DNA of 64,000 nucleotides, from the NCBI RefSeq assembly GCF_014236855.1, contig NZ_CP051261.1, positions 5,022,001-5,086,000 on the forward strand, written 5' to 3'. Positions 1 to 64,000 of the stretch are shown here, one piece after another. The position numbers were made by a program, and so were the translations under genes. This DNA comes from Xanthomonas sp. SI (GTDB lineage: Bacteria; Pseudomonadota; Gammaproteobacteria; Xanthomonadales; Xanthomonadaceae). The notes beneath the pieces were generated by a model. That model saw only the letters and a program-made list of their open reading frames with translations, had not been told where the DNA came from and made no database searches. Positions within the stretch are counted from its first letter, which is position 1; every line of letters begins with the position of its first letter.

Positions 1-537
1 ACGCAGGCGCAATGCGGCGCGCACCGGTTTGGCCGCGGCCTGCGCCGGTGGCAGGCCGATGCCGGCCGCGGCGATCGCCGCCGGCGTGTCCAGGTACTTG
101 GCTTCGCGCAGCGCCAGCGGCCACAGCGTGAGCGCGTGCGCGGTGCGGTATTCGCAGGCGGTGCGCTCGCCGCCGGCGACCAGGCTGCGCAGCGCGGTGT
201 GGCGCGGCACGGTGTAGCCCGCGGCCAGCGCGCTTTCCTTCAGCTCCGGCTGCAGCTGCACCACCGCCATCGATGGCATGGGCGTCAGGTAGTGCGGGTA
301 GACCATCTGCAACAGGTGCTGGGTGAACACCGGATACTGCGCGTCGAGCTTGAGCTGCACGCGTGCGGCCATGAACGCGAAGCCTTCCAGCAAGCGCTCC
401 ACGTACGGATCGGCGCATTCGAAGCCTTCCAGGCCCAGGCGTCCGGCGATCTTCGGAAACTCGCGCGCGAACTCGCCGCCCATCTCGCGCACGTGCTGCA
501 GTTCGCGGTTGTAGTAGCCGAGCAGGCGCGGGTCCAT
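1..537 (-). CDS. tssF: Type VI secretion baseplate protein TssF (partial)
   Basis: This is the N-terminal part (about 179 residues) of TssF/ImpG/VasA, a baseplate wedge protein of the type VI secretion system that works with TssE, TssG and TssK. The start reads MDPRLLGYYNRELQHVRE, followed by a segment about Y-V-E-R-L-L-E-G-F-A-F-M-A-A-R and YPHYLTPMPSM, all of which are hallmarks of the family. The ATG lies at 535-537 and shares one base with the tssE stop codon (ATGA overlap), so the two are translationally coupled. The C-terminus is beyond the left edge. Its position directly after tssE is the usual order. Confidence 0.93.
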   Translation of the reverse strand, partial: MDPRLLGYYNRELQHVREMGGEFAREFPKIAGRLGLEGFECADPYVERLLEGFAFMAARVQLKLDAQYPVFTQHLLQMVYPHYLTPMPSMAVVQLQPELKESALAAGYTVPRHTALRSLVAGGERTACEYRTAHALTLWPLALREAKYLDTPAAIAAAGIGLPPAQAAAKPVRAALRLR

Positions 538-1040
538 CAGGCGTAGCCCTCGCTGACGTCCAGGCGCCCGGTCTCCAAGTCCAGCTCGGTCTTCAGGTAC
601 AGGTTCAGCGGCAGCGGCTGCGCCCACATCTCCGATTCGATGAAGAACACCAGCGAACGCCGGTCCATGCGCCGCGCGTCGGCCTGCACGGTGACGCGCA
701 GGGTGTCGGCGATCAGCCGCGGCTCGAACGCCAGGATCGCCTCGCGCAGGCGCAGCTGCAGCGCCGCCGCGTCGATGCCGGACATGGCCACGCCGGCCAG
801 GTCGGGGATGCCGAAATTCAGCACCGAACGACGCACCTCCGGATACGCGTCCAGCGGTTGGTCGGTAGCCAGGTTGACGCAGTTCAGCAGCCACGACAGG
901 TCGCGCATCACGCACTCGCGCAGGCGCGCGGCGGAGATCACCCGCTTGTCGCGGCTCTCCTCCTGGCGCAGCGGCTCATCGTCGCTGAGCCGGTCCAGCA
1001 GCGAAGGCTGCAGGCGTTCCTGGGTGGTGAGTTCGGCCAT
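537..1040 (-). CDS. tssE: Type VI secretion baseplate protein TssE (gp25-like)
   Basis: A 167-residue protein of the gpW/gp25 family, the phage-T4 gp25 homologue that helps start sheath polymerisation on the T6SS baseplate. The N-terminus has the TssE-type run QPSLLDRLSDDEP. The core contains RDLSWLLNC, the sequence YPEVRRSVLNFGIPDL and the C-terminal FFIESEMWAQPLPLNLYLKT, all as expected. Length is normal. It sits 14 bp after tagJ and overlaps tssF by one base, inside the minus-strand T6SS operon. Confidence 0.95.
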   Translation of the reverse strand: MAELTTQERLQPSLLDRLSDDEPLRQEESRDKRVISAARLRECVMRDLSWLLNCVNLATDQPLDAYPEVRRSVLNFGIPDLAGVAMSGIDAAALQLRLREAILAFEPRLIADTLRVTVQADARRMDRRSLVFFIESEMWAQPLPLNLYLKTELDLETGRLDVSEGYA

Positions 1041-1054
1041 CGCAGCGGCTCAGC

Positions 1055-1846
1055 TCAGGTCGGATCGAACAGGATCTGGCGCACGTCCAGCAGCGCGTGC
1101 TCGCCGGCATCAGTGGCCCACAGGCGTTGGCCCAGGCCGACGTCGCCGTCGCTGCCACTCCAGTCGGTACGACGCGCCAGCAGCAGTTGGCCGTCGTCGC
1201 TGCGCTCGGTGCCGGGGTAGCGCACCGGCACGAAACCGAACGCCTCGCCGCCGTTGCGCCAGGTCACCGCGACCGGCGCCCACAGCATGTCGCGCAGGTC
1301 GGCCGGCGCTTCGAACCGCAAGGCCTGTATCTGCGTGAACGGCACCCAGGCGTAGCCGCCGTTGACTACGAGTTCCAGGCACGGGCCGAAGCGCGGATCG
1401 GCGTCGGCGATCCAGGCGAAGCGCGTGTCGTCGAGCTCGCCGGCGCTGGTCGGGGCCTGCTCGAATGCCTGCGCACGCAGTTCGGCGGCCTGCGCAGTGG
1501 CGCCTTCGGCCGACAGCCGCAGCGCCTGCAACAGCAGCGCCAACCACGGTTCGGGCGCGCCGAGCACGGTCGGCAAGGCTTGCCCGGCGAACACCGCAGC
1601 GCGCTGGCGCTCGGCCTGCACGGTGATCGCATAGGTGGCGGCGAGCGCGGCGTTGTCGGCATCGAGTTCGCGACAGGCGGTGAGCTGGTCGCGGGCGCGG
1701 TCCCATTGGCCGAGCACCGCCAATAGCTGGAACAGGAACACGCGCTGGCGCGCGTCGGCCGGATGCTGGCGCACGCGTTGGGTCAGCAGTTTCAGCGCTT
1801 CATCCGGACGCCCGTGACGCAGCAGCAGTTCGGGAGTGGTGTCCAT
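1055..1846 (-). CDS. tagJ: T6SS accessory protein TagJ (ImpE/SciE family)
   Basis: A 263-residue ImpE-family protein. TagJ proteins bind the TssB N-terminus and modulate ClpV-driven sheath disassembly in the systems that carry them. The N-terminal half is helical and TPR-like (LLLRHGRPDEALKLLTQRVR, DARQRVFLFQLLAVLGQWDRA). The C-terminal half is the ImpE domain with GGYAWVPFTQI and a segment around DLLWAPV-type residues (RDMLWAPVAVTW). I chose the ATG at 1844-1846 (MDTTPELLLRHG); the open frame continues 13 codons upstream without family-like sequence. It lies between hcp and tssE. Confidence 0.92.
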   Translation of the reverse strand: MDTTPELLLRHGRPDEALKLLTQRVRQHPADARQRVFLFQLLAVLGQWDRARDQLTACRELDADNAALAATYAITVQAERQRAAVFAGQALPTVLGAPEPWLALLLQALRLSAEGATAQAAELRAQAFEQAPTSAGELDDTRFAWIADADPRFGPCLELVVNGGYAWVPFTQIQALRFEAPADLRDMLWAPVAVTWRNGGEAFGFVPVRYPGTERSDDGQLLLARRTDWSGSDGDVGLGQRLWATDAGEHALLDVRQILFDPT

Positions 1847-1927
1847 GGCCTGTCCGCACGAAGGGAATGTGCGGCGCCGTCGCAACGACGGCGCCGGGAT
1901 GCGAGGCGGCCGCAGCCGCCGCCGCGG

Positions 1928-2431
1928 TCAGGCCTTGGCCACGCCCTGGATGTCGTAGGTGAATTCCTTCGCCCCGCCCTGCGCCGTGCCCTTGTCGTCC
2001 TGCGGCTGGAAGCTGTACTTGAACTTGCCGAAGTGCAGGGTCACGTTCTCGGTCAGGCGATCCTCGCCGCCCGAGCCGCCGGTGGACAGCGAGGTGATCA
2101 GCACGCCTTCGCTCAACTCGATGGTCAGGAAGTCGCTCTGTTCGCCGGTGGCGTTGGTCACGTACAGCCACGCCGTCTCCACGCGCGCGCCGGTGCACAC
2201 CGCATCGAGCAACGCGTTGGAGCAGCCGTCGACGTACTTGGTGATGGAGATGTCCTGGATGTGCGCCTTGCCGCCGCTGGCCGAACCGCCACCGGTGTGC
2301 AGGTCGCCGGAATTGCTCGCGCCCCACGACCAGGCCAGGATCGGCACCTCGCCCTTGTGCTTCTTGTGGTTGGACGCGCCTTCGATCTTGACCTTGCCGC
2401 TGCCGAACTTGATATGCATGTCGAACGCCAT
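1928..2431 (-). CDS. hcp: Hcp, type VI secretion tube protein (TssD)
   Basis: A 167-residue Hcp-family protein. Hcp forms the hexameric rings of the inner tube that is expelled through the T6SS sheath, and it also chaperones small effectors. The sequence has the family's start (MAFDMHIKFGSGKVKIEG), a central WGASNSGDLHTGGGSASGKA-like region with DISITKYVD, and FTYDIQGVAKA at the end. A GAGGAGC ribosome binding site lies just upstream of the ATG at 2429-2431. A 92-bp spacer separates it from tssC, so it may have extra expression control. It is not fused to any effector domain. Confidence 0.96.
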   Translation of the reverse strand: MAFDMHIKFGSGKVKIEGASNHKKHKGEVPILAWSWGASNSGDLHTGGGSASGGKAHIQDISITKYVDGCSNALLDAVCTGARVETAWLYVTNATGEQSDFLTIELSEGVLITSLSTGGSGGEDRLTENVTLHFGKFKYSFQPQDDKGTAQGGAKEFTYDIQGVAKA

Positions 2432-2523
2432 GGAACTGCTCCTCTAGTGAAAAACGGACAACGATGGATCGGCGCCCAGCGCGCATCGCCTGCGCGCCGG
2501 AGCCGTGGCACGGTGGCGCCGGG

Positions 2524-4017
2524 TCAGGCCTTGGCCGCCGACGGCAGCCGCGACACCAGTCGCAGCGACACGGTCAGCCCTTCCAGCTGGTAGTGCGGTT
2601 TCAGGAAGAACTTGGAGGTGTAGTAGCCGGGCGCGCCTTCCACTTCCTCCACCACCACCTCGGCCGCGGCCAGCGGCTTGCGCGCCTTGGTGTCTTCGCT
2701 GGAGTTGGACGGATCCCCATCGATGTACTGGGTGATCCAGCGGGTCAGCCACGCCTGCATCTGCTCGCGATCGCTGAACGAACCGATCTTGTCGCGCACG
2801 ATGCACTTCAGGTAATGCGCGAAGCGGCAGCAGGCGAACATGTACGGCAGGCGCGCGCCCAGTGCGGCGTTGGCGGTGGCGTCCGGATCGTCGTACTCGT
2901 CGGGCTTGTTCAGCGACTGCGCGCTGATGAACGCGGCCATGTCCGAGTTCTTGCGATGCACCAGCGGCATCAGCCCCATCTTGTCCAGTTCGGCCGAGCG
3001 GCGGTCGGTGATCGCCACCTCGGTCGGGCACTTCATGTCCACGCCGCCGTCGTCGGTGGGGAAGGTGTGCGTGGGCAGGCCTTCGACCGCGCCGCCGGAC
3101 TCGATGCCGCGGATCCGCGAACACCAGCCGTACTGCTTGAACGAACGGTTGATGTTCACTGCCATCGCATAGGCCGCGTTCTGCCAGGTGTACTTGGCCG
3201 AATCGGCGCCGGTGGTCTCTTCCTCGAAATCGAATTCCTCCACCGGATTGGTGGTGGCCCCGTACGGCAGCCGCGACAGCGTGCGCGGCATCGCCAGGCC
3301 GATGTACTTGGAATCCTCCGACTCGCGCAGCGAACGCCATGCGGCGTAGTCCGGCGTGGAGAAGATCTTGGCCAGGTCGCGCGGATTGGACAGCTCGTTC
3401 CAGTTGTCCATGCCCATCAGCTTGGGTGCGGCCGCGGAAATGAACGGCGCATGCGCGGCGGCGGCAACCTGGGCGATGCCGTTGAGCAGCTCCACGTCCG
3501 GCGGGCTGTTGTCGAAGTAGTAGTCGCCGACCAGGCAGCCGTACGGCTCGCCGCCGAGCTGGCCGTATTCCTGCTCGTAGACCTTCTTGAAGATCGGGCT
3601 CTGGTCCCAGGCGGTGCCCTTGTAGCGCTTGAGCACCTTGCCCAACTCCTTCTTGGAGATGTTGAGCACGCGGATCTTCAGTTGTTGGTCGCTCTCGGTG
3701 TTGCTGACCAGGTAGTGCAGGCCGCGCCAGGCGCCTTCCAGCTGCTGCATGTCGGCGTGGTGCAGGATGTGGTTGAGCTGCTCGCTGAGCTTGCGGTCGA
3801 TCTCGGCGATGTAGGCCTTGATCGTCTGCGACACGTCCTCGCTGACCACGTCGCTGCGGCTGAGCACCTGTTCGGCCAGGGTGCGCACCGCCGACTCCAC
3901 TTCTTCCTTGGCGCGTTCGCTCTTGGGCTTGAATTCGCGGTTCAGCAGCGCGGCGAAATCGCCCGCTTCCAGAACCTGGGTGCCGCTGCCGGCTTCGGCC
4001 AGTTGTTCGCTCGCCAT
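2524..4017 (-). CDS. tssC: Type VI secretion sheath large subunit TssC
   Basis: A 497-residue TssC/VipB/ImpC-family protein, the large subunit of the contractile sheath that polymerises with TssB. Family marks include the helical N-terminus, LEGAWRGLHYLVSNTE near residue 100, PYGCLVGDYYFDN near 165, LSRLPYGATTNPVEEFDFEE near 260, and the C-terminal PGYYTSKFFLKPHYQLEG. Length is normal for the family. It starts 3 bp after the tssB stop, so the two are co-translated. No frameshift or missing block is visible. Confidence 0.97.
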   Translation of the reverse strand: MASEQLAEAGSGTQVLEAGDFAALLNREFKPKSERAKEEVESAVRTLAEQVLSRSDVVSEDVSQTIKAYIAEIDRKLSEQLNHILHHADMQQLEGAWRGLHYLVSNTESDQQLKIRVLNISKKELGKVLKRYKGTAWDQSPIFKKVYEQEYGQLGGEPYGCLVGDYYFDNSPPDVELLNGIAQVAAAAHAPFISAAAPKLMGMDNWNELSNPRDLAKIFSTPDYAAWRSLRESEDSKYIGLAMPRTLSRLPYGATTNPVEEFDFEEETTGADSAKYTWQNAAYAMAVNINRSFKQYGWCSRIRGIESGGAVEGLPTHTFPTDDGGVDMKCPTEVAITDRRSAELDKMGLMPLVHRKNSDMAAFISAQSLNKPDEYDDPDATANAALGARLPYMFACCRFAHYLKCIVRDKIGSFSDREQMQAWLTRWITQYIDGDPSNSSEDTKARKPLAAAEVVVEEVEGAPGYYTSKFFLKPHYQLEGLTVSLRLVSRLPSAAKA

Positions 4018-4020
4018 GGC

Positions 4021-4527
4021 TCAGCCCTCCTTCGGATCGGCGGGCTTGGCCGCCGAGACCAGCGACTGCAGCAGGGCCGGATCGCGCAGCGCCTGCGCGA
4101 TCAGGTTCTCGGCGCCGGCCTTGCCGTCCATGTAGGTGTCCAGGTTGGCGAGCTGGGTGCGCGCCTCCAGCAGCTTGGCCAGCGGCTCGACCTTGCGCGC
4201 CACCGCCGCCGGCGAGAAGTCGTCCATGCTTTCGAAGGTGATGTCCACCGCCAGCTCGCCTTCGCCGGTGAGCGTGTTGGGCACCTTGAAGGTGGCGCGC
4301 GGGCGCATCGACTGCAGGCGGCTGTCGAAGTTGTCCACGTCGATCTCCAGCGCCTTGCGTTCTTCCAGCGACGGCAGCTCGCCGGCATTGGCGCCGGACA
4401 GGTCCGACATCACTCCCATCACGAACGGAATCTGCACCTTCTTTTGCGCGCCGTAGACTTCCACGTCGTACTCGATCTGTACGCGTGGCGCCCGATTGCG
4501 CGCGATGAACTTCTGACTGTTTGCCAT
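4021..4527 (-). CDS. tssB: Type VI secretion sheath small subunit TssB
   Basis: A 168-residue TssB/VipA/ImpB protein, the small sheath subunit. It opens MANSQKFIARNRAPRVQIEY and carries VEVYGAQKKVQIPFVMGVMSDLSG, the conserved strand that contributes to the sheath and to ClpV recognition. I chose the ATG at 4525-4527 because a GGAGA ribosome binding site precedes it and the N-terminus is canonical; the open frame runs further upstream but is GC-rich shadow. It is the first gene of the minus-strand T6SS operon, so the promoter should lie in the 420-bp gap shared with the divergent AraC gene. Confidence 0.96.
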   Translation of the reverse strand: MANSQKFIARNRAPRVQIEYDVEVYGAQKKVQIPFVMGVMSDLSGANAGELPSLEERKALEIDVDNFDSRLQSMRPRATFKVPNTLTGEGELAVDITFESMDDFSPAAVARKVEPLAKLLEARTQLANLDTYMDGKAGAENLIAQALRDPALLQSLVSAAKPADPKEG

Positions 4528-4948
4528 TGCCTTGTCTCCGATTGAGCTTTTCGACCCGGCCCGCCGGCAATGCCGTGCAGGCCGGCCGCGCACCTGCCGC
4601 CGGTTGATCCCCGGGCCGCCGACGCGAAACGCCGGCGGCGCTCCCCCATCGCGCGCTCGCCGCCGTTCCGCCTCCACGTTCCCCTTGCGCCGTCGGCGCG
4701 CGGGCAGATCGCCGCACACCGGGCATCGCATGCCATGCGTCGCGCCGATCCCCTCGGCGCATCCTTCTGCACGGCGCTTTTCAGCGATGCGGCGAGTCTA
4801 GGAACGGCCCCGGAAGACCACCCGACATTTCGTCTCAGCGAAGGCCGCGTCTACGCTCGTGCACAAAGTGTGACGACGGTGATGGTTTCGCCCTGCTTCT
4901 TCCGGTTGTACCGATGACAGGCCCAGGGGTGGGCCGCGACCGCCGCAG
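4528..4948. promoter_or_regulatory. Divergent intergenic region between tssB and the AraC gene
   Basis: About 420 bp with no convincing gene. It separates two divergently transcribed units and must hold their promoters. The stretch from about 4790 to 4930 is less GC-rich than its surroundings, which suits promoter sequence. I could not identify a sigma-54 (GG-N10-GC) site or a clear operator by eye. Confidence 0.45.
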
Positions 4949-5470
4949 ATGACCACGATCCGTCGCATCACCGTACCGGCGCGCATGCAAGCGCGCGCGC
5001 ACCTCGCCGACGCCGGCGAACCGCTGTTGATCGACCTGCTGGCCTACATCGAGGAGAACATCGGCGAACCGGACCTGGGCGGCGACATGCTGCTGGCCGC
5101 GTTCCCGCTGTCGCGCGCCACCTTGTACCGTCTGTTCCAGGCGCGCGGCGGCGTGGCCAGCTACATCCGCGAGCAGCGCCTGCGCACCGCGCACCGCTAC
5201 CTGCAGCTGCACCCGCAGTGCAGCCTGACCTGGTTGTTGTACGAAATGGGCTTCGCCTCGGAACGGCAGTTCCAGCGCGCGTTCCAGGCCCGCTTCGGCA
5301 TGTCGCCGGCGCAATGGCGCAAGGCGTGCCGCGCGGCACCGTGCCAGCCCAGGGAAGAGCGTCGCGGCCCCTACATCCCGATGTGGCGGATCATCCGCGA
5401 ACTGTGCCGCACCTCGATGGTGGACGACGCGCCGGTGTACGCGCCAACGGAGCCGGCGACGGCGCAATAG
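4949..5470 (+). CDS. AraC-family HTH regulator next to the T6SS operon
   Basis: A 173-residue protein consisting almost wholly of an AraC-type double helix-turn-helix: FPLSRATLYRLFQARGGVASY is the first motif (about residues 50-70) and YEMGFASERQFQRAFQARFG the second (about 97-116), ending MSPAQWRKA as in classical AraC proteins. There is no N-terminal ligand or dimerisation domain, only about 45 residues before the first motif. Small AraC regulators divergent from tssB occur in Xanthomonas T6SS loci, so it probably controls the neighbouring operon (inference). The ATG at 4949 is used; an in-frame ATG at 4985 is possible. Confidence 0.82.
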   Translation: MTTIRRITVPARMQARAHLADAGEPLLIDLLAYIEENIGEPDLGGDMLLAAFPLSRATLYRLFQARGGVASYIREQRLRTAHRYLQLHPQCSLTWLLYEMGFASERQFQRAFQARFGMSPAQWRKACRAAPCQPREERRGPYIPMWRIIRELCRTSMVDDAPVYAPTEPATAQ

Positions 5471-5485
5471 CAGCTAGCGCTCCCT

Positions 5486-5570
5486 GTAGGAGCGGCTTCA
5501 GCCGCGACAGAAGCCTTCCCCAGCGCGACCGTTCCCGGCAAGATCCTGTCGCGGCTGAAGCCGCTCCTAC
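5486..5570. repeat. Inverted REP pair (BIME-like)
   Basis: Two exact copies of a 23-bp REP face each other: forward at 5486-5508, reverse complement at 5548-5570, with a 39-bp spacer. Each has a GTAG head followed by the perfect hairpin GCGGCTTCAGCCGC, and the two arms can also pair with each other. The pair sits between the convergent araC and uspA genes, where it could form a transcript-end structure. It matches the repeats flanking the RAYT gene at 33.8 kb. Confidence 0.95.
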
Positions 5571-5596
5571 AGGAAGCATCGCGCAGCAATCCAATC

Positions 5597-6043
5597 TCAG
5601 CGAATCACCAGCACCGGCACCTGGCTGCGCGCCAGCACCTCGGCGGTCTGGCTGCCGAGCAGCACCCGGCTCATGCCGCGGCGGCCGTGCGAGGTCATCA
5701 CGATCAGATCGCAGCGGTGCGCCATGGCGATATCGATGATGCCCTCGGCCGCATAGCGATCCAGCACATGGCAGCCGTGCGCGATCACGCCGGTGGCCTC
5801 GGCGGCGGCCAGCGCCGGCGCCAGGATCTTCTGTGCGCCCTCTTCGCGGTCCTGCCGGTATTCGGGCGTGGCCTCGTAGCCCACGCTCCAGCCCATCGCG
5901 TCGTACATGCCCATCGCCCAGGGCTCGGACACAGTGACCACATCCACTTCCGCACCGAGCCTGGCGGCCAGCGCCAGGCCCTGCTGCAGCCCCTTGGCGG
6001 ACAATTCGGAACCATCGATCGCAATCAGAATGCGCTGGTACAT
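5597..6043 (-). CDS. Universal stress protein, UspA family
   Basis: A 148-residue single-domain Usp protein. It begins MYQRILIAIDGSELS, the usual first strand and nucleotide-contacting Asp, and ends with SHGRRGMSRVLLGSQTAEVL then SQVPVLVIR. The G-9X-G-S phosphate-binding part of the ATP motif is present, but the first glycine of the G-2X-G-9X-GS pattern is replaced by Thr, so nucleotide binding is likely but not certain. I chose the ATG at 6041-6043 because it fits the family start. It is monocistronic, 79 bp downstream of an acetyltransferase gene on the same strand. Confidence 0.93.
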   Translation of the reverse strand: MYQRILIAIDGSELSAKGLQQGLALAARLGAEVDVVTVSEPWAMGMYDAMGWSVGYEATPEYRQDREEGAQKILAPALAAAEATGVIAHGCHVLDRYAAEGIIDIAMAHRCDLIVMTSHGRRGMSRVLLGSQTAEVLARSQVPVLVIR

Positions 6044-6122
6044 CTGCGTGCTCCGGTAACGCCGCTCGCAGCGGCATGGGCAGCATTGGACACCCGGCGC
6101 GGACGCCGCGCCTTGACCCGGA

Positions 6123-6689
6123 TCAATTTCCGGACGATCGCGACACCAGCGCGCGCGCCGGATTGCCGGCCACGCGCGCACCGGCAGGCACGTCGCGGGT
6201 GACCACGCTGCCTGCGCCGATCACCGCATCGTCGCCGATCGTCACCCCGGGCAGCACGATCGCCCCGCCGCCGATCCACACATTGCGGCCGATCGTCAGC
6301 GGCCGGCCGAACTCCAGCCCGGCCGCACGCTGCGCCGCATCGCGCGGATGGTCGGCCGCATACAGCTGCACCGCCGGCCCGATCTGCGTGCCGTCGCCGA
6401 TGCTGACCTTGCACACGTCCAGGATCACGCAATTGAAGTTGAGAAACACGTCCTCGCCGAGGAAGACGTTGTAGCCATAGTCGCAATGGAACGGCGGCCG
6501 CACCACCGCCCCGCGCCCGACCGCGCCCAACCGCTCGGCCAGCAACGCGCGCCGCCGCGCCGGCGGCTCGGCCAACGCCGCGTTGTAGCGCACCATCCAC
6601 GCCTTGGCCGCGGCCTGGTCGGCCTGCAACTGCGCATCGCCAGGGCGATACGGCTCGCCGGCCAGCATCTTGTCTTTCTCGCTACGCAT
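6123..6689 (-). CDS. Sugar O-acetyltransferase (maltose/galactoside acetyltransferase family)
   Basis: A 188-residue left-handed beta-helix acetyltransferase that uses acetyl-CoA to acetylate a sugar hydroxyl. The N-terminal Mac domain reads [21 protein letters not shown]. The hexapeptide-repeat body follows, with [21 protein letters not shown] and the catalytic-type His in YAADHPRD. It ends with the typical [14 protein letters not shown] and VAGNPAR. Length matches LacA/Maa enzymes. The true acceptor sugar cannot be told from sequence. Confidence 0.93.
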
Positions 6690-6842
6690 CCTGCCCTCCC
6701 AGGCATTGGGGAGCGCGCATCATCGCACCGACCACCATCGCACGCCGCCACGACGGACCGATCCATCTGCCGCACTAGGCGTACCCACCGGTGCTACTGT
6801 CGCGCGCTTGACGTCACCCAATCCAGATCCCGGAGCCCCACC

Positions 6843-8780
6843 ATGCCCGCCGCCATCCGTCTCGTCCCCCGCCGCGCCCACCTGGCGCTGGCCCTGGGCA
6901 TTTCCCTGGCATTCGCGGGCATGGCCGGCGCGCAAACCGTGCGCACGCCCGACGTGCCGCCGCCGCAGGACACGCCGTATCCCGGCAGCATCGCGCTGCA
7001 GGTGGATGCCGGCGACGTGCGCCAGGGCATCTACCGGGTGCGCGAGACGATTCCGGTCGCGGCCGGGCGGCTGACGCTGCAGTATCCGCAGTGGATCCCC
7101 GGCGACCATTCGCCGAGCGGGCCGGTGGCGATGCTGGCCGGGCTGACGCTCACCGCCAACGGCGCGCCGCTGGCGTGGCGCCGCGACACCTTCGATGTCT
7201 ACAGCTTCCACGTGGAAGTGCCGCAGGGCGTGTCCGCGATCGAAGCCCGTTTCCAGTATCTGTCGCCGCGCGACGACGACTTCGAGATGACCGACAGGAT
7301 GCTGCAGCTGGAATGGAACAAGCTGGCCTTGTATCCGGCCGGCCACTACACGCATGGCATCACCGTGGTGCCCAGCGTGACCCTGCCCGCAGGCTGGCAG
7401 TTCGGCACGGCGCTGGAGACCGCCACGCAGTCCGGCGCCACCACCACGTTCAAGCCGGTCGATTTCGAAACCCTGGTCGATTCGCCGATCTATGCCGGCC
7501 GCTATTTCAAGCGCGTGGATCTCACCCCGCCGGGCAGTGCGCCGGTGCATCTGGACGTCGTTGCGGATACGCCGGCGTCGCTGGAGATCACCCCCGCGCA
7601 ACTGCAGGCGCACCGCAACCTGGCCGTGCAGGCGCTCAAGCTGTTCGGCTCGCACCACTACGATCACTACGACTTCCTGTTCTCGCTGTCCGACGTGCTG
7701 GGCGGCAACGGCCTGGAACACCACCAGTCCAGCGAGAACGGGTTGGAGGCGGACTACTTCAGCGCCTGGGCCGACAACGCGCCCGACCGCGATCTGCTGG
7801 CGCACGAGTACACGCATTCGTGGAACGGCAAGTTCCGGCGTCCGGCCGATCTTTGGACACCCACCTTCAACGTGCCGATGGGCGATTCGCTGCTGTGGGT
7901 CTACGAGGGGCAGACCCAGTATTGGGGCTATGTGCTTACCGCGCGCGCCGGGATGTGGACGCCGGAACAGTTCCGCGATGCGCTGGCGATGACCGCGGCC
8001 AACTACGACCGCAACCGCGAGGGCTTCCAGTGGCGCTCGCTGGAGGACACCACCAACGATCCCACCGCCGCGCATCGCGCGCCGCTGCCCTACCGCAGCT
8101 GGCAGATGAGCGAGGACTACTACAGCGGCGGGCAGATGCTGTGGCTGGCGGTGGACGCCAAGCTGCGCGCGCTCAGCCACGGCCGCAAGTCGCTGGACGA
8201 TTTCGCCAAGGCCTTCTTCGGCGTGGACGATGGCAGCCACACGGTCAGGACCTACGGCTTCGACGACGTGGTGGCCGCGCTCGATGGCGTGGCCGCGTTC
8301 GACTGGGCCGGCTACCTCGCACCGCGCGTGGATGCGGTGAACCCGCCGCTGCTGGAAGGGCTGCAGGCCAGCGGCTGGAAGCTGGTCTATACCGACCAGC
8401 CGAGCGCGTTCGAGAAGCAGTACGACAGCCGCCACCAGTCGGCGCGCCACCGCTACAACTTCGCCTGGTCGATCGGCCTGGTGATGAACGACGATGCCAG
8501 CATCAACGACGTGGTGTGGGACGGCCCCGCGTTCAAGGCGGGCATCAGCACCGGCGCCACGCTGCTGGCGGTCAACGGCCAGGACTACACGCGCGAGGTA
8601 CTCAAGCAGGCCATCGCCGAGGCCAAGGGCGGCACCGCGCCGATCGTGCTGACGCTGAAGTTCCAGGGCGGCGTGCACAACGTGGAGGTGAACTACCACG
8701 ACGGCCTGCAGTACCCGCACCTGGTGCGGGTGGACGGCACGCCGGACAGCCTGAGCCAGGTCATCGCCGCGCGGCGGTAG
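6843..8780 (+). CDS. Exported M61-family metallopeptidase with PDZ domain
   Basis: A 645-residue secreted peptidase of family M61 (glycyl aminopeptidase type). A signal peptide (LALALGISLAFAGMAGAQ) ends near residue 31. An N-terminal beta domain is followed by the catalytic domain with the zinc motif HEYTH at residues 321-325 and the downstream YEGQTQYWG that supplies the third ligand region. A PDZ domain lies near the C-terminus (FKAGISTGATLLAVNGQDY). The start is the ATG at 6843; a long upstream open frame is antisense shadow. It probably trims small-residue peptides in the periplasm. Confidence 0.93.
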   Translation: MPAAIRLVPRRAHLALALGISLAFAGMAGAQTVRTPDVPPPQDTPYPGSIALQVDAGDVRQGIYRVRETIPVAAGRLTLQYPQWIPGDHSPSGPVAMLAGLTLTANGAPLAWRRDTFDVYSFHVEVPQGVSAIEARFQYLSPRDDDFEMTDRMLQLEWNKLALYPAGHYTHGITVVPSVTLPAGWQFGTALETATQSGATTTFKPVDFETLVDSPIYAGRYFKRVDLTPPGSAPVHLDVVADTPASLEITPAQLQAHRNLAVQALKLFGSHHYDHYDFLFSLSDVLGGNGLEHHQSSENGLEADYFSAWADNAPDRDLLAHEYTHSWNGKFRRPADLWTPTFNVPMGDSLLWVYEGQTQYWGYVLTARAGMWTPEQFRDALAMTAANYDRNREGFQWRSLEDTTNDPTAAHRAPLPYRSWQMSEDYYSGGQMLWLAVDAKLRALSHGRKSLDDFAKAFFGVDDGSHTVRTYGFDDVVAALDGVAAFDWAGYLAPRVDAVNPPLLEGLQASGWKLVYTDQPSAFEKQYDSRHQSARHRYNFAWSIGLVMNDDASINDVVWDGPAFKAGISTGATLLAVNGQDYTREVLKQAIAEAKGGTAPIVLTLKFQGGVHNVEVNYHDGLQYPHLVRVDGTPDSLSQVIAARR

Positions 8781-9207
8781 CCAGGACGGCTGCCGGAGCC
8801 TATCCGGCAGCCGGATTGCTGGCGCTGACGGGCCGTATCGGCGCAATCGCCACGAGGCGTCGCCGGTGCGCCTCCATGCATGTCGCAGGCCGCCAGCGTC
8901 GGCGGCACCGGCGCAGCCGCGGCATGCCGATCCGCGGCCACGTGAGCGGCGACGCCTGGCGTGTCCGCGACGAGTGCTTGCCACCGCCGGCCGCTGAAGG
9001 CGTCGTGGCGTCATGCCGGATCGGCGCGCCAATGGCGGCTCAGCACCCAGGGGCAGGAGTTGCCTGTCCTTTAAAAGTGTGGAAAAACCTGCGCGCATTG
9101 TGTGATGATCGACACACTTTCATAGCGCGCCTTGGGCATGCCGGACGCTCGCCCGTCCACCTCATTGCGGCGCACCTTTATTGCAACGGACGCCAGAAGG
9201 AAGTTCC
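8781..9207 (+). promoter_or_regulatory. Intergenic region with candidate promoter and Clp site
   Basis: A 427-bp gap without a convincing gene. From about 9065 to 9130 it turns relatively AT-rich and contains the nested inverted repeats AAAGTGTG (9074-9081) and CACACTTT (9113-9120). Inside them is TGTGA-N6-ACACA at 9101-9116, which matches the CRP/Clp consensus TGTGA-N6-TCACA at 9 of 10 positions. It lies about 95 bp before the lipoprotein gene. Confidence 0.6.
9101..9116 (+). promoter_or_regulatory. Candidate Clp (CRP-like) binding site
   Basis: The sequence is TGTGA, six bases (TGATCG), then ACACA. Xanthomonas Clp recognises TGTGA-N6-TCACA. Only one base differs. The position upstream of a monocistronic lipoprotein gene with a good ribosome binding site suggests a regulated promoter; binding is inferred. 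Confidence 0.5.
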
Positions 9208-9690
9208 ATGTTCGATCGGTTCGTGAAGACGACAGCGCCAGCGTTCGCCGCGCGCCCCAGGCGCGATCGCGCCGCCGCCCCTTCCCCCATGAAGACCGTT
9301 CAGCGCATGGTCCTGCTGGCGCTTGCGGCGCTGGCGTTGAGCGGCTGCCAGCCGCGCCAGACCGGCATGTTCTCGACCCTGGAACTGGACAAGGACGGCC
9401 TGCTGTACGGCTACGAGATCTTCATCGTCAAGGCCGATCGCGGCGCCGGCGCCGGCGCCGGCCAGGACTACTACGCGATCGTGCAGTGCGCCGACGGCAA
9501 GGCCGGCCCGCCGGCGATCGGCCAGGTGACGATGACCGCCGACCAGGTGCGCATCGCGCTGCCGTCGCACGCGACGCCGGGCTGCCCCTCCTCCACCTTC
9601 GTCGGCACCGTGGGGTTCAAGGAGCTGGCCGGCCATTTCGCCGGCGGCGAGCAACTGGCGCTGGCGCGCAAGTACAGCTTCTGGGAATGA
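9208..9690 (+). CDS. Putative lipoprotein of unknown function
   Basis: I do not recognise the family. A hydrophobic segment ending LALSGC (lipobox, Cys near residue 47 from this start) marks a lipoprotein signal. The mature part of about 114 residues is polar, has a GAGAGAG run, and has two Cys (VQCADG, TPGCPSS) that could form a disulfide. Two starts compete: the ATG at 9208 has a strong AGAAGGAAG site, but leaves an unusually long, Arg-rich region before the signal; the ATG at 9289 gives a textbook signal peptide but has no visible ribosome binding site. A candidate Clp site lies upstream. Confidence 0.75.
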   Translation: MFDRFVKTTAPAFAARPRRDRAAAPSPMKTVQRMVLLALAALALSGCQPRQTGMFSTLELDKDGLLYGYEIFIVKADRGAGAGAGQDYYAIVQCADGKAGPPAIGQVTMTADQVRIALPSHATPGCPSSTFVGTVGFKELAGHFAGGEQLALARKYSFWE

Positions 9691-9804
9691 ACGCGTTTCC
9701 TCCAGCGCGTGCGTCCGGCGCTTGATGCCGTGCCGCGGCGCGGCTTGACGCTGCGCCCAGGCCGCGAAACCATCCTCGACCATCGCCCCGTCCTGGAACA
9801 TCCC

Positions 9805-10191
9805 ATGAAGCGCGTCACCGGCATTGGCGGCATATTCTTCAAGGCCAACGACGCTGCGGCGTTGCAGGCCTGGTACAAGCGGCACCTGGGCATCGATGTG
9901 CAGGCGTGGGGCGGCACGGCGTTCCCCTGGACCGACGCTGCCGGCACGCCGGTCGCCGGCAGCACCATCTGGTCGATCGGCGCGGCGCAAGGCGATCAGT
10001 TCGCGCCCAGCACAGCGCCTTTCATGATCAATTACCGGGTCGAGGATCTGCATGCGCTGGTCGCGGTATTGCGCGAGGAAGGCTGCAACGTGCTCGAGCG
10101 CGTGGACGATTCCGAATACGGGAAATTCGCCTGGGTCATCGATCCGGAAGGTAACAAGGTGGAGCTTTGGCAACCGCCTGCCGGGCAGTGA
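9805..10191 (+). CDS. VOC (glyoxalase/bleomycin-resistance) family protein
   Basis: A 128-residue single vicinal-oxygen-chelate protein. It begins MKRVTGIGGIFFKANDAAAL and has AWYKRHLGIDVQAWGG, and the closing FAWVIDPEGNKVELWQPP places the metal-binding Glu in the last strand, as in glyoxalase-like enzymes. The function (dioxygenase, isomerase or resistance) cannot be told. I chose the ATG at 9805, where family similarity begins; an upstream in-frame ATG at 9709 adds 32 residues of shadow. Confidence 0.9.
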   Translation: MKRVTGIGGIFFKANDAAALQAWYKRHLGIDVQAWGGTAFPWTDAAGTPVAGSTIWSIGAAQGDQFAPSTAPFMINYRVEDLHALVAVLREEGCNVLERVDDSEYGKFAWVIDPEGNKVELWQPPAGQ

Positions 10192-10364
10192 GCCGCCAGG
10201 CTGCATCGGCGGGCGCTGCGACTGTGGGCGCCCAGCATCCCCCGCGGCCACGATTGCAGACGAAGCCGACGCCAGGCGCCGCCGGGGTGTAACCGCGCCG
10301 CGCTGCGAACAAGGGCGACCCAGTGGCCTGCAACGGCGCTAAAGTGGCGGCCCGATTGCCGGAC

Positions 10365-11405
10365 ATGCCCTCCGTGACGCCCAAGTTCTGGCTGCTGCAA
10401 GCGTTCGGCTGGTCGCTGTTCCTGTCGATCGCCTACGCCGCGCGTCCGAGCGAAGCGGCGGTCGCCGATGCGCTGCAGTTCATGGCGATGTGCGCCTTGA
10501 GTGCGGCCGGGCTGGCGGGAAGCCTGGGGTTGCGCTGGCTCTACCGGCGATTGCAGGCCGATGGCTATGGCGATGTGCGCTGGCTGGGCATCCTGTTTGC
10601 CGCAAGCGTGCTGGCGGCCGTGGCGATCGACCTGCTGTTCCACGCCGCGCTGTCCCTGGGCGCAGGCCTGGCCCCGGCCCTGGCGGCGCTGCGGGAAGCG
10701 CAGCCGGCGATGTCGCGCGCGCCGCTGCTGGCCGTGGCGTATATCGCCTGGAGCCTGCTGTACCTGGCCATCAGCCGGCAGACCCGGCTGCAGCAGGCGG
10801 CCCGCACCCAACGCGATCTGCAGCTGGCGTTGAAGGACGCGCAACTGCAGCGCCTGCTGGGTCAGCTGAGCCCGCATTTCACCTTCAATACGCTCAACAA
10901 CATCCGCGCGTTGATCCTCAAGGACCCGGAAGCGGCGCGCGAGCAACTGACGCGCTTTGCCGCCACGCTGCGCTATCAGTTCTCCGGCGGCGACGAGGCC
11001 CTGGTGTCGGTACGCGAAGAACTCGAGGTGGTGCGCGACTACCTGGGCCTGGTCGGCCTGCAGCTGGGCGCGCGGCTGCGCTACCAGGAACAGGTGGACC
11101 CGCAGGCGCTGGCGATGCGCGTGCCGCGCTTCTGCCTGCAGCTGCTGGTGGAGAATGCGATCAAGCATGGCCTGGGGCCGAGCAGCACCGGCGGCGAACT
11201 GCAGGTCTGCGTGGCGATGCAACGCGGCGGCCTGCACCTGGAGGTGCGCAATAGCGGCCGGCTGCGCAGCGACGACGGACAAGGCACCGGCTTGAACAAC
11301 CTGCGCCAGCGCCTGCTGCTGTCGTTCGGGCCTGGCGCCGGCTTGCACCTGGTTCAAGAGGAAGAGTGCGTGGTGGCCAGCGTGTGGATAGGAGCGGCGG
11401 CGTGA
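10365..11405 (+). CDS. LytS/YehU-type sensor histidine kinase
   Basis: A 346-residue membrane sensor kinase. The first 135 residues hold about four membrane segments (FWLLQAFGWSLFLSIAYA, ALQFMAMCALSAAGLAG, LGILFAASVLAAVAIDLLFH, LLAVAYIAWSLLYLAI). A His-kinase domain of the LytS class follows, with the phosphoacceptor His171 in QLSPHFTFNTLNNIR and the N-box LLVENAIKHGL. The usual PHFLFN is PHFTFN here. The ATPase G-box is short (GTGLNNLRQRL), as usual for this class. The GTG start of the response regulator overlaps the stop codon by four bases, so they are a coupled pair. Confidence 0.93.
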   Translation: MPSVTPKFWLLQAFGWSLFLSIAYAARPSEAAVADALQFMAMCALSAAGLAGSLGLRWLYRRLQADGYGDVRWLGILFAASVLAAVAIDLLFHAALSLGAGLAPALAALREAQPAMSRAPLLAVAYIAWSLLYLAISRQTRLQQAARTQRDLQLALKDAQLQRLLGQLSPHFTFNTLNNIRALILKDPEAAREQLTRFAATLRYQFSGGDEALVSVREELEVVRDYLGLVGLQLGARLRYQEQVDPQALAMRVPRFCLQLLVENAIKHGLGPSSTGGELQVCVAMQRGGLHLEVRNSGRLRSDDGQGTGLNNLRQRLLLSFGPGAGLHLVQEEECVVASVWIGAAA

Positions 11406-12106
11406 TCGAAGCGGTGATCGTGGAGGATTCGGAACTGGCGCGTTTCGAGTTGCAGCATCAACTCAAGGCCTATCCGCAGGTGAACGTGGTCGGCCACGCG
11501 GCCGACGTGGAGGCGGCGGTCGCGCTGATCGAAGCGGTCGCACCCGATGTGGTGTTCCTGGATATCGACCTGCCCGGCGGCAATGCCTTCGACGTGCTCG
11601 AACGCCTGTCGCAGGTGCCGCGCATCGTCTTCACCACCGCCTTCGATGCCTATGCGCTGAAGGCCTTCGCATTCAACACCGTGGATTACCTGCTCAAGCC
11701 GATCGAACCGCAGCGGCTCGCGCAGGCGATCCAGAAACTGTCCGAGTCGATGCCGGCGAGCCCGGCGCGGCGTTCGATGGACAGCGCCATCTTCATCAAG
11801 GACGGCGAGCACTGCTTCCTGGTCAAGCCGCGCGACGTACGCGTCATCGAGGCGGTCGGGAACTACAGCCGGGTCCACTTCCAGCAGCATGCGCCGCTGC
11901 TGTATCGCCCGCTCGGCGCGATCGAGGCGCAGCTGGCGCCGGAAAAGTTCTTCCGCGCCAGCCGCAAGTACATCGTCAATCTCGACTACGTGGAGCAGGT
12001 GGCGCCCTGGAGCAACGGCGGCCTGCTGCTCACGCTGCGCGGCGGGTTGGAGGTGGAGGTATCGCGGCGGCAGAGCGCGCGCTTCAGGGAACTGTTGAGC
12101 CTGTAG
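11402..12106 (+). CDS. LytTR-family response regulator
   Basis: A 234-residue response regulator with an N-terminal receiver (acidic pair E8-D9, phosphoacceptor D54 in VFLDIDLPGG, and the conserved Lys in LLKPIE) and a C-terminal LytTR DNA-binding domain (FIKDGEHCFLVKPRDVRVIE, then FFRASRKYIVNLDYVEQV). The start is GTG at 11402, preceded by AGGAG at about 11387-11391, and overlaps the kinase stop as GTGA. It is the partner of the LytS-like kinase. Its 3' end overlaps that of the convergent serine hydrolase gene by 23 bp. The target promoters are unknown. Confidence 0.94.
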   Translation: MIEAVIVEDSELARFELQHQLKAYPQVNVVGHAADVEAAVALIEAVAPDVVFLDIDLPGGNAFDVLERLSQVPRIVFTTAFDAYALKAFAFNTVDYLLKPIEPQRLAQAIQKLSESMPASPARRSMDSAIFIKDGEHCFLVKPRDVRVIEAVGNYSRVHFQQHAPLLYRPLGAIEAQLAPEKFFRASRKYIVNLDYVEQVAPWSNGGLLLTLRGGLEVEVSRRQSARFRELLSL

Positions 12107-13469
12107 CCGCATCCGCCTCGCGCACGCCGGTGCTGTCGCCCATCAGCCGGTCGTGCAAGGTCATCGTGGGCCGGCCAGCGCGGTCCTGGCCGAAGCTCAA
12201 CGCATCCAGTCCACCGTCCAGATAGTAGCGGCCGTCCGCATGCGCCTGCAGCGGCAGCGCATCCTCGCCGTCGCGCTGCAGCTGCAGGCGGCCATCCACT
12301 TGCGCAAGCGTGCGGGCGCCGTCGGCGAACCGATACTGCCCGGTGCGGCCCGGCGGCAGCGCAGGCGCCGGGTCCGTGCCGGCATACGGCCGCCCGGCCG
12401 CCATCGCCGCCAGGCGCACGGCCAGCGTGGTGGGATCCAGGAACTCGGCATTGGTGAGCACCGCCACGAACACGTCCGGCTCGCCGATGCGCACCACGTA
12501 GCTGTTGAAGCCGTTGATGAAGCCGCCGTGCTCCACGTCCGGCAACCCGTTCGCCTGGCCGATGATCCAGCCGAAGCCATAGGGCGACAGGGTGCCGTCG
12601 GCGAGCTTGGTCTTGGCCATGGCCTGGGCGAACGCAGCGGCCGGCAGCAGCGTGGCGTCGCGCAGCGCGCGGTGCCAGATCGCCAGGTCGTCCACGCTGC
12701 TGATCAGGCCGCCGGCGCCCTGCGGCTGCGACATGCTGATGAAGTCTGCGTTCTGCAGCGCCTGCCCGGCACGGCGGTAGCCATGGGCGCGGTGCGGGAT
12801 CAGCGCCAGGTGATCGTCGTAGCGCGTGTGGGTCATGCCCAGCGGCTGGAAGATCGCCTGCTGCATGTAGGCCGCGTAGGGCTGGCCGGTGAGGCGTTCG
12901 ATCAGGTGGGTCAGCACGATGTAGTTGGAATTGCTGTAGCGGAACCGCGTGCCCGGCGCGAACTCCAGCGGCAGGTCCTGGAAGTACCCGATCAGGCGCA
13001 TGGCGTCGGTGTCCTCGCGGCGCGCGGCGCGCGAGGCGGGGATGCTGCTGACGTTCTTGATGCCCGAGGTATGCGTCAGCAGCTGGCGGATCGTCACCTT
13101 CGCCAATGGGCCGTGCAATGCCGGATCCAGTGACAGCAGCGTCGCCTCCAGGTCCAGCTTGCCGGCCTGGACCAGCTGTAGCACCGCCACCGCGGTGAAC
13201 TGCTTGGTGACCGATGCCAGGCGCAATGCCGACTCCGGCTGCATCGGCACGCCATTCTCCACATCGGACATGCCATAGGCCTGGCGCAGCAGCACCCGAT
13301 CGCCACGGGTCACCAGCACCACGCCACCTGGCCCGGCGTCCTTGAAGAAGTCCGTGGCCGCCTGGGCCAGGCCAGCCTCCGCTGAGGCCGTGGCCGCTCC
13401 CGCCGCGGCATGCGCGGTGCCGGCCATGGCCAGGACCGCTGCCAGCAACCACGTCAAACGATATGTCAT
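12084..13469 (-). CDS. Exported serine hydrolase (beta-lactamase/class C fold)
   Basis: A 461-residue protein. It has a signal peptide (LTWLLAAVLAMAGTAHAAA) and a serine beta-lactamase/transpeptidase domain. The SxxK motif is SVTK, within RLASVTKQFTAVAVLQLVQ, and the YxN motif appears as RYSNSNYIVL. Other marks are LLTHTSGI and a GGF/HGG region (EHGGFINGFNSY). A small C-terminal beta domain follows. Such proteins are often D-Ala peptidases or esterases rather than true beta-lactamases. The ATG at 13467-13469 has a good AAGGGGAAGG site. The gene is convergent with and overlaps the LytTR regulator by 23 bp. Confidence 0.92.
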   Translation of the reverse strand: MTYRLTWLLAAVLAMAGTAHAAAGAATASAEAGLAQAATDFFKDAGPGGVVLVTRGDRVLLRQAYGMSDVENGVPMQPESALRLASVTKQFTAVAVLQLVQAGKLDLEATLLSLDPALHGPLAKVTIRQLLTHTSGIKNVSSIPASRAARREDTDAMRLIGYFQDLPLEFAPGTRFRYSNSNYIVLTHLIERLTGQPYAAYMQQAIFQPLGMTHTRYDDHLALIPHRAHGYRRAGQALQNADFISMSQPQGAGGLISSVDDLAIWHRALRDATLLPAAAFAQAMAKTKLADGTLSPYGFGWIIGQANGLPDVEHGGFINGFNSYVVRIGEPDVFVAVLTNAEFLDPTTLAVRLAAMAAGRPYAGTDPAPALPPGRTGQYRFADGARTLAQVDGRLQLQRDGEDALPLQAHADGRYYLDGGLDALSFGQDRAGRPTMTLHDRLMGDSTGVREADAATGSTVP

Positions 13470-13875
13470 GCGCCTTCCCCTTGGTGATGTGGGGCAAGGC
13501 TGGCGCGCCCGGGCGCCGCACTCCAGCGACCTATGACGGACGGGCGGCACGCCGCGTGAGCGGTCGTCGGAACGGACGAGTGGCGGCGCGGGCGCGGAAT
13601 CCGCGCGGCAAACGCAGACGTTGCAGCGCCGGCTGGCCGGCGGGTCCCGCGGATGCGCCAGCGGGGAAGGCCGCCGCCGCGGAGCGCTTGCGTGCTTGCA
13701 GGCCCACTCGCCAAGCGCCGCGCCACGTGCCGCGGCACGCGGCGCGGCGACGAAGAGCAGGGCCAGGGCGTGCGGCCGATTCCCGAGCAAGCCGCTCTGG
13801 AATGGAAGACGCGGCCTAGGACTATTGACGCGATCGGGACTCGGCAACGTGGCCCATCCCGATCGCGCTAACAGC
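13470..13875. other. Intergenic region between uvrD and the serine hydrolase gene
   Basis: About 405 bp with no convincing gene. It lies downstream of uvrD and upstream of the serine hydrolase, both minus strand, so it should contain the hydrolase promoter. It also has a strong imperfect inverted repeat at 13716-13749. Confidence 0.5.
13716..13749 (-). terminator. Strong GC-rich hairpin downstream of uvrD
   Basis: Left arm CGCCGCGCC-AC-GTGCCG pairs with right arm CGGCAC-GC-GGCGCGGCG: a stem of about 17 pairs with one mismatch and almost no loop. It lies 127 bp beyond the uvrD stop codon. No T-run follows on the minus strand, so it is not a classical intrinsic terminator; it may only protect the mRNA end. 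Confidence 0.4.
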
Positions 13876-16077
13876 CTAGATCACCGTCAGATTGGCGTAC
13901 GCCATCACCAGCCACTTCGCGCCGACCTCGTCGAACTGCACCTGCACGCGCGCGTGCGCGCCGTTGCCTTCGTAATCGATGACCACGCCGCCGCCGAACT
14001 TGGGATGCTGCACGTTGGCGCCGAGCCGGATCGCCGGCGCTTCGATGGCGCTGTGGCCGAGGTTGCGCGGCGCGCCCAGCGAGGCATTGCGCGACACCTG
14101 CACCTTCGGCCGCACTTCGTGCAGCAGCTCGCGCGGGATCTCGCGCAGGAAGCGCGAAGGCACGTTGTAGTTGTCCTGGCCATGGATGCGCCGCGACTCG
14201 GCGTAGCTGAGCACCAGCTTGTGGCGGGCGCGGGTGATGCCGACGTAGGCCAGGCGCCGCTCTTCTTCCAGGCGCCCGCTCTCCTCCAGCGAACGCGCGC
14301 TGGGGAACAGGCCATCCTCCATGCCGACCAGGAACACCAGCGGGAACTCCAGGCCCTTGGCCGAATGCAGCGTCATCAGCTGCACGCCCTCTTCGCCGGC
14401 CTGGGCCTGGCCTTCGCCGGCCTCCAGCGAGGCATAGGCCAGGAACGCGACCAGCTCAGTCATCGCCTGGCGGCCCTCGTCGGCGTCCTCGTCGTTGTCG
14501 GCGCGCACGAAGCGCGAGGCGACCGAGACCAGTTCGTCGAGGTTGTCGGTGCGCGATTCCGAATCCAGCCCGCCGCGGCTTTCCTTGCTCCAGTGCTCGC
14601 GCAGCGCCGAGCGCGCCAGCACCTGGTCGATCTGCTCCGGCAACGGCAGGCCGGCCACTTCGGCGGACAACTGCTCGATCAGCCCCAGGAACTGCGCCAG
14701 CGCATTGCGCGCCCGCGCGGCCAGGTCGCCGCCCTGCTGCGCGGCCTGTTGCGCGGCGGCCCACAGCGACAGCGACTGCGCGCGCGCCAGGCGCCGCACT
14801 TCGTCCAGGGTGCGGTCGCCGATGCCGCGCGTGGGCGTGTTCACCGCGCGCTCGAACGCCGCGTCGTCGGCACGGTTGGCGACCATGCGCAGGTAGGCCA
14901 GGGTGTCCTTGATTTCGGCGCGCTCGAAGAAGCGCATGCCGCCGTAGACGCGGTACGGCACCTGCTCGGCGATCAGCGATTCTTCGAACGCGCGCGACTG
15001 CGCGTTGCTGCGGTAGAGCACCGCCGCCTCGCTGTAGCTGCCGCCGTCGCGCACCCACTGGCGCACGCGCTCGACCACGTAGCGCGCCTCGTCGATCTCG
15101 TTGTAGGCCGCGTACAGGTCGATCGGGTCGCCGTCGCCCGAATCGGTCCACAGCTGCTTGCCGATGCGGTCCGGGTTGTGCGCGATCACCGCGTTGGCGG
15201 CGTTGAGGATGTTGGCGCTGGAGCGGTAGTTCTGCTCCAGGCGGATGGTCTGCGCGTTCGGGAAATCCTTCAGGAAGCGCTGCACGTTCTCGACCTTGGC
15301 GCCGCGCCAGCCGTAGATCGCCTGGTCGTCGTCGCCGACCACGAACACACGCCCCGTGTCCCCAGCGAGCACGCGCACGAACGCGTACTGGATCGCGTTG
15401 GTGTCCTGGAACTCGTCGACCAGGATCTCGCTGAAGCGGCTGCGGTAATGCGCCAGCAATGCCGGGTTGTCGCGCAGCAGCTCGTGCGCGCGCAGCAGCA
15501 GCTCGGCGAAATCGACCAGGCCCGCACGGTCGCAGCGCTCCTGGTACAGCGCGTAGGCGCTGCGCAAGGTAGTGGTCCACTCGTCGCGCGGCTCGGGCTG
15601 GATGTGCTGCGCACGCCGGCCCTCGTCCTTCTGCTGGTTGATCCACCACACGATCTGCTTGGGCGGGAACTTGCCCTCGTCCAGTTCCAGCTGCTGCACG
15701 ACGCGCTTGACCAGGCGCAGCTGGTCGTCCGAATCCAGCACCTGGAAGCTTTCCGGCAGCTTGGCGTCGGGCCAGTGCAGGCGCAGCAGGCGATGCGCCA
15801 GGCCGTGGAAAGTGCCGATCCACATGCCGCGGCTGCCGTTGCGCAATTGCAGGTCGGTGCGGTGGCGCATCTCGCCAGCCGCCTTGTTGGTGAAGGTGAC
15901 CGCAAAGATGCCGTGCACCGGCACGCCGTGGACTTCGTTGAGCCAGGCGATGCGGTGGGTGAGCACGCGCGTCTTGCCGGACCCGGCGCCGGCCAGGACC
16001 AGGTAATGGCCGGACGGGGCGGAGACGGCCTCGCGCTGGGCGGGGTTCAGATCATCGAGCAAATGGGAGACATCCAC
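13876..16077 (-). CDS. uvrD: DNA helicase II, UvrD
   Basis: A 733-residue superfamily 1A helicase, used in nucleotide excision and mismatch repair as a 3'-5' translocase. Q-motif LNPAQREAV is followed by Walker A GAGSGKT (residues 30-36), IFAVTFTNKAAGEM (Ia), LVDEFQDTNAIQYAF (II), VGDDDQAIYGWRGA (III), RLEQNYRSS (IV), VQLMTLHSAKGLEFPLVFLVG (V, near residue 570) and EERRLAYVGITRAR (VI). The C-terminal tail includes a QHPKFGGG-like Tudor region (VQHPKFGGGVVIDYEG) that binds RNA polymerase in E. coli UvrD. The start is GTG at 16075-16077. Confidence 0.97.
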   Translation of the reverse strand: MDVSHLLDDLNPAQREAVSAPSGHYLVLAGAGSGKTRVLTHRIAWLNEVHGVPVHGIFAVTFTNKAAGEMRHRTDLQLRNGSRGMWIGTFHGLAHRLLRLHWPDAKLPESFQVLDSDDQLRLVKRVVQQLELDEGKFPPKQIVWWINQQKDEGRRAQHIQPEPRDEWTTTLRSAYALYQERCDRAGLVDFAELLLRAHELLRDNPALLAHYRSRFSEILVDEFQDTNAIQYAFVRVLAGDTGRVFVVGDDDQAIYGWRGAKVENVQRFLKDFPNAQTIRLEQNYRSSANILNAANAVIAHNPDRIGKQLWTDSGDGDPIDLYAAYNEIDEARYVVERVRQWVRDGGSYSEAAVLYRSNAQSRAFEESLIAEQVPYRVYGGMRFFERAEIKDTLAYLRMVANRADDAAFERAVNTPTRGIGDRTLDEVRRLARAQSLSLWAAAQQAAQQGGDLAARARNALAQFLGLIEQLSAEVAGLPLPEQIDQVLARSALREHWSKESRGGLDSESRTDNLDELVSVASRFVRADNDEDADEGRQAMTELVAFLAYASLEAGEGQAQAGEEGVQLMTLHSAKGLEFPLVFLVGMEDGLFPSARSLEESGRLEEERRLAYVGITRARHKLVLSYAESRRIHGQDNYNVPSRFLREIPRELLHEVRPKVQVSRNASLGAPRNLGHSAIEAPAIRLGANVQHPKFGGGVVIDYEGNGAHARVQVQFDEVGAKWLVMAYANLTVI

Positions 16078-16409
16078 CGGGGTATTTTACCGGTTGCGGC
16101 GGCGCACCGGCTGCGACCGGGCAACCGGATCGCGAAAAAGCGGCCGCGGCGGCGCGTTCACCCCGCCGGGAGCAGCCGGCCGGCGACGATCGCCACGCAC
16201 ACGCGCAGCGTCGGCCACGGCAAGACGGACAGGCCGCTGCCGCCCGGCTGCCGTCGATCAGGCGCTGCAGGCGGCCATCGTCGACGCCTGCGCGCCAGGA
16301 ACCGAGCATGCGGCCGATCCCCATGCGGCGCCTGCGGCAGCGCCTTCGCGGCGTCCAAAGCCGACGGGACTGGCTTAAGATCCGCACTCCCAATACCCGC
16401 ACCGGCATC
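16078..16409. other. Divergent intergenic region between uvrD and the dikinase-like gene
   Basis: About 330 bp with no convincing gene. It must hold the promoters for uvrD (minus) and the dikinase-like gene (plus). TAAAAT sits about 12 bp before the uvrD start, so the uvrD leader may be very short. No operators were recognised. Confidence 0.45.
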
Positions 16410-18401
16410 ATGGACCGATCCCGTACGCACTTTGCCTGGCGCCAGCGCCTGTTCGCATCGGCCGCCACGCTCGCGTTGCTGGTGGGGTGTACCGCGCCTG
16501 CGATGGCGCAGACCGCGCGCAAACCGTCGCCCTACGAATACCGCCAGAGCAGTGGTACCTCCCCGCTGCAGCCGACGCAGGGGCCGGATTACCTGTCGCG
16601 CATCGACAGCCGCGCGCAGTTCATGCAGCTCGCCCGGGTCTACAACGCCGGGACCGCGCTGGAGATGCCGCATCTGATCTTCGTGATCGATCGGCAGAAT
16701 GCAGCGCGCATCTACTACATCAATACGCCCCGGCATGCGCTGCACGAGCAGTTCGTGCAGCATCAGCGGCTGGTGCGCGTCATGGACAAGGCGACGCGCA
16801 ACGCGCAGTACCGCGACCCGCAGCGGCGCTTTCTGTTCGGCACCATCAGCTGGCAGCGGGACCTGCCGGGCTACACCTACGAGTTCTGGGAGGGCGACCA
16901 GCTCACCGCGCCCTTGCTGCGGCAGACCGACGACGTGGTCCATGCCTCGTTCCGCGAGCCGATCCGCTTCAAGACCAACTCCACCCAGCACGAGCAGCTG
17001 GCCAGTTCCATGGGGCTGGCCTACGTCAGCCAGGAGGCGCTACTGCGCGAGCAGCGCTTCCTGCCATTGAACACGGGCCGCGCCGAGGGGCGGCTGCGCA
17101 TCGTGCGCTCCGAGGAACAGCTGCGCACGCTGTCGCCGCGCGACATCCCGGTCCTGGACGAGGTACCGATCGCCTTGGCGCCGGTCGCCGGCCTGGTGAC
17201 GCAACGCCCGTCCACCCTGCTGTCCCACGTCAACCTGCTGGCCAAGGGCTGGGGCATTCCCAATGTCTATGTGCGCGATGCGCAGACCGCCCTGCGCCAG
17301 TACGACGGACGTTGGGTGGCGCTGGAGGTCACCCACAACGACTACCGGGTGACGCCACTGACGCGCCCGCCAAGGACGCCATCGCCCGCGGCCGCCCGTC
17401 CGGCGGCGCGCAACCTGCCGCGCCCGGACCTGACGGTAGTCGCGCTCAAGCCCCTGGCGGCGCTGCGCGCGCGCGACAGCGGCCACTGCGGGGTCAAGGC
17501 CGCCAACCTCGGCACGCTGAAGGCGGCGCTGCCGCCGGCCGCGCGTGTGCCCGATGGCTTCTGCATCCCGTTCTCGCACTACCAGGCGGCGATGCAGCGG
17601 CTGCAGATTCCGCAGCGCCTGCAGGACCTGCAGCGTCGCCCGGGTTTCGCTACCGACGCGAACGTCCGTCGCGAGGCGCTGGCGGCGCTGCGTGCCGAGA
17701 TCGCCGACGCCGCGCCCGATCCCGCTTTCGTTCGCGTGCTGGACGCGCAATGGCGCGATCAACTCCAGGGCGGTCCGGTGTTCGTGCGCAGTTCGTCCAA
17801 CTCCGAGGATCTGCCGGGCTTCAGCGGCGCCGGCCTGTACACCACCGTGCCCAACGTGACCCGCGCCGATGCCTTGGCCAAGGCCGTGCAGACGGTGTGG
17901 GCCTCGGTCTACAACTTCGAGGCGTACGAGGCGCGCGCGGCGGCAGGGTTGCGCCAGGACGCGGTGGCCATGGCGGTGCTGGTGCAGCTGGCCGCGCCCT
18001 CGGACAGTTCGGGGGTGATGATCACCCGCGATCCGTTCGATGCCGCCCGCCGCCACATCACCTACATCTCGGCCAAGCGCGGACTCGGCATCCGCGTGGT
18101 GGAAGGCAAGCGCCAGGCCGAACAGGTGATGTATTCGACCTGGTCCAAGGCGGTGCAGGTGCTGAGCCGCTCGGCCGAAGACACCCAGCTCGTGGCGAAC
18201 GCCGCTGGCGGCGTGCGCGAAGTGCCCATCACCGGCTCGCGCCAGGTGCTGACCGACGCGCTGATCGCGCGGCTGGCCAGGGTCGGCGCCTCCACCAAGC
18301 AGGCGCTGGGCGGCGCGGACCAGGACATCGAATGGGCCGTGGTCGGCGACGAGGTGGTGATTTTGCAGTCGCGGCCGTATGTGGACAGAAGCGCGCCATG
18401 A
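16410..18401 (+). CDS. Exported PEP-synthase/glucan-dikinase-like protein
   Basis: A 663-residue protein with an export signal (about residues 10-37) containing a lipobox-like LLVGC and then MAQT; it may be a lipoprotein. Residues 38-245 are an unrecognised domain. A phosphohistidine-type swivelling domain follows at about 245-310, with H273 in RPSTLLSHVNLLAKGWGIP. Next is a full pyruvate-phosphate-dikinase ATP-grasp domain: KAANLGTLKAALP (K363), VFVRSSSNSEDLPGFSGAGL (R460), GVMITRDPF, GLGIRVVEGK and DIEWAVVGDEVVILQSRP near 640. Catalytic motifs look intact. PEP synthase has ATP-grasp first and swivel second; here the order is reversed, as in plant glucan water dikinases. No PEP-binding TIM barrel is present. 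Location and substrate are unknown. Confidence 0.85.
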   Translation: MDRSRTHFAWRQRLFASAATLALLVGCTAPAMAQTARKPSPYEYRQSSGTSPLQPTQGPDYLSRIDSRAQFMQLARVYNAGTALEMPHLIFVIDRQNAARIYYINTPRHALHEQFVQHQRLVRVMDKATRNAQYRDPQRRFLFGTISWQRDLPGYTYEFWEGDQLTAPLLRQTDDVVHASFREPIRFKTNSTQHEQLASSMGLAYVSQEALLREQRFLPLNTGRAEGRLRIVRSEEQLRTLSPRDIPVLDEVPIALAPVAGLVTQRPSTLLSHVNLLAKGWGIPNVYVRDAQTALRQYDGRWVALEVTHNDYRVTPLTRPPRTPSPAAARPAARNLPRPDLTVVALKPLAALRARDSGHCGVKAANLGTLKAALPPAARVPDGFCIPFSHYQAAMQRLQIPQRLQDLQRRPGFATDANVRREALAALRAEIADAAPDPAFVRVLDAQWRDQLQGGPVFVRSSSNSEDLPGFSGAGLYTTVPNVTRADALAKAVQTVWASVYNFEAYEARAAAGLRQDAVAMAVLVQLAAPSDSSGVMITRDPFDAARRHITYISAKRGLGIRVVEGKRQAEQVMYSTWSKAVQVLSRSAEDTQLVANAAGGVREVPITGSRQVLTDALIARLARVGASTKQALGGADQDIEWAVVGDEVVILQSRPYVDRSAP

Positions 18402-18569
18402 CGCGCTATTGCCGTGCCGCCTTTCATACCGCTGCCTGAAGCCTGCGCCGCGGAGGCCGTCTCCGTCGCATCGCGTCGACTTCGCTGTGCGGGACCATGT
18501 GCTGCATTCGTCTGCCCATGTCCGCTTATTGCCGGAAGCGGACATCCTGCGGTTGCCGAGGAGTCGCGT

Positions 18570-18935
18570 TCAGTGGACCGGGCGAGGGCGTAGCGCTGTC
18601 AGCAGCAGCGCCGTGCCGAACGCCAGGCAAGCCAGAATGGCGAGCACCGAGAGCGGGAGGCTGAAGTCCTTGCGGCCCGATAGCGCAAAGCCCGCGTGCA
18701 GGATGAAGGTGGTCACCCCCACGCCACCACAACCGAGCGCCCATGCTCGTGCATGGCGACCGCGCAGCAGGACGCTTCGATAACCGTAGAGAAGCGCACC
18801 GACCGCAACGCCGTTGAAGACCAGGAATCCCTGGATGCCCCCGGGAACGGCGAACATCTTCCATTCCTGCCAGAAGGCGGCGTCGATCTGATGCAGGATC
18901 AGCGAAAGCGCTGTCGCGAAGTAAAGACGTTCCAT
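18570..18935 (-). CDS. Small four-helix membrane protein (DUF6713-like)
   Basis: A 121-residue integral membrane protein with four predicted helices: LYFATALSLILHQIDAAFW, GIQGFLVFNGVAVGALLYGY, WALGCGGVGVTTFILHAGFA and LPLSVLAILACLAFGTALLL. The HQIDAAFWQEW motif after the first helix and the overall length resemble small proteins annotated DUF6713, but I make that link with limited confidence. Start chosen at the ATG at 18933-18935, directly before the first hydrophobic segment; the frame extends further upstream. No function can be assigned. Confidence 0.75.
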   Translation of the reverse strand: MERLYFATALSLILHQIDAAFWQEWKMFAVPGGIQGFLVFNGVAVGALLYGYRSVLLRGRHARAWALGCGGVGVTTFILHAGFALSGRKDFSLPLSVLAILACLAFGTALLLTALRPRPVH

Positions 18936-19145
18936 GCCATGGCTTCCTGATTTTCCGAACGATCCTAGCGCGCCGTCTTGTGCGTGCGGCGGAAGTGGAA
19001 TGCGCCACTGCAAAGGCATTCCTGCTCCCCGGGTGGGCCGGCGGTAACGCCCATTATCGACCGATCGCGGAGGTTCGAACGCGCGACCGTTGAAAACCGG
19101 CCAGCGCGCACTGCACAGGCGCCATGACGGCAGCCAGGCGCGCTT

Positions 19146-20579
19146 TTAGTTCGCGCCGGCGCTCGCCGGCCGCCATTCGCACAGCAACGCCTGCGCCTGC
19201 TGTTGCGCCTGCACGCGCAACTCCGGGATCGCCAGGCTTTCCCACAGGCTGCCGATGCGCAGGCTGCCGAGCACGCGGATGTTCGGGTCGGCATGGCCGT
19301 CGGCGTCGAGCAGCGCACCATCGGACGCGGTGGCGACGCCGATACCGTGCGGGCCGGGCGCAGCGTGGCCGCAGCCCAGCAGTTGGTGCAGCAGCGGGTT
19401 GCGCATGGTCTGCGCGCGCAACTCCACGCCGGTGGCGTTGATCAGGTAGTGCGCGTCCAGTTGCAGCGCCAGCCCGTCGGGACCGACCGCGTTGACCTGC
19501 ACGCAGGCGCCGACCGGGAACACCGTGTCCAATCGCGCGCGGTGCACGCGCAGCTGGCCGACCCGACGCATCGCCTGCAATTGCGCGAACACCGGTGCGG
19601 CAATGCGGTGCCGGTGCGCATCCCAGTAGCGCACGGCATGGCGCAGGAAGCGCCGCTGTTCGGTAGCCGACAGCGACTGCCACAGCGCCTGGCCCAGCGG
19701 CCGCAGCCGCTCCATCACGCTCTGCCACGGCAGGCCGCGTGCCTGTGCCGCGGCCGCATGCCGGCGCAGCGCGCGCAGGCGCTGGCGCAGCGGCAGCGCC
19801 AGTAACGGCTGCGGGTCGAAGTCGGCCGCGGCGTGGCCGGCATGCTCGGCATGCGGCAGCGGCAGGACCGCGTGCCGCGAGATCACGTGGACCGGGCCGC
19901 GGTGCGCATTGGCGAGCAGGGTCAGCACGCTGTCGGCCATGCTCAGCCCGGCGCCGACGATGCACACCGTGGATTCGCGCGGGATCGTGCGCAGCTGCTC
20001 GTAGTTCCAGGCATCCACCCGCACGTGCGCCGGCAGGCTGGCCGCGCCGCGCGCCGGCAGCGGACGCAGGCTGTTGCCCAGCGCCAGCACCGTCGCCTGC
20101 GCGCGCAGCGTCGCGCCATCCTGCAGTTGCAGCGCCTGGCCATGCGCATCCCGGCCCAGCGCCACCACCCGCTGCTGCCGCCACTGAAACTGCGCCGGAC
20201 TCGCCGCGTGCGCCTGCGCCAGCCGCGCGCGCAGGTAGTCGGCGTAATGGCGGCGCTGCACATAGGCCTGCGCCAGCGCGTCGCGCTGCAGCGCCGGATA
20301 CAGCGCCTGCTGCTGCAGCCAGTCGAGGAAATCGTCGGGCAACTCGGCGAAGGCGCTCATGCGTCCCGCCGGCACGTTCAGCAGGTGCTCCGCGCATGGC
20401 GTCGCATAGGCCACGCCCTGCGCCAGCGCCGCCTGCGGTTCGATCAGCTGCAGCCGCAGCGCCTGCGTGGCCTGCCGCAGCAGGTGCAGCGCCACCAGCG
20501 TGCCGGCCGCGCCGCCGCCGACGATGGCGATATCGCAGTCGCAGTCGCCATCGGAGGCGGGGGGCAAGAGGTCGCTCAT
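19146..20579 (-). CDS. FAD/NAD(P)-binding oxidoreductase (YdhS-like)
   Basis: A 477-residue flavoprotein. The N-terminal dinucleotide-binding motif is IAIVGGGAAGTLVALHLLRQ (residues about 17-36). The FAD-NAD(P)-binding NAD_binding_9 signature GVAYATPCAEHLLNVPAGRM follows. A second Rossmann motif CIVGAGLSMADSVLTLL lies near residue 205, and LINATGVE near 385 is the usual C-terminal FAD contact. Family members are poorly characterised; some act as monooxygenases or reductases. It is not obviously in an operon with its neighbours. Confidence 0.9.
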   Translation of the reverse strand: MSDLLPPASDGDCDCDIAIVGGGAAGTLVALHLLRQATQALRLQLIEPQAALAQGVAYATPCAEHLLNVPAGRMSAFAELPDDFLDWLQQQALYPALQRDALAQAYVQRRHYADYLRARLAQAHAASPAQFQWRQQRVVALGRDAHGQALQLQDGATLRAQATVLALGNSLRPLPARGAASLPAHVRVDAWNYEQLRTIPRESTVCIVGAGLSMADSVLTLLANAHRGPVHVISRHAVLPLPHAEHAGHAAADFDPQPLLALPLRQRLRALRRHAAAAQARGLPWQSVMERLRPLGQALWQSLSATEQRRFLRHAVRYWDAHRHRIAAPVFAQLQAMRRVGQLRVHRARLDTVFPVGACVQVNAVGPDGLALQLDAHYLINATGVELRAQTMRNPLLHQLLGCGHAAPGPHGIGVATASDGALLDADGHADPNIRVLGSLRIGSLWESLAIPELRVQAQQQAQALLCEWRPASAGAN

Positions 20580-20694
20580 GCCGGCGATTGTAAGGGATGC
20601 CCTCGCCGGCTCCGCCCGCGGCTAAGAACCATCGCTCATGTCGGCGCGAACATCGCGCATGGCGGCGACATCATGCTGTCATGTACGTGCGCAC

Positions 20695-22113
20695 TCACAT
20701 CAACGCATCGGCCAGGCGGGCGATGCCTTCGCGGCTGCGCCGCCAGGTGGGCCGCTTGCGCCAATCCTGCAGCGACAGCGCGCGCGCATCGGCCAGGTAG
20801 TCGGCCTCCACCGCGCGCAGCCGCTGCACCACCTCGGCGCAATAGCACAGCACGCCGATCTCGGCGTTCAGCGCGAAGGAGCGGATATCCAGGTTGATCG
20901 AGCCGACCAGGGCGATGCCCTCGTCCACGCTCAGGTGCTTGGCATGCAGGAAGCACGGCCGGTACAGCGCGATCTTGACCCCGCTGCGCAGCAGTTCGTC
21001 GTAGTACGCCTCCTGCGCCCAGGCGGTGAGCCGCTGGTTGCTGCTCTCCGACAGGATCAGCTGCACGTCCACCCCGGACAGCGCGGCGATGCGCAGCGCG
21101 CTGAGCGTGGCCTCGTCTGGCACGAAGTACGGCGTCACCATCACGATCCGCCGCCGCGCCAGATGGATCAGCGCGTTGACCGCATCGCGCGCGTTCTCGA
21201 ACGGATACGCCGGGCCGCTGGGCAGCAGTTGCGTGGCGGTGTCGGCACCGTGCACCCCGGTGCCGTCGGCCACGCGCAGGCGCTGCCCGGTCTCGATGAA
21301 CCAGTCGCTGGCGAACACCGCCTCCAGGTGCCCGACCACTGGTCCCTGCAGCCGCACCACCAGTTCGCGGTTGGGATGGCCGCGCACGAATTCGGCCGCG
21401 GCCAAATTCTGCGAACCGGTGTAGCCGACGCGGTTGTCGATGACCGCGATCTTGCGATGGTTGCGCAGGTCCATGCGCCCGCTGCGGCGCCAGCGCAGGC
21501 CGCCCGGCAGCAGCGCCTGCACCTCGACGCCGGCCGCGCGCAGGCGCTTGCGGTAGCGGCGCAGCCCGCGCTTGCCGCCGCGCGCATCGAGCAGCAGGCG
21601 GCAGCGCACGCCGCGCGCGGCGGCACGCAACAACGCAGCCACGACCGCGTCGCCGACCGCATCGTCGAACATCAGGTAGTACAGCAGGTGCACTCGCTCC
21701 ACCGCCGCGTCGATGTCGTCGATCAGCGCCTGCAGCGAGTCCGCATAGCGATCGAGCAATTCCACCGTATTGCCGTGGGTGGGCATGAAATCGCCCTGGC
21801 GCTCGATCAGCGGCACCACTTCGGCGATCGCGGTGTCGGCGGGCGGAGTCCAGCGCAGCGCGGTCAACGGCACCTGCTGCTCGCGGATCACCTGCGAGGC
21901 CTGCGCCTGGCGCTGGATGCGCTCGCGCGACAGCCACGGGTGGCCCAGCAGCAGGTACAGCGGCAGGCCGAGCACCGGCACGAACCCGACCAGCAGCAGC
22001 CAGCTGCGCGCCGCGCCGGGCGTGGTGCGCGCGGGAATCCACAGCAACGCCACCAGCCGGATCAGCCAATCCAGCGCCAGCAACCAGGTGCCTTCCAACC
22101 AGAACGGCAGCAT
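20695..22113 (-). CDS. cls: Cardiolipin synthase (phospholipase D family)
   Basis: A 472-residue cardiolipin synthase of the ClsA type: it transfers phosphatidyl groups between phosphatidylglycerols in the inner membrane. Two N-terminal membrane helices (TWLLALDWLIRLVALLWI and WLLLVGFVPVLGLPLYLLLG) precede two HKD motifs: NHRKIAVIDNRVGYTGSQN (H219) and FLHAKHLSVDEGIALVGSIN (H390). Start chosen at the ATG at 22111-22113, directly before the first helix; the open frame extends 53 codons upstream without family sequence. Transcription is toward the FAD oxidoreductase gene, 115 bp away. Confidence 0.95.
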   Translation of the reverse strand: MLPFWLEGTWLLALDWLIRLVALLWIPARTTPGAARSWLLLVGFVPVLGLPLYLLLGHPWLSRERIQRQAQASQVIREQQVPLTALRWTPPADTAIAEVVPLIERQGDFMPTHGNTVELLDRYADSLQALIDDIDAAVERVHLLYYLMFDDAVGDAVVAALLRAAARGVRCRLLLDARGGKRGLRRYRKRLRAAGVEVQALLPGGLRWRRSGRMDLRNHRKIAVIDNRVGYTGSQNLAAAEFVRGHPNRELVVRLQGPVVGHLEAVFASDWFIETGQRLRVADGTGVHGADTATQLLPSGPAYPFENARDAVNALIHLARRRIVMVTPYFVPDEATLSALRIAALSGVDVQLILSESSNQRLTAWAQEAYYDELLRSGVKIALYRPCFLHAKHLSVDEGIALVGSINLDIRSFALNAEIGVLCYCAEVVQRLRAVEADYLADARALSLQDWRKRPTWRRSREGIARLADALM

Positions 22114-22274
22114 CGCGACCCTTCGCAAGCCAAGTCGCCCGATTCTGCGGGCTGCGGCGGCAAACGCAACCGTTGCGTGCAGTGCCGCGGCTGGCGGCGC
22201 GCGCCGGGCGTCCGCCTCGCACAGCGGCGACGGCCCCGCAGTCAGAACAAAATGTGCAGGCCCCAGACGCACGA

Positions 22275-22294
22275 AACCCGCCTTGCGGCGGGTT
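22275..22294 (-). terminator. Intrinsic terminator after rpmG
   Basis: Perfect hairpin AACCCGCC-GCAA-GGCGGGTT on the minus strand, 38 bp past the rpmG stop codon. The T-tail is weak (the right arm ends GGGTTT). It also lies upstream of cls and would insulate it from ribosomal-protein transcription. Confidence 0.75.
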
Positions 22295-22332
22295 CCGTGT
22301 CGACCTCGAAAGGCGATCCAGCGATCAGTCGA

Positions 22333-22497
22333 TCACTTGATCTTGCCTTCCTTGTACATCACGTGCTTACGCACGACCGGGTCGTACTTCATCATTTCCA
22401 TCTTCCCCGGAGTGTTCTTCTTGTTCTTGTCCGTGGTGTAGAAGTGGCCGGTGGCGGCCGAGGAAATCATACGGATCTTGTCACGCTTGCCTGCCAT
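22333..22497 (-). CDS. rpmG: 50S ribosomal protein L33
   Basis: A 54-residue L33. It reads [20 protein letters not shown] and ends [11 protein letters not shown]. It lacks the two CxxC pairs of zinc-binding L33, so it is the zinc-independent form. It starts 13 bp after rpmB, the classical rpmB-rpmG operon order. A hairpin terminator follows. Confidence 0.98.
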
Positions 22498-22510
22498 GAT
22501 TGTTTACTCC

Positions 22511-22747
22511 TCAGACCTTTTCGCCGCGCGCGCGCAGCTCTTTCAGAACGGCATCGATCCCGTTCTTGTCGATGGTGCGCAACGCATGCGCGGAAACACG
22601 GAGCTTGATCCAGCGGTTCTCGCTGGCGACCCAGAAGCGGCGCTCGTGCAGGTTGGGCAGGAAGCGACGACGGGTTCTGTTGTTGGCGTGGGAGACGTTG
22701 TTACCCGTCTGCACACGCTTGCCGGACACTTGGCATACGCGGGACAT
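22511..22747 (-). CDS. rpmB: 50S ribosomal protein L28
   Basis: A 78-residue L28. It begins [20 protein letters not shown] and includes [18 protein letters not shown], the family signature, with normal length. The ATG at 22745-22747 is used. It is the first gene of the rpmB-rpmG pair and has a strong promoter about 170 bp upstream, giving a long 5' leader in which autoregulation is possible. Confidence 0.98.
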
Positions 22748-22919
22748 TACGCACCTCGATAGAAAGTTTGAGTCGCCCATAGCCTGGGAGACGGCGGCCC
22801 CGGCAGCCTTGTGGGCCACCACGCGACGTGGGAAATCAAGCAGTTACGCTGGGAGAGGCCGGCCGGAGATCGCGCATCCGGCCGCCGTTCCGACCGGAGC
22901 CGGGCACAGCGAGCCGCGC

Positions 22920-22948
22920 ATTATGCATGCCTTTCCCTTGTGTCGCAA
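22920..22948 (-). promoter_or_regulatory. Candidate sigma-70 promoter of rpmB-rpmG
   Basis: Reading on the minus strand, TTGCGA (-35, complement of 22943-22948) is followed by exactly 17 bp and then CATAAT (-10, complement of 22920-22925). It is one of the best promoter-like sequences in the window. The leader to the rpmB start is about 165 nt. Confidence 0.65.
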
Positions 22949-23004
22949 GCACTTACCGCCGCCGGGAAGTGCCGCCGCGCCGTTGCGAGTGAAGTCGAGC
23001 CTGC

Positions 23005-24273
23005 TCAGACGAGATGGCGCTCGACCTCGCGCATGCCGATATCGGATGCACGCCTGAAGGCCGTAGCGACGGCATCACAGTCCCGCATCGGGACTCCCAG
23101 TTCTTCGAAGACCTCTCGCCACGTCCGGGTCGCCGCTACGATCCCGCCGATCAGTTGCGCGGCGCGCGCGGGGAACAGGCCGAATGCTCCGCAACCATGC
23201 AGCGCATTGTCCAAGGTGGCGCGCCTACCTCGCGGACCGACACCCAGGTGCAGGTTGCGCTCGGTTCCTGCCTGCCCCTTGGGAACCACATCGTAGAGCG
23301 GACTCAGATTCCAGGCGCCATCCTCGTGGACAAAGGCATGGTTGCGAAGGTGGTCGTCGTCATTGGTGACAAGGATGTTGAACACCATGCGAGAGAACAG
23401 CTCTTCCCGCTGGGTCGCGACGCTGCCTTCTGCCGCAAACCCCTCGATCGCGCTGACGATAGCCGCGTAGCTGGATGCCGGGGACTGATGCTCATCCAGG
23501 CCGAGCATCGTCAGCGCGCTGACCACATGCTTCCGACTCATCCCGCGCTCCACCGGCTCCCGGTCGAATCGCTCGATCAGCATGATCTGTCGACCATCGA
23601 CCAGAGTGACGAGTTCGGTGCGAGGCACAGTAAGACCCGCACGACGCGCCAGTTCCAGGGTGGCTCGCTCGACTGCCGGCACGTTGAAACGGTCCCTGAT
23701 CGACGGGAACTTGGCGATCCACTCCCGGCCCGCATGGGCAATCGGGGCCTTGGGCCGCGCCCCGCCCAGCGAAGGAGCGCCCTCGAAGTAGAACTGCAGA
23801 TGCGCCGGCACCGGCAGGCCTTCCTCGACCCGCCCAGCCGCGTCGACCAGGTGCTGCAGGTCGAGCACCCGTGGCAACGCGCCAGCGGCCGGCCCGCTCT
23901 CCAGTTCTTCGCGAACATCCAGCGCCCCTACGCGGTTGGAGCCTGCCAGCAACAGATACGTGGATTCCGGCAACCCGTTCGCCGGCACGCCCAGGCGGTT
24001 CTCGATCACCCGGCGACCCCAGTCGTCCGGGGTGGCATCGCGAAGCGCGCCGAACATGGCCAGACCGTTCGCCGGAAGCTGCTCTCCCGCTGCATCGGCA
24101 AGGGGCAGCGATACCGGATCGACTGCCACCGCGCTCGGGTCGCGCCGGTCGAGATAACGCCGGCCGTAGGCGAACCTGGACGCGCGCACCTCGGTGCCGT
24201 CTTCCAGCAACGTCAGGCGACCGGCAGGAACCGCATCGACTTCATCGGGCAAGTGAATGAAGACCACAGGCAT
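23005..24273 (-). CDS. hipA: HipA-family toxin kinase
   Basis: A 422-residue HipA-fold Ser/Thr kinase, the toxin of a hipBA system. In E. coli HipA phosphorylates glutamyl-tRNA synthetase and drives persistence. The N-terminal subdomain has GLAMFGALRDATPDDWGRR. The P-loop region is SLGGARPKAPI, followed by the lysine in REWIAKFPS. The catalytic loop is TNDDDHLRNH (N304, D306/D307, H308) and the metal-binding Asp is in LSPLYDVVP. All look intact, so it is probably active. It lies one base after the hipB stop, as is usual for an antitoxin-first operon. Confidence 0.94.
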   Translation of the reverse strand: MPVVFIHLPDEVDAVPAGRLTLLEDGTEVRASRFAYGRRYLDRRDPSAVAVDPVSLPLADAAGEQLPANGLAMFGALRDATPDDWGRRVIENRLGVPANGLPESTYLLLAGSNRVGALDVREELESGPAAGALPRVLDLQHLVDAAGRVEEGLPVPAHLQFYFEGAPSLGGARPKAPIAHAGREWIAKFPSIRDRFNVPAVERATLELARRAGLTVPRTELVTLVDGRQIMLIERFDREPVERGMSRKHVVSALTMLGLDEHQSPASSYAAIVSAIEGFAAEGSVATQREELFSRMVFNILVTNDDDHLRNHAFVHEDGAWNLSPLYDVVPKGQAGTERNLHLGVGPRGRRATLDNALHGCGAFGLFPARAAQLIGGIVAATRTWREVFEELGVPMRDCDAVATAFRRASDIGMREVERHLV

Positions 24274-24274
24274 G

Positions 24275-24607
24275 TCAGAAGTCCAGGTCCTGGCTGGACA
24301 TACGGATGGGCCGCTTGGCCTTGGTGCTGTCCATGATTGCCTTGGAGGCAGGATCGTCCAGCTGGTTCAGTTTGTGCAGTAGCCCAACCCGCTCCAGCAC
24401 AGCCAACCAAGCGCCGAGGGAGGCCCCCAGAGACCCCTTCTCGATACGGTTCATCGTGGGTGCGCTGATGCGTGCCCGCTCAGCCAGCCCGGCCTGGGAC
24501 CACCCACGGGCCATCCGTGCCTGTTTCACCAGCATCGCCAGGTGCTTGGCGGTGTTCACAGCGGCAGTGGTGGCGAACTCGGCTTCGTTCCGACGCATAA
24601 TTAACAT
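24275..24607 (-). CDS. hipB: HipB-family antitoxin (XRE-type repressor)
   Basis: A 110-residue protein with an XRE helix-turn-helix: LAMLVKQARMARGWSQAGLA followed by ERARISAPTMNRIEKG, the antitoxin's DNA-binding domain. The C-terminal part (about 60-110) would contact HipA. The start is ATG at 24605-24607 or an in-frame ATG at 24596-24598. Neither has a clear ribosome binding site, so the transcript may be nearly leaderless. The first ATG lies within the palindromic operator at 24602-24615, suggesting tight autorepression. Confidence 0.92.
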   Translation of the reverse strand: MLIMRRNEAEFATTAAVNTAKHLAMLVKQARMARGWSQAGLAERARISAPTMNRIEKGSLGASLGAWLAVLERVGLLHKLNQLDDPASKAIMDSTKAKRPIRMSSQDLDF

Positions 24608-24615
24608 AGATGTTA
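24602..24615. promoter_or_regulatory. hipBA operator 1 (overlaps the hipB start)
   Basis: TAACAT-AG-ATGTTA, a perfect 6-bp inverted repeat with a 2-bp centre. The first hipB ATG sits inside it. An identical copy is 78 bp upstream. Twin identical palindromes beside a HipB gene are the expected autoregulatory operators (inference). Confidence 0.8.
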
Positions 24616-24628
24616 GCGATTGAAGGAA

Positions 24629-24658
24629 ACCATATCATTTAAGAAATTTCGATGCCAA
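24629..24658 (-). promoter_or_regulatory. Candidate hipBA promoter
   Basis: On the minus strand TTGGCA (complement of 24653-24658), 18 bp, then TATGGT (complement of 24629-24634). It lies between the two operators in a locally AT-rich patch. The hipB start is about 22 bp from the -10. Confidence 0.5.
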
Positions 24659-24679
24659 TCATCGCCCGCACAAGAAAAC

Positions 24680-24693
24680 TAACATAGATGTTA
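24680..24693. promoter_or_regulatory. hipBA operator 2
   Basis: Second identical copy of TAACAT-AG-ATGTTA. The 78-bp centre-to-centre spacing, about seven and a half helical turns, could allow looping or co-operative HipBA binding on both sides of the promoter. Confidence 0.78.
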
Positions 24694-24752
24694 TCAATCG
24701 GACGTATTAATAAAATTTAAGAAATCACGTTGCTGCCGACATCGATGGACCG

Positions 24753-28082
<3,330 letters not shown>

Positions 28083-28108
28083 AGGGGGGCCGGGGCGCGG
28101 TGCGCAGC

Positions 28109-29380
28109 TCAATGCTCATGCGACGCCCCCGACTTCTCGATGTCCGCCTTGACCAGATAGCTCTGCTCCACCACCACTTCATCGCCGGCGTTCAATCCGG
28201 ACAACACCTGCACCTGGCGTGCATCGCGTGCGCCGATCTGCAGCGGCCGCGCTTCGTAGATGTCGCCCACGCGTACGAACACCACGTCCCAGTCGCGGAA
28301 GGTCTGCAAGGCGGTCACCGGCACCACCAGGTCCGCCGGCTGCTGCGCCACCGTGACCCGCGCCTTCACCGCCGAGCCCGGCCGCCACAACCCGTCCTCG
28401 TTGCGCAGCACCGCGCGCGCCACCGTGCTCTGGCTGGCGGTGGCGGTGCCCGGCAACACGCGTTCCAGCGTGGTCTGCGCGACCGTGCCATCGCTGATCC
28501 GGGTTACCGTCACCGGCGCGCCGGCGGCGATGTGGCCGGCATCGGCGCCGAAGATGTGCAGGTCCACCCACAGCGTGGACAGGTCGGCGATCTCGAACAG
28601 CGCCTGGCCCTCGGCGGCGCTGCTGCCGACGCTGGCAGTGCGCGCCAGCACCGTGCCGGCGATCGGCGCGCTGATCGTGTAGGTGGTCAGGCTCAGGTTG
28701 CTTTCCACCGTGGCCAGCGCCTGCCCGGCGCGCACGCGGTCGCCGACGTTGGCGCGCAGGCTGCGCACCGGGCCGGGGAAGCGCGCGGTGGCTTGCGCCT
28801 GGGCGCCTTCGGCCGGGGTCAGCAGGCCTTGCACCTCGTGCTCGTCGGCGATGCTGCCGGGGCCGACCGGGGCGACGCGGATGCCCGCATCGGCGGCGAT
28901 CTTCGCCGCGATCTCGGTACGACCTTCGTAGCTGGGATAGGTCCAGCGCAGCGCCTTGCCCTGCACCGTGGCGCGCACTTCCACGTCGAAGGAATGCGGC
29001 TCGCTGACCACGCTGTCGGCCAGCAGGCCGCCGTCGTCGCGCGCGCGCAGACGGTGGGTCTCGGCCACGCCGCCCAGCCGCGTGAGCCGCACCTCGACGC
29101 TGCCGGCGCCTGGCGGCAACGGCTTGCCGTCGCGGTACAGCCAGGCCTGGTAGGTCGGCGGCGTGCCGTCCTCGGCGATCGCCAGTTCGACCGCGATGCC
29201 ATCCTGCTCGAGCAGGCGGCCGCCATGCGCACCCTTGCGCGCTTCCTCGGCATGGGCTTCGCCGGCTGCGCCATGCGCGTCGGCTTCGTCGTGACTGGCG
29301 TCGTCGCCGGCACCGGCGCAACCGCCGAGCAGCAGTCCAAGCAACAGCGGCGCGATCAGCGCAGCGGATTCGAATTTCAT
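28109..29380 (-). CDS. czcB: Efflux membrane-fusion lipoprotein, CzcB family
   Basis: A 423-residue periplasmic adaptor linking CzcA to the outer-membrane channel. A lipoprotein signal (LLLGLLLGGC) is followed by a His/Asp/Glu-rich stretch (about residues 25-55, with several DxxH and HxxE) that looks like metal-binding. KGAHGGRLLEQDGIAVELAI is the CzcB N-terminal signature. Barrel-sandwich and beta-barrel domains follow (SIADEHEVQGLLTPAEG, RVRAGQALATVESN, DLSTLWVDLHIFGADAG). Start chosen at the ATG at 29378-29380, with AGGACG upstream. A continuous open frame extends 135 codons further upstream to the end of czcC. Confidence 0.93.
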   Translation of the reverse strand: MKFESAALIAPLLLGLLLGGCAGAGDDASHDEADAHGAAGEAHAEEARKGAHGGRLLEQDGIAVELAIAEDGTPPTYQAWLYRDGKPLPPGAGSVEVRLTRLGGVAETHRLRARDDGGLLADSVVSEPHSFDVEVRATVQGKALRWTYPSYEGRTEIAAKIAADAGIRVAPVGPGSIADEHEVQGLLTPAEGAQAQATARFPGPVRSLRANVGDRVRAGQALATVESNLSLTTYTISAPIAGTVLARTASVGSSAAEGQALFEIADLSTLWVDLHIFGADAGHIAAGAPVTVTRISDGTVAQTTLERVLPGTATASQSTVARAVLRNEDGLWRPGSAVKARVTVAQQPADLVVPVTALQTFRDWDVVFVRVGDIYEARPLQIGARDARQVQVLSGLNAGDEVVVEQSYLVKADIEKSGASHEH

Positions 29381-29781
29381 CGTAGGGCGTCCTGAAAGAC
29401 GCCGGCGGCGGGCGCCAGGCGTCGGGAGAAGGTGGTCGGAAGCGATTGCGTTCGCCGGCGCCGCGTGGCGCGGTTCGCGCGGCGGCATAACAGGCGGCGG
29501 ATCCTTGCGATCGGCGCTGGCGATCGGCGTACCCGCAGAGCGGCTGGAATCGGCCGGCGCCATGCACAGCGCCAGCGCTGCAGGCTGCGCGCGACGCTGG
29601 CGCAGCGCGCGGCGTAGTGCGGCTAACGCGAACATGATCGCGCCGGCCGGCAACCGCTGGCACGAGGCACGCGCGACGCTGCCGACGGCGTGCCGCGCGG
29701 ACCACGGCGATGGAGATGCGTGCGCCGTTGCGGCGGCGGCGGACACCAGCGCGTTGTGGATGCGCAACGGCAACGAACGGC
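29381..29781 (-). other. Spacer between czcC and czcB with an open in-frame leader
   Basis: A 400-bp gap inside the operon. On the minus strand an ATG at 29783-29785 overlaps the czcC stop codon as ATGA, and the frame stays open for 135 codons straight into czcB. The encoded sequence is Arg/Ala/Pro-rich with no recognisable domain, and czcB has its own good start. It is either a non-coding spacer kept open by high GC content or a poorly conserved coupled leader peptide. No REP lies in it. Confidence 0.4.
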
Positions 29782-31053
29782 TCATCGCGCCACCTGCGCC
29801 GCGGGCGCGAGTACGAATGGTTGCCCGCTCAGGCGCTGGATCTCGATCAGCGCGGTCTGCGCCTCGATCGCGGCGGCGAGCTGCTGCCGCCGCGCATCGC
29901 CATGCTGCGCCTGCAACTGCGCCCACTCCAGATAGCTGATCGCACCGCCGCGATAGGCGCGCTCGGCGGCGGTCTCGGCACGCGCGAGTTTCGGCAGCAC
30001 GTCGTCGCGCATGCGCGCCACTTCCAGTTGCGCGGCGCGGTAGCGGCCGTGCGCGTCGGCGAGCGTGGAGTACAGCGCCAGCGCCTGCGCTTCGCGCTCC
30101 ACGCCGAGCAGCTCGCGCTCGGCCTCGGCGGCGCGGATCTCCGGCTGCGCGCGCGCGGCGCTGCCCAACGGCAGCGAGATCCCGGCCACCAGCGCGGTGG
30201 CGTCGCCGTCCTGCAGCCGGCGCACGCCGAATTGCCAGTCCAGGTCGGGCCGCGCCTGGCTACGCGCCAGGCGTAGCCGCGCCTCGCGCACGCGCGCCTC
30301 GCCGGCGAAGCGCGCCAGCTCCGGGGTGGCATCGAGCAGCGTGGCCAGCACGTCGAAGTCCGGCACTGCCGGCAACGCCAGCGGATCGCCGGTCACCTGC
30401 GCGAAGTCGGGATCGCGTTCGCCCCACAGCACCGCCAGGTGGCGGCGCGCGGCGGCGTGCTCCTGCTGCGCGCGGTCGCGGTCCAGTTCCGCACGCGCCT
30501 GCAGCGCCTGCGCGGTCAGCAGCACCGATTCGGGCGAGGCGCCGGCCTGCAGCCGCTGCCGCGCGGCGGCGACGGTGCGCTGGCGCTGCGCCAGGTCGGC
30601 GGCGGCGATGGCCTGGCGCTGCGCCGCGGCGGCGATCGCCAGGTAGCGGCGCGCGACCTCGGCGAGCAGGTCCAGCCGCGCCAGTTCGCGCTGCGGCGCC
30701 AGCGCGTCGATGCGCGCCTGGGCCAGGGTGCGGCGCGCGTCGAGCTTGCCGCCGCGTTCGAGCACGCCGGCCAGGGTGACGGTCAGTTCGGCCTGGTCCA
30801 GGCCGCGCGCGGCGCCGCTGCCGAAGGCGTTCTCCAGCTCGGCGCCCAGCCGCAGCGGCGGACGCAGCGCGTCGCGCTCGGCCTCGGCGGCGAGCACGCG
30901 GCGCTGGCCGTCGGCCAGGCGCAGGTCGGGATGGGTCTGGGCGACGCGGGCGAAGGCGTCGTCCAGGGTGAGCACAGCATCGGGCGGCACGGCCTGCGCC
31001 CACGCGCAGGGCGCGACCGCGAAGGCGGCAACAGCCGCCAGTCGCAACCACAT
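29782..31053 (-). CDS. czcC: Outer-membrane efflux channel, TolC/CzcC family
   Basis: A 423-residue outer-membrane factor. A signal peptide (LAAVAAFAVAPCAWAQ) ends near residue 20. Two long coiled-coil repeats follow, with the OEP hallmark around AFARVAQTHPDLRLADGQRR, then LLAEVARRYLAIAAAAQRQ, QRTVAAARQRLQAGASPESV in the first half and FGVRRLQDGDATALVAGISL in the second, ending with YLEWAQLQAQHGDARR. It forms the exit duct for CzcBA. It is preceded by a His-rich small protein and followed by the czcB leader. Confidence 0.93.
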   Translation of the reverse strand: MWLRLAAVAAFAVAPCAWAQAVPPDAVLTLDDAFARVAQTHPDLRLADGQRRVLAAEAERDALRPPLRLGAELENAFGSGAARGLDQAELTVTLAGVLERGGKLDARRTLAQARIDALAPQRELARLDLLAEVARRYLAIAAAAQRQAIAAADLAQRQRTVAAARQRLQAGASPESVLLTAQALQARAELDRDRAQQEHAAARRHLAVLWGERDPDFAQVTGDPLALPAVPDFDVLATLLDATPELARFAGEARVREARLRLARSQARPDLDWQFGVRRLQDGDATALVAGISLPLGSAARAQPEIRAAEAERELLGVEREAQALALYSTLADAHGRYRAAQLEVARMRDDVLPKLARAETAAERAYRGGAISYLEWAQLQAQHGDARRQQLAAAIEAQTALIEIQRLSGQPFVLAPAAQVAR

Positions 31054-31108
31054 GGGACTTCTCCGGATTCGGGGATCGATGGACGGGCCGGCAGGCGCCG
31101 GCGGTGCA

Positions 31109-31483
31109 TCAAGCCGCGATCGGAGGTCGCAGCGGGGTGTCCAGCAGGTGCGAGCGGTAGTCCTGGTGCGCGGCGGCTGGGCGCGGCTGCGCGGCCAACG
31201 GCAAGCCCTGCCAGATCAGCGACGACAACAGCGCCGGGCTCTGCCCGTGGCAGTAGCCGCTGTGCATCAGCGCGTGCAGCAGGCCGGCGCCATCGCGTTC
31301 GCCGGCGCCATCACCGTCGCCGCGGTGCGGCGCGTCTTCGTCCACGTGCGCCTGGTCGTGCGCCAAGGCATGCACATCGCCCAGCGCGCAGGCCACCGGC
31401 GCCACCAACACGCCCAGCGCCAGCATCGCCAGCGCCATCAGGCGCAGCAAGGGGTGGAGCAGGCGGGCACGGCGGATGGACAT
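31109..31483 (-). CDS. Small exported His-rich protein, CzcI-like
   Basis: A 124-residue protein with an N-terminal export segment (LLRLMALAMLALGVLVAPVAC) and a metal-ligand-rich mature part: HALAHDQAHVDEDAPHRGD and LLHALMHSGYCHGQ. Position directly before czcC and the His clusters match the small CzcI-type proteins often found at the head of czc operons, which are thought to affect metal sensing or handling. I make that assignment from context and composition rather than clear family similarity. It is 55 bp before czcC. Confidence 0.7.
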   Translation of the reverse strand: MSIRRARLLHPLLRLMALAMLALGVLVAPVACALGDVHALAHDQAHVDEDAPHRGDGDGAGERDGAGLLHALMHSGYCHGQSPALLSSLIWQGLPLAAQPRPAAAHQDYRSHLLDTPLRPPIAA

Positions 31484-31593
31484 GGCGCCAGCCTAGCGAT
31501 GCGGGTGGGGTTACACAATCGCAGGTGGGGGAATGAGCGGCGCGGCACGGGCGGAAAGCGGATGCGCCTTCGTGCGGCGGTGATGGTCGTGCT

Positions 31594-31780
31594 TCATCCG
31601 GCGCGGGGGGTTGCATCCTCCTGCCGCGCTGGGGCCTTACCTCATCCGGCACGGGCTCGTGCGCTCCCATGCAGCGCTGGCGGTCGTCCCTTCATCCGGC
31701 GCAGGTTCTTGCCCCCACGCCAGGCTGGCGGTCGTACCCTCATCCGGCGCTGCGCGCCACCTTCTCCCGGTGGGAGAAGG
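31594..31780. repeat. Array of TCATCCGGC-containing intergenic repeats with a terminal hairpin
   Basis: Within the 312-bp gap 31484-31795, the motif TCATCCGGC recurs at 31594, 31642, 31692 and 31740, so at 48, 50 and 48 bp. Copies three and four extend over GCTGGCGGTCGT-CC-TCATCCGGCGC. The last copy is followed by the hairpin CCTTCTCCC-GGT-GGGAGAAGG (31760-31780), 16 bp past the stop of the DUF885 gene. This is a repeat family distinct from the REPs. Confidence 0.75.
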
Positions 31781-31795
31781 AAGCGCGCGCGGCGG

Positions 31796-33625
31796 TTATT
31801 CGGGCTTTGTCGCGGTGGGTTTGCGCGCGGCGGCCTGCTGCTTGCTCTCGGCGATGAACGCGCGCACCTGCTGCTGCAATACCGGCAGCGGCACCGAGCC
31901 CTGTTTCAGCACGGCGTCGTGGAAGGCCTTGATGTCGAAGTCCGCGCCCAGTTCGTGCTCGGCCTCGGCGCGCAGCTTGACGATGGCGATCTCGCCGAGC
32001 TTGTAGCTCAGCGCCTGCCCCGGCCAGGAGATGTAGCGATCGACCTCGGTGGTGACTTCGTGCTCGCTGAGCGCGGTGTGCTCGCGCAGGTAGGCCAGCG
32101 CCTGCTCGCGGGTCCAGCCCTTGTGGTGCACGCCGGTGTCGATCACCAGCCGGCAGGCGCGCCACATTTCGTAGCTGAGCCGGCCGAAATCCTCGTACGG
32201 GGTTTCGTAGATGCCCATCTCCTTGCCCAGCTTCTCGGTGTACAGCGCCCAGCCTTCGCCGTAGGCGGAGATGTAGTTCTCGCGGCGGAACGCCGGCTGC
32301 GCGCCCTGCTCTTCGGCCAGCGCGCCCTGCAGCGAGTGGCCCGGCGAGGATTCGTGCAGGGTCAGCGCCGGCAGGTTGTACAGCGGGCGCGACGGCAGGT
32401 TGTAGGTGTTGAGCCAGTAGGTGCCCACCCCGCCGCGGCCGGCGGTCCAGAACGGCGCGATCTCCGGCGGCACCGGCACGATGGTGAAGCGCCCGCGCGG
32501 CAGCGTGCCGATGAACTTGCCGACTTCGCCGTCCACGCGCTTGGCGATCCACGCCGCGCGATCGAGCAGTTCCTGCGGCGTCTTGACGTAGAACTGCGGA
32601 TCGGTGCGCAGGAACTGCAGGAACGCCGGGAAGGTCTGCTGCCCGGTCGGCGCCTTGAAGCCGACCTGCTGGATGATCGCGTCCATCTCCTTCTGGATCC
32701 GCGCCACTTCCTGCAGGCCCAGTTGGTGGATCTGCTCGGGGCGCATCTCCAGCGTGGTGTATTCGCGGATCTGCTGCTGGTAGTAAGACTTGCCGTCGGG
32801 CAGCGCTTCGGCGGCAAGCGTGGTGCGCGCCTGCGGCACGTACTCTTCGCGATAGAAGCGCAGCAGTTGCGCGTATGCCGGGATCACCTTGTCGCGGATC
32901 GCCGCCTGCGCCTGCTCGCGCAGCGCCTGCTGCTCGGCGGCCGGGATCTGCGCCGGCAGCTGCTTGAACGGCGCGTACAGCGCGGCCGCGGTGGGATCCT
33001 TGAGCTCGGCGACGTTGGCGATCGAACCGTCACGCCCTTCCAGTACCGCGCGCGGCACGCTGAAGCCGCGCTTGAGGCCGGCGCGCATGTTGTCGGTCTG
33101 CTGTCCGAAGTAGCGCGGCACGTCGTTGAGCCGCGCGATGTAGGCACGGTACTCGGCCGGGGTGCGCAGCGTGCGCCGCGCCATGAAGCCCAGGTCGGAC
33201 CAGAACGAGCTGTCGGAGTTGAACGGCATCTCGTAGGCGCGCAGGCGCACCGCGGCGGCGAGGTTCTCGATCTGCGGGCGGTACACCGCCAGGTTGACCT
33301 GGTTGTCGGCCGACAGCTGCGCCGGGTCGATCGCGTCGAGCTGGCGCAGCACGTCGTCCCACACCTTCAGCCGCGCCGCCTGCGCCGCCGCGCCGACGTC
33401 GGGTAGCTGCTGGTTGTCGCCGCTGCTGTCGCTGTCCTCGTCGGCCTGCCCGACCTGCGCCTGCCGCCACTTCCACTCTTTTTCGTAGATGGCCTGGAAG
33501 CGGGCATCGGCCGCGGAGGCGGTGGCCGCCGCCGGCGGTACGGCCGGCGCTGCGGCCAGCGCCGGCGTGGCGAGTGCGAGCGCGAGCAACAGGGAAGCGG
33601 CCAGCGGGGTCTTGGCGATCGGCAT
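31796..33625 (-). CDS. Exported DUF885-family (M3-like) protein
   Basis: A 609-residue protein with a signal peptide (LAASLLLALALATPALAAA). The DUF885 fold is a probable metallopeptidase, marked by LHESSPGHSLQGALAEEQG, which supplies the HExxPGH-type zinc ligands near residue 430, then ENYISAYGEGWALYTEKLG with the conserved EGWA. Length is typical. These proteins are widespread in Xanthomonadaceae and are presumed periplasmic peptidases, but the substrate is unknown. Start chosen at the ATG at 33623-33625, where the signal peptide begins. It is divergent from the RAYT gene. Confidence 0.92.
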   Translation of the reverse strand: MPIAKTPLAASLLLALALATPALAAAPAVPPAAATASAADARFQAIYEKEWKWRQAQVGQADEDSDSSGDNQQLPDVGAAAQAARLKVWDDVLRQLDAIDPAQLSADNQVNLAVYRPQIENLAAAVRLRAYEMPFNSDSSFWSDLGFMARRTLRTPAEYRAYIARLNDVPRYFGQQTDNMRAGLKRGFSVPRAVLEGRDGSIANVAELKDPTAAALYAPFKQLPAQIPAAEQQALREQAQAAIRDKVIPAYAQLLRFYREEYVPQARTTLAAEALPDGKSYYQQQIREYTTLEMRPEQIHQLGLQEVARIQKEMDAIIQQVGFKAPTGQQTFPAFLQFLRTDPQFYVKTPQELLDRAAWIAKRVDGEVGKFIGTLPRGRFTIVPVPPEIAPFWTAGRGGVGTYWLNTYNLPSRPLYNLPALTLHESSPGHSLQGALAEEQGAQPAFRRENYISAYGEGWALYTEKLGKEMGIYETPYEDFGRLSYEMWRACRLVIDTGVHHKGWTREQALAYLREHTALSEHEVTTEVDRYISWPGQALSYKLGEIAIVKLRAEAEHELGADFDIKAFHDAVLKQGSVPLPVLQQQVRAFIAESKQQAAARKPTATKPE

Positions 33626-33817
33626 GGGCGGCGACAGGCAGTGGGAACGAGATCCCGATGATCGCATCCCGCGTGCGGCAGGGGGTGGGCCGGAAGTCCT
33701 GCTTCCACGCAACGCGCGACCCCGGGCATCCGTCCGCGCGACGCAGGGCATTTCCCGACACGGCGCACTGACTTCGGCCGATAGGCGTCGCTCGCTCCTG
33801 CGGGCACGCTGCACGCC

Positions 33818-34354
33818 ATGCCTCCGCTCGCTCATTTTCCAGGAAATGCCGCATTGCGCCGCGGCCGCCATGATGAGGGCGGGCGTACCTATCTGTTGAC
33901 GGTGGTGACCTTCCAACGCGCAACGCTGTTCTCGGACTGGCGTTGCGCACGTGCAGCGGCTGCCTGCCTTTCCGCGCCCGCCAGCTGGCCGCAGGTGCAA
34001 CTGCTGTGCTGGGTATTGATGCCCGACCATTGGCACGGCCTGATCGAACTGGGTCCGCGCGCGACGCTGTCAGAAGCGATGCAACACGCCAAGGGCCGAT
34101 GCGCGCATGCGGTGAATCGCGCACGCGGCCGCGGCGGCAGGGTGTGGTCGCCGGGCTTCCATGATCGCGCACTACGGCGCGAGGATGACATGCTGACCGC
34201 GGCACGCTACATCGTGGCCAATCCATTGCGCGCCGGCCTGGTGCGTCGCTTGGGCGATTATCCGTATTGGGATGCGATCTGGCTGCCGGCGCATGCGGGA
34301 GCAAAAGCGGTCGCGGCTGAAGCCGCTCCTACAGAAGAGCATGATTCCCTGTAG
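33818..34354 (+). CDS. REP-associated tyrosine transposase (RAYT)
   Basis: A 178-residue single-copy transposase of the IS200/Y1 HUH class. TYLLTVVTFQRATLFSDW is the family's first strand. LMPDHWHGLIELG carries the HxH metal ligands (H71, H73). RVWSPGFHDRALRRED is followed by AARYIVANPLRAGLV with the catalytic-type Tyr131. All core motifs look intact. RAYTs are domesticated relatives of IS200/IS605 transposases that cut at REP hairpins (family knowledge). The last codons run into a REP, so the C-terminus is repeat-encoded ([16 protein letters not shown]), and a second inverted REP begins inside the stop region. It is a fixed gene, not flanked by terminal inverted repeats of its own. No clear ribosome binding site is visible at this ATG. 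Confidence 0.9.
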   Translation: MPPLAHFPGNAALRRGRHDEGGRTYLLTVVTFQRATLFSDWRCARAAAACLSAPASWPQVQLLCWVLMPDHWHGLIELGPRATLSEAMQHAKGRCAHAVNRARGRGGRVWSPGFHDRALRREDDMLTAARYIVANPLRAGLVRRLGDYPYWDAIWLPAHAGAKAVAAEAAPTEEHDSL

Positions 34355-34373
34355 GAGCGGCTTCAGCCGCGAC
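34310..34373. repeat. Inverted REP pair flanking the RAYT 3' end
   Basis: Reverse REP at 34310-34332 lies inside the RAYT coding region and forward REP at 34351-34373 covers its stop codon; the spacer is 18 bp. Both match the elements elsewhere in the window exactly. This pair is divergent (tails outwards), unlike those at 5.5, 28.0 and 39.3 kb. It is probably the parental REP of this RAYT. Confidence 0.95.
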
Positions 34374-34413
34374 AAGATCCCCACCGGAACTGGGAAGCAC
34401 TACCGCGCGAACG

Positions 34414-34755
34414 TCAATGCGAAGCGCGATCCCGGTGCCAGCCGCGGTGCTTGATGTCCAGGTACAGGCTGTAGAACGCGGTGAAGGCCGGGAACAGGTT
34501 CTGCAGCACGCCGACCGAGTCCTGCTTGGCCGAGAACAGGAAGTAGCTCAGCGTCATCAGGCTGCCGACCACGCTCATGTACCAGAACATGCGCGGGATC
34601 ACCGGCTTGCCGGCGCGCTTGGAGGCGACGAACTGCACCAGCCAGCGGCCGCCGAACATCAGCGCGCCGACGTAGCCGATCAGCTTCCAGCCGGTGACGT
34701 GCAGCCCGGTCCAGTACAGCGCCTGGATCGGTTCGTTGAGGAAATGCGACTCCAT
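34414..34755 (-). CDS. Lipid A biosynthesis N-terminal domain protein (LAB_N)
   Basis: A 113-residue membrane protein with three hydrophobic helices. The LAB_N signature is visible: WKLIGYVGALMFGGRWLVQF, SKRAGKPVIPRMFWYMSVVG, SLMTLSYFLFSAKQDSVGVL and QNLFPAFTAFYSLYLDIKHR. The domain occurs alone or fused to lipid-A-disaccharide synthase or glycosyltransferases. It starts one base after the glycosyltransferase stop, so they are one operon. A role in modifying a lipid-linked sugar is likely. Confidence 0.92.
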   Translation of the reverse strand: MESHFLNEPIQALYWTGLHVTGWKLIGYVGALMFGGRWLVQFVASKRAGKPVIPRMFWYMSVVGSLMTLSYFLFSAKQDSVGVLQNLFPAFTAFYSLYLDIKHRGWHRDRASH

Positions 34756-34756
34756 C

Positions 34757-35479
34757 TCAGCGCTCCTGCACCACGGTGCGGCGGCTGCGTGCGATCAGCC
34801 AGGCCACGCCGCGCAGGTCGCGGATGCCGACCAGCGCGCGGTTGAGGTTGTTGTACTTGGACACGCCCGAGGTGCGGTGGCGGTGGTTCACCGGCACGCT
34901 CAGGGTCTGCCAGCCGGCGCGCTGCATCAGCGCCGGCAGGTAGCGGTGCATGTGGTCGAAGTACGGCAGGTCCAGGAACGCCTCGCGCTCGAATAGCTTG
35001 ATGCCGCAGCCGGTGTCGGGGGTGTCGTCGCGCAGCATGCGCGCGCGGATCGCGTTGGCCCACTTGGAGGCCCAGCGCTTGCTGCCCGAGTCCTGCCGCG
35101 ACACGCGCCAGCCGGCGAACAGCTTCACCTGCGCGTCCGCGGCGCTACGCGCGGCGAGCAGCTTGGGGATGTCGGCCGGGTCGTTCTGGCCGTCGCCGTC
35201 GAGGGTGGCGATCCACGCGCCGCGCGCGGCCTTGACCCCGTTGCGCACCGCGGTGCTCTGCCCGCTCTGGGTGACGTGATGCAGCACCCGCAGCTCCGGC
35301 GTGCTCGCCTTCAGCCCGTCCAGCACCGCCAGGGTGTCGTCGCGCGAATAGTCGTCGACGTAGACGATCTCGAAGTCGGTCACGCCGCGCAGTGCAGCGA
35401 CGATCTCGGCCACCAGCGGCGGCACGTTGTCGCGCTCGTTGAACACCGGGACGACGACAGAAAGGGAAGGCTGGTTCAT
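34757..35479 (-). CDS. Family 2 glycosyltransferase (dolichol-phosphate-mannose-synthase-like)
   Basis: A 240-residue GT2 enzyme of the DPM1/ArnC class, moving a sugar from a nucleotide donor to a polyprenyl phosphate. It opens PSLSVVVPVFNERDNVPPLV. The DDY motif (IVYVDDYSRDDTL) and the DGDGQNDPADIPKLL motif for metal and donor binding follow, then RMLRDDTPDTGCGIKLF. It lacks the extra C-terminal membrane helices of ArnC; the separate LAB_N protein next to it may supply the membrane anchor. The start is the ATG at 35477-35479. Confidence 0.92.
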   Translation of the reverse strand: MNQPSLSVVVPVFNERDNVPPLVAEIVAALRGVTDFEIVYVDDYSRDDTLAVLDGLKASTPELRVLHHVTQSGQSTAVRNGVKAARGAWIATLDGDGQNDPADIPKLLAARSAADAQVKLFAGWRVSRQDSGSKRWASKWANAIRARMLRDDTPDTGCGIKLFEREAFLDLPYFDHMHRYLPALMQRAGWQTLSVPVNHRHRTSGVSKYNNLNRALVGIRDLRGVAWLIARSRRTVVQER

Positions 35480-35587
35480 GGCTCGATTAGGCTCGACGGC
35501 AACGCAATGGGAAAACGCGGGGAACGGCGACAACGACGCAAAAAGACCGCGCATTGTGCCCCGGGCCGGTGACCCGGGGCTGAAGGT

Positions 35588-36553
35588 TCAGGCCGCGGCG
35601 CCGAAATACTCGCGGCACCACTGCACCACCTGCGGCAGCCCGACCTCGATCGGGGTGCTCGGATCGAAGCCGAACGCGGCGTGGGCGCGCGCAGTATCGG
35701 CCATCGTCTCGACCATGTCGCCCGGCTGCATCGGCTTGTACACCTTCTCGGCGGCGCGGCCGGCGGCGGCCTCGATCACGCCGATGAAGCGCTCCAGTTC
35801 GACCGGGGTGTGGTTGCCCAGGTTGAACACGCGGTGCGGCACCGCGTCGGTGGACGGGTGGTCGAGCGCGCCGAGCACGCCGGCGACGATGTCGGCGACG
35901 AAGGTGAAGTCGCGGCGCATGCGGCCGTGGTTGAACACCTCGATCGGGCGCCCGGCCAGCACCGCACGGCTGAACAGGAGCGGCGCCATGTCCGGCCGGC
36001 CCCACGGGCCGTACACGGTGAAGAAGCGCAGGCCGGTGGCGCGCAGGCCGTACAGCTGCGCATAGGTGTAGGCCATCAGCTCGTTGGCGGCCTTGGTCGC
36101 CGCGTACAGCGAGCGCGGCTGGTCGATGCGCTGGTCTTCGGAAAACGGCGGCGTCGCCGAATCGCCGTACACCGAACTGCTCGAGGCATAGGCCAGGTGC
36201 TGCACGCCGCGGTGCCGGCACAGCTCCAGCACGTTGACGAAGCCGACCAGGTTGCTGTCGACGTAGGCGTACGGGTTCTGCAGCGAATAGCGCACGCCCG
36301 CCTGCGCGGCCAGGTGCACCACGCGCTCGGGGCGGATCTCGTCGAACAGCGCGGTCAGGCCGTCGCGGTCGGTGAGGTCGAGCGGGCGGATATCGACCTG
36401 CGGGCACAGCGCGGCGACGCGGTCGCGCTTGAGCTGCGGGTCGTAGTAGTCGTTGTAGTTGTCCAGCCCCACCACCGTCTCGCCGCGCGCTGCCAGCGCA
36501 CGGCAGGTATAGGCGCCGACGAAGCCGGCCGCGCCGGTGACCAGCACCGTCAT
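35588..36553 (-). CDS. NAD-dependent epimerase, UDP-glucuronate 4-epimerase type
   Basis: A 321-residue extended short-chain dehydrogenase. MTVLVTGAAGFVGAYTCRAL carries the GxxGxxG NAD motif, LDNYNDYYDPQLKRDR is a mark of UDP-glucuronate epimerases, and the catalytic YxxxK is in SLYAATKAANELMAYT. It ends with RDFTFVADIVAGV and MQPGDMVETMADT. It would supply UDP-galacturonate for surface polysaccharide or lipid A decoration, and it is followed by the GT2 and LAB_N genes on the same strand after a 108-bp gap. Confidence 0.93.
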   Translation of the reverse strand: MTVLVTGAAGFVGAYTCRALAARGETVVGLDNYNDYYDPQLKRDRVAALCPQVDIRPLDLTDRDGLTALFDEIRPERVVHLAAQAGVRYSLQNPYAYVDSNLVGFVNVLELCRHRGVQHLAYASSSSVYGDSATPPFSEDQRIDQPRSLYAATKAANELMAYTYAQLYGLRATGLRFFTVYGPWGRPDMAPLLFSRAVLAGRPIEVFNHGRMRRDFTFVADIVAGVLGALDHPSTDAVPHRVFNLGNHTPVELERFIGVIEAAAGRAAEKVYKPMQPGDMVETMADTARAHAAFGFDPSTPIEVGLPQVVQWCREYFGAAA

Positions 36554-36619
36554 CGGCGGGCGCCTTGCGCGATTGCGGGGACGAGGGCGGACGTCATGTG
36601 GATCGACAGCGGCGGCGGC

Positions 36620-37546
36620 TCAGCCGACCTTGCCGCGCAACCGCTCCAGCACGCCGTCGAGCGTGTCCAGGTCGGTGTAGTGGATCACCAGCTTGCCCTT
36701 GCCGCCGCGGCCGTGGGCGATGGCGACCTTGGTGCCCAGCGATTCGGACAGCTCGGTCTCCAGCGAGGCGATGTCGGCCTGCGGCGCGACGCGGCCGGGC
36801 TTGGCCTTGCGGTTGCTGGGCACCTTGCCGGCGGCGAACTGCTGCGCGCGGTGCTCGACCTCGCGCACCGACCAGCCCTGGTCGGCGGCGTCGGAGGCCA
36901 GGCGGCTGGCCAGGTCCGGCGACAGCGTCAGCAGCGCGCGCGCATGGCCCATTTCCAGGCGCCCGGCCTCGAGCAGCGCGCGGATCGCCGGCGGCAGCTC
37001 CAGCAGGCGCAGCAGGTTGGACACCGAGGCGCGCGAGCGGCCCACCGCTTCGGCGGCCTCGGCGTGGGTCAGCGCGAATTCGTCGATCAGCCGCTGCAGC
37101 GCCTGCGCTTCTTCGAGCGGATTGAGGTCCTCGCGCTGGATGTTCTCGATCAGCGCCATGGCGATGACGGTGCGGTCGTCGAGCTCGCGCACCACCACCG
37201 GCACTTCGCTCAGCCCGGCCAGCTGCGAGGCGCGCCAGCGGCGTTCGCCGGCGACGATCTCGAACCTGCCCGGCGCCAGCTCGCGGGCGACGATCGGCTG
37301 GATCACGCCCTGCGCCTTGATCGACTCGGCCAGCTCCTGCAGCTTGCCCTCGTCCATTTCCTGGCGCGGCTGGTACTTGCCCGGCTGCAGCTGCCCGACC
37401 GGCAACTGGCGCAGGCTCTCGCCCGGCTGCGCTGCGTCGTCGGGCGCCGGCGCGGCCGTAGCGCCGCCCTTCGGTCCCAGCAGCGCTTCCAGGCCACGGC
37501 CCAGGCCGCGCTTCTTCGCTCCGAGGGCGGGGGGCTTGGCGGTCAT
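36620..37546 (-). CDS. parB: Chromosome-partitioning protein ParB (Spo0J family)
   Basis: A 308-residue CTPase/parS-binding protein. The N-terminus KKRGLGRGLEALLG is typical. The ParB/Srx domain contains PGKYQPRQEMDEGKLQELA and FEIVAGERRWRASQLAGL (box I, near residue 95), then LIENIQREDLNPLEEAQ (box II). HTH residues are in THAEAAEAVGRSRASVSNLLRLLEL, and a dimerisation tail follows. It overlaps parA by one base. I saw no parS palindrome in this window. Confidence 0.96.
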   Translation of the reverse strand: MTAKPPALGAKKRGLGRGLEALLGPKGGATAAPAPDDAAQPGESLRQLPVGQLQPGKYQPRQEMDEGKLQELAESIKAQGVIQPIVARELAPGRFEIVAGERRWRASQLAGLSEVPVVVRELDDRTVIAMALIENIQREDLNPLEEAQALQRLIDEFALTHAEAAEAVGRSRASVSNLLRLLELPPAIRALLEAGRLEMGHARALLTLSPDLASRLASDAADQGWSVREVEHRAQQFAAGKVPSNRKAKPGRVAPQADIASLETELSESLGTKVAIAHGRGGKGKLVIHYTDLDTLDGVLERLRGKVG

Positions 37547-38343
37547 CAGTAGCTCTCCATGGCCGGGGCGGGCCTGTTGCGTTCGTTGCGACGGCGCACG
37601 ATCTCGCCGGCCAGGCCCAGGTAGGCCACGCCGCCGCGCGAGGTGCGGTCGTAGCCGACGATGCTCTGGCCATGGCTGGGCGCCTCGGCCAGGCGCACGT
37701 TGCGCGGCACGATGGTGCGGAACACCTTGTCGCCGAAATGGTTGGTCAGCTCCGCCGACACCGCGTTGGCCAGGTTGTTGCGCACGTCGAACATGGTGCG
37801 CAACACGCCTTCGATCTCCAGCGTCGGATTGAGGTTGGCGCGCAGCGCTTCGATGGTCTCCAGCAGCGCGGTCAGCCCTTCCAGCGCGTAGTACTCGCAC
37901 TGCATCGGCACGATGATCGAGTCGGCGGCGGTCAGCGCGTTCAGGGTCAGCAGCGACAGCGCCGGCGGGCAGTCGATCAGGATGAAGTCGTACTCCTCGC
38001 GCAGCGGCGCCAGCGCGGTCTTCAGCCGCTGCTCGCGCGCCGGCTGGTCCATCAGCTGGATCTCGGCGGCGGTCAGGTCGATGTTGCCGGGCAGCAGGTC
38101 GAAGCCTTCCGGCGCGGTCACCCGGATCTGCGCGGCGCTGCTTTCGCCCAGCAGCACGTCGCAGGTGGACGCGGCCAGCTCGCGCTTGTCGATGCCGCTG
38201 CCCATCGTCGCGTTGCCCTGCGAATCCAGGTCCACCAGCAGCACGCGCTGCGGCTGGCGCGCGAGCGCCGCCGCCAGGTTGACCGCCGTGGTGGTCTTGC
38301 CGACGCCGCCTTTCTGGTTGGCGATGGCGATGATGCGGGCCAT
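37546..38343 (-). CDS. parA: Chromosome-partitioning ATPase ParA (Soj family)
   Basis: A 265-residue deviant-Walker ATPase. ARIIAIANQKGGVGKTTTAV is the deviant Walker A (KGGVGKT), DLDSQGNATMGSG the A' motif, and FILIDCPPALSLLTLNAL Walker B. No N-terminal HTH is present, as in chromosomal ParA. It gives the driving force for ParB-parS segregation. It is 97 bp after rsmG on the same strand; rsmG-parA-parB is a conserved proteobacterial order. Confidence 0.96.
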   Translation of the reverse strand: MARIIAIANQKGGVGKTTTAVNLAAALARQPQRVLLVDLDSQGNATMGSGIDKRELAASTCDVLLGESSAAQIRVTAPEGFDLLPGNIDLTAAEIQLMDQPAREQRLKTALAPLREEYDFILIDCPPALSLLTLNALTAADSIIVPMQCEYYALEGLTALLETIEALRANLNPTLEIEGVLRTMFDVRNNLANAVSAELTNHFGDKVFRTIVPRNVRLAEAPSHGQSIVGYDRTSRGGVAYLGLAGEIVRRRNERNRPAPAMESY

Positions 38344-38440
38344 GCGGGAGCCTCGTCGGCGATGGGTGGGACCGGGCATTATGCGGTCACACCCCCCTGG
38401 GGCGGAAATCGGCGTCGGCGCGCCGGCCCCGCCCGGCGGC

Positions 38441-39082
38441 TCAGCCGCGCTCGACCACCACCAGGTGGCGGTCCGCGCCCAGCCCCGGCACCTGCAGCGG
38501 GTGCACCGCCTGCGCCACCCAGCCCGGCGGCAGCGCGGCGATCTCCTCGTCCGGGCGCAGGCCCTTCATCGCCAGCAGCCGCCCGCCCGGGCGCAGCAGG
38601 TGGCCGCCGACGGCGACGATGCCGGCCAGCGTGTCCAGCGCGCGCGCGGTCAGGAAATCGTAGGCGCCGGGTTCGTCCACCGCCTCGGCGCGCGATTCGG
38701 CCACGCGCGCGTTGTCCAGGCGCAGCTGGCGCACCGCCTCGCGCAGGAACCGCGCCTTCTTGCCGTTGCTCTCGACCAGGGTCACCCGCAGCTGCGGCCG
38801 CGCGATCGCCAGCGGGATGCCGGGCAGGCCGGGGCCGGTGCCCAGGTCGGCCAGCGTGCCGGCTTCCACGAACGGCTGCATCGCCAGCGAATCGAGCAAA
38901 TGCCGGGTCACCATCTCGTGCGGGTCGCGGACCGCGGTGAGGTTGTAGGTGCGGTTCCAGCGCGCCAGCAGCGCCAGGTAGGCCAGCAGCGGCGGCGCCA
39001 GCGCGGCGGCGTCCAGGCCTTGCGCGCGCAGGCCCTGGTCGAGCGCGGCGCGGACGGAGTCGGGAAGGGAGGCGTCATTCAT
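38441..39082 (-). CDS. rsmG: 16S rRNA (guanine527-N7)-methyltransferase RsmG
   Basis: A 213-residue class I methyltransferase (GidB). [20 protein letters not shown] is the family signature at about residue 42. The SAM motif I is [17 protein letters not shown], and [18 protein letters not shown] follows. It modifies G527 of 16S rRNA and affects streptomycin sensitivity. mnmG (gidA), its common partner, is not in the window. It heads the rsmG-parA-parB cluster. Confidence 0.96.
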
Positions 39083-39291
39083 CGCCCGATTATCGCAGCT
39101 GCCGCCACCGTCACCGCCATGTAGCCGACATCATCGCGGCCGATGATCCGCAGCGGTTCATTGCGGTCGTGGTGCAGCGGCATGCCGGATCTCCAGGAAA
39201 CGCCATCGGCCGGTGACCTGCAACGGCCGCGCCGGTGCGGTGGAGGCATGAGCCGCGGCGGCGGATGCAACCGGCGCGCTGCCGCTTCGTT

Positions 39292-39363
39292 GTGGGAGCG
39301 GCTTCAGCCGCGACAGGCACTCTCTATCCCTGTAGAACCTGTCGCGGCTGAAGCCGCTCCTAC
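39292..39363. repeat. Inverted REP pair between rsmG and the PPTase gene
   Basis: Forward REP at 39292-39314 (one mismatch, GTGG head instead of GTAG) and reverse REP at 39341-39363 (exact). The spacer is 26 bp. It lies just past the 3' end of the PPTase gene, upstream of rsmG. Confidence 0.93.
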
Positions 39364-39378
39364 AAGGGATTGGGGGCG

Positions 39379-40095
39379 CTATGTCGACTCGAGCGGATAC
39401 CAGGCAAGCGCGGCGCGATAGCCGGGCGCCGGTACCCACTCATGCACCTGCCAGCGCGCGGCCACGCCCAGCGCCGGGTCGCACCAGGCCAGTTGCAGCA
39501 CGCCATCGGCGTCTTCGGCGAAGCGCAGCCGGTGCAGCCCGAACGACAGCCCGTGCCCGTGCGCCTTCAGCAGCGCTTCCTTGGCGCACCACAGGCGGAA
39601 GAACAGCGCTTCGCGTGCCGGTTCGGCCAGCGCCTGCAACGTCACGACCTCGTCGGGATGGAAGAAACGTTGGGCCAGCTCCAGCAACCGCGGCCGCGCG
39701 CGCTGGTGTTCGATGTCCACGCCCAGCCGCGTGTGCGCGCCGATCGCCACCAGCAGATAGTCGCCGCTGTGGCTCCAGCCGGCACCGACATGCGCCAGCG
39801 GCGCGTGCAGCCACGGCCGGCCGCGTTCGTCGCGGCGCAGCGGCAGTTGCGCCTCCGGCGTGGCCAGTTCGGCGGACAGCAGACGCCGCGCCTGCGCCTC
39901 GCCCGGCGTGCGCGGCGGATGCGTGCGCAGCCACAGCGCCACCGGGCCGAACCGCCAATCCGGTGGATCCGGGCGCAACGGTGCGTCGGCGGGACCGCTC
40001 ACGCTGCGTCCACAAAGCACAATGGCCGCTGCGACAGGCCTGCCTGGGTACACGGGCGCTTCACGGCAGCGCTCCTTAAATGGCGCACGCCACAC
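39379..40095 (-). CDS. 4'-Phosphopantetheinyl transferase (Sfp/HetI type)
   Basis: An enzyme of up to 238 residues that transfers phosphopantetheine from CoA to carrier proteins. The Sfp-type motifs are LLVAIGAHTRLGVDIEHQRA (metal-binding DIE) and FFRLWCAKEALLKAHGHGLS (WxxKEA). An N-terminal part reads GPVALWLRTHPP. The GTG at 40093-40095 gives the longest form, but several downstream in-frame GTG codons (for example at 40002) are possible, and the first 30-odd residues look non-conserved. It probably activates polyketide or peptide synthases elsewhere in the genome. It is divergent from the GlsB-type gene. Confidence 0.88.
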   Translation of the reverse strand: MWRAPFKERCREAPVYPGRPVAAAIVLCGRSVSGPADAPLRPDPPDWRFGPVALWLRTHPPRTPGEAQARRLLSAELATPEAQLPLRRDERGRPWLHAPLAHVGAGWSHSGDYLLVAIGAHTRLGVDIEHQRARPRLLELAQRFFHPDEVVTLQALAEPAREALFFRLWCAKEALLKAHGHGLSFGLHRLRFAEDADGVLQLAWCDPALGVAARWQVHEWVPAPGYRAALAWYPLEST

Positions 40096-40131
40096 CGCTC
40101 CCGGTGTGGGCAGAACCGAGGAGTCTTACCC

Positions 40132-40383
40132 ATGGGCATCATCATCTGGTTGATCGTCGGCGGCATCGTGGGCTGGCTGGCCAGCATCATCATGCGCCGT
40201 GACGCACAGCAGGGCATCATCCTGAATATCGTCGTCGGCATCGTCGGCGCGTTGATCGCCGGCTGGTTGTTCGGCGGCGGCATCAACCAGGCGATCACGC
40301 TGTGGACGTTCCTGTACTCGTTGATCGGCGCGGTGATCCTGCTGGCCATCGTCAACCTGTTCACCCGCGGCCGCGCGCGCTAA
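40132..40383 (+). CDS. GlsB/YeaQ/YmgE-family membrane protein
   Basis: An 83-residue transglycosylase-associated (GlsB) membrane protein. The three-helix pattern is WLIVGGIVGWLASIIM, LNIVVGIVGALIAGWLFGGG and FLYSLIGAVILLAIVNLFTR. GlsB-type proteins are stress-induced, but the exact role is unclear. A GAGGAG ribosome binding site lies before the ATG at 40132. An inverted repeat CCACACCG-CTCC-CGGTGTGG at 40090-40109 lies just upstream. A strong terminator follows. Confidence 0.95.
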   Translation: MGIIIWLIVGGIVGWLASIIMRRDAQQGIILNIVVGIVGALIAGWLFGGGINQAITLWTFLYSLIGAVILLAIVNLFTRGRAR

Positions 40384-40409
40384 GCGCCAACGCCCCCGCA
40401 GGTGTGTGC

Positions 40410-40433
40410 AAACGCCCGGTTCGCCGGGCGTTT
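40410..40433 (+). terminator. Intrinsic terminator after the GlsB gene
   Basis: Perfect 10-bp stem AAACGCCCGG-TTCG-CCGGGCGTTT with a stable UUCG tetraloop, 26 bp past the stop codon. T-rich sequence (TTTGCGTTTG) follows on the plus strand. It also terminates the convergent GFA gene. Confidence 0.92.
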
Positions 40434-40449
40434 GCGTTTGCGGCGCCGC

Positions 40450-40881
40450 TCACGAGGCGGCGCGGTCGGCAGGATGATGCACGCCGTCGCTGACCGGCAC
40501 CGCGATGGCCAGCGCATACGGATCCACGCCTTCCAGGCAGCCGACGTTGTAGCCGTATTCGCTGGGATCGGAGCGGCGCTGGTGATGCGTGTAGATCCCG
40601 CACACGCCGCAGAAATAATGTTGCGCGGTATGGGTGTTGAAGCTGTACAGACGCAGCGCGTCGCCCCCCTCGCGCACGTGCAGTGCGGCCAACGGCACCG
40701 AGCCGACGATCGCGCCGCGGCGCCGGCACAGCGAACAGTTGCAGCGGCGCGGATCGACGATGCCGTGCGGCAGTTCCAGGTCGATCTGTACCGCGCCGCA
40801 GTGGCAGCTGAGCCGGTGCAGCGGCGCGATGACAGTGTCGCCGACCTTGTCGATACAGCGGCGCGGATGACGTTCGTTCAT
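40450..40881 (-). CDS. GFA-family (glutathione-dependent formaldehyde-activating) protein
   Basis: A 143-residue zinc protein of the GFA fold. Ligand cysteines appear in LSCHCGAVQIDLELP, CNCSLCRRRGAIVG and FCGVCGIYTHHQRRSDPSEY, giving the typical CxC and CxxC patterns. GFA proteins are diverse; a real formaldehyde role is not implied. Its ATG at 40879-40881 overlaps the stop of xthA by four bases (ATGA), so the two are coupled. Confidence 0.92.
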   Translation of the reverse strand: MNERHPRRCIDKVGDTVIAPLHRLSCHCGAVQIDLELPHGIVDPRRCNCSLCRRRGAIVGSVPLAALHVREGGDALRLYSFNTHTAQHYFCGVCGIYTHHQRRSDPSEYGYNVGCLEGVDPYALAIAVPVSDGVHHPADRAAS

Positions 40882-41669
40882 GCGCTGGCCTCGTCCAGTT
40901 CGATCCAGGCCGGCGCATGGTCGCTGGGGCGGTCCCAGGTGCGCGGTGCGCGGTCGATGCCGGCCGCGCGCGTGTGCGCCTTCAGCGCGTCGGAGACCAG
41001 GGTCAGGTCGATGCGCAGGCCGAGGTCGCGGCGGAAGCCTGCCTGGCGGTAGTCCCACCAGCTGAAGATGCCGCCGTCTTCGTGGTGCAGACGGAAGCCG
41101 TCGTACAGGCCCAGCGCCTGCAGCTTGTGCAGCGCGCCGCGCTCGGCGGTGGAGGTGAGGATGTGGTTGTCGCTCCACACCAGCGGATCGTGCACGTCGC
41201 GCGCGTCCGGGGCGATGTTGAAGTCGCCCAGCACCACCATGCGCGGATGACGCTGCAGTTCGGCGGCGAGCCAGTCGTGCACCGCCTCGAGCCAGCGCAG
41301 CTTGTAGGCGTACTTGTCGGTGCCCACGTCCTGGCCGTTGACCACGTACAGGTTAACGATGCGCAGATCGCCGACGGTCGCGGCGATGACCCGCTGCTGC
41401 GCGTCGTCCAGCCCGGGCACACCGATCTGCACCTCGCTCAGCGGCGCGCGCGACAGGATCGCCACGCCGTTGTAGGTCTTCTGCCCGGCGAACACGCTGC
41501 GGTAGCCGGCCGCGGCCAGCGCCGCGTCCGGGAACTTGTGGTCTTCCAGCTTGGTTTCCTGGATGCCGACCACGTCCGGCGCGAACGCCTCCAACCACTG
41601 TTGCAGGTGCGGCAGGCGCACGTTGAGCGAGTTGACGTTCCAGGAGGCGATCTTCAAGGGGAAATCCAT
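40878..41669 (-). CDS. xthA: Exodeoxyribonuclease III / AP endonuclease XthA
   Basis: A 263-residue EEP-fold nuclease of base excision repair. KIASWNVNSLNVRLPHL, VVGIQETKLEDHKFP (catalytic Glu), RIVNLYVVNGQDVGTDKY, VVLGDFNIAPDARDVHDP (catalytic Asp/Asn) and the final RPSDHAPAWIELD give the full active site. Length is normal. It is the upstream gene of the xthA-GFA pair. The 247-bp region before it (41670-41916) has no gene that I can support. Confidence 0.95.
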   Translation of the reverse strand: MDFPLKIASWNVNSLNVRLPHLQQWLEAFAPDVVGIQETKLEDHKFPDAALAAAGYRSVFAGQKTYNGVAILSRAPLSEVQIGVPGLDDAQQRVIAATVGDLRIVNLYVVNGQDVGTDKYAYKLRWLEAVHDWLAAELQRHPRMVVLGDFNIAPDARDVHDPLVWSDNHILTSTAERGALHKLQALGLYDGFRLHHEDGGIFSWWDYRQAGFRRDLGLRIDLTLVSDALKAHTRAAGIDRAPRTWDRPSDHAPAWIELDEASA

Positions 41670-41916
41670 AACGGGGCGGCTGGCGGGTATTTTGACCGTT
41701 GCCCGCCGCCACGGCCAATCCTGCAGCGCCCGCCAGGCGCCAGCGCCGCATAGGCTGGATCGGCGATGGCCAGGATCGGCGACTCCAGCAGTGGCGCCAG
41801 TGCCTCGATCGACGGCCGGTCGCCACGCATGCGCCTGCGCCGGCGGATCGCGCGCCGCGGCGTCCGTCTCGGGTTCGAAGCGGCCGTGGACGTGGCAGGC
41901 GTCCAGGCCTGCGCGA

Positions 41917-43353
41917 TCAGCGCAGCAGTAGATCGATCAGCCGCGCGATCTTCGTGTACGGCGGCTTGAGTCGATCGCTGGCGGCCCAGCGCGACTGCCA
42001 CAAAATCGGCAGCGCCTTGCTGAAGGCGTCGAAGCCAGCACGGCCGTGGTAGGCGCCCATGCCGCTGGGGCCGATGCCGCCGAACGGCAGCGCGTTGGCG
42101 GCGAAGTGCAGCAGGCTGTCGTTGACGGTGACGCCGCCGGCGACGGTGGCGTGCAGGATCGCCTCCACCTGCGCACGGTCGTGGCTGAAGGGATACAGCG
42201 CCAGCGGCCGGTCGCGGCCGTTGACCATTGCGATCGCCTCGTCCAGCGTGCGGTAACTGCGCAGCGGCAGGATCGGGCCGAAGATCTCCTCCTGCATCAG
42301 CAATGCGTCGTCGCCGGGCTGCAGCACCACGGTCGGCACGATCAGGCGTTCGCGTTCGGCGCGCTCGGGTTCGATGCTGGCCAGTTCGACGACTTCCAGC
42401 CCGCGCGCGCGCGCGTCGTCCAGGTAGCCGCGCAGGCGCCGGTACTGGCCTTCGTTGACGATGCGGGTGTAGTCGTCGGCCGCAGCGAAGTCGCCGTAGC
42501 GCGCCAGCACCTGCGCGCGCAGCGCCTGCACCAGCGCCGCGCTGCGGCCGGCGTCGATCAGCACGTAGTCCGGCGCAATGCAGGTCTGCCCGGCGTTGAA
42601 CCACTTGCCGCTGGCCAAGCGCGCGGCGGCCTGCTCAAGCGGGTAGTCGGCGCAGACGATGGCCGGCGACTTGCCGCCCAGTTCCAGGGTCAGCGGGGTC
42701 AGGTTCGGCGCGGCGGCGGCCATCACCTTGCGCCCAACCGCGGTGGAGCCGGTGAACACCAGATGGTCCAGCGGCAGCGCGGCGAAGGCGCCGGCCACCT
42801 CGGCCGCGCCCAACGCCACCGCCACGCGTTGCGGCGGGAATACCTCGGCCAGCAGCGACTGCAGGAACTGCGCGGTGCGCGGGGTGTGCTCGGACGGTTT
42901 CAGGTAGACGTGGTTGCCGGCCGCGATCGCGGTGGCCAGCGGGATCAGCGCCAGGTTGACCGGATAGTTCCAAGGCGCGATCACCCCGACCACGCCGACC
43001 GGCACCGGCCGCACTTCGGCGCGCGCCGGCCACAGCCGCCAACCGGCACCCACGCGCTGCGGCCGCATCCAGCGCTTGAGGTGGCGCAGCAGGTGATCGA
43101 TCTCGCCGAGCACGGTCATGCCGTCGGCGAGCAGCGATTCGTGGCGCGAGCGATGGCCGAAATCGGCGGCGATGGCGTCGGCCATTTCCGGCAGGCGCCG
43201 CTTCAGTGCCGCGCGCAGACGTTGCAGGTCGTCGCGGCGCTGCGCCTGGTCGGGCTTGGCCGCCTGCCAGGCCGTGCGCAGCCGCTGCAGGGTGGCCGGC
43301 AGGTCGGCAAGCGGCGTGTCGGCGCTGTGGGAAGCGGGGTCGGAAATGGGCAT
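41917..43353 (-). CDS. calB: Aldehyde dehydrogenase, coniferyl-aldehyde-dehydrogenase type
   Basis: A 478-residue class 3-like aldehyde dehydrogenase. GVVGVIAPWNYPVNLALIPL, NHVYLKPSEHTPRT, FTGSTAVGRKVMAAAAPNLT, LTLELGGKSPAIV (catalytic Glu) and KWFNAGQTCIAPDYVLI (catalytic Cys) are all present. MRPQRVGAGWRLWPARAEVR before the catalytic half is typical of the CalB group, which oxidises coniferyl and related aldehydes from lignin. Substrate is inferred from family similarity. The start is the ATG at 43351-43353. Confidence 0.9.
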   Translation of the reverse strand: MPISDPASHSADTPLADLPATLQRLRTAWQAAKPDQAQRRDDLQRLRAALKRRLPEMADAIAADFGHRSRHESLLADGMTVLGEIDHLLRHLKRWMRPQRVGAGWRLWPARAEVRPVPVGVVGVIAPWNYPVNLALIPLATAIAAGNHVYLKPSEHTPRTAQFLQSLLAEVFPPQRVAVALGAAEVAGAFAALPLDHLVFTGSTAVGRKVMAAAAPNLTPLTLELGGKSPAIVCADYPLEQAAARLASGKWFNAGQTCIAPDYVLIDAGRSAALVQALRAQVLARYGDFAAADDYTRIVNEGQYRRLRGYLDDARARGLEVVELASIEPERAERERLIVPTVVLQPGDDALLMQEEIFGPILPLRSYRTLDEAIAMVNGRDRPLALYPFSHDRAQVEAILHATVAGGVTVNDSLLHFAANALPFGGIGPSGMGAYHGRAGFDAFSKALPILWQSRWAASDRLKPPYTKIARLIDLLLR

Positions 43354-43420
43354 GGGCGCACTATACGATGCCCACGTATGGCTCGATGTGGGTGGTGCAG
43401 GACAGAGTGTGGCGTTGGCC

Positions 43421-43937
43421 GGCCATGGTGGTGGCGATGCCAGAGCGTGATTGGCAAGTGCTTGAGGGTTGCCGCGTCGGGACTGAAGTCGCTCCCGCAA
43501 GGGGTCGATCGGCGCGCTTTGCGTGTCGGAGGGGCTTCAGCCCCCGACGGTGTCCGGCGTGCGGAGGCGTGCCGCTGGCAATTCTGCATGGGCTTCGATC
43601 CCTGCCCCAGCGAACATGGCTTGCGCCGACGCGGGGTGTCGCGGCTGAAGCCGCTCCTACAGCGTGCGCTTCAGCCATACAGGGCGTAGCGTCGGCAGGC
43701 CATGGTGGCGGCGATGCCGAAGCGTGATTGGCAGGTGCTTGAGGGTTTGCCGCGTCGCGACTGAAGTCGCTCCCACGAGGGGTCGATCGGCGCGCTGTGC
43801 GTGTCGGAGGGGCGTCACCCCAACGGGGTCCGGCATCCGGATGCGTGTCGCTGGCATCCTGCGAGAGCTTGGTTCCCTGCCCCAGCAAGCATGATGTGCG
43901 CCGAGCCTGTGGGTCGCGGCTGAAGCCGCCCCTACAG
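43421..43937. repeat. Tandem pair of 240-bp composite repeats carrying degenerate REPs
   Basis: The 630-bp gap 43354-43984 is filled by two diverged direct copies: 43421-43662 and 43698-43937, at a period of 277 bp. Each starts GGCCATGGTGG and contains CGATGCC, GCGTGATTGGCA-GTGCTTGAGGG and GGGGTCGATCGGCGCGCT in the same order. Each copy ends with a reverse REP (43638-43660 exact; 43913-43935 one mismatch) and also has an altered element (GACTGAAGTCGCTCC). Copy 1 has a third, GAGGGGCTTCAGCCCCC, at about 43529-43544. No gene is visible. Confidence 0.9.
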
Positions 43938-43984
43938 AAAGCGCTGAAGCGCTTCGGCGGCGGCGCGCGGTGCAACACCAGCGG

Positions 43985-44665
43985 TCATGCCTCCCCGAGC
44001 AGCAAATCCTGCAACTGCGCCAGCGTCGCCACTTCGTAGTGCGGCACGATGCCCTCGGGCGCCGGCAGGCCGTGCGCGTTGACCCAGCAGGTGTGCAGGC
44101 CCGCGGCCAGGCCGCCGGCGATGTCGGCGTGCGGGTTGTCGCCGACCATCAGCACCTGCGCGCGCGGCGGATCGCCCAGTTGCGCCAGCGCGTGCGCGAA
44201 GATGCCCGGGTGCGGCTTGGCCACGCCGATTTGTTCGGAAATGGCGACGACATCGAAGCGGTCGTGCAGGCCGGTGCGCAGCAGCCGCGCCTGCTGCAGC
44301 GCGGTGAAGCCGTTGGTGATCAGGCCCAGCCGTGCGCGTCCGCGCAGCGCGTCGAGCAGCGCCACCGCGCCGTCCAGCGGCGCGCACAGTTCGGCCATCG
44401 CCGCCAGGAACGCCGCGTTCAAGGTCTCCGGCGCGGTCTGCAGGCGTTGCGCCCAAGACGCGAAGCGACGTTGCTGCAGCTGCAGCGCGGTAATCGCGCC
44501 GTTCTGGTACTCCACCCACAACGGCCGGTTGAGCGCGGTGTAGTCGGCGAAATCCTGCTCGGCGAAGGCCACGCCGTAACCGGCGAACATGCGCTGCAGG
44601 CCGGCATAGGCATCGAAGCGGAACAGCGTGTCGTCGGCGTCGAACAGGATCCAGCGGTAGCGCAT
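43985..44665 (-). CDS. yjjG: HAD-family nucleotidase, YjjG-like
   Basis: A 226-residue HAD phosphatase. The nucleophile motif is [20 protein letters not shown] (DxDxT-type DADDT), the cap domain covers about 18-90, motif II is [16 protein letters not shown], the Lys is in [10 protein letters not shown], and motif IV is [14 protein letters not shown]. YjjG removes phosphate from non-canonical pyrimidine nucleotides such as dUMP. Gene-symbol confidence is moderate. Start chosen at the ATG at 44663-44665. Confidence 0.85.
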
Positions 44666-44750
44666 GCGGCGATCTGCGTGTGTGTCCAGCGCGCATGGTA
44701 AGCGCACGCCGCCGCCGATTCCGGCGCCGCCGGCGGACCGCGCAAACGAC

Positions 44751-44773
44751 GACGCCGGCACGAGGCCGGCGTC
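44751..44773 (-). terminator. Hairpin terminator after the MHS transporter gene
   Basis: Perfect 9-bp stem GACGCCGGC-CTCGT-GCCGGCGTC on the minus strand, 38 bp past the transporter stop codon. It is followed on that strand by GTCGTTTGCG, a weak T-tract. Confidence 0.65.
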
Positions 44774-44810
44774 GCAGTGCCGGACGCATCCGGCGCAAGC
44801 ACAAGTGCGC

Positions 44811-46469
44811 TTACTTGGTGATGTCCACGTTGCGGGTTTCGCGCAGGAACAGCGTGCCCAGCACCAGGGTCATCAGCGCGATGCCGATGGGATACCACAG
44901 GCCGTAGTAGATGTTGCCGGTACCGGCCACCAGGGCGAAGGAGATCGCCGGCAGGAAGCCGCCGAACCAGCCATTGCCGATGTGGTACGGCAGCGACATC
45001 GAGGTGTAGCGGATGCGGGTCGGGAACAGCTCGACCAAGAACGCGGCGATCGGGCCGTAGACCATGGTCACGTAGATCACCAGCACCCACAGCAGCAGGA
45101 TCGTCATCGGGATGTTGATGCGCGCGGTGTCGGCCTTCTCCGGATAGCCGGCGGCGGTCAGCGCGCCCTTGAGCTCCTTGCCGAAAGCGTCGGCCTTGGG
45201 CTTGGCGTCGGCCTTGCTCAGACCGGCGGCCTCGTAGGACGCGACCTGGCTGCCGCCGATGCGCACCTGCGCCAGCGAACCCGGCGCGGCCGGCTGCACT
45301 TCGTACGGCACGCCCGCCTTGGTCAGCGCGGCGGTGGCCACATCGCAGGAGCTGGTGAACTTGCGCACGCCCACCGGATCGAACTGGAAGCTGCAGGTGG
45401 CCGGATCGGCCAGCACCTGCGCCGGCGACTTGCTGCGCGCCTCTTCCACCGCCGGGTTGGCGAAGTGGGTGATGCCCTTGAACAGCGGCATGTAGGTCAC
45501 CGCCGCCAGCAGGCAGCCGAACAGGATGATCTTCTTGCGCCCGATCTTGTCCGACAGCCAGCCGAAGAACAGGAAGAACGGGGTGGCCAGGGCCAGCGCC
45601 GCGGCGATCAGCAGGTAAGAGACGGTCGGATCGACCTTGAGCGTGCTCTGCAGGAAGAACAGCGCGTAGAACTGGCCGCCGTACCAGACCACCGCCTGGC
45701 CGGCGGTGGCGCCGAGCAGCACGATCAGCATCAGCTTGAAGTTGCCGTCCTTGAGGCTGTCGCGGAACGGTTGCTTGGAACCCTTGCCCTCGGCCTTCAT
45801 CTGCTGGAACAGCGGCGATTCGCTCAGCTGCAGGCGGATCCACACCGACACGCCGAGCAGGATGATCGAGCCCAGGAACGGGATGCGCCAGCCCCAGGCC
45901 TCGAACGCTTCGGTGCCCAGGGTCAGACGGCACACCAGGATCACCAGCAGCGACAGGAACAGGCCCAGCGTGGCGGTGGTCTGGATGAAGCTGGTGTACA
46001 GACCGCGCTTGCCCGGCGGCGCGTGTTCGGCGACGTAGGTCGCCGCGCCGCCGTATTCGCCGCCCATCGCCAGGCCCTGGGCCAGGCGCAGCACGATCAG
46101 GATCACCGGCGCGGCCACGCCGATGCTGGCGTAGTTGGGCAGCACGCCGACCAGGAAGGTGGAGATGCCCATGATCAGGATGGTGACCAGGAACGTGTAC
46201 TTGCGGCCGATGCGGTCGCCCAGGCTGCCGAAGAACGCGGCGCCGAACGGGCGCACGAAGAAGCCGGCGGCAAAGGCCAGCAGTGCGAAGATCATGCCGG
46301 TGGTCTCGTTGACCCCGCTGAAGAACTGCTTGGCGATGATCGCGGCGAGCGAGCCGTAGAGATAAAAGTCGTACCACTCGAACACGGTGCCCAGGCTGGA
46401 GGCGAAGATGACCTTCTTGTGGCCCTTGGTCAGTGGTTGACCCGACGGGTTGATGGCGGTGCTGGACAT
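44811..46469 (-). CDS. MHS-family MFS metabolite:proton symporter
   Basis: A 552-residue major facilitator of the metabolite:H+ symporter (ProP/ShiA/KgtP) class. [20 protein letters not shown] is the MHS signature in TM1. Cytoplasmic loop [13 protein letters not shown] and the TM4 region [21 protein letters not shown] are classical. A large insert of about 110 residues lies between TM8 and TM9 (around residues 330-440) with two Cys. It is probably periplasmic. Substrates of MHS carriers are organic acids or osmolytes. It starts 132 bp past the porin stop codon, downstream on the same strand, with a good GGAGG site, and ends with a terminator. Confidence 0.92.
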
Positions 46470-46558
46470 AGGAAGCTTCCCCTCCGAAGCGGGTGGTGTG
46501 GCGGTGGCGGTCAGATGGTCGGGTGGCGCGATCCGTCGCGAGTGCGGGGCGAGTCCGC

Positions 46559-46594
46559 GGCCGCGCGGCGCGCCCTCCCGGGCGCCGCGCGGCC
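46559..46594 (-). terminator. Long GC hairpin between the porin and transporter genes
   Basis: Left arm GGCCGCGCGGCGC and right arm GCGCCGCGCGGCC form a perfect 13-bp stem around a 10-base loop. It lies 6-41 bp past the porin stop codon on the minus strand. No T-run follows, so it may attenuate rather than terminate, letting the porin be made in excess over the transporter. Confidence 0.55.
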
Positions 46595-46600
46595 GCAGCC

Positions 46601-48007
46601 TCAGAAGCTGTACTTGGTGGTGAACTGCAGGCGGGTGATGTCGCCCTTGGCGCCGCTTTCGATCTCGCGCTTGCCGTACATCAGCTCGGCGCCGACATCG
46701 ACCTTGGGCATCGGCGTATAGAAGATGTTGCCGCGGATGCTCTGCACGCTCTTGGTCACGCCCAGCCCGGTCAGCGCGGTGTCGTTGTCGTAGTCGCTGC
46801 GCGCGTAGATCAGGTTGGTGCGCAGCTTCGGCGAGAACGCGTGGCGCCAGCCGATGTAGCCGGCGACCACGCCGACCGTGTCCAGATCGCGGTCGGCCGC
46901 GTCGTAGACCGCGTTCTGGGCGATGCCCAGGCCGACGTAGCGGCCGATGCCTTCGCCGCCGCTGAGCTGATAGAACAGGCTGTCGCTGTCCCCCGCCACC
47001 CACTTGCCGCCCAGGGTCAGGCCGCCGGAGACCTTGCTGGCGTCGGCGCCGGTGGCGCGGTTGTCCACCTTCTGCTGGCCGAGCAGGCCGCCGATGCCGA
47101 AGCTGCCCCAGTCGCCCTTCCAGCCGTAGCGCACGGTCAGGTCCGGCAGCGCGCCGCGGTCGGAGCTGGCGCTGGTGATCACGCCAGTCGCGCTGCGGTT
47201 GTAGATGGTGGTTTCCGGGTTCTCCAGGGCGACGCTGAAGCCGCCGTTGGTGTAGCGCACCTGCGCCTGGCGCACGAAGATCACGCCGTCGGTGGGACCG
47301 ATGAAGTCGGCCGCTTCCGGCAGCGCCGCCGGGTCCATGAAGTTGGACCAGGTCTGGCCGGCCAGCCAGTGGTTCCAGTACATGTAGGCGTGGCGCAGGG
47401 TGGCGCCGTAGGTGTTGGTGGCGGTCTGGGTGCCCAGCGAATTGCCGAAGAAATCCAGTTCCACCAGCGCGCCGGCCTTGTTGCCGCCCTCGGTGACGCT
47501 GTCCACGCCGAAGTTGATCCGCGAGAACTTGGCGTGCGCGTTGTAGTCGGTGCCGGACTTGCCGCCGCCGACCGGCGTCTGCCCGGGCAGGTACAGCGCG
47601 CGGCCGGTGGCGTCGTCGGCGAGCTGGCCGTCGCCGGTGCGGGTGGCCAGGAAATCGGCCTTGATGAAGCCGCCGACCTTGAACGTGGTGCCGGGCGCGG
47701 CGCCGGGGGTGATCGTGGTCACCTGGATCGGCGCCTTGCCGGCCGGCACCGCCGGTGCCGTGGCCTGGCTCGACTTCACTGCGGCGACCTCGCTCTGGGC
47801 CTGCGCGATCTGGCCCTGCTGCTGTTGCTGCGAGGACAGCAGCAGCTGTACCTGCCGCTCCAGCTCGGCCACACGGGCTTCCAGCGCCTGTTCGCGCGCC
47901 GACGGGGTCTTGCCGCTCTGGGCGAAGGCCGCGCCTGGGGCGATCAGTGCGACGAACAGCGCGGCGGCCAACGGGCGCCGTGCCAAGGATGCGATGCGGT
48001 TGCTCAT
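46601..48007 (-). CDS. DcaP-like outer-membrane porin
   Basis: A 468-residue trimeric porin of the DcaP family. A signal peptide (LAAALFVALIAPGAAFAQ) is followed by a coiled-coil N-terminus (AREQALEARVAELERQVQLL then SSQQQQQGQIAQAQSEVAAV) that forms the periplasmic trimer stalk. The beta-barrel follows, ending in Phe (FTTKYSF) as required for assembly. In Acinetobacter DcaP takes up dicarboxylates and related anions. It is probably co-transcribed with the MHS transporter and is divergent from acs. Confidence 0.9.
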   Translation of the reverse strand: MSNRIASLARRPLAAALFVALIAPGAAFAQSGKTPSAREQALEARVAELERQVQLLLSSQQQQQGQIAQAQSEVAAVKSSQATAPAVPAGKAPIQVTTITPGAAPGTTFKVGGFIKADFLATRTGDGQLADDATGRALYLPGQTPVGGGKSGTDYNAHAKFSRINFGVDSVTEGGNKAGALVELDFFGNSLGTQTATNTYGATLRHAYMYWNHWLAGQTWSNFMDPAALPEAADFIGPTDGVIFVRQAQVRYTNGGFSVALENPETTIYNRSATGVITSASSDRGALPDLTVRYGWKGDWGSFGIGGLLGQQKVDNRATGADASKVSGGLTLGGKWVAGDSDSLFYQLSGGEGIGRYVGLGIAQNAVYDAADRDLDTVGVVAGYIGWRHAFSPKLRTNLIYARSDYDNDTALTGLGVTKSVQSIRGNIFYTPMPKVDVGAELMYGKREIESGAKGDITRLQFTTKYSF

Positions 48008-48113
48008 TACTCCCTCCCGAATAATGGATGTCCGCCGCGCGCAGGCACGGCTGGGTGCACAGTGCGCGCCGCGGCCGGCCGCGCCTATTGGCCATTAGTC
48101 GAACGGGGCGGGG

Positions 48114-48132
48114 TTTACGACCATCGTCTAAA
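48114..48132. promoter_or_regulatory. Candidate regulator site between dcaP and acs
   Basis: TTTAC-GAC-CATC-GTC-TAAA, an imperfect palindrome in the 215-bp gap shared by the divergent porin and acs promoters, 91 bp before the acs start. It is a possible NarL/LuxR-family operator for the regulator encoded at 50304. This is visual pattern matching only. Confidence 0.4.
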
Positions 48133-48222
48133 GCCCGGCGCGTGCGCGCTTAACAGTGAATGCGGCAAACTGCGCCATGACGCGCCGCCGCATGCGGCGC
48201 CCCGTTCATTGCAGAGGGCACC

Positions 48223-50166
<1,944 letters not shown>

Positions 50167-50171
50167 GAGCC

Positions 50172-50298
50172 GGGATTCGGGAGTCGGGATTGGGGATTCG
50201 CCAAAGCGGTCCCCTGCCCGCGTCCAATCTCCTGACGAGGTCACGCTCCGCTGTTGCTGTTGCTCCACGAATCCCCAATCCCCCAATCCCGAATCCCC
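50172..50298. repeat. Inverted GGGATT-rich repeats between acs and its regulator
   Basis: 50172-50200 is a tract of GGGATT/GGGAGT units in the plus sense; 50268-50298 is its near reverse complement (CGAATCCCCAATCCC type). The two could fold into one long stem across the gap. A third copy, 52174-52201, follows mntP. This is a second repeat family, unrelated to the REPs. Confidence 0.85.
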
Positions 50299-50303
50299 GC
50301 CCC

Positions 50304-50969
50304 ATGCCCACCCTGCTGATCGCCGACGACCACCCCCTGTTCCGCGAGGCGCTGCGCGGGGCGGTGCAGCGGGTGATGCCGGGGGTGCAGCTGTACGAGG
50401 CCGACAGCGTCGAGGCGCTGTACGCGCTGGCCGACCATCACGCCGATGCCGACCTGTTGCTGATGGATCTCAACATGCCCGGCGCGCAGGGTTTCAGCGC
50501 GCTGGTGCACATGCGCGCGCTGCACCCGCAGTTGCCGGTGGTGGTGGTGTCCGCACGCGAGGAACCGACGGTGATGCGCCGCGCGCTGGACCACGGCGCG
50601 TTCGGCTTCATTCCCAAGTCGGCCGATTCGGACACCATCGGCCTGGCCCTGAGCACGGTGCTGGACGGCGAGCGCTGGGCGCCGCCGGAGGCGCACAACC
50701 TGCCGCCCACCGACCGCGCCGAACGCGAGGTCGGCCAGCGCCTGCGCGAACTGACCCCGCAGCAGTTCCGCGTGCTGCAGATGCTCGGCGCCGGCCGCCT
50801 CAACAAGCAGATCGCCTACGACCTGGGCGTATCCGAAGCCACCATCAAGGCGCACGTCACCGCGATCCTGCGCAAGCTCGGCGTCACCAACCGCACCCAG
50901 GCGGTGCTGATGGCCGGCAAACTGGCCATCGACAGCGACGCCATCGTGCTGCCGCTGGAAGAGGATTGA
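50304..50969 (+). CDS. LuxR/NarL-family response regulator (CrbR/ErdR-like)
   Basis: A 221-residue regulator with a receiver (acidic D8-D9; phosphoacceptor D55 in LLLMDLNMPGAQG; Ser in VVVSAREEP; Lys in FIPKSADSD) and a LuxR HTH (LTPQQFRVLQMLGAGRLNKQ then LGVSEATIKAHVTAILRKLG). It is directly downstream of acs. In Pseudomonas and Vibrio the acs gene is activated by such a regulator (ErdR, CrbR) with a symporter-type kinase (MxtR, CrbS). A kinase of that type is encoded at 58059-61499. The functional link is inferred. Confidence 0.88.
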   Translation: MPTLLIADDHPLFREALRGAVQRVMPGVQLYEADSVEALYALADHHADADLLLMDLNMPGAQGFSALVHMRALHPQLPVVVVSAREEPTVMRRALDHGAFGFIPKSADSDTIGLALSTVLDGERWAPPEAHNLPPTDRAEREVGQRLRELTPQQFRVLQMLGAGRLNKQIAYDLGVSEATIKAHVTAILRKLGVTNRTQAVLMAGKLAIDSDAIVLPLEED

Positions 50970-51147
50970 GCGCGCTGCGTTCTGGTGGATGCGCGTGCCG
51001 AGGTTCACCGCGGCTTGGCGTGACCTGTCGTTGCGCGCGAGGCCGGCGCGGCTCCACTTATAGGCGGGGTTTCAACCTCGACCGTTGTTTGCATGTCGCG
51101 GCATTCGTCGGCGTGCTCCCCGGCTTTAGCGGCGCCTGAAGATTTCG

Positions 51148-51221
51148 GTCGCGGCTGAAGCCGCTCCTACAGTGGGATGACGTTGAGCCTCGGCCCTTGT
51201 AGGAGCGGCTTCAGCCGCGAC
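51148..51221. repeat. Inverted REP pair in the acs-regulator/mntP gap
   Basis: Reverse REP at 51148-51170 and forward REP at 51199-51221, both exact, 28-bp spacer, divergent orientation. They lie in the 634-bp gap 50970-51603. Nothing gene-like is visible in 50970-51147 or 51222-51420; the last part of the gap is a riboswitch leader. Confidence 0.95.
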
Positions 51222-51423
51222 CGCTGTTCGCACACCGCAGGCCATCGCCGGCATACCCGGCGATTGCTGCTGCACACCGGATCGGCTTGCCGAATCGCCT
51301 TCGGCGCACCCATGCCGCAGTACCGTCGGCATGCCGCACATATAGCCGCTGCTAAGAAAAAAAGCTGCAGGTTCCCGTGCGTTCGAAGCGTATTCGCCGG
51401 CATTTGCCGCTGTTAGACTGCGC

Positions 51424-51535
51424 GTCCCTTGGGGAGTAGCCTGCTGTCCGGCGTGTTTCGGACAGCGCCCGCATCAACACACTCGGCCGTTGCGCCGTGG
51501 TGCGGGCAGCCATCTCGGTTGGCGAGACCAGCGGC
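51424..51535 (+). ncRNA. yybP-ykoY-type manganese riboswitch leader of mntP
   Basis: The aptamer hallmarks are present in order: CTTGGGGAGTAGCC at 51429-51442, a helix CTGTCC/GGACAG closed by GGCGTGTTTC, then GCATCAACACACTCGGCC from 51471, and a closing GGTTGGCGAGACCAG at about 51517-51531. The conserved GGGGAGTAG and ATCAACA-ACTCG loops form the Mn2+-binding site in characterised members. It sits 70 bp upstream of mntP, the usual partner gene. 5' and 3' limits are approximate. Confidence 0.85.
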
Positions 51536-51603
51536 GAGCTTGCGTGGCGAAAGCCGGGCGCGCGCGCTCGTCGTTCGTCTTCTGCCCCGGCGCGGCCCCC
51601 CAC

Positions 51604-52170
51604 ATGTCGTTTCTTTCGATTCTGTTGCTCGGCATCGCCATGTCCACCGACGCCTTCGCCGCGGCGGTCGGCAAGGGCGCGGCCATGCGCAAGCCGCTGT
51701 GGCGCGATGCACTGCGCGCCGGCCTGATCTTCGGCTGCATCGAGGCGCTGACCCCGGTGCTGGGCTGGCTGCTGGGCCAGGCCGCGGCCAAGTACGTGAC
51801 CGCGTTCGACCACTGGATCGCGTTCGGCCTGCTCGGCGCGCTCGGCGTGCACATGATCGTCGCCGGGCTCAAGCCCGAGACGCCCGAGGACGCCGCCGAA
51901 GCGCCCAAGCGCCATGGCTTCTGGAACCTGGCCGCGACCGGCCTGGCCACCAGCATCGACGCGATGGCGGTCGGCGTCGGCCTGGCCTTCCTCGAGGTGA
52001 ACATCGCCGAGGTCGCGGTGGTCATCGGCCTGTGCACGCTGACCATGGTGACCCTGGGCATCATGCTCGGCCGCGTGCTCGGTAGCCTGGCCGGCAAGCG
52101 CGCGGAGATCGTCGGCGGTGCGCTGCTGATCGCGATCGGCAGCACCATCCTGTACGAGCATCTGCAGTGA
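51604..52170 (+). CDS. mntP: Manganese exporter MntP
   Basis: A 188-residue, six-helix Mn2+ efflux protein (older name YebN). [20 protein letters not shown] and [20 protein letters not shown] carry the paired Asp-containing motifs that line the metal path. [15 protein letters not shown] TM5 reads [20 protein letters not shown]. No strong ribosome binding site precedes the ATG at 51604, consistent with riboswitch control of translation. The yybP-ykoY-type aptamer is directly upstream. Confidence 0.95.
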
Positions 52171-52173
52171 AGC

Positions 52174-52201
52174 CGGGATTGGGGAGTCGGGATTGGGGAT
52201 T
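52174..52201 (+). repeat. GGGATT-rich intergenic repeat
   Basis: One copy of the GGGATTGGGGAGTCGGGATT repeat follows the mntP stop codon by 3 bp. It is the same family as the copies at 50172 and 50268. Confidence 0.85.
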
Positions 52202-52248
52202 GGTGGCGGCGGATCGCGACGCCGGCATGGTGCTGGATTCGCCCGGCG

Positions 52249-52848
52249 TCAGCGCGGCGATGGGGCTGGCTTGGCGGTGAATTCCAGGTAGGTGGAGAGG
52301 ATGTACTTGTCGCCGCTGCGCGGCGGCAGCGCGGCATGCATGTACATCCAGTACGGCGGGAACATCAGCAGGCGCCCGGCGCCCGGCGCGACCTCCAGGT
52401 CCAGGTCGACGAAGCGGGTCTGCCCGCCCTCGGCGACGTCGTTGAGATACCACAGCAGCACCAGGTAACGGCCGGTTTCTTCGTCGCAGGCGTCGAAATG
52501 CGGCTGGAAACGCTCGCCGGCGCTGGCGTGATAGCGCTTGATCCGCAGGTCGGCCAGGCGCGGGCGCCACGGCACCGGCGCGGACAGGCCCAGATCGGCG
52601 TTGTAGCGCGCCAGCGCCGCGCGCACCTGTTCGATGAAGAAGCCCTGGAAGGCCGGATCGGCCGCGCGGGTCACGTTGAGTTCGGTCCAGGCGCTGTCGT
52701 CCAGGCCGGCACGCGCACCGACACCGTTGTGGCTGTGCTGCGCCGACGTGCGTTCGAACTGCGCGACCAGCCGGCTGCAGAAGCCGGCATCCAGCGCTGC
52801 ATCGTAGACGCGGACATAGTGGCGGAGATCGGCATGGCTCGCTTTCAT
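52249..52848 (-). CDS. 2-oxoglutarate/Fe(II)-dependent oxygenase (prolyl-hydroxylase-like)
   Basis: A 199-residue single-domain 2OG-Fe(II) dioxygenase. The metal triad is H117-x-D119 (RFQPHFDACDEETGRYLVLL) and H171 (YMHAALPPRSGDKYILST), and the following positive residue would bind 2-oxoglutarate. The segment LWYLNDVAEGGQTRFVDLD is the P4H signature. The ATG at 52846-52848 has an AGAGGA site. It is downstream of the TonB receptor gene but separated from it by a strong terminator, so it has its own promoter or relies on readthrough. Substrate unknown; a peptide or protein target is possible. Confidence 0.9.
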   Translation of the reverse strand: MKASHADLRHYVRVYDAALDAGFCSRLVAQFERTSAQHSHNGVGARAGLDDSAWTELNVTRAADPAFQGFFIEQVRAALARYNADLGLSAPVPWRPRLADLRIKRYHASAGERFQPHFDACDEETGRYLVLLWYLNDVAEGGQTRFVDLDLEVAPGAGRLLMFPPYWMYMHAALPPRSGDKYILSTYLEFTAKPAPSPR

Positions 52849-52861
52849 TGGTGTCCTCTCA

Positions 52862-52892
52862 AGGAAAAACGGCGCGCCCGATTGGGCGCGCC
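52862..52892 (-). terminator. Intrinsic terminator after the TonB receptor gene
   Basis: On the minus strand GGCGCGCCC-AATC-GGGCGCGCC, a perfect 9-bp stem, followed by GTTTTTCC. This is the best classical intrinsic terminator in the window. It lies 54 bp past the receptor stop codon and only 23 bp before the oxygenase start. Confidence 0.92.
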
Positions 52893-52945
52893 GCATGTCA
52901 CCACCTCGCGTCCTCGCTACCGCAAGCGACGCTGGTCGGCATCCC

Positions 52946-55699
52946 TCAGAACCGATAGGTGGCGCGCATCCAGTAGTAGCGGCCGACCGTGTCGTAGGTG
53001 CTCACGTCGGTGTTCGCGTTCAACACGTTGTTCTGGTACAGCACCGGCGGCTGCTTGTTGAACAGGTTGTCCACGCCCAGGTCGAAGCGGATGTTGGCGT
53101 CGCTCATGTCGTAGCCCAGCTGCAGCGCGTGGTACATGTAGCTGCCGTAGTTCAGCACCACGCCCTTGTCTGCCGCATCGGCGGACATGTTCTCCGACAG
53201 GTCGGTGCTGCCGACCTGGATCTTGCCGACCCAGCGCGTGGTCCAGGTGGCGTCCCAGTTGCCCAGCTTCCAGCCGATCTGGCCACGCGCGCGCCAGCGT
53301 GCGTAGTTGCCGTAGGACGAGTTGTACTTGCCGGCCATGTGCACCACCGAGTCGCCGGTGTCGATGTCGTAGCGCTGCAGGTAGGTGCTGTCCAGGGCCA
53401 GGGTGAACTTGCCGAAAGCCGTTTCCGGCAAGGCGTAGTTGGCGCCGAAGTCGATGCCCTGGGTGTCCAGCTTGCCGATGTTGACCACCGGGGTTTCGAT
53501 GTAGTCGATGTTGCCGGCGCTGACCGTGCCTGCCGCATAACGGTGGATGTAGCCGCAGTACGGGCTGCTGTTGTCGTTGTAGCAGATGTTGGCGACGGTC
53601 TGCGCGGAGATCGACTGGATCAGGTCGTCGAGCTTGACCTTCCACCAATCGACGTTGAGCGACAGGCCCTGTACCGACTCCGGGCTGTACACGATGCCGT
53701 AGTCGTAGGAGGTGCCCTTCTCCGGCTTCAGGTTGTAGTTGGCGTAGCTCGCCCCGGACACGATCGCGTTGGTCTGCGACAAGCCCGAGCCGGTCCAGCC
53801 GGCCTCCACGCCTTCGCAGGCGCTCTCGTGGCCGCTGCCGCTGTAGTCGATGCACGGATCGGTGAAGGTCGGCGAGTTAGCGGTCGGACCCTGGTACAGA
53901 TCGTAGATGGTTGGCGCACGGAACACCTGCGCCACGGTGCCGCGCACCATCAGGTCGTGGATCGGGCGCCACTCCAGCTGGAACGAGGCGCTGTTGTTGG
54001 TCGAGCTGACGCTGCTGTAGTCGGAGAAGCGATCGCTCAGGGTGACGTTCAGCGCGCCGATCGGCGAGGACTGCGCCAGCACCGGGATGAACAGCTGCGC
54101 ATAGGCTTCCTTCACGCTGAAGGAACCGCTCAACGGCGAGGAGCAGGCCTCGGAGGAGATGTCGCAGGTGTTGTCGCTGTTGATCACTGCATTGCTGGAG
54201 ACGGTGTAGCCCAGGCTCTCCTTGCGATACAGCGCACCGACCGCCAGCTGCGCGCTGCCGGCCGGCAGCTCCCACACGCTGCCGTTGGCGCTGGCTTCCC
54301 ACTGGCGGGTGATGCTCGTGGTCTGGTAACGCGGGATCGACTCGTGGCTGTTCATCCAGTCGATGGTGTTGGCATCGGTCTGGTCGAAGATGTTCACTTC
54401 GCCCGCATCGATCGCATCCTGCAGCGCCGCGTAGTCCACGTAGCCGTGGCTCCAGCTACGCTGCTTGTAGTGGCCGTAGTTGAAGTTGACGTCCCAGACC
54501 CAGCTGGTATCGCCGATGCTGCCCTTCAGGCCGAGCACGTCTTGGTCGGTGGCGGTGTCGTAGAAGGTTTCGCGCTGGCCCAGCGAGCTGAAGCGGGTGC
54601 GGTACTCGTAACCGTCGGGGCCGAACTCCACGCCGAACGGGTTGTACGGATTGTCGGCGGCGATGGTGATGCCGTCGCTCTGCGCATCGAACGGCAGCGG
54701 TGCGATCGCCGAATGCGACATCGTGTGGTTGTGGTAGGCGTTGACGTAGGCCTGCACCTTGTCGGTGATGTTGAAGCTGCCGAGCACGAAGCTGTTGACG
54801 CGCTGCTGCGGGGTCATCAGCAGGTTCTGCGCCTGGTAGTTGTAGGCGTCGGAGGAGGAGTAGCACTTGTAGCCGCCGCTGCCGTCGCTGGTCATCGCGC
54901 CGTTCGCGCTGCAGCCGTTGGCGGCCAGCGTGCTCGCCGGCAGCTTGTAGTAACCGCTCGGGGTACGGCTGGAACCGCCCTTGTAGACGCTGCCGCTGGA
55001 CAGGTACATCGCGTCCTTGGAGAACGCGCGATTGGCCGAGGAGATCTCTTTCTGCTTGTTGTAGTCGATGCCGACCACGATGTTGCCGCGGTCCCAGGTC
55101 TTGCCGAAGGTGAAGGCGCCGCCCTGGCGCGCGCCGTCGCCGCGGCTGGCCTGGCCGTAGTTGGCGACGAATTCGCCGCCTTCGAAGTTCTTGCGCAGGA
55201 TGAAGTTGACCACGCCGCCGATGGCGTCGGAGCCGTAAAGCGCCGAGGCGCCGACCTTCAGCACTTCGACATGGTCGATCATGCTGGCCGGGATCGAGTT
55301 GATGTCGTTGTTGAGGATGCGGTGGCCGTCGATCAGGATCAGGGTGCGCTGATCGCCGAGTCCGCGCAGCGACACGGTCGAGGCGCCGTCGCCGCCGCCG
55401 TTGTTGACCTGCGGGTTGGTCGCATCGCCGGCGATGCCGGGCAGCGACTGCATCAGGTCGCCGAGGGTCTGCTTGCCGCTCTGCTGGATCTGCTGGCGAT
55501 CGACCACGGTGACCGGGCTGGCCGTTTCCACATCCACGCGCCGCACCAGCGAGCCGGTCACGGTGACCCGGTCCAGGTCGACCGCGCCGCTCGCGGAGGT
55601 CGCAGCGGTATCGGCGCTCTGTGCGTAGAGCGAAGCGGCGGGAAGCGCCGCCAATCCCAGGCAGATGGCCTGGGCGAGTCTGTTCTTTGGTGCGGACAT
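52946..55699 (-). CDS. TonB-dependent outer-membrane receptor
   Basis: A 917-residue receptor. A signal peptide (AQAICLGLAALPAASLYAQ) is followed by the TonB box region LDRVTVTGSLVRRVDVETAS. The plug domain has PVTVVDRQQIQQSGKQTLGD, SLRGLGDQRTLILIDGHRI and VEVLKVGASALYGSDAIGGV. The 22-strand barrel ends in Phe (WMRATYRF). No STN domain is present, so it does not signal by itself to a sigma regulator. The ligand is unknown. An AT-rich patch at 55830-55864 should hold its promoter; the leader is about 130 nt. A TPR-sulfotransferase gene lies upstream and an oxygenase downstream. Confidence 0.95.
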   Translation of the reverse strand: MSAPKNRLAQAICLGLAALPAASLYAQSADTAATSASGAVDLDRVTVTGSLVRRVDVETASPVTVVDRQQIQQSGKQTLGDLMQSLPGIAGDATNPQVNNGGGDGASTVSLRGLGDQRTLILIDGHRILNNDINSIPASMIDHVEVLKVGASALYGSDAIGGVVNFILRKNFEGGEFVANYGQASRGDGARQGGAFTFGKTWDRGNIVVGIDYNKQKEISSANRAFSKDAMYLSSGSVYKGGSSRTPSGYYKLPASTLAANGCSANGAMTSDGSGGYKCYSSSDAYNYQAQNLLMTPQQRVNSFVLGSFNITDKVQAYVNAYHNHTMSHSAIAPLPFDAQSDGITIAADNPYNPFGVEFGPDGYEYRTRFSSLGQRETFYDTATDQDVLGLKGSIGDTSWVWDVNFNYGHYKQRSWSHGYVDYAALQDAIDAGEVNIFDQTDANTIDWMNSHESIPRYQTTSITRQWEASANGSVWELPAGSAQLAVGALYRKESLGYTVSSNAVINSDNTCDISSEACSSPLSGSFSVKEAYAQLFIPVLAQSSPIGALNVTLSDRFSDYSSVSSTNNSASFQLEWRPIHDLMVRGTVAQVFRAPTIYDLYQGPTANSPTFTDPCIDYSGSGHESACEGVEAGWTGSGLSQTNAIVSGASYANYNLKPEKGTSYDYGIVYSPESVQGLSLNVDWWKVKLDDLIQSISAQTVANICYNDNSSPYCGYIHRYAAGTVSAGNIDYIETPVVNIGKLDTQGIDFGANYALPETAFGKFTLALDSTYLQRYDIDTGDSVVHMAGKYNSSYGNYARWRARGQIGWKLGNWDATWTTRWVGKIQVGSTDLSENMSADAADKGVVLNYGSYMYHALQLGYDMSDANIRFDLGVDNLFNKQPPVLYQNNVLNANTDVSTYDTVGRYYWMRATYRF

Positions 55700-55982
55700 T
55701 GGGAAAACCTCATGTGATGGGCAACAGAACGCCAGCGGTGCACGCGGACGTGAACCGATTCGAATCGCGCTGGGCGCGACGTCTTCGTTGGATGCTTCGG
55801 ACTTGCGGGCCAACCGGACCGTCAAGCACTTGTTAGTTTTTTATAAGAAAAGTGTTGTTTTGATGTGCCGCATTGCGCCAGCGCTTGGCACAATCGCTAC
55901 ATCGTTCGAAAACATGCGCGTTCACGCGGGTGGACGGCGAAGGCGCCATGGGCGCCTGGGCATGCGAAACCGCGTGTCCGAA

Positions 55983-57863
55983 TCAGTCGACGCGATAGTT
56001 CCAGCGCTGCAGGTAGGGCTGCAGCAGCGGCAGCACCGGCTCGAAGAAGTCGCGATACGGGCGCCAGCGGTCCAGGCCCTTGCGATTGATGCCCTCGACC
56101 ACCTGCGCATAGCTAGGCGTGCTGATGAAGCCCTTGGCGCGCGCATGGCGCTGGAACTCCAGCAGGCGCTCCGGTTGTTCAAGCTCCAGAAAGCCGCCCA
56201 GGCGCGCGACCTGCGCCTGCGGATCGGCGACCAGGTCTTCGTAGCGCAGTTCCAGCGCGCGCGGTTGCAGCAGGTCGACGTGGTAGAGCCAGAACGCCAT
56301 CGCATCGGCATAGCCCTGCGCCAGACGTTGCGCGCTGGAACACAGCACCGCGAAGGCCGGGGAGCGGAACGCCTGCATGTAGCAGCTCAACAGCACGTCG
56401 CAGGGATGGCGCAGCGCCAGGATGACGTGCGCGTTGGGGAACAGACGCTGGATCAGCGGCAGGCGCAGCAGGTTCAGCGGATTCTTGTCGACCAGGCGTT
56501 GTCCGGGCTGCAGCTGCACCACGCCGCGTACCGACTGCCAGTAGTCGGCGCGCAAGGCCACGCAAGCGGCATCGTCCAGTTCGCCCAGGCCATCGGGCCA
56601 GGCCAGGCCGCGGCGCTCGCTGCGCTCGGCCAGCCCTTGCAGGAACGGCCGCTCGTCCATCGCGCACAGCTGCGGATGCGCATCGAGCATCTGTTCCAGC
56701 AAGGTGGTGCCGGAGCGCGGGAAACCGACCACGAAGATCGGCGACGCATCGCGGTCCGGGCCCGACACCGGCGGCGCGGCAGCGTAGCGCACCGGATTCC
56801 AGCGCCGCCGCGCGACCGGCAGCGGCGCCGCGTCCGCCGCGAGCAGCTCGGGCACCAGCGAGGCGACGCCATCGACCTGCCCGGCGTGCCCCTGCGCGCA
56901 TGCCGCCAGCGCTTCGTCGTGGCGACCCAGGCGGTCGCAGACCCGGGCCATGGCGAACAACAGGTTGCTCTGCTTGCGCATGTCGGTGGTCGCGTCGGTG
57001 GTCGCGTCGATGGACGCGCCGGCGGGCAGCAGGTCGCGCAGCAGCCGGTACGCGGCGTCCCATTGCCCGTCGCGCATCGCCAGCACTGCCAGCGCATTGA
57101 TCGCATCGTGGCGCGCGTCCATATTCTCGATCCGCTCCGGCGCCGGCAACTGTGCGGCCGCCTGCCGCGCCTCCTCTAGCCGGTTGACGCGTTCGAGCAC
57201 CAGCACCAGACGCGACCAGGCGCGTTCCGGTTGCGGCATCGGTCCGGCGGCGCAGGCGCGTAGCATCGCGCAGGCCGCGTCGGTCTGGCCGGCCTGCGAC
57301 AGCAGCCAGGCCAGTTCCAGCGTGGTCTCCGGATCCAGTGCGGGCCACTGCGGCCAGTGCGCGATCAACGCCTCCACGCGCTGGAAGTCGCCGCATTCGT
57401 GGCAGGCCATCGCGGCGTGGACGCTCAGTGGCGCCGATTCCGGCGCCAACGCATGCGCATCCAGCAGATGCTCGCGGGCGGCGCCGTAGTCGCCGCTGCC
57501 CATCGCCAGCAAGCCCAGATTGTGGTGCAGCATCGGATCGTCCGGCGTCAGCGCGAGCGCCTGCGCATACGCCTGCCGCGCCTCGGCGAAATCGCGCGCC
57601 TCGCGCAAGGCGGTGCCCAGGTTGTTCCAGTGCGCCACATCCTGCGGCTGGCGCTCGGCCAGGGCGCGATACAGCACGGCCGCCTGCGCCGCATCGCCCT
57701 GCATCTGCAGGCTCATCGCCAGCAGACTGCTGGCCAGCGCATCGCCGGGCGCATGTTGCAGGTAGCGGCGCGCGCCTTGCTCCAGCGCCTGCGCCTGTCC
57801 GGCTTCCAATGCCGCCAGCAAGGCGGGCAGCGACGGGATCGCGGAATCGTCCGGTGGGGTCAT
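55983..57863 (-). CDS. TPR-containing sulfotransferase
   Basis: A 626-residue protein. Residues about 1-290 are TPR repeats (AHWNNLGTALREARDFAEAR, MLHHNLGLLAMGSGDYGAAR). The C-terminal half is a PAPS-dependent sulfotransferase: the 5'-phosphosulfate loop is FVVGFPRSGTTLLEQMLDAH (F381 onward), followed by LCAMDERPFLQGL, and the 3'-phosphate region is NAHVILALRHPCDVLLSCYM. It has no signal peptide, so it is cytosolic. Fusions of this type are annotated as TPR-containing sulfotransferases. The TPR part may bring in a protein or peptide substrate. The TonB receptor is 283 bp downstream on the same strand. Confidence 0.9.
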   Translation of the reverse strand: MTPPDDSAIPSLPALLAALEAGQAQALEQGARRYLQHAPGDALASSLLAMSLQMQGDAAQAAVLYRALAERQPQDVAHWNNLGTALREARDFAEARQAYAQALALTPDDPMLHHNLGLLAMGSGDYGAAREHLLDAHALAPESAPLSVHAAMACHECGDFQRVEALIAHWPQWPALDPETTLELAWLLSQAGQTDAACAMLRACAAGPMPQPERAWSRLVLVLERVNRLEEARQAAAQLPAPERIENMDARHDAINALAVLAMRDGQWDAAYRLLRDLLPAGASIDATTDATTDMRKQSNLLFAMARVCDRLGRHDEALAACAQGHAGQVDGVASLVPELLAADAAPLPVARRRWNPVRYAAAPPVSGPDRDASPIFVVGFPRSGTTLLEQMLDAHPQLCAMDERPFLQGLAERSERRGLAWPDGLGELDDAACVALRADYWQSVRGVVQLQPGQRLVDKNPLNLLRLPLIQRLFPNAHVILALRHPCDVLLSCYMQAFRSPAFAVLCSSAQRLAQGYADAMAFWLYHVDLLQPRALELRYEDLVADPQAQVARLGGFLELEQPERLLEFQRHARAKGFISTPSYAQVVEGINRKGLDRWRPYRDFFEPVLPLLQPYLQRWNYRVD

Positions 57864-58058
57864 GCGCTGGCGGTCCACGCAGGGCAGGCGGAAAGGGCTG
57901 CCACCATAGCCGGGCCGGATCGCGAATCGCAACGCACGCCGTGCCGGTCGCGGACAAACGACGCACACACTGCGGATACGCAAATTCGCCGCACGGCCAG
58001 CGCAGTGCCGCACCCGGCAACGCGCACTCGCGCGATCGCGCGATCGCGCCAACCGGCG

Positions 58059-61000
58059 CTAGTCGCTCTTGATCGGATCGTGATACGCGGTGAGGAAGGC
58101 GCGCAGCGAGGCCGGCTTGACCGGCTTGGTCAGCAGCCGGTAGCCGCGTTCTCGCGCCTGCAGTTTCAGTTCGTCGCGCCCGTCGGCGGTGAGCAGCGCG
58201 CCGGCGACCGGGCCGACCATCGCTTCGCGCAGCGCGTCCAGCGTGTCCAAGCCATCCAGGCGGTCGTGGAGGTGGTAGTCCACCAGCATCACGTTGGGCG
58301 CGCGCGCGGCCAGCAGCAGCGCCTCGTCCACGGTGCTGGCGCAGATCACCTCCACCTGCCAGCGGCCGAGCAGCGCGCGCATGCCGTCGAGGATTTCCTG
58401 ATCGTTGTCCACGCACAGCACGCGCAGCCCGGCCAGCGAGTCGCTGTTGGCGGCGCTGCGCTGCTGGCGCTGCTGCTTCTGCGGCACCGGCGCCACCCGC
58501 GGCACGGCGATCGAGAACATGCTGCCGTGGCCGACCGCGCTGCGCGCATCCAGGTCGTGGCCGAGCAGGCGCGAGATGCGCTGGCAGATCGACAGGCCCA
58601 GACCCAATCCCTGCTCGCCCCAGTCGAACGGCTGCTGGTAGCGCTGGAACTCCTCGAAGATCTGCTGCATGTGGTGCTTGGGAATGCCCGGGCCGGTGTC
58701 CCACACCTGCAGCTCCAGCGCCGCGCCGCGGCCGCGCATGCCCAGCACGATGCGGCCCTGGCGGGTGTAGCGCAGCGCATTGGCGAGGAAGTTCTGCAGC
58801 ACGCGGCGCAGCAGGCGGCGGTCGCTGCGCACCCAGATCGGCCGTGCGTACACCTGCATGCGCAGGCCGCGGCCGGCGGCGACCGGGGTGTACTGCGCGG
58901 CCAGTTCGCGCAGCAGCACGCTGGCGTCGAAATCCTCGATCGTCGGACGCATGCCGCCGGCGTCCAGCCGCGACACGTCGAGCAGGCCATCGAGCAACTC
59001 CTCGGCCGCGCGCAGCGAGGCGTCCACGCGCTCTGCCAGGTGCCGCTGCTCCTCGTTCTGGTGCGCTTCGCGCAGCGCGGAGGCGAACAGCCGCGCCGCG
59101 TTGAGCGGCTGCAGCACGTCGTGGCTGATCGCGGCCAGGAAGCGGGTCTTGGACTGCTGCGCCAGCTCGGCCTCGCGCGAGCGCTCGGCCACGCGCTGCT
59201 CCAGCGTCTCGTTGGCTTCCAGCAGCGCCTGCTCGGCGCGCTTGTAGTCGGTGATGTCGTTGTAGCTGGTCACGTAGCCGCCGCCGGGCAGCGGCTGGCC
59301 GCGCATCTCGATCACCTTGCCGTCGCTGCGGGTGCGCTCGAACACGTGCGAGGTGCCGGCGCGCAGATGCGCGATGCGACGGCCGATCTGGTCCTCGATG
59401 CGGCCCTCGCCCAGTTCGCCGCGCTCGGCGTTGTAGCGGATCAGGTCGGCGACCGGGCGGCCGACATAGAGCATGCCGTCGGGATAGCCGAACATCTGCT
59501 GGTAGCGCCGGTTCCACGCGGTCAGGCGCATCGCCGGATCGACCACGCTGACCCCGGCGCTGATGTTCTCCAGCGTGGTGGACAGGATCTCGCGGTTGAA
59601 GCGCAGTTCCTGCCCGGCCTCGTCGAGCACCGCCACCACTTCGCCCAGGTCCATGCCCGAACCGCGTAGCAGGCTGGTCAGCACCAGCCGCGCCGAGGCC
59701 GCGCCGATCGAGGCGGCGAGCAGGCGTTCGGTGAACTGCACCCAGACGCGGTCGGCCACCGCGTTGGGCTGCGGCTCGCGACCGAGCAGTTGCGCCTGTT
59801 CGGCGAAGGCGCGGCGGGCGTGGCGCTCGCCGACCATGCGTTCGGCCAGCGCTTGTAGGTCCACCACCTGCACCTGCCCGAGCCAGACGCCGGCCACCGC
59901 CGGCCGCTGCGAATACGGCTCCAGGAACGGCGCCGCACGCAGCCGCTCGTCCAGCCCCGGGCGCCAGCGCGCCGACACCAGCATCATCGTGCCGACGTTG
60001 AGCAGCAGCGACCAGAACGTGCCGTGCGCCAGCGGATCCCAGCCGCTCATGCCGAACAGCTGCTGCGGGCGCAGCCAGGAAATACCGAACGGCCCATCGT
60101 GCAGCCATCCCGGCGCCAGCCAGCCGGCCTGGGTCATCGCCGGCAACAACAAGGTGTAGATCCAGGTACCGAAGCCCAGCAGCATGCCGGTTTCCACGCC
60201 CTTGCGGCTGGCGCCGCGCCAGTACAGCCCGCCGATCACGCCCGGCGCGAACTGCGCCACCGCGGCGAAGGCCATCAGCCCGTACGAGGCCAGCGAGCTG
60301 TCGTTGCTGCTGCTGCGGTAGTAGCCGTAGGCGATCAGCGCCAGCAGCAGGATCGCCAGGCGGCGGATCCACAACACCCGCGAGGCGACGTCGGCGCCGG
60401 CCGCCTGGTGCCCGCGCCGGCGCAGCAGCACCGGCATCACCAGGTCGTTGCTGATCATCGTCGCCAGCGCGATGCTGGACACGATGACCATGCCGGTGGC
60501 GGCGGAGAACCCGCCCACGTAGGCGACCAGCGCCAGCGCGGTGCGGCCCTCGGCCAGCGGCAGCGCCAGCACGATGCTGTCGTGCGCCACCTCGCCGGAC
60601 TGGCCGAACAGGGCGATGCCGGCCGCGGCGATCGGCACCACCATCGCCGAGATCACCACCAGGTACAGCCCGAACAGCCAGCGCGCCTTGCGGATGTCGC
60701 CGATGTCGCTGCATTCCACCACCGCCACGTGGAACTGGCGCGGCAGGCACACGATGGCAAGGAAGCTGAGCAGGGTCTGCGAGATGAAGCCGACCGGCGG
60801 GGTGTTCTGGAACAGGGTCTGCGCCGACTGCAGCACGCGACCGTCGCGGCCGCTCAGCCACACGTAGGCGAACACGCCCACCGCGACCATCGCCAGCAAC
60901 TTGACCACCGATTCCAGCGCGATCGCCAGCATCATGCCGTGGTGATGTTCGGTGGCATCCACCTGACGGGTGCCGAACAGGGTCGCGAACAGCGCCATCA

Positions 61001-61499
61001 GCAACGCCACGTACAGCGCCGGGTCGGCATAGAACGGCGCCCCGGCACTGGACTGCCCGCTGAGCACCTGCAGGCTCATCGCCACCGCCTTGTACTGCAG
61101 TGCCAGGTACGGCACTACGCCGATCAGCGCGATCACCGCCACCAATGCCGCCAGCCGCCGCGAGCGACCGTAGCGCGAGGAAATGAAATCGGCGATGGAC
61201 ACCGTGTTCTCGCTGCGCGCAATCAGCGCCAGCCGTTCGATGATGCGCCAGCCGAACAGCAGCAACAGCAACGGCCCCAGGTAGATCGGCAGATAGCCGG
61301 CGCCGTTGCGCACCGCGCTGCCGACCGCGCCGTAGAACGTCCACGACGAGCAGTACACCGCCAGCGCCAGGCTGTACACCGCCGGGCGCAGCCACGGCCG
61401 CTCCGGGTACAGCGGCCGCCGTTCGCCCCACCACGCCACCGTGAACAGCAGCGCCGCGTAGCCGACCGACACCAGCAGCAGGATCCAGCTAGAAACCAA
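58059..61499 (-). CDS. Solute-symporter-type hybrid sensor kinase (CrbS/MxtR-like)
   Basis: A 1146-residue membrane kinase. Residues about 1-510 form a sodium:solute-symporter domain of about 13 helices (ENTVSIADFISSRYGRSRRL, FLAIVCLPRQFHVAVVECSD). A PAS domain follows (STTLENISAGVSVVDPAMRL, ending SYNDITDYKRAEQAL), then a HisKA domain with H793 (LAAISHDVLQPLNAARLFAS) and an ATPase domain (GEQGLGLGLSICQRISRLLG). A C-terminal receiver has D1074 (VMLVDYHLHDRLDG). This layout is shared by CrbS and MxtR, which control acs. The start is TTG at 61497-61499. It is 45 bp after a second kinase gene on the same strand. Confidence 0.9.
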   Translation of the reverse strand: MVSSWILLLVSVGYAALLFTVAWWGERRPLYPERPWLRPAVYSLALAVYCSSWTFYGAVGSAVRNGAGYLPIYLGPLLLLLFGWRIIERLALIARSENTVSIADFISSRYGRSRRLAALVAVIALIGVVPYLALQYKAVAMSLQVLSGQSSAGAPFYADPALYVALLMALFATLFGTRQVDATEHHHGMMLAIALESVVKLLAMVAVGVFAYVWLSGRDGRVLQSAQTLFQNTPPVGFISQTLLSFLAIVCLPRQFHVAVVECSDIGDIRKARWLFGLYLVVISAMVVPIAAAGIALFGQSGEVAHDSIVLALPLAEGRTALALVAYVGGFSAATGMVIVSSIALATMISNDLVMPVLLRRRGHQAAGADVASRVLWIRRLAILLLALIAYGYYRSSSNDSSLASYGLMAFAAVAQFAPGVIGGLYWRGASRKGVETGMLLGFGTWIYTLLLPAMTQAGWLAPGWLHDGPFGISWLRPQQLFGMSGWDPLAHGTFWSLLLNVGTMMLVSARWRPGLDERLRAAPFLEPYSQRPAVAGVWLGQVQVVDLQALAERMVGERHARRAFAEQAQLLGREPQPNAVADRVWVQFTERLLAASIGAASARLVLTSLLRGSGMDLGEVVAVLDEAGQELRFNREILSTTLENISAGVSVVDPAMRLTAWNRRYQQMFGYPDGMLYVGRPVADLIRYNAERGELGEGRIEDQIGRRIAHLRAGTSHVFERTRSDGKVIEMRGQPLPGGGYVTSYNDITDYKRAEQALLEANETLEQRVAERSREAELAQQSKTRFLAAISHDVLQPLNAARLFASALREAHQNEEQRHLAERVDASLRAAEELLDGLLDVSRLDAGGMRPTIEDFDASVLLRELAAQYTPVAAGRGLRMQVYARPIWVRSDRRLLRRVLQNFLANALRYTRQGRIVLGMRGRGAALELQVWDTGPGIPKHHMQQIFEEFQRYQQPFDWGEQGLGLGLSICQRISRLLGHDLDARSAVGHGSMFSIAVPRVAPVPQKQQRQQRSAANSDSLAGLRVLCVDNDQEILDGMRALLGRWQVEVICASTVDEALLLAARAPNVMLVDYHLHDRLDGLDTLDALREAMVGPVAGALLTADGRDELKLQARERGYRLLTKPVKPASLRAFLTAYHDPIKSD

Positions 61500-61544
61500 G
61501 GGCGAGGTCCCCGGTGCGTTCGCCGCAGTCTAGCGCGGCGCCGC

Positions 61545-62951
61545 TCACGAGACCGCCGCCGCGCCGGCGTGCAGCGGCAGCCGCAGGCGGAACACGCTGC
61601 CCTGCCCGGGCGCGCTCTCGACCAGCAACGTGCCGCCGGCCGCGGCGATCAGGTTGGCGCTGACCGCCAACCCCAGGCCGGTGCCCTGGCCGCTGGGCTT
61701 GGTGGTGAAGAACGGCTCCAGGCAGCGCGCGCGCACGTCCTCGCTCATGCCGTGGCCGCTGTCGCGCACCGCGATCTCCAGCGTGGCATCGGGCCGCGGC
61801 GCCAGGGTCAGCTCGAACTGCCCGCCCTCGGGCATCGCCTGCTGCGCGTTGGCGGCGAGATTGAGCAGGATCAGTTCCAGCTGCGCGCGGTCGAAGCGCA
61901 CCGGACACGGCGCCTCGTGCAACTGCAGGCGCACCTGCACACCCAGGCCGAACAGCTGGTCGAACATCGGACGCATGCCGGCGATCGTCTCGGCCGGTTC
62001 GAACACTTCCAGCCGGGTGGCTTCCTGGCGGCTGAAATCCAGCAGCTTGCGGGTCACCGCCGCCGCGCGCCGCGCCGCCGCATCGGCGCCCTGCAGGGCG
62101 GCCTTGAGCTGCTGCGGATCGTCGCTGCGCCGCGCGCGCGCGGCATAGCCCATGATCAGGCTGAGCAGATGATTGAAATCGTGCGCCACGCCGCTGGCCA
62201 GGCGGCCGACGCTCTCCATCTTCTGCGCGTGCACCAGCTGGTCGCGCGAACGCTCCTTTTCCTGCATCTCCAACTGCAGCCGGTCGCGCGAGCGGGCCAG
62301 ATCGTTGCCGCGCTTGCGCGCCAGGTCCAGGCTTTCGCGCAACGCCGCCACCGACTGGTCCAGCACCACCGCGGCGATGACGAAGCCGGCGATGCCGAGC
62401 ACCGCGCTCTCCAGCAACCGCGGCATCAGCGTGGGCATGAAGAACGAGCGGGTCGCGTCGCGCCAGGCACCCAGCGCCACCACCAGCACCAGCCACGCCA
62501 CCGCGCCCCACAGTGCGCGCCGGCTCAACAGCAGCCCGCCGATCAGCACCGGCAGCAGTTGGCTCAACTGCCCGCGCAGCTGCGCTTCCAGCCCCCATCG
62601 CACATAGCCCACGCTCAGCAGCGCCAGGCTCACCACCACGAACATCCGCGCCGCCCACAGGAACGCGCCGCGCCGCAGCAGCACGAAGCAGGCCCACATC
62701 GCCAGCGTGTTGGCCGCCGCCAGCCACAACGCGACCGGGTCCATGGCCGCGCCGATCCGCCCCCAGGCGAGCAGCATCGCCATCGGCTGGTACAGGCCGA
62801 CGAACGCCAGCACCAACTGCAGCATCGCCGCGTTGCGCCGATCGACCTGATCGGTGACCGGAACGTCGCGCCACCAGTGGCGCAGGCGCGCCAGGACGCC
62901 AGCGGCGCGCGGCGTGGGCGAGAGGGAAGCGGAGGTGGGACGGAGCGTCAT
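61545..62951 (-). CDS. Membrane sensor histidine kinase
   Basis: A 468-residue kinase. About six membrane helices fill residues 40-205 (for example LQLVLAFVGLYQPMAMLLAW and AVLGIAGFVIAAVVLDQSVA). A coiled coil follows, then HisKA with H257 in MESVGRLASGVAHDFNHLLS, the N-box LNLAANAQQAMPEGG, and G-boxes RDSGHGMSEDVRARCLEPFF and GQGTGLGLAVSANLIAAAGG. The VAHDFNHLL sequence is typical of NtrB-like and stress kinases. It has no receiver and no adjacent response regulator; it may work with the downstream symporter kinase or a regulator elsewhere. Confidence 0.92.
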   Translation of the reverse strand: MTLRPTSASLSPTPRAAGVLARLRHWWRDVPVTDQVDRRNAAMLQLVLAFVGLYQPMAMLLAWGRIGAAMDPVALWLAAANTLAMWACFVLLRRGAFLWAARMFVVVSLALLSVGYVRWGLEAQLRGQLSQLLPVLIGGLLLSRRALWGAVAWLVLVVALGAWRDATRSFFMPTLMPRLLESAVLGIAGFVIAAVVLDQSVAALRESLDLARKRGNDLARSRDRLQLEMQEKERSRDQLVHAQKMESVGRLASGVAHDFNHLLSLIMGYAARARRSDDPQQLKAALQGADAAARRAAAVTRKLLDFSRQEATRLEVFEPAETIAGMRPMFDQLFGLGVQVRLQLHEAPCPVRFDRAQLELILLNLAANAQQAMPEGGQFELTLAPRPDATLEIAVRDSGHGMSEDVRARCLEPFFTTKPSGQGTGLGLAVSANLIAAAGGTLLVESAPGQGSVFRLRLPLHAGAAAVS

Positions 62952-63105
62952 GTACGGACCGGCAGGAAGCGCACCGACGGGCGGATGCGGACTGCGGCTA
63001 TATTAGCGACCTCCGTTCCCCCGCTGGCTGCTGACGCAGCGCCGAAAACCATGGCGCGGCGTGCATGGCGGGCCGATCCATCGTTCGACCGCTGGATACC
63101 TTTCG

Positions 63106-64000
63106 ATGATGTCGTGTCGCTTCAAGCGCTTTGGCCGATTGCTGCTCCTGGCCGCCGCAAGCTTGCCGGTCGTGCCGGTGCTGGCGCAAACCATCCCCGG
63201 TGGCGATCCCTACGAGGGACCGCTGCAGCGCTGCCGCGCGGACCTGGGGCAGCAGCCGCAGGCGTCGCTGCGCGTGGCCAGCGACCTGCTGGCCAAGCCG
63301 GAGCTACCGCTGCCGGTGCGGGTGATGGCCACGGGCTGCCTGGCGACCGCGCAACAGTTGGTGGGCGACAGCGCGAAGGCGACCGCGTCCACCGAACGCC
63401 TGCTGGCCCTGCTGCAGACCCCGGGGCTGCCGCCGATCGTGCACAACAACGAGCGCCTGCAGGCGGCGATGCTGCTGCAGCAGTTGGGTCAGTTGCCGCG
63501 CGCGATCGCGCTGATGGAGCAGATCCAGGCCGACGCGGTGGCCGCCGGCGATCTCGCCATGCAGATCAACGCGCTGATATCGATCGCGCTGATGCGCGGC
63601 GCTCTGGACGACCCCGAGGGCGCACTGACCTACTTCCAGCAGGCGAACGCGCTGTCGGAGCGGCTGCAGCGGCCGCCGGCGACGGGCGATATGGTGCTGC
63701 ACTACAACTATGCCTATACGCTGCTGGTGCTCAAGCGCTACGACGAGGCCGATCGCGCGTTCGAGCGTGCCACGCAGACGGGCACCCAGTTGGGCAATCA
63801 GGACGTGTTGCTGAACCGCATCGTCAGCCATCGCGGCGAGATCCAGCGCGCCAGCGGCCACCCCGAACGCGCCGAGCCGCTGGTGCAGCAGGCACTGCAA
63901 TGGCAGCAGACGCATGGCGATCGACAGGGTGCCGTGGTCAGCCTGCATCGCCTGGCGCGGCTGCGCCTGGAGCAACGGCGCAATGCCGACGCGCTGGCCT
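63106..64000 (+). CDS. Exported helical-repeat (TPR-like) protein, partial
   Basis: The first 298 residues or so of a protein that continues beyond the right edge. A signal peptide (LLLLAAASLPVVPVLAQ) ends near residue 30. A helical, TPR-like region follows: ASLRVASDLLAKPELPLPVR, RLQAAMLLQQLGQLPRAIAL, YAYTLLVLKRYDEADRAFER and VSHRGEIQRASGHPERAEPL. In Xanthomonas such periplasmic repeats often precede a GGDEF diguanylate cyclase, but that part is not visible here. Start is ATG at 63106 or 63109; no clear ribosome binding site. It is divergent from the kinase gene at 62951. Confidence 0.8.
   Translation, partial: MMSCRFKRFGRLLLLAAASLPVVPVLAQTIPGGDPYEGPLQRCRADLGQQPQASLRVASDLLAKPELPLPVRVMATGCLATAQQLVGDSAKATASTERLLALLQTPGLPPIVHNNERLQAAMLLQQLGQLPRAIALMEQIQADAVAAGDLAMQINALISIALMRGALDDPEGALTYFQQANALSERLQRPPATGDMVLHYNYAYTLLVLKRYDEADRAFERATQTGTQLGNQDVLLNRIVSHRGEIQRASGHPERAEPLVQQALQWQQTHGDRQGAVVSLHRLARLRLEQRRNADALA

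Follow-up and report, generated by a model that had tools for sequence, protein, structure and literature searches.

A Xanthomonas RAYT gene that ends within its adjoining REP doublet, and the excess of REP-borne stop codons among RAYT genes of its order

REP-associated tyrosine transposases (RAYTs) were defined by Nunvar et al. in 2010, who found REP elements frequently in the close vicinity of the rayt stop codon or directly behind it, and four cases in which the 3' end of the rayt gene is part of a BIME (PMC2817692). The partnership of a RAYT, or TnpAREP, with its REPs is already known, under the names REPtron and REPIN-RAYT, and the described systems include the Xanthomonas cases Xaxo and Xcam (PMC2817692), while REP classes and subclasses have been treated elsewhere (PMC3686654, PMC6006769). 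Di Nocera et al. (2013) reported that GTAG REPs often supply TAG stop codons and overlap the 3' ends of tyrosine transposase genes (PMC3733652); the running text of that paper contains neither a count of RAYTs against other genes nor a register in which a TGA of the REP loop is the stop. Searches of openly available article text turned up neither the loop register nor such a count, and the statistical excess of REP stops described below may be new. A locus in which the element lies at the very end of the coding frame bears on how RAYT nucleases stay harmless while their REPs persist.

The stretch analysed (the window) comprises 64,000 nucleotides of Xanthomonas sp. SI (contig NZ_CP051261.1, positions 5,022,001 to 5,086,000), whose genome is designated G000, and its features are collected in Table 1. 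The RAYT protein matches the REP-associated tyrosine transposase family NF047646 (E 8e-39, 132.8 bits, cut-off 80), and Y1_Tnp of Pfam (PF01797) above cut-off. Both the HUH motif and the single catalytic tyrosine of the Y1 family are present, and the intact RAYT with HWH and Tyr131 given in a preliminary description of this DNA was confirmed. In addition, NPLRAG at residues 135-140 corresponds to the NP(L/V)(R/K)xG motif adjoining the tyrosine, a RAYT trait (PMC2817692), and a PDB sequence search returned a single entry, 4er8, 'TnpArep', with E 1.1e-6. A genome search found one close RAYT match, as is expected of one copy per REP type and genome. Between G000 and genome G134, dN/dS over the core (residues 1-158) was 0.135, which together with the open frame makes a pseudogene unlikely. 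By these sequence features the gene is a RAYT. It appears to be domesticated and probably processes the adjoining REP family as single-stranded DNA, by analogy with the E. coli and S. maltophilia enzymes, for which cleavage of single-stranded REPs is reported (PMC8266576).

Table 1. Features of the RAYT locus and REP elements in the window (window coordinates)
Feature	Position	Strand	Remarks
RAYT coding sequence with stop codon, 178 aa	33818..34354	+	ATG start, TAG stop; protein family matches
HWH (HUH) motif, residues 71-73	34028..34036	+	H71, W72 and H73 invariant in 38 aligned sequences
Tyr131, presumed catalytic	34208..34210	+	nearly invariant in 38 aligned sequences
REP doublet, 25-bp hairpin as RNA	34310..34373	+	folding
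REP copy 1	34310..34332	-	exact match; wholly coding, translated VAAEAAPT
Inter-REP spacer, 18 nt, coding	34333..34350		same length, different sequence in G134
REP copy 2, stop TAG 34352-34354 within GTAG head	34351..34373	+	exact match
Convergent 113-aa neighbour, locus anchor	34414..34755	-	present in 20/20 genus genomes
REP inverted pair	5486..5570	5486-5508 +, 5548-5570 -	pattern match
REP inverted pair	28002..28082	28002-28024 +, 28060-28082 -	pattern match
REP inverted pair	39292..39363	39292-39314 + (GTGG head), 39341-39363 -	pattern match
REP inverted pair	51148..51221	51148-51170 -, 51199-51221 +	pattern match
Four-REP composite, single orientation, two sequence types	43476..43935	-	pattern match

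A second Y1 transposase-like protein of the same genome, L032 (234 aa, genome positions 1473903-1474604), is 28% identical in a partial match, reaches 62.5 bits with NF047646, under the cut-off of 80, and is patchy in the genus. It was rejected as the true REP mobiliser: near-full-length matches were found only in G000, G249, G153 and G202 among 20 genus genomes, and other genomes that do not have it still carry hundreds of REPs.

The REP is the 23-nt GTAGGAGCGGCTTCAGCCGCGAC, a GTAG head followed by a palindrome. Pattern matching recovered all the inverted pairs (5.5, 28.0, 34.3, 39.3 and 51.2 kb) and the composite at 43.4-43.9 kb that had been described before, the composite copies having 0, 1, 3 and 5 mismatches. 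In the earlier statement that the gene ends inside one REP with its stop in the next, the first half is a little loose: the frame crosses the first REP completely and terminates in the second one's head. A 14-mer core of the element, with up to 2 mismatches allowed, had 38 matches in the window (each palindrome tallied on both strands), compared with an average of 4.95 in shuffled sequence, and 0/100 shuffles reached 38. The genome-wide count that the preliminary description had proposed gave 277 + 310 = 587 REPs with at most 2 mismatches in 5,246,417 bp (single contig), compared with 1 + 1 = 2 for the reversed pattern, and the shuffles and this control rule out a chance origin. When the region 34290-34395 was folded as RNA, its energy was -66.6 kcal/mol (z -9.45), with equally stable shuffles in 0/200.

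The element has the properties of a GTAG-type REP, namely a GT(A/G)G head, a palindrome and a high copy number. In the window and a further 800 kb (864 kb altogether, genes called by a home-made codon-usage caller), 152 REPs of up to 4 mismatches were found, with 10 cases of one lying wholly within a called gene, as expected of a mostly extragenic element. The base before the head was T in 106/107 REPs of this sequence and the dinucleotide CT in 74/107, CT being about 5% of dinucleotides and the one cleaved in E. coli and S. maltophilia (PMC8266576); after the stem, G, A and C were found in 106, 107 and 105 of 107 REPs. Neighbouring REPs with a gap below 120 nt were arranged + then - in 25 pairs, - then + in 11, the class of the RAYT's own doublet, and the same way in 9.

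Two observations concern other REP arrangements. The region 43400-43950 is an imperfect repeat of about 280 bp with GAC-type REPs at 43476 and 43754 and GGC-type REPs at 43638 and 43913, all on the minus strand, forming a hybrid BIME-like array; Tandem Repeats Finder called no array there. A sister REP type, GTRGGAGCGACTTCAGTCGC, coexists in the genus. The window's genome has 70 exact copies of it, G252 has 239, G111 has 214, several other genomes have fewer than 30, and G170 and G226 have 0; it adjoins the RAYT in G247, G111, G253, G248 and G186, with at most 1 further mismatch.

Like the described REPtron and REPIN-RAYT systems, the window combines a HUH-Tyr nuclease having NPLRAG, a single close copy of its gene and a GTAG REP family of hundreds of copies. 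Unlike a REPtron, it has REPs on the 3' side only, and its coding sequence crosses one REP and ends in another. Inverted REPs on both gene sides, as the strict REPtron definition has it (PMC2817692), were not found: no REP with at most 5 mismatches occurs between 28082 and 34310, and the nearest upstream REP is 5.7 kb from the RAYT. With no REP closer on that side, the locus is classed among the RAYTs, its REP doublet being one-sided. As in cases of Di Nocera et al. (PMC3733652), the stop is the TAG of a GTAG head and a REP lies within the coding region. The locus also resembles the E. coli REPs of Liang et al. (2015, via PMC12306157), which lie within 15 nt of a stop codon, in having a REP hairpin at this position, but here the stop is part of the REP.

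The preliminary description had proposed that this enzyme spread the elements. Among 247 genomes of the family, kinship being ignored, at least 20 REPs of this type were found in 55/127 genomes with a strong RAYT match (E <= 1e-20), in 8/54 with a weak match and in 2/66 with none, and E. coli genomes with a RAYT have been reported to carry more REPINs (PMC8049555); a general RAYT-REP link is supported. In the genus, 3/20 genomes were without a RAYT ortholog. G170 and G226, whose genomes are small and branch deeply, have 1 and 2 REPs, but G153 has 477, and abundance of REPs in relatives without an ortholog, which had been named beforehand as evidence against the proposal, was thus seen in one of the three. 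With the RAYT itself, a family of hundreds of copies and the general link on one side and G153 on the other, it is no more than plausible from these comparisons that this RAYT spread the window's REPs.

G153 offers a natural case for following the fate of REPs without the enzyme. A 297-aa open reading frame lies between the two neighbours, at the place that the RAYT takes in related genomes, and nothing there matched a RAYT better than E 0.09. The share of exact REP copies is 0.49 in G153 and 0.65-0.76 in the carriers G251, G085, G006, G058 and G238. REP decay after RAYT loss is only suggested by this difference, because G250, a RAYT carrier from the same part of the tree, has a lower share (0.23). 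An effect of the RAYT allele on REP number was rejected (8 genomes with a window-like RAYT against 9 with a 63-67% RAYT, Mann-Whitney p 0.32); the exact-copy share was higher with the window-like RAYT in the same 8 and 9 genomes (p 0.04, kinship ignored).

Comparison of RAYT ends among close relatives bears on how the unusual C-terminus arose. The RAYTs of G249 and G252 end in LPAQR and LPAHR, at a TGA 23 and 21 nt ahead of the REP pair, respectively. In G000 and G134 that TGA is absent, and the frame continues through REP 1 to the TAG in REP 2. Relative to G249 and G252, then, the window's tail is read as a derived read-through by loss of an older stop; this polarity comes from four genomes, and a neighbour-gene tree of weak support does not pair G000 with G134 as sisters. 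Among the matches listed, P0001 from Xanthomonas translucens pv. undulosa is the closest protein (94% identical over 92%; 44 members). It ends in ESKSGRG, and window DNA 34300-34320 read in another frame gives SKSGRG-stop; judging from the protein, its stop would be a TGA in the loop of the first REP. Therefore, three endings seem to occur at one REP pair, one ahead of both copies, one in the REP 1 loop and one in the REP 2 head.

The tail itself, residues 159-178, had a dN/dS of 1.05 between G000 and G134, calculated on few sites, and the spacer-encoded residues differ completely although the spacer is 18 nt in both; no protein-level constraint on the tail was seen in this pair. The earlier suggestion that a coding REP lets transposase and substrate co-evolve finds no support in a tail of this kind, while the other suggestion, that the REP at the RAYT end regulates translation, is plausible by analogy with E. 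coli REPs (cited in PMC12306157). It could also be supposed that the extra residues tune DNA binding or cleavage, since E. coli TnpAREP without its last 13 residues is more active and its G160 and E161 contact GTAG bases (PMC8266576). That the tail is functional in this sense is very improbable, given a dN/dS near 1 in the tail against 0.135 in the core, the wholly different spacer residues of G134, the relatives that have no tail and the fact that the E. coli enzyme belongs to another group.

The preferred reading, held with moderate confidence, is one of neutral drift in a domesticated RAYT gene that lost its older stop codon, with REPs as fixed backstops. A stop codon just ahead of the doublet would have been lost in an ancestor and, because of this loss, the frame would have been extended through REP 1 to a stop in the fixed GTAG head of REP 2, creating the REP-encoded C-terminus. 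REPs beside RAYT genes may serve as backstops in two frames, with the head TAG in one and, where the copy is inverted, its loop TGA in another. RAYT C-termini appear to be loose beyond the conserved YPYWDAxWL stretch; the two properties together would explain why RAYT genes repeatedly end in REPs. The tail would most likely be functionless and the arrangement neutral, and hampered termination at the hairpin may be a side effect.

The frequency of such endings was then determined in 190 RAYT loci from one order (members of Lysobacteraceae and Rhodanobacteraceae as far as titles give a family), all of them best-scoring and made up of the best 80 of 151, 29 loci, 80 further places and L031. After identical 140-nt ends were dropped, 157 loci were left, and a common REP definition was applied (GTRGG[AGT]G head and a stem of at least 5), gene calls again being those of the home-made codon-usage caller. 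The stop lay inside a REP in 33 of these best-scoring RAYTs, a REP began 1-149 nt past the stop in 86, and neither was found in 38, so that in 119/157 a REP overlaps the stop or starts no more than 149 nt behind it. The 33 inside stops were in the head TAG (21), in the loop TGA of an inverted REP (11) or in another register (1). Six RAYTs contained a whole REP within their final 90 nt; two of them, the window gene and its G134 relative, also stop inside a second REP. The stricter REP shape removed L074 from 34 earlier inside loci. L053, L056, L060 and L128 have a terminal RG, but no intact REP was found at them and they were left out of the inside class; visual inspection suggests decayed loop-register REPs in L056, L060 and L128.

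As a control, 2,021 genes were called with the home-made codon-usage caller in 2.46 Mb from eight genomes. A REP lay at or within 149 nt past the stop in 204 non-RAYT genes, only 5 of which stop inside it (4 head, 1 other, 0 loop); in the window's own genome the count was 0/76. The difference between 33/119 RAYTs and 5/204 ordinary genes is significant (Fisher p 2e-11, odds ratio 15), as it is for the loop register (11/119 against 0/204, p 1e-5) and the head register (p 7e-7). This caller recovered 1/8 RAYTs in the control regions, and genes of odd codon use are therefore under-sampled; with a looser threshold, at which 4/8 RAYTs were found, the control was 7/207 (p 2e-10, odds ratio 11). Under these caveats of gene calling, RAYTs stop inside REPs more often than ordinary REP-adjacent genes do, and the 11- to 15-fold odds excess makes the presumed substrate REP that closes the RAYT's own mRNA a simple place to test how the nuclease is kept harmless.

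Could the enrichment be produced by an incomplete caller, related rows and the choice of closest relatives, RAYTs behaving like other lightly constrained short genes? The recovery of 1/8 RAYTs and the published role of GTAG REPs as a frequent source of TAG stops for open reading frames (PMC3733652) argue for this, and so do chance open frames: frames of at least 120 codons that end in REPs are common by chance in G000 (15/106 in the head register, the RAYT included, and 14/127 in the loop register), so that a caller-free count is unusable as a control. On the other hand, the looser-threshold control retains the excess, and the loop-register signature, a C-terminal RG or RD, was found in 26/120 listed database homologs against 11/654 called genes of G000. 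An artefact of this sort is unlikely. Among the predicted RAYTs, P0081 (283 aa) has GQAAEAASYD twice in an N-terminal extension, resembling translated REPs; its start is perhaps called too far upstream.

The same excess sits uneasily with pure drift, under which REP stops would be expected just as much in ordinary genes whose REPs lie equally close, and pass-through 2:1 over stopping, whereas 33 stops inside REPs and 6 read-throughs in the final 90 nt were found, two of the six being genes that also stop inside a second REP. A selected brake could account for it: a hairpin at the stop codon would stall ribosomes and limit a potentially harmful nuclease, and translation of the 5' arm would keep the long doublet hairpin from folding and thereby tie the fate of the mRNA to translation. 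The odds ratio (15, or 11 with the looser caller), the 11/119 against 0/204 in the loop register and the 25-bp hairpin that spans the final codons and the stop are in line with this, as is the reduced translation caused by E. coli REPs within 15 nt of the stop (Liang et al. 2015, cited in PMC12306157). Set against it are the 86/157 RAYTs with a REP only downstream and the 38/157 with none near, the frequent switches of register among relatives and a control that under-samples RAYT-like codon use (1/8 RAYTs called). A brake is therefore conceivable but doubtful, and that RAYT genes of this order have been selected to terminate inside their own substrate element, by head TAG or loop TGA, seems rather unlikely. 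If true, it would be a repeatedly evolved brake, in which the REP is both the DNA substrate and the translational regulator of its transposase.

On the tree, whose rows are related, at least 16 changes (gains or losses) were required for the head register, a state that includes the single case at register -12, and at least 10 for the loop register; these numbers fell to 12 and 8 with forks below 80 collapsed, and to 6 and 3 with only forks of at least 95. This scatter of head and loop classes would also be expected if the REP were the right end of an ancestral compact mobile unit, endings before the REP being derived, and the loop register corresponds to the inverted REP orientation described for RAYT flanks (PMC2817692). 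Such a relic is highly unlikely, since G249 and G252 in the window's own clade stop before the REPs, registers and orientations vary by lineage, and read-through forms exist in L043, L051, L196 and L199. Loss of an upstream stop and drift into the REP backstops remains the preferred explanation for the endings.

The 113-aa neighbour, presumably a 'lipid-A-disaccharide synthase N-terminal-like' protein (a name taken from a sub-cut-off match), adjoins the RAYT in 16/17 genus genomes with an ortholog (E < 1e-59), the two being apart in G214. The RAYT faces this neighbour in G000, G134, G252 and G249 and runs in the same direction in the other 12. A flip by a single REP-REP recombination was considered, as orientations differ between clades, but the expected REP order does not fit. 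The window RAYT is nearer to those of G006, G085, G238 and G251 (70-75%) than to those of G247, G253, G248, G111, G202 and G186 (65-67%); the neighbour-gene tree instead places the latter six nearer the window's genome. Inversion and allele replacement at one site are possible. In G252 (L263, L283), the REP doublet, the RAYT 3' end and neighbour residues 72-113 are duplicated beside the RAYT.
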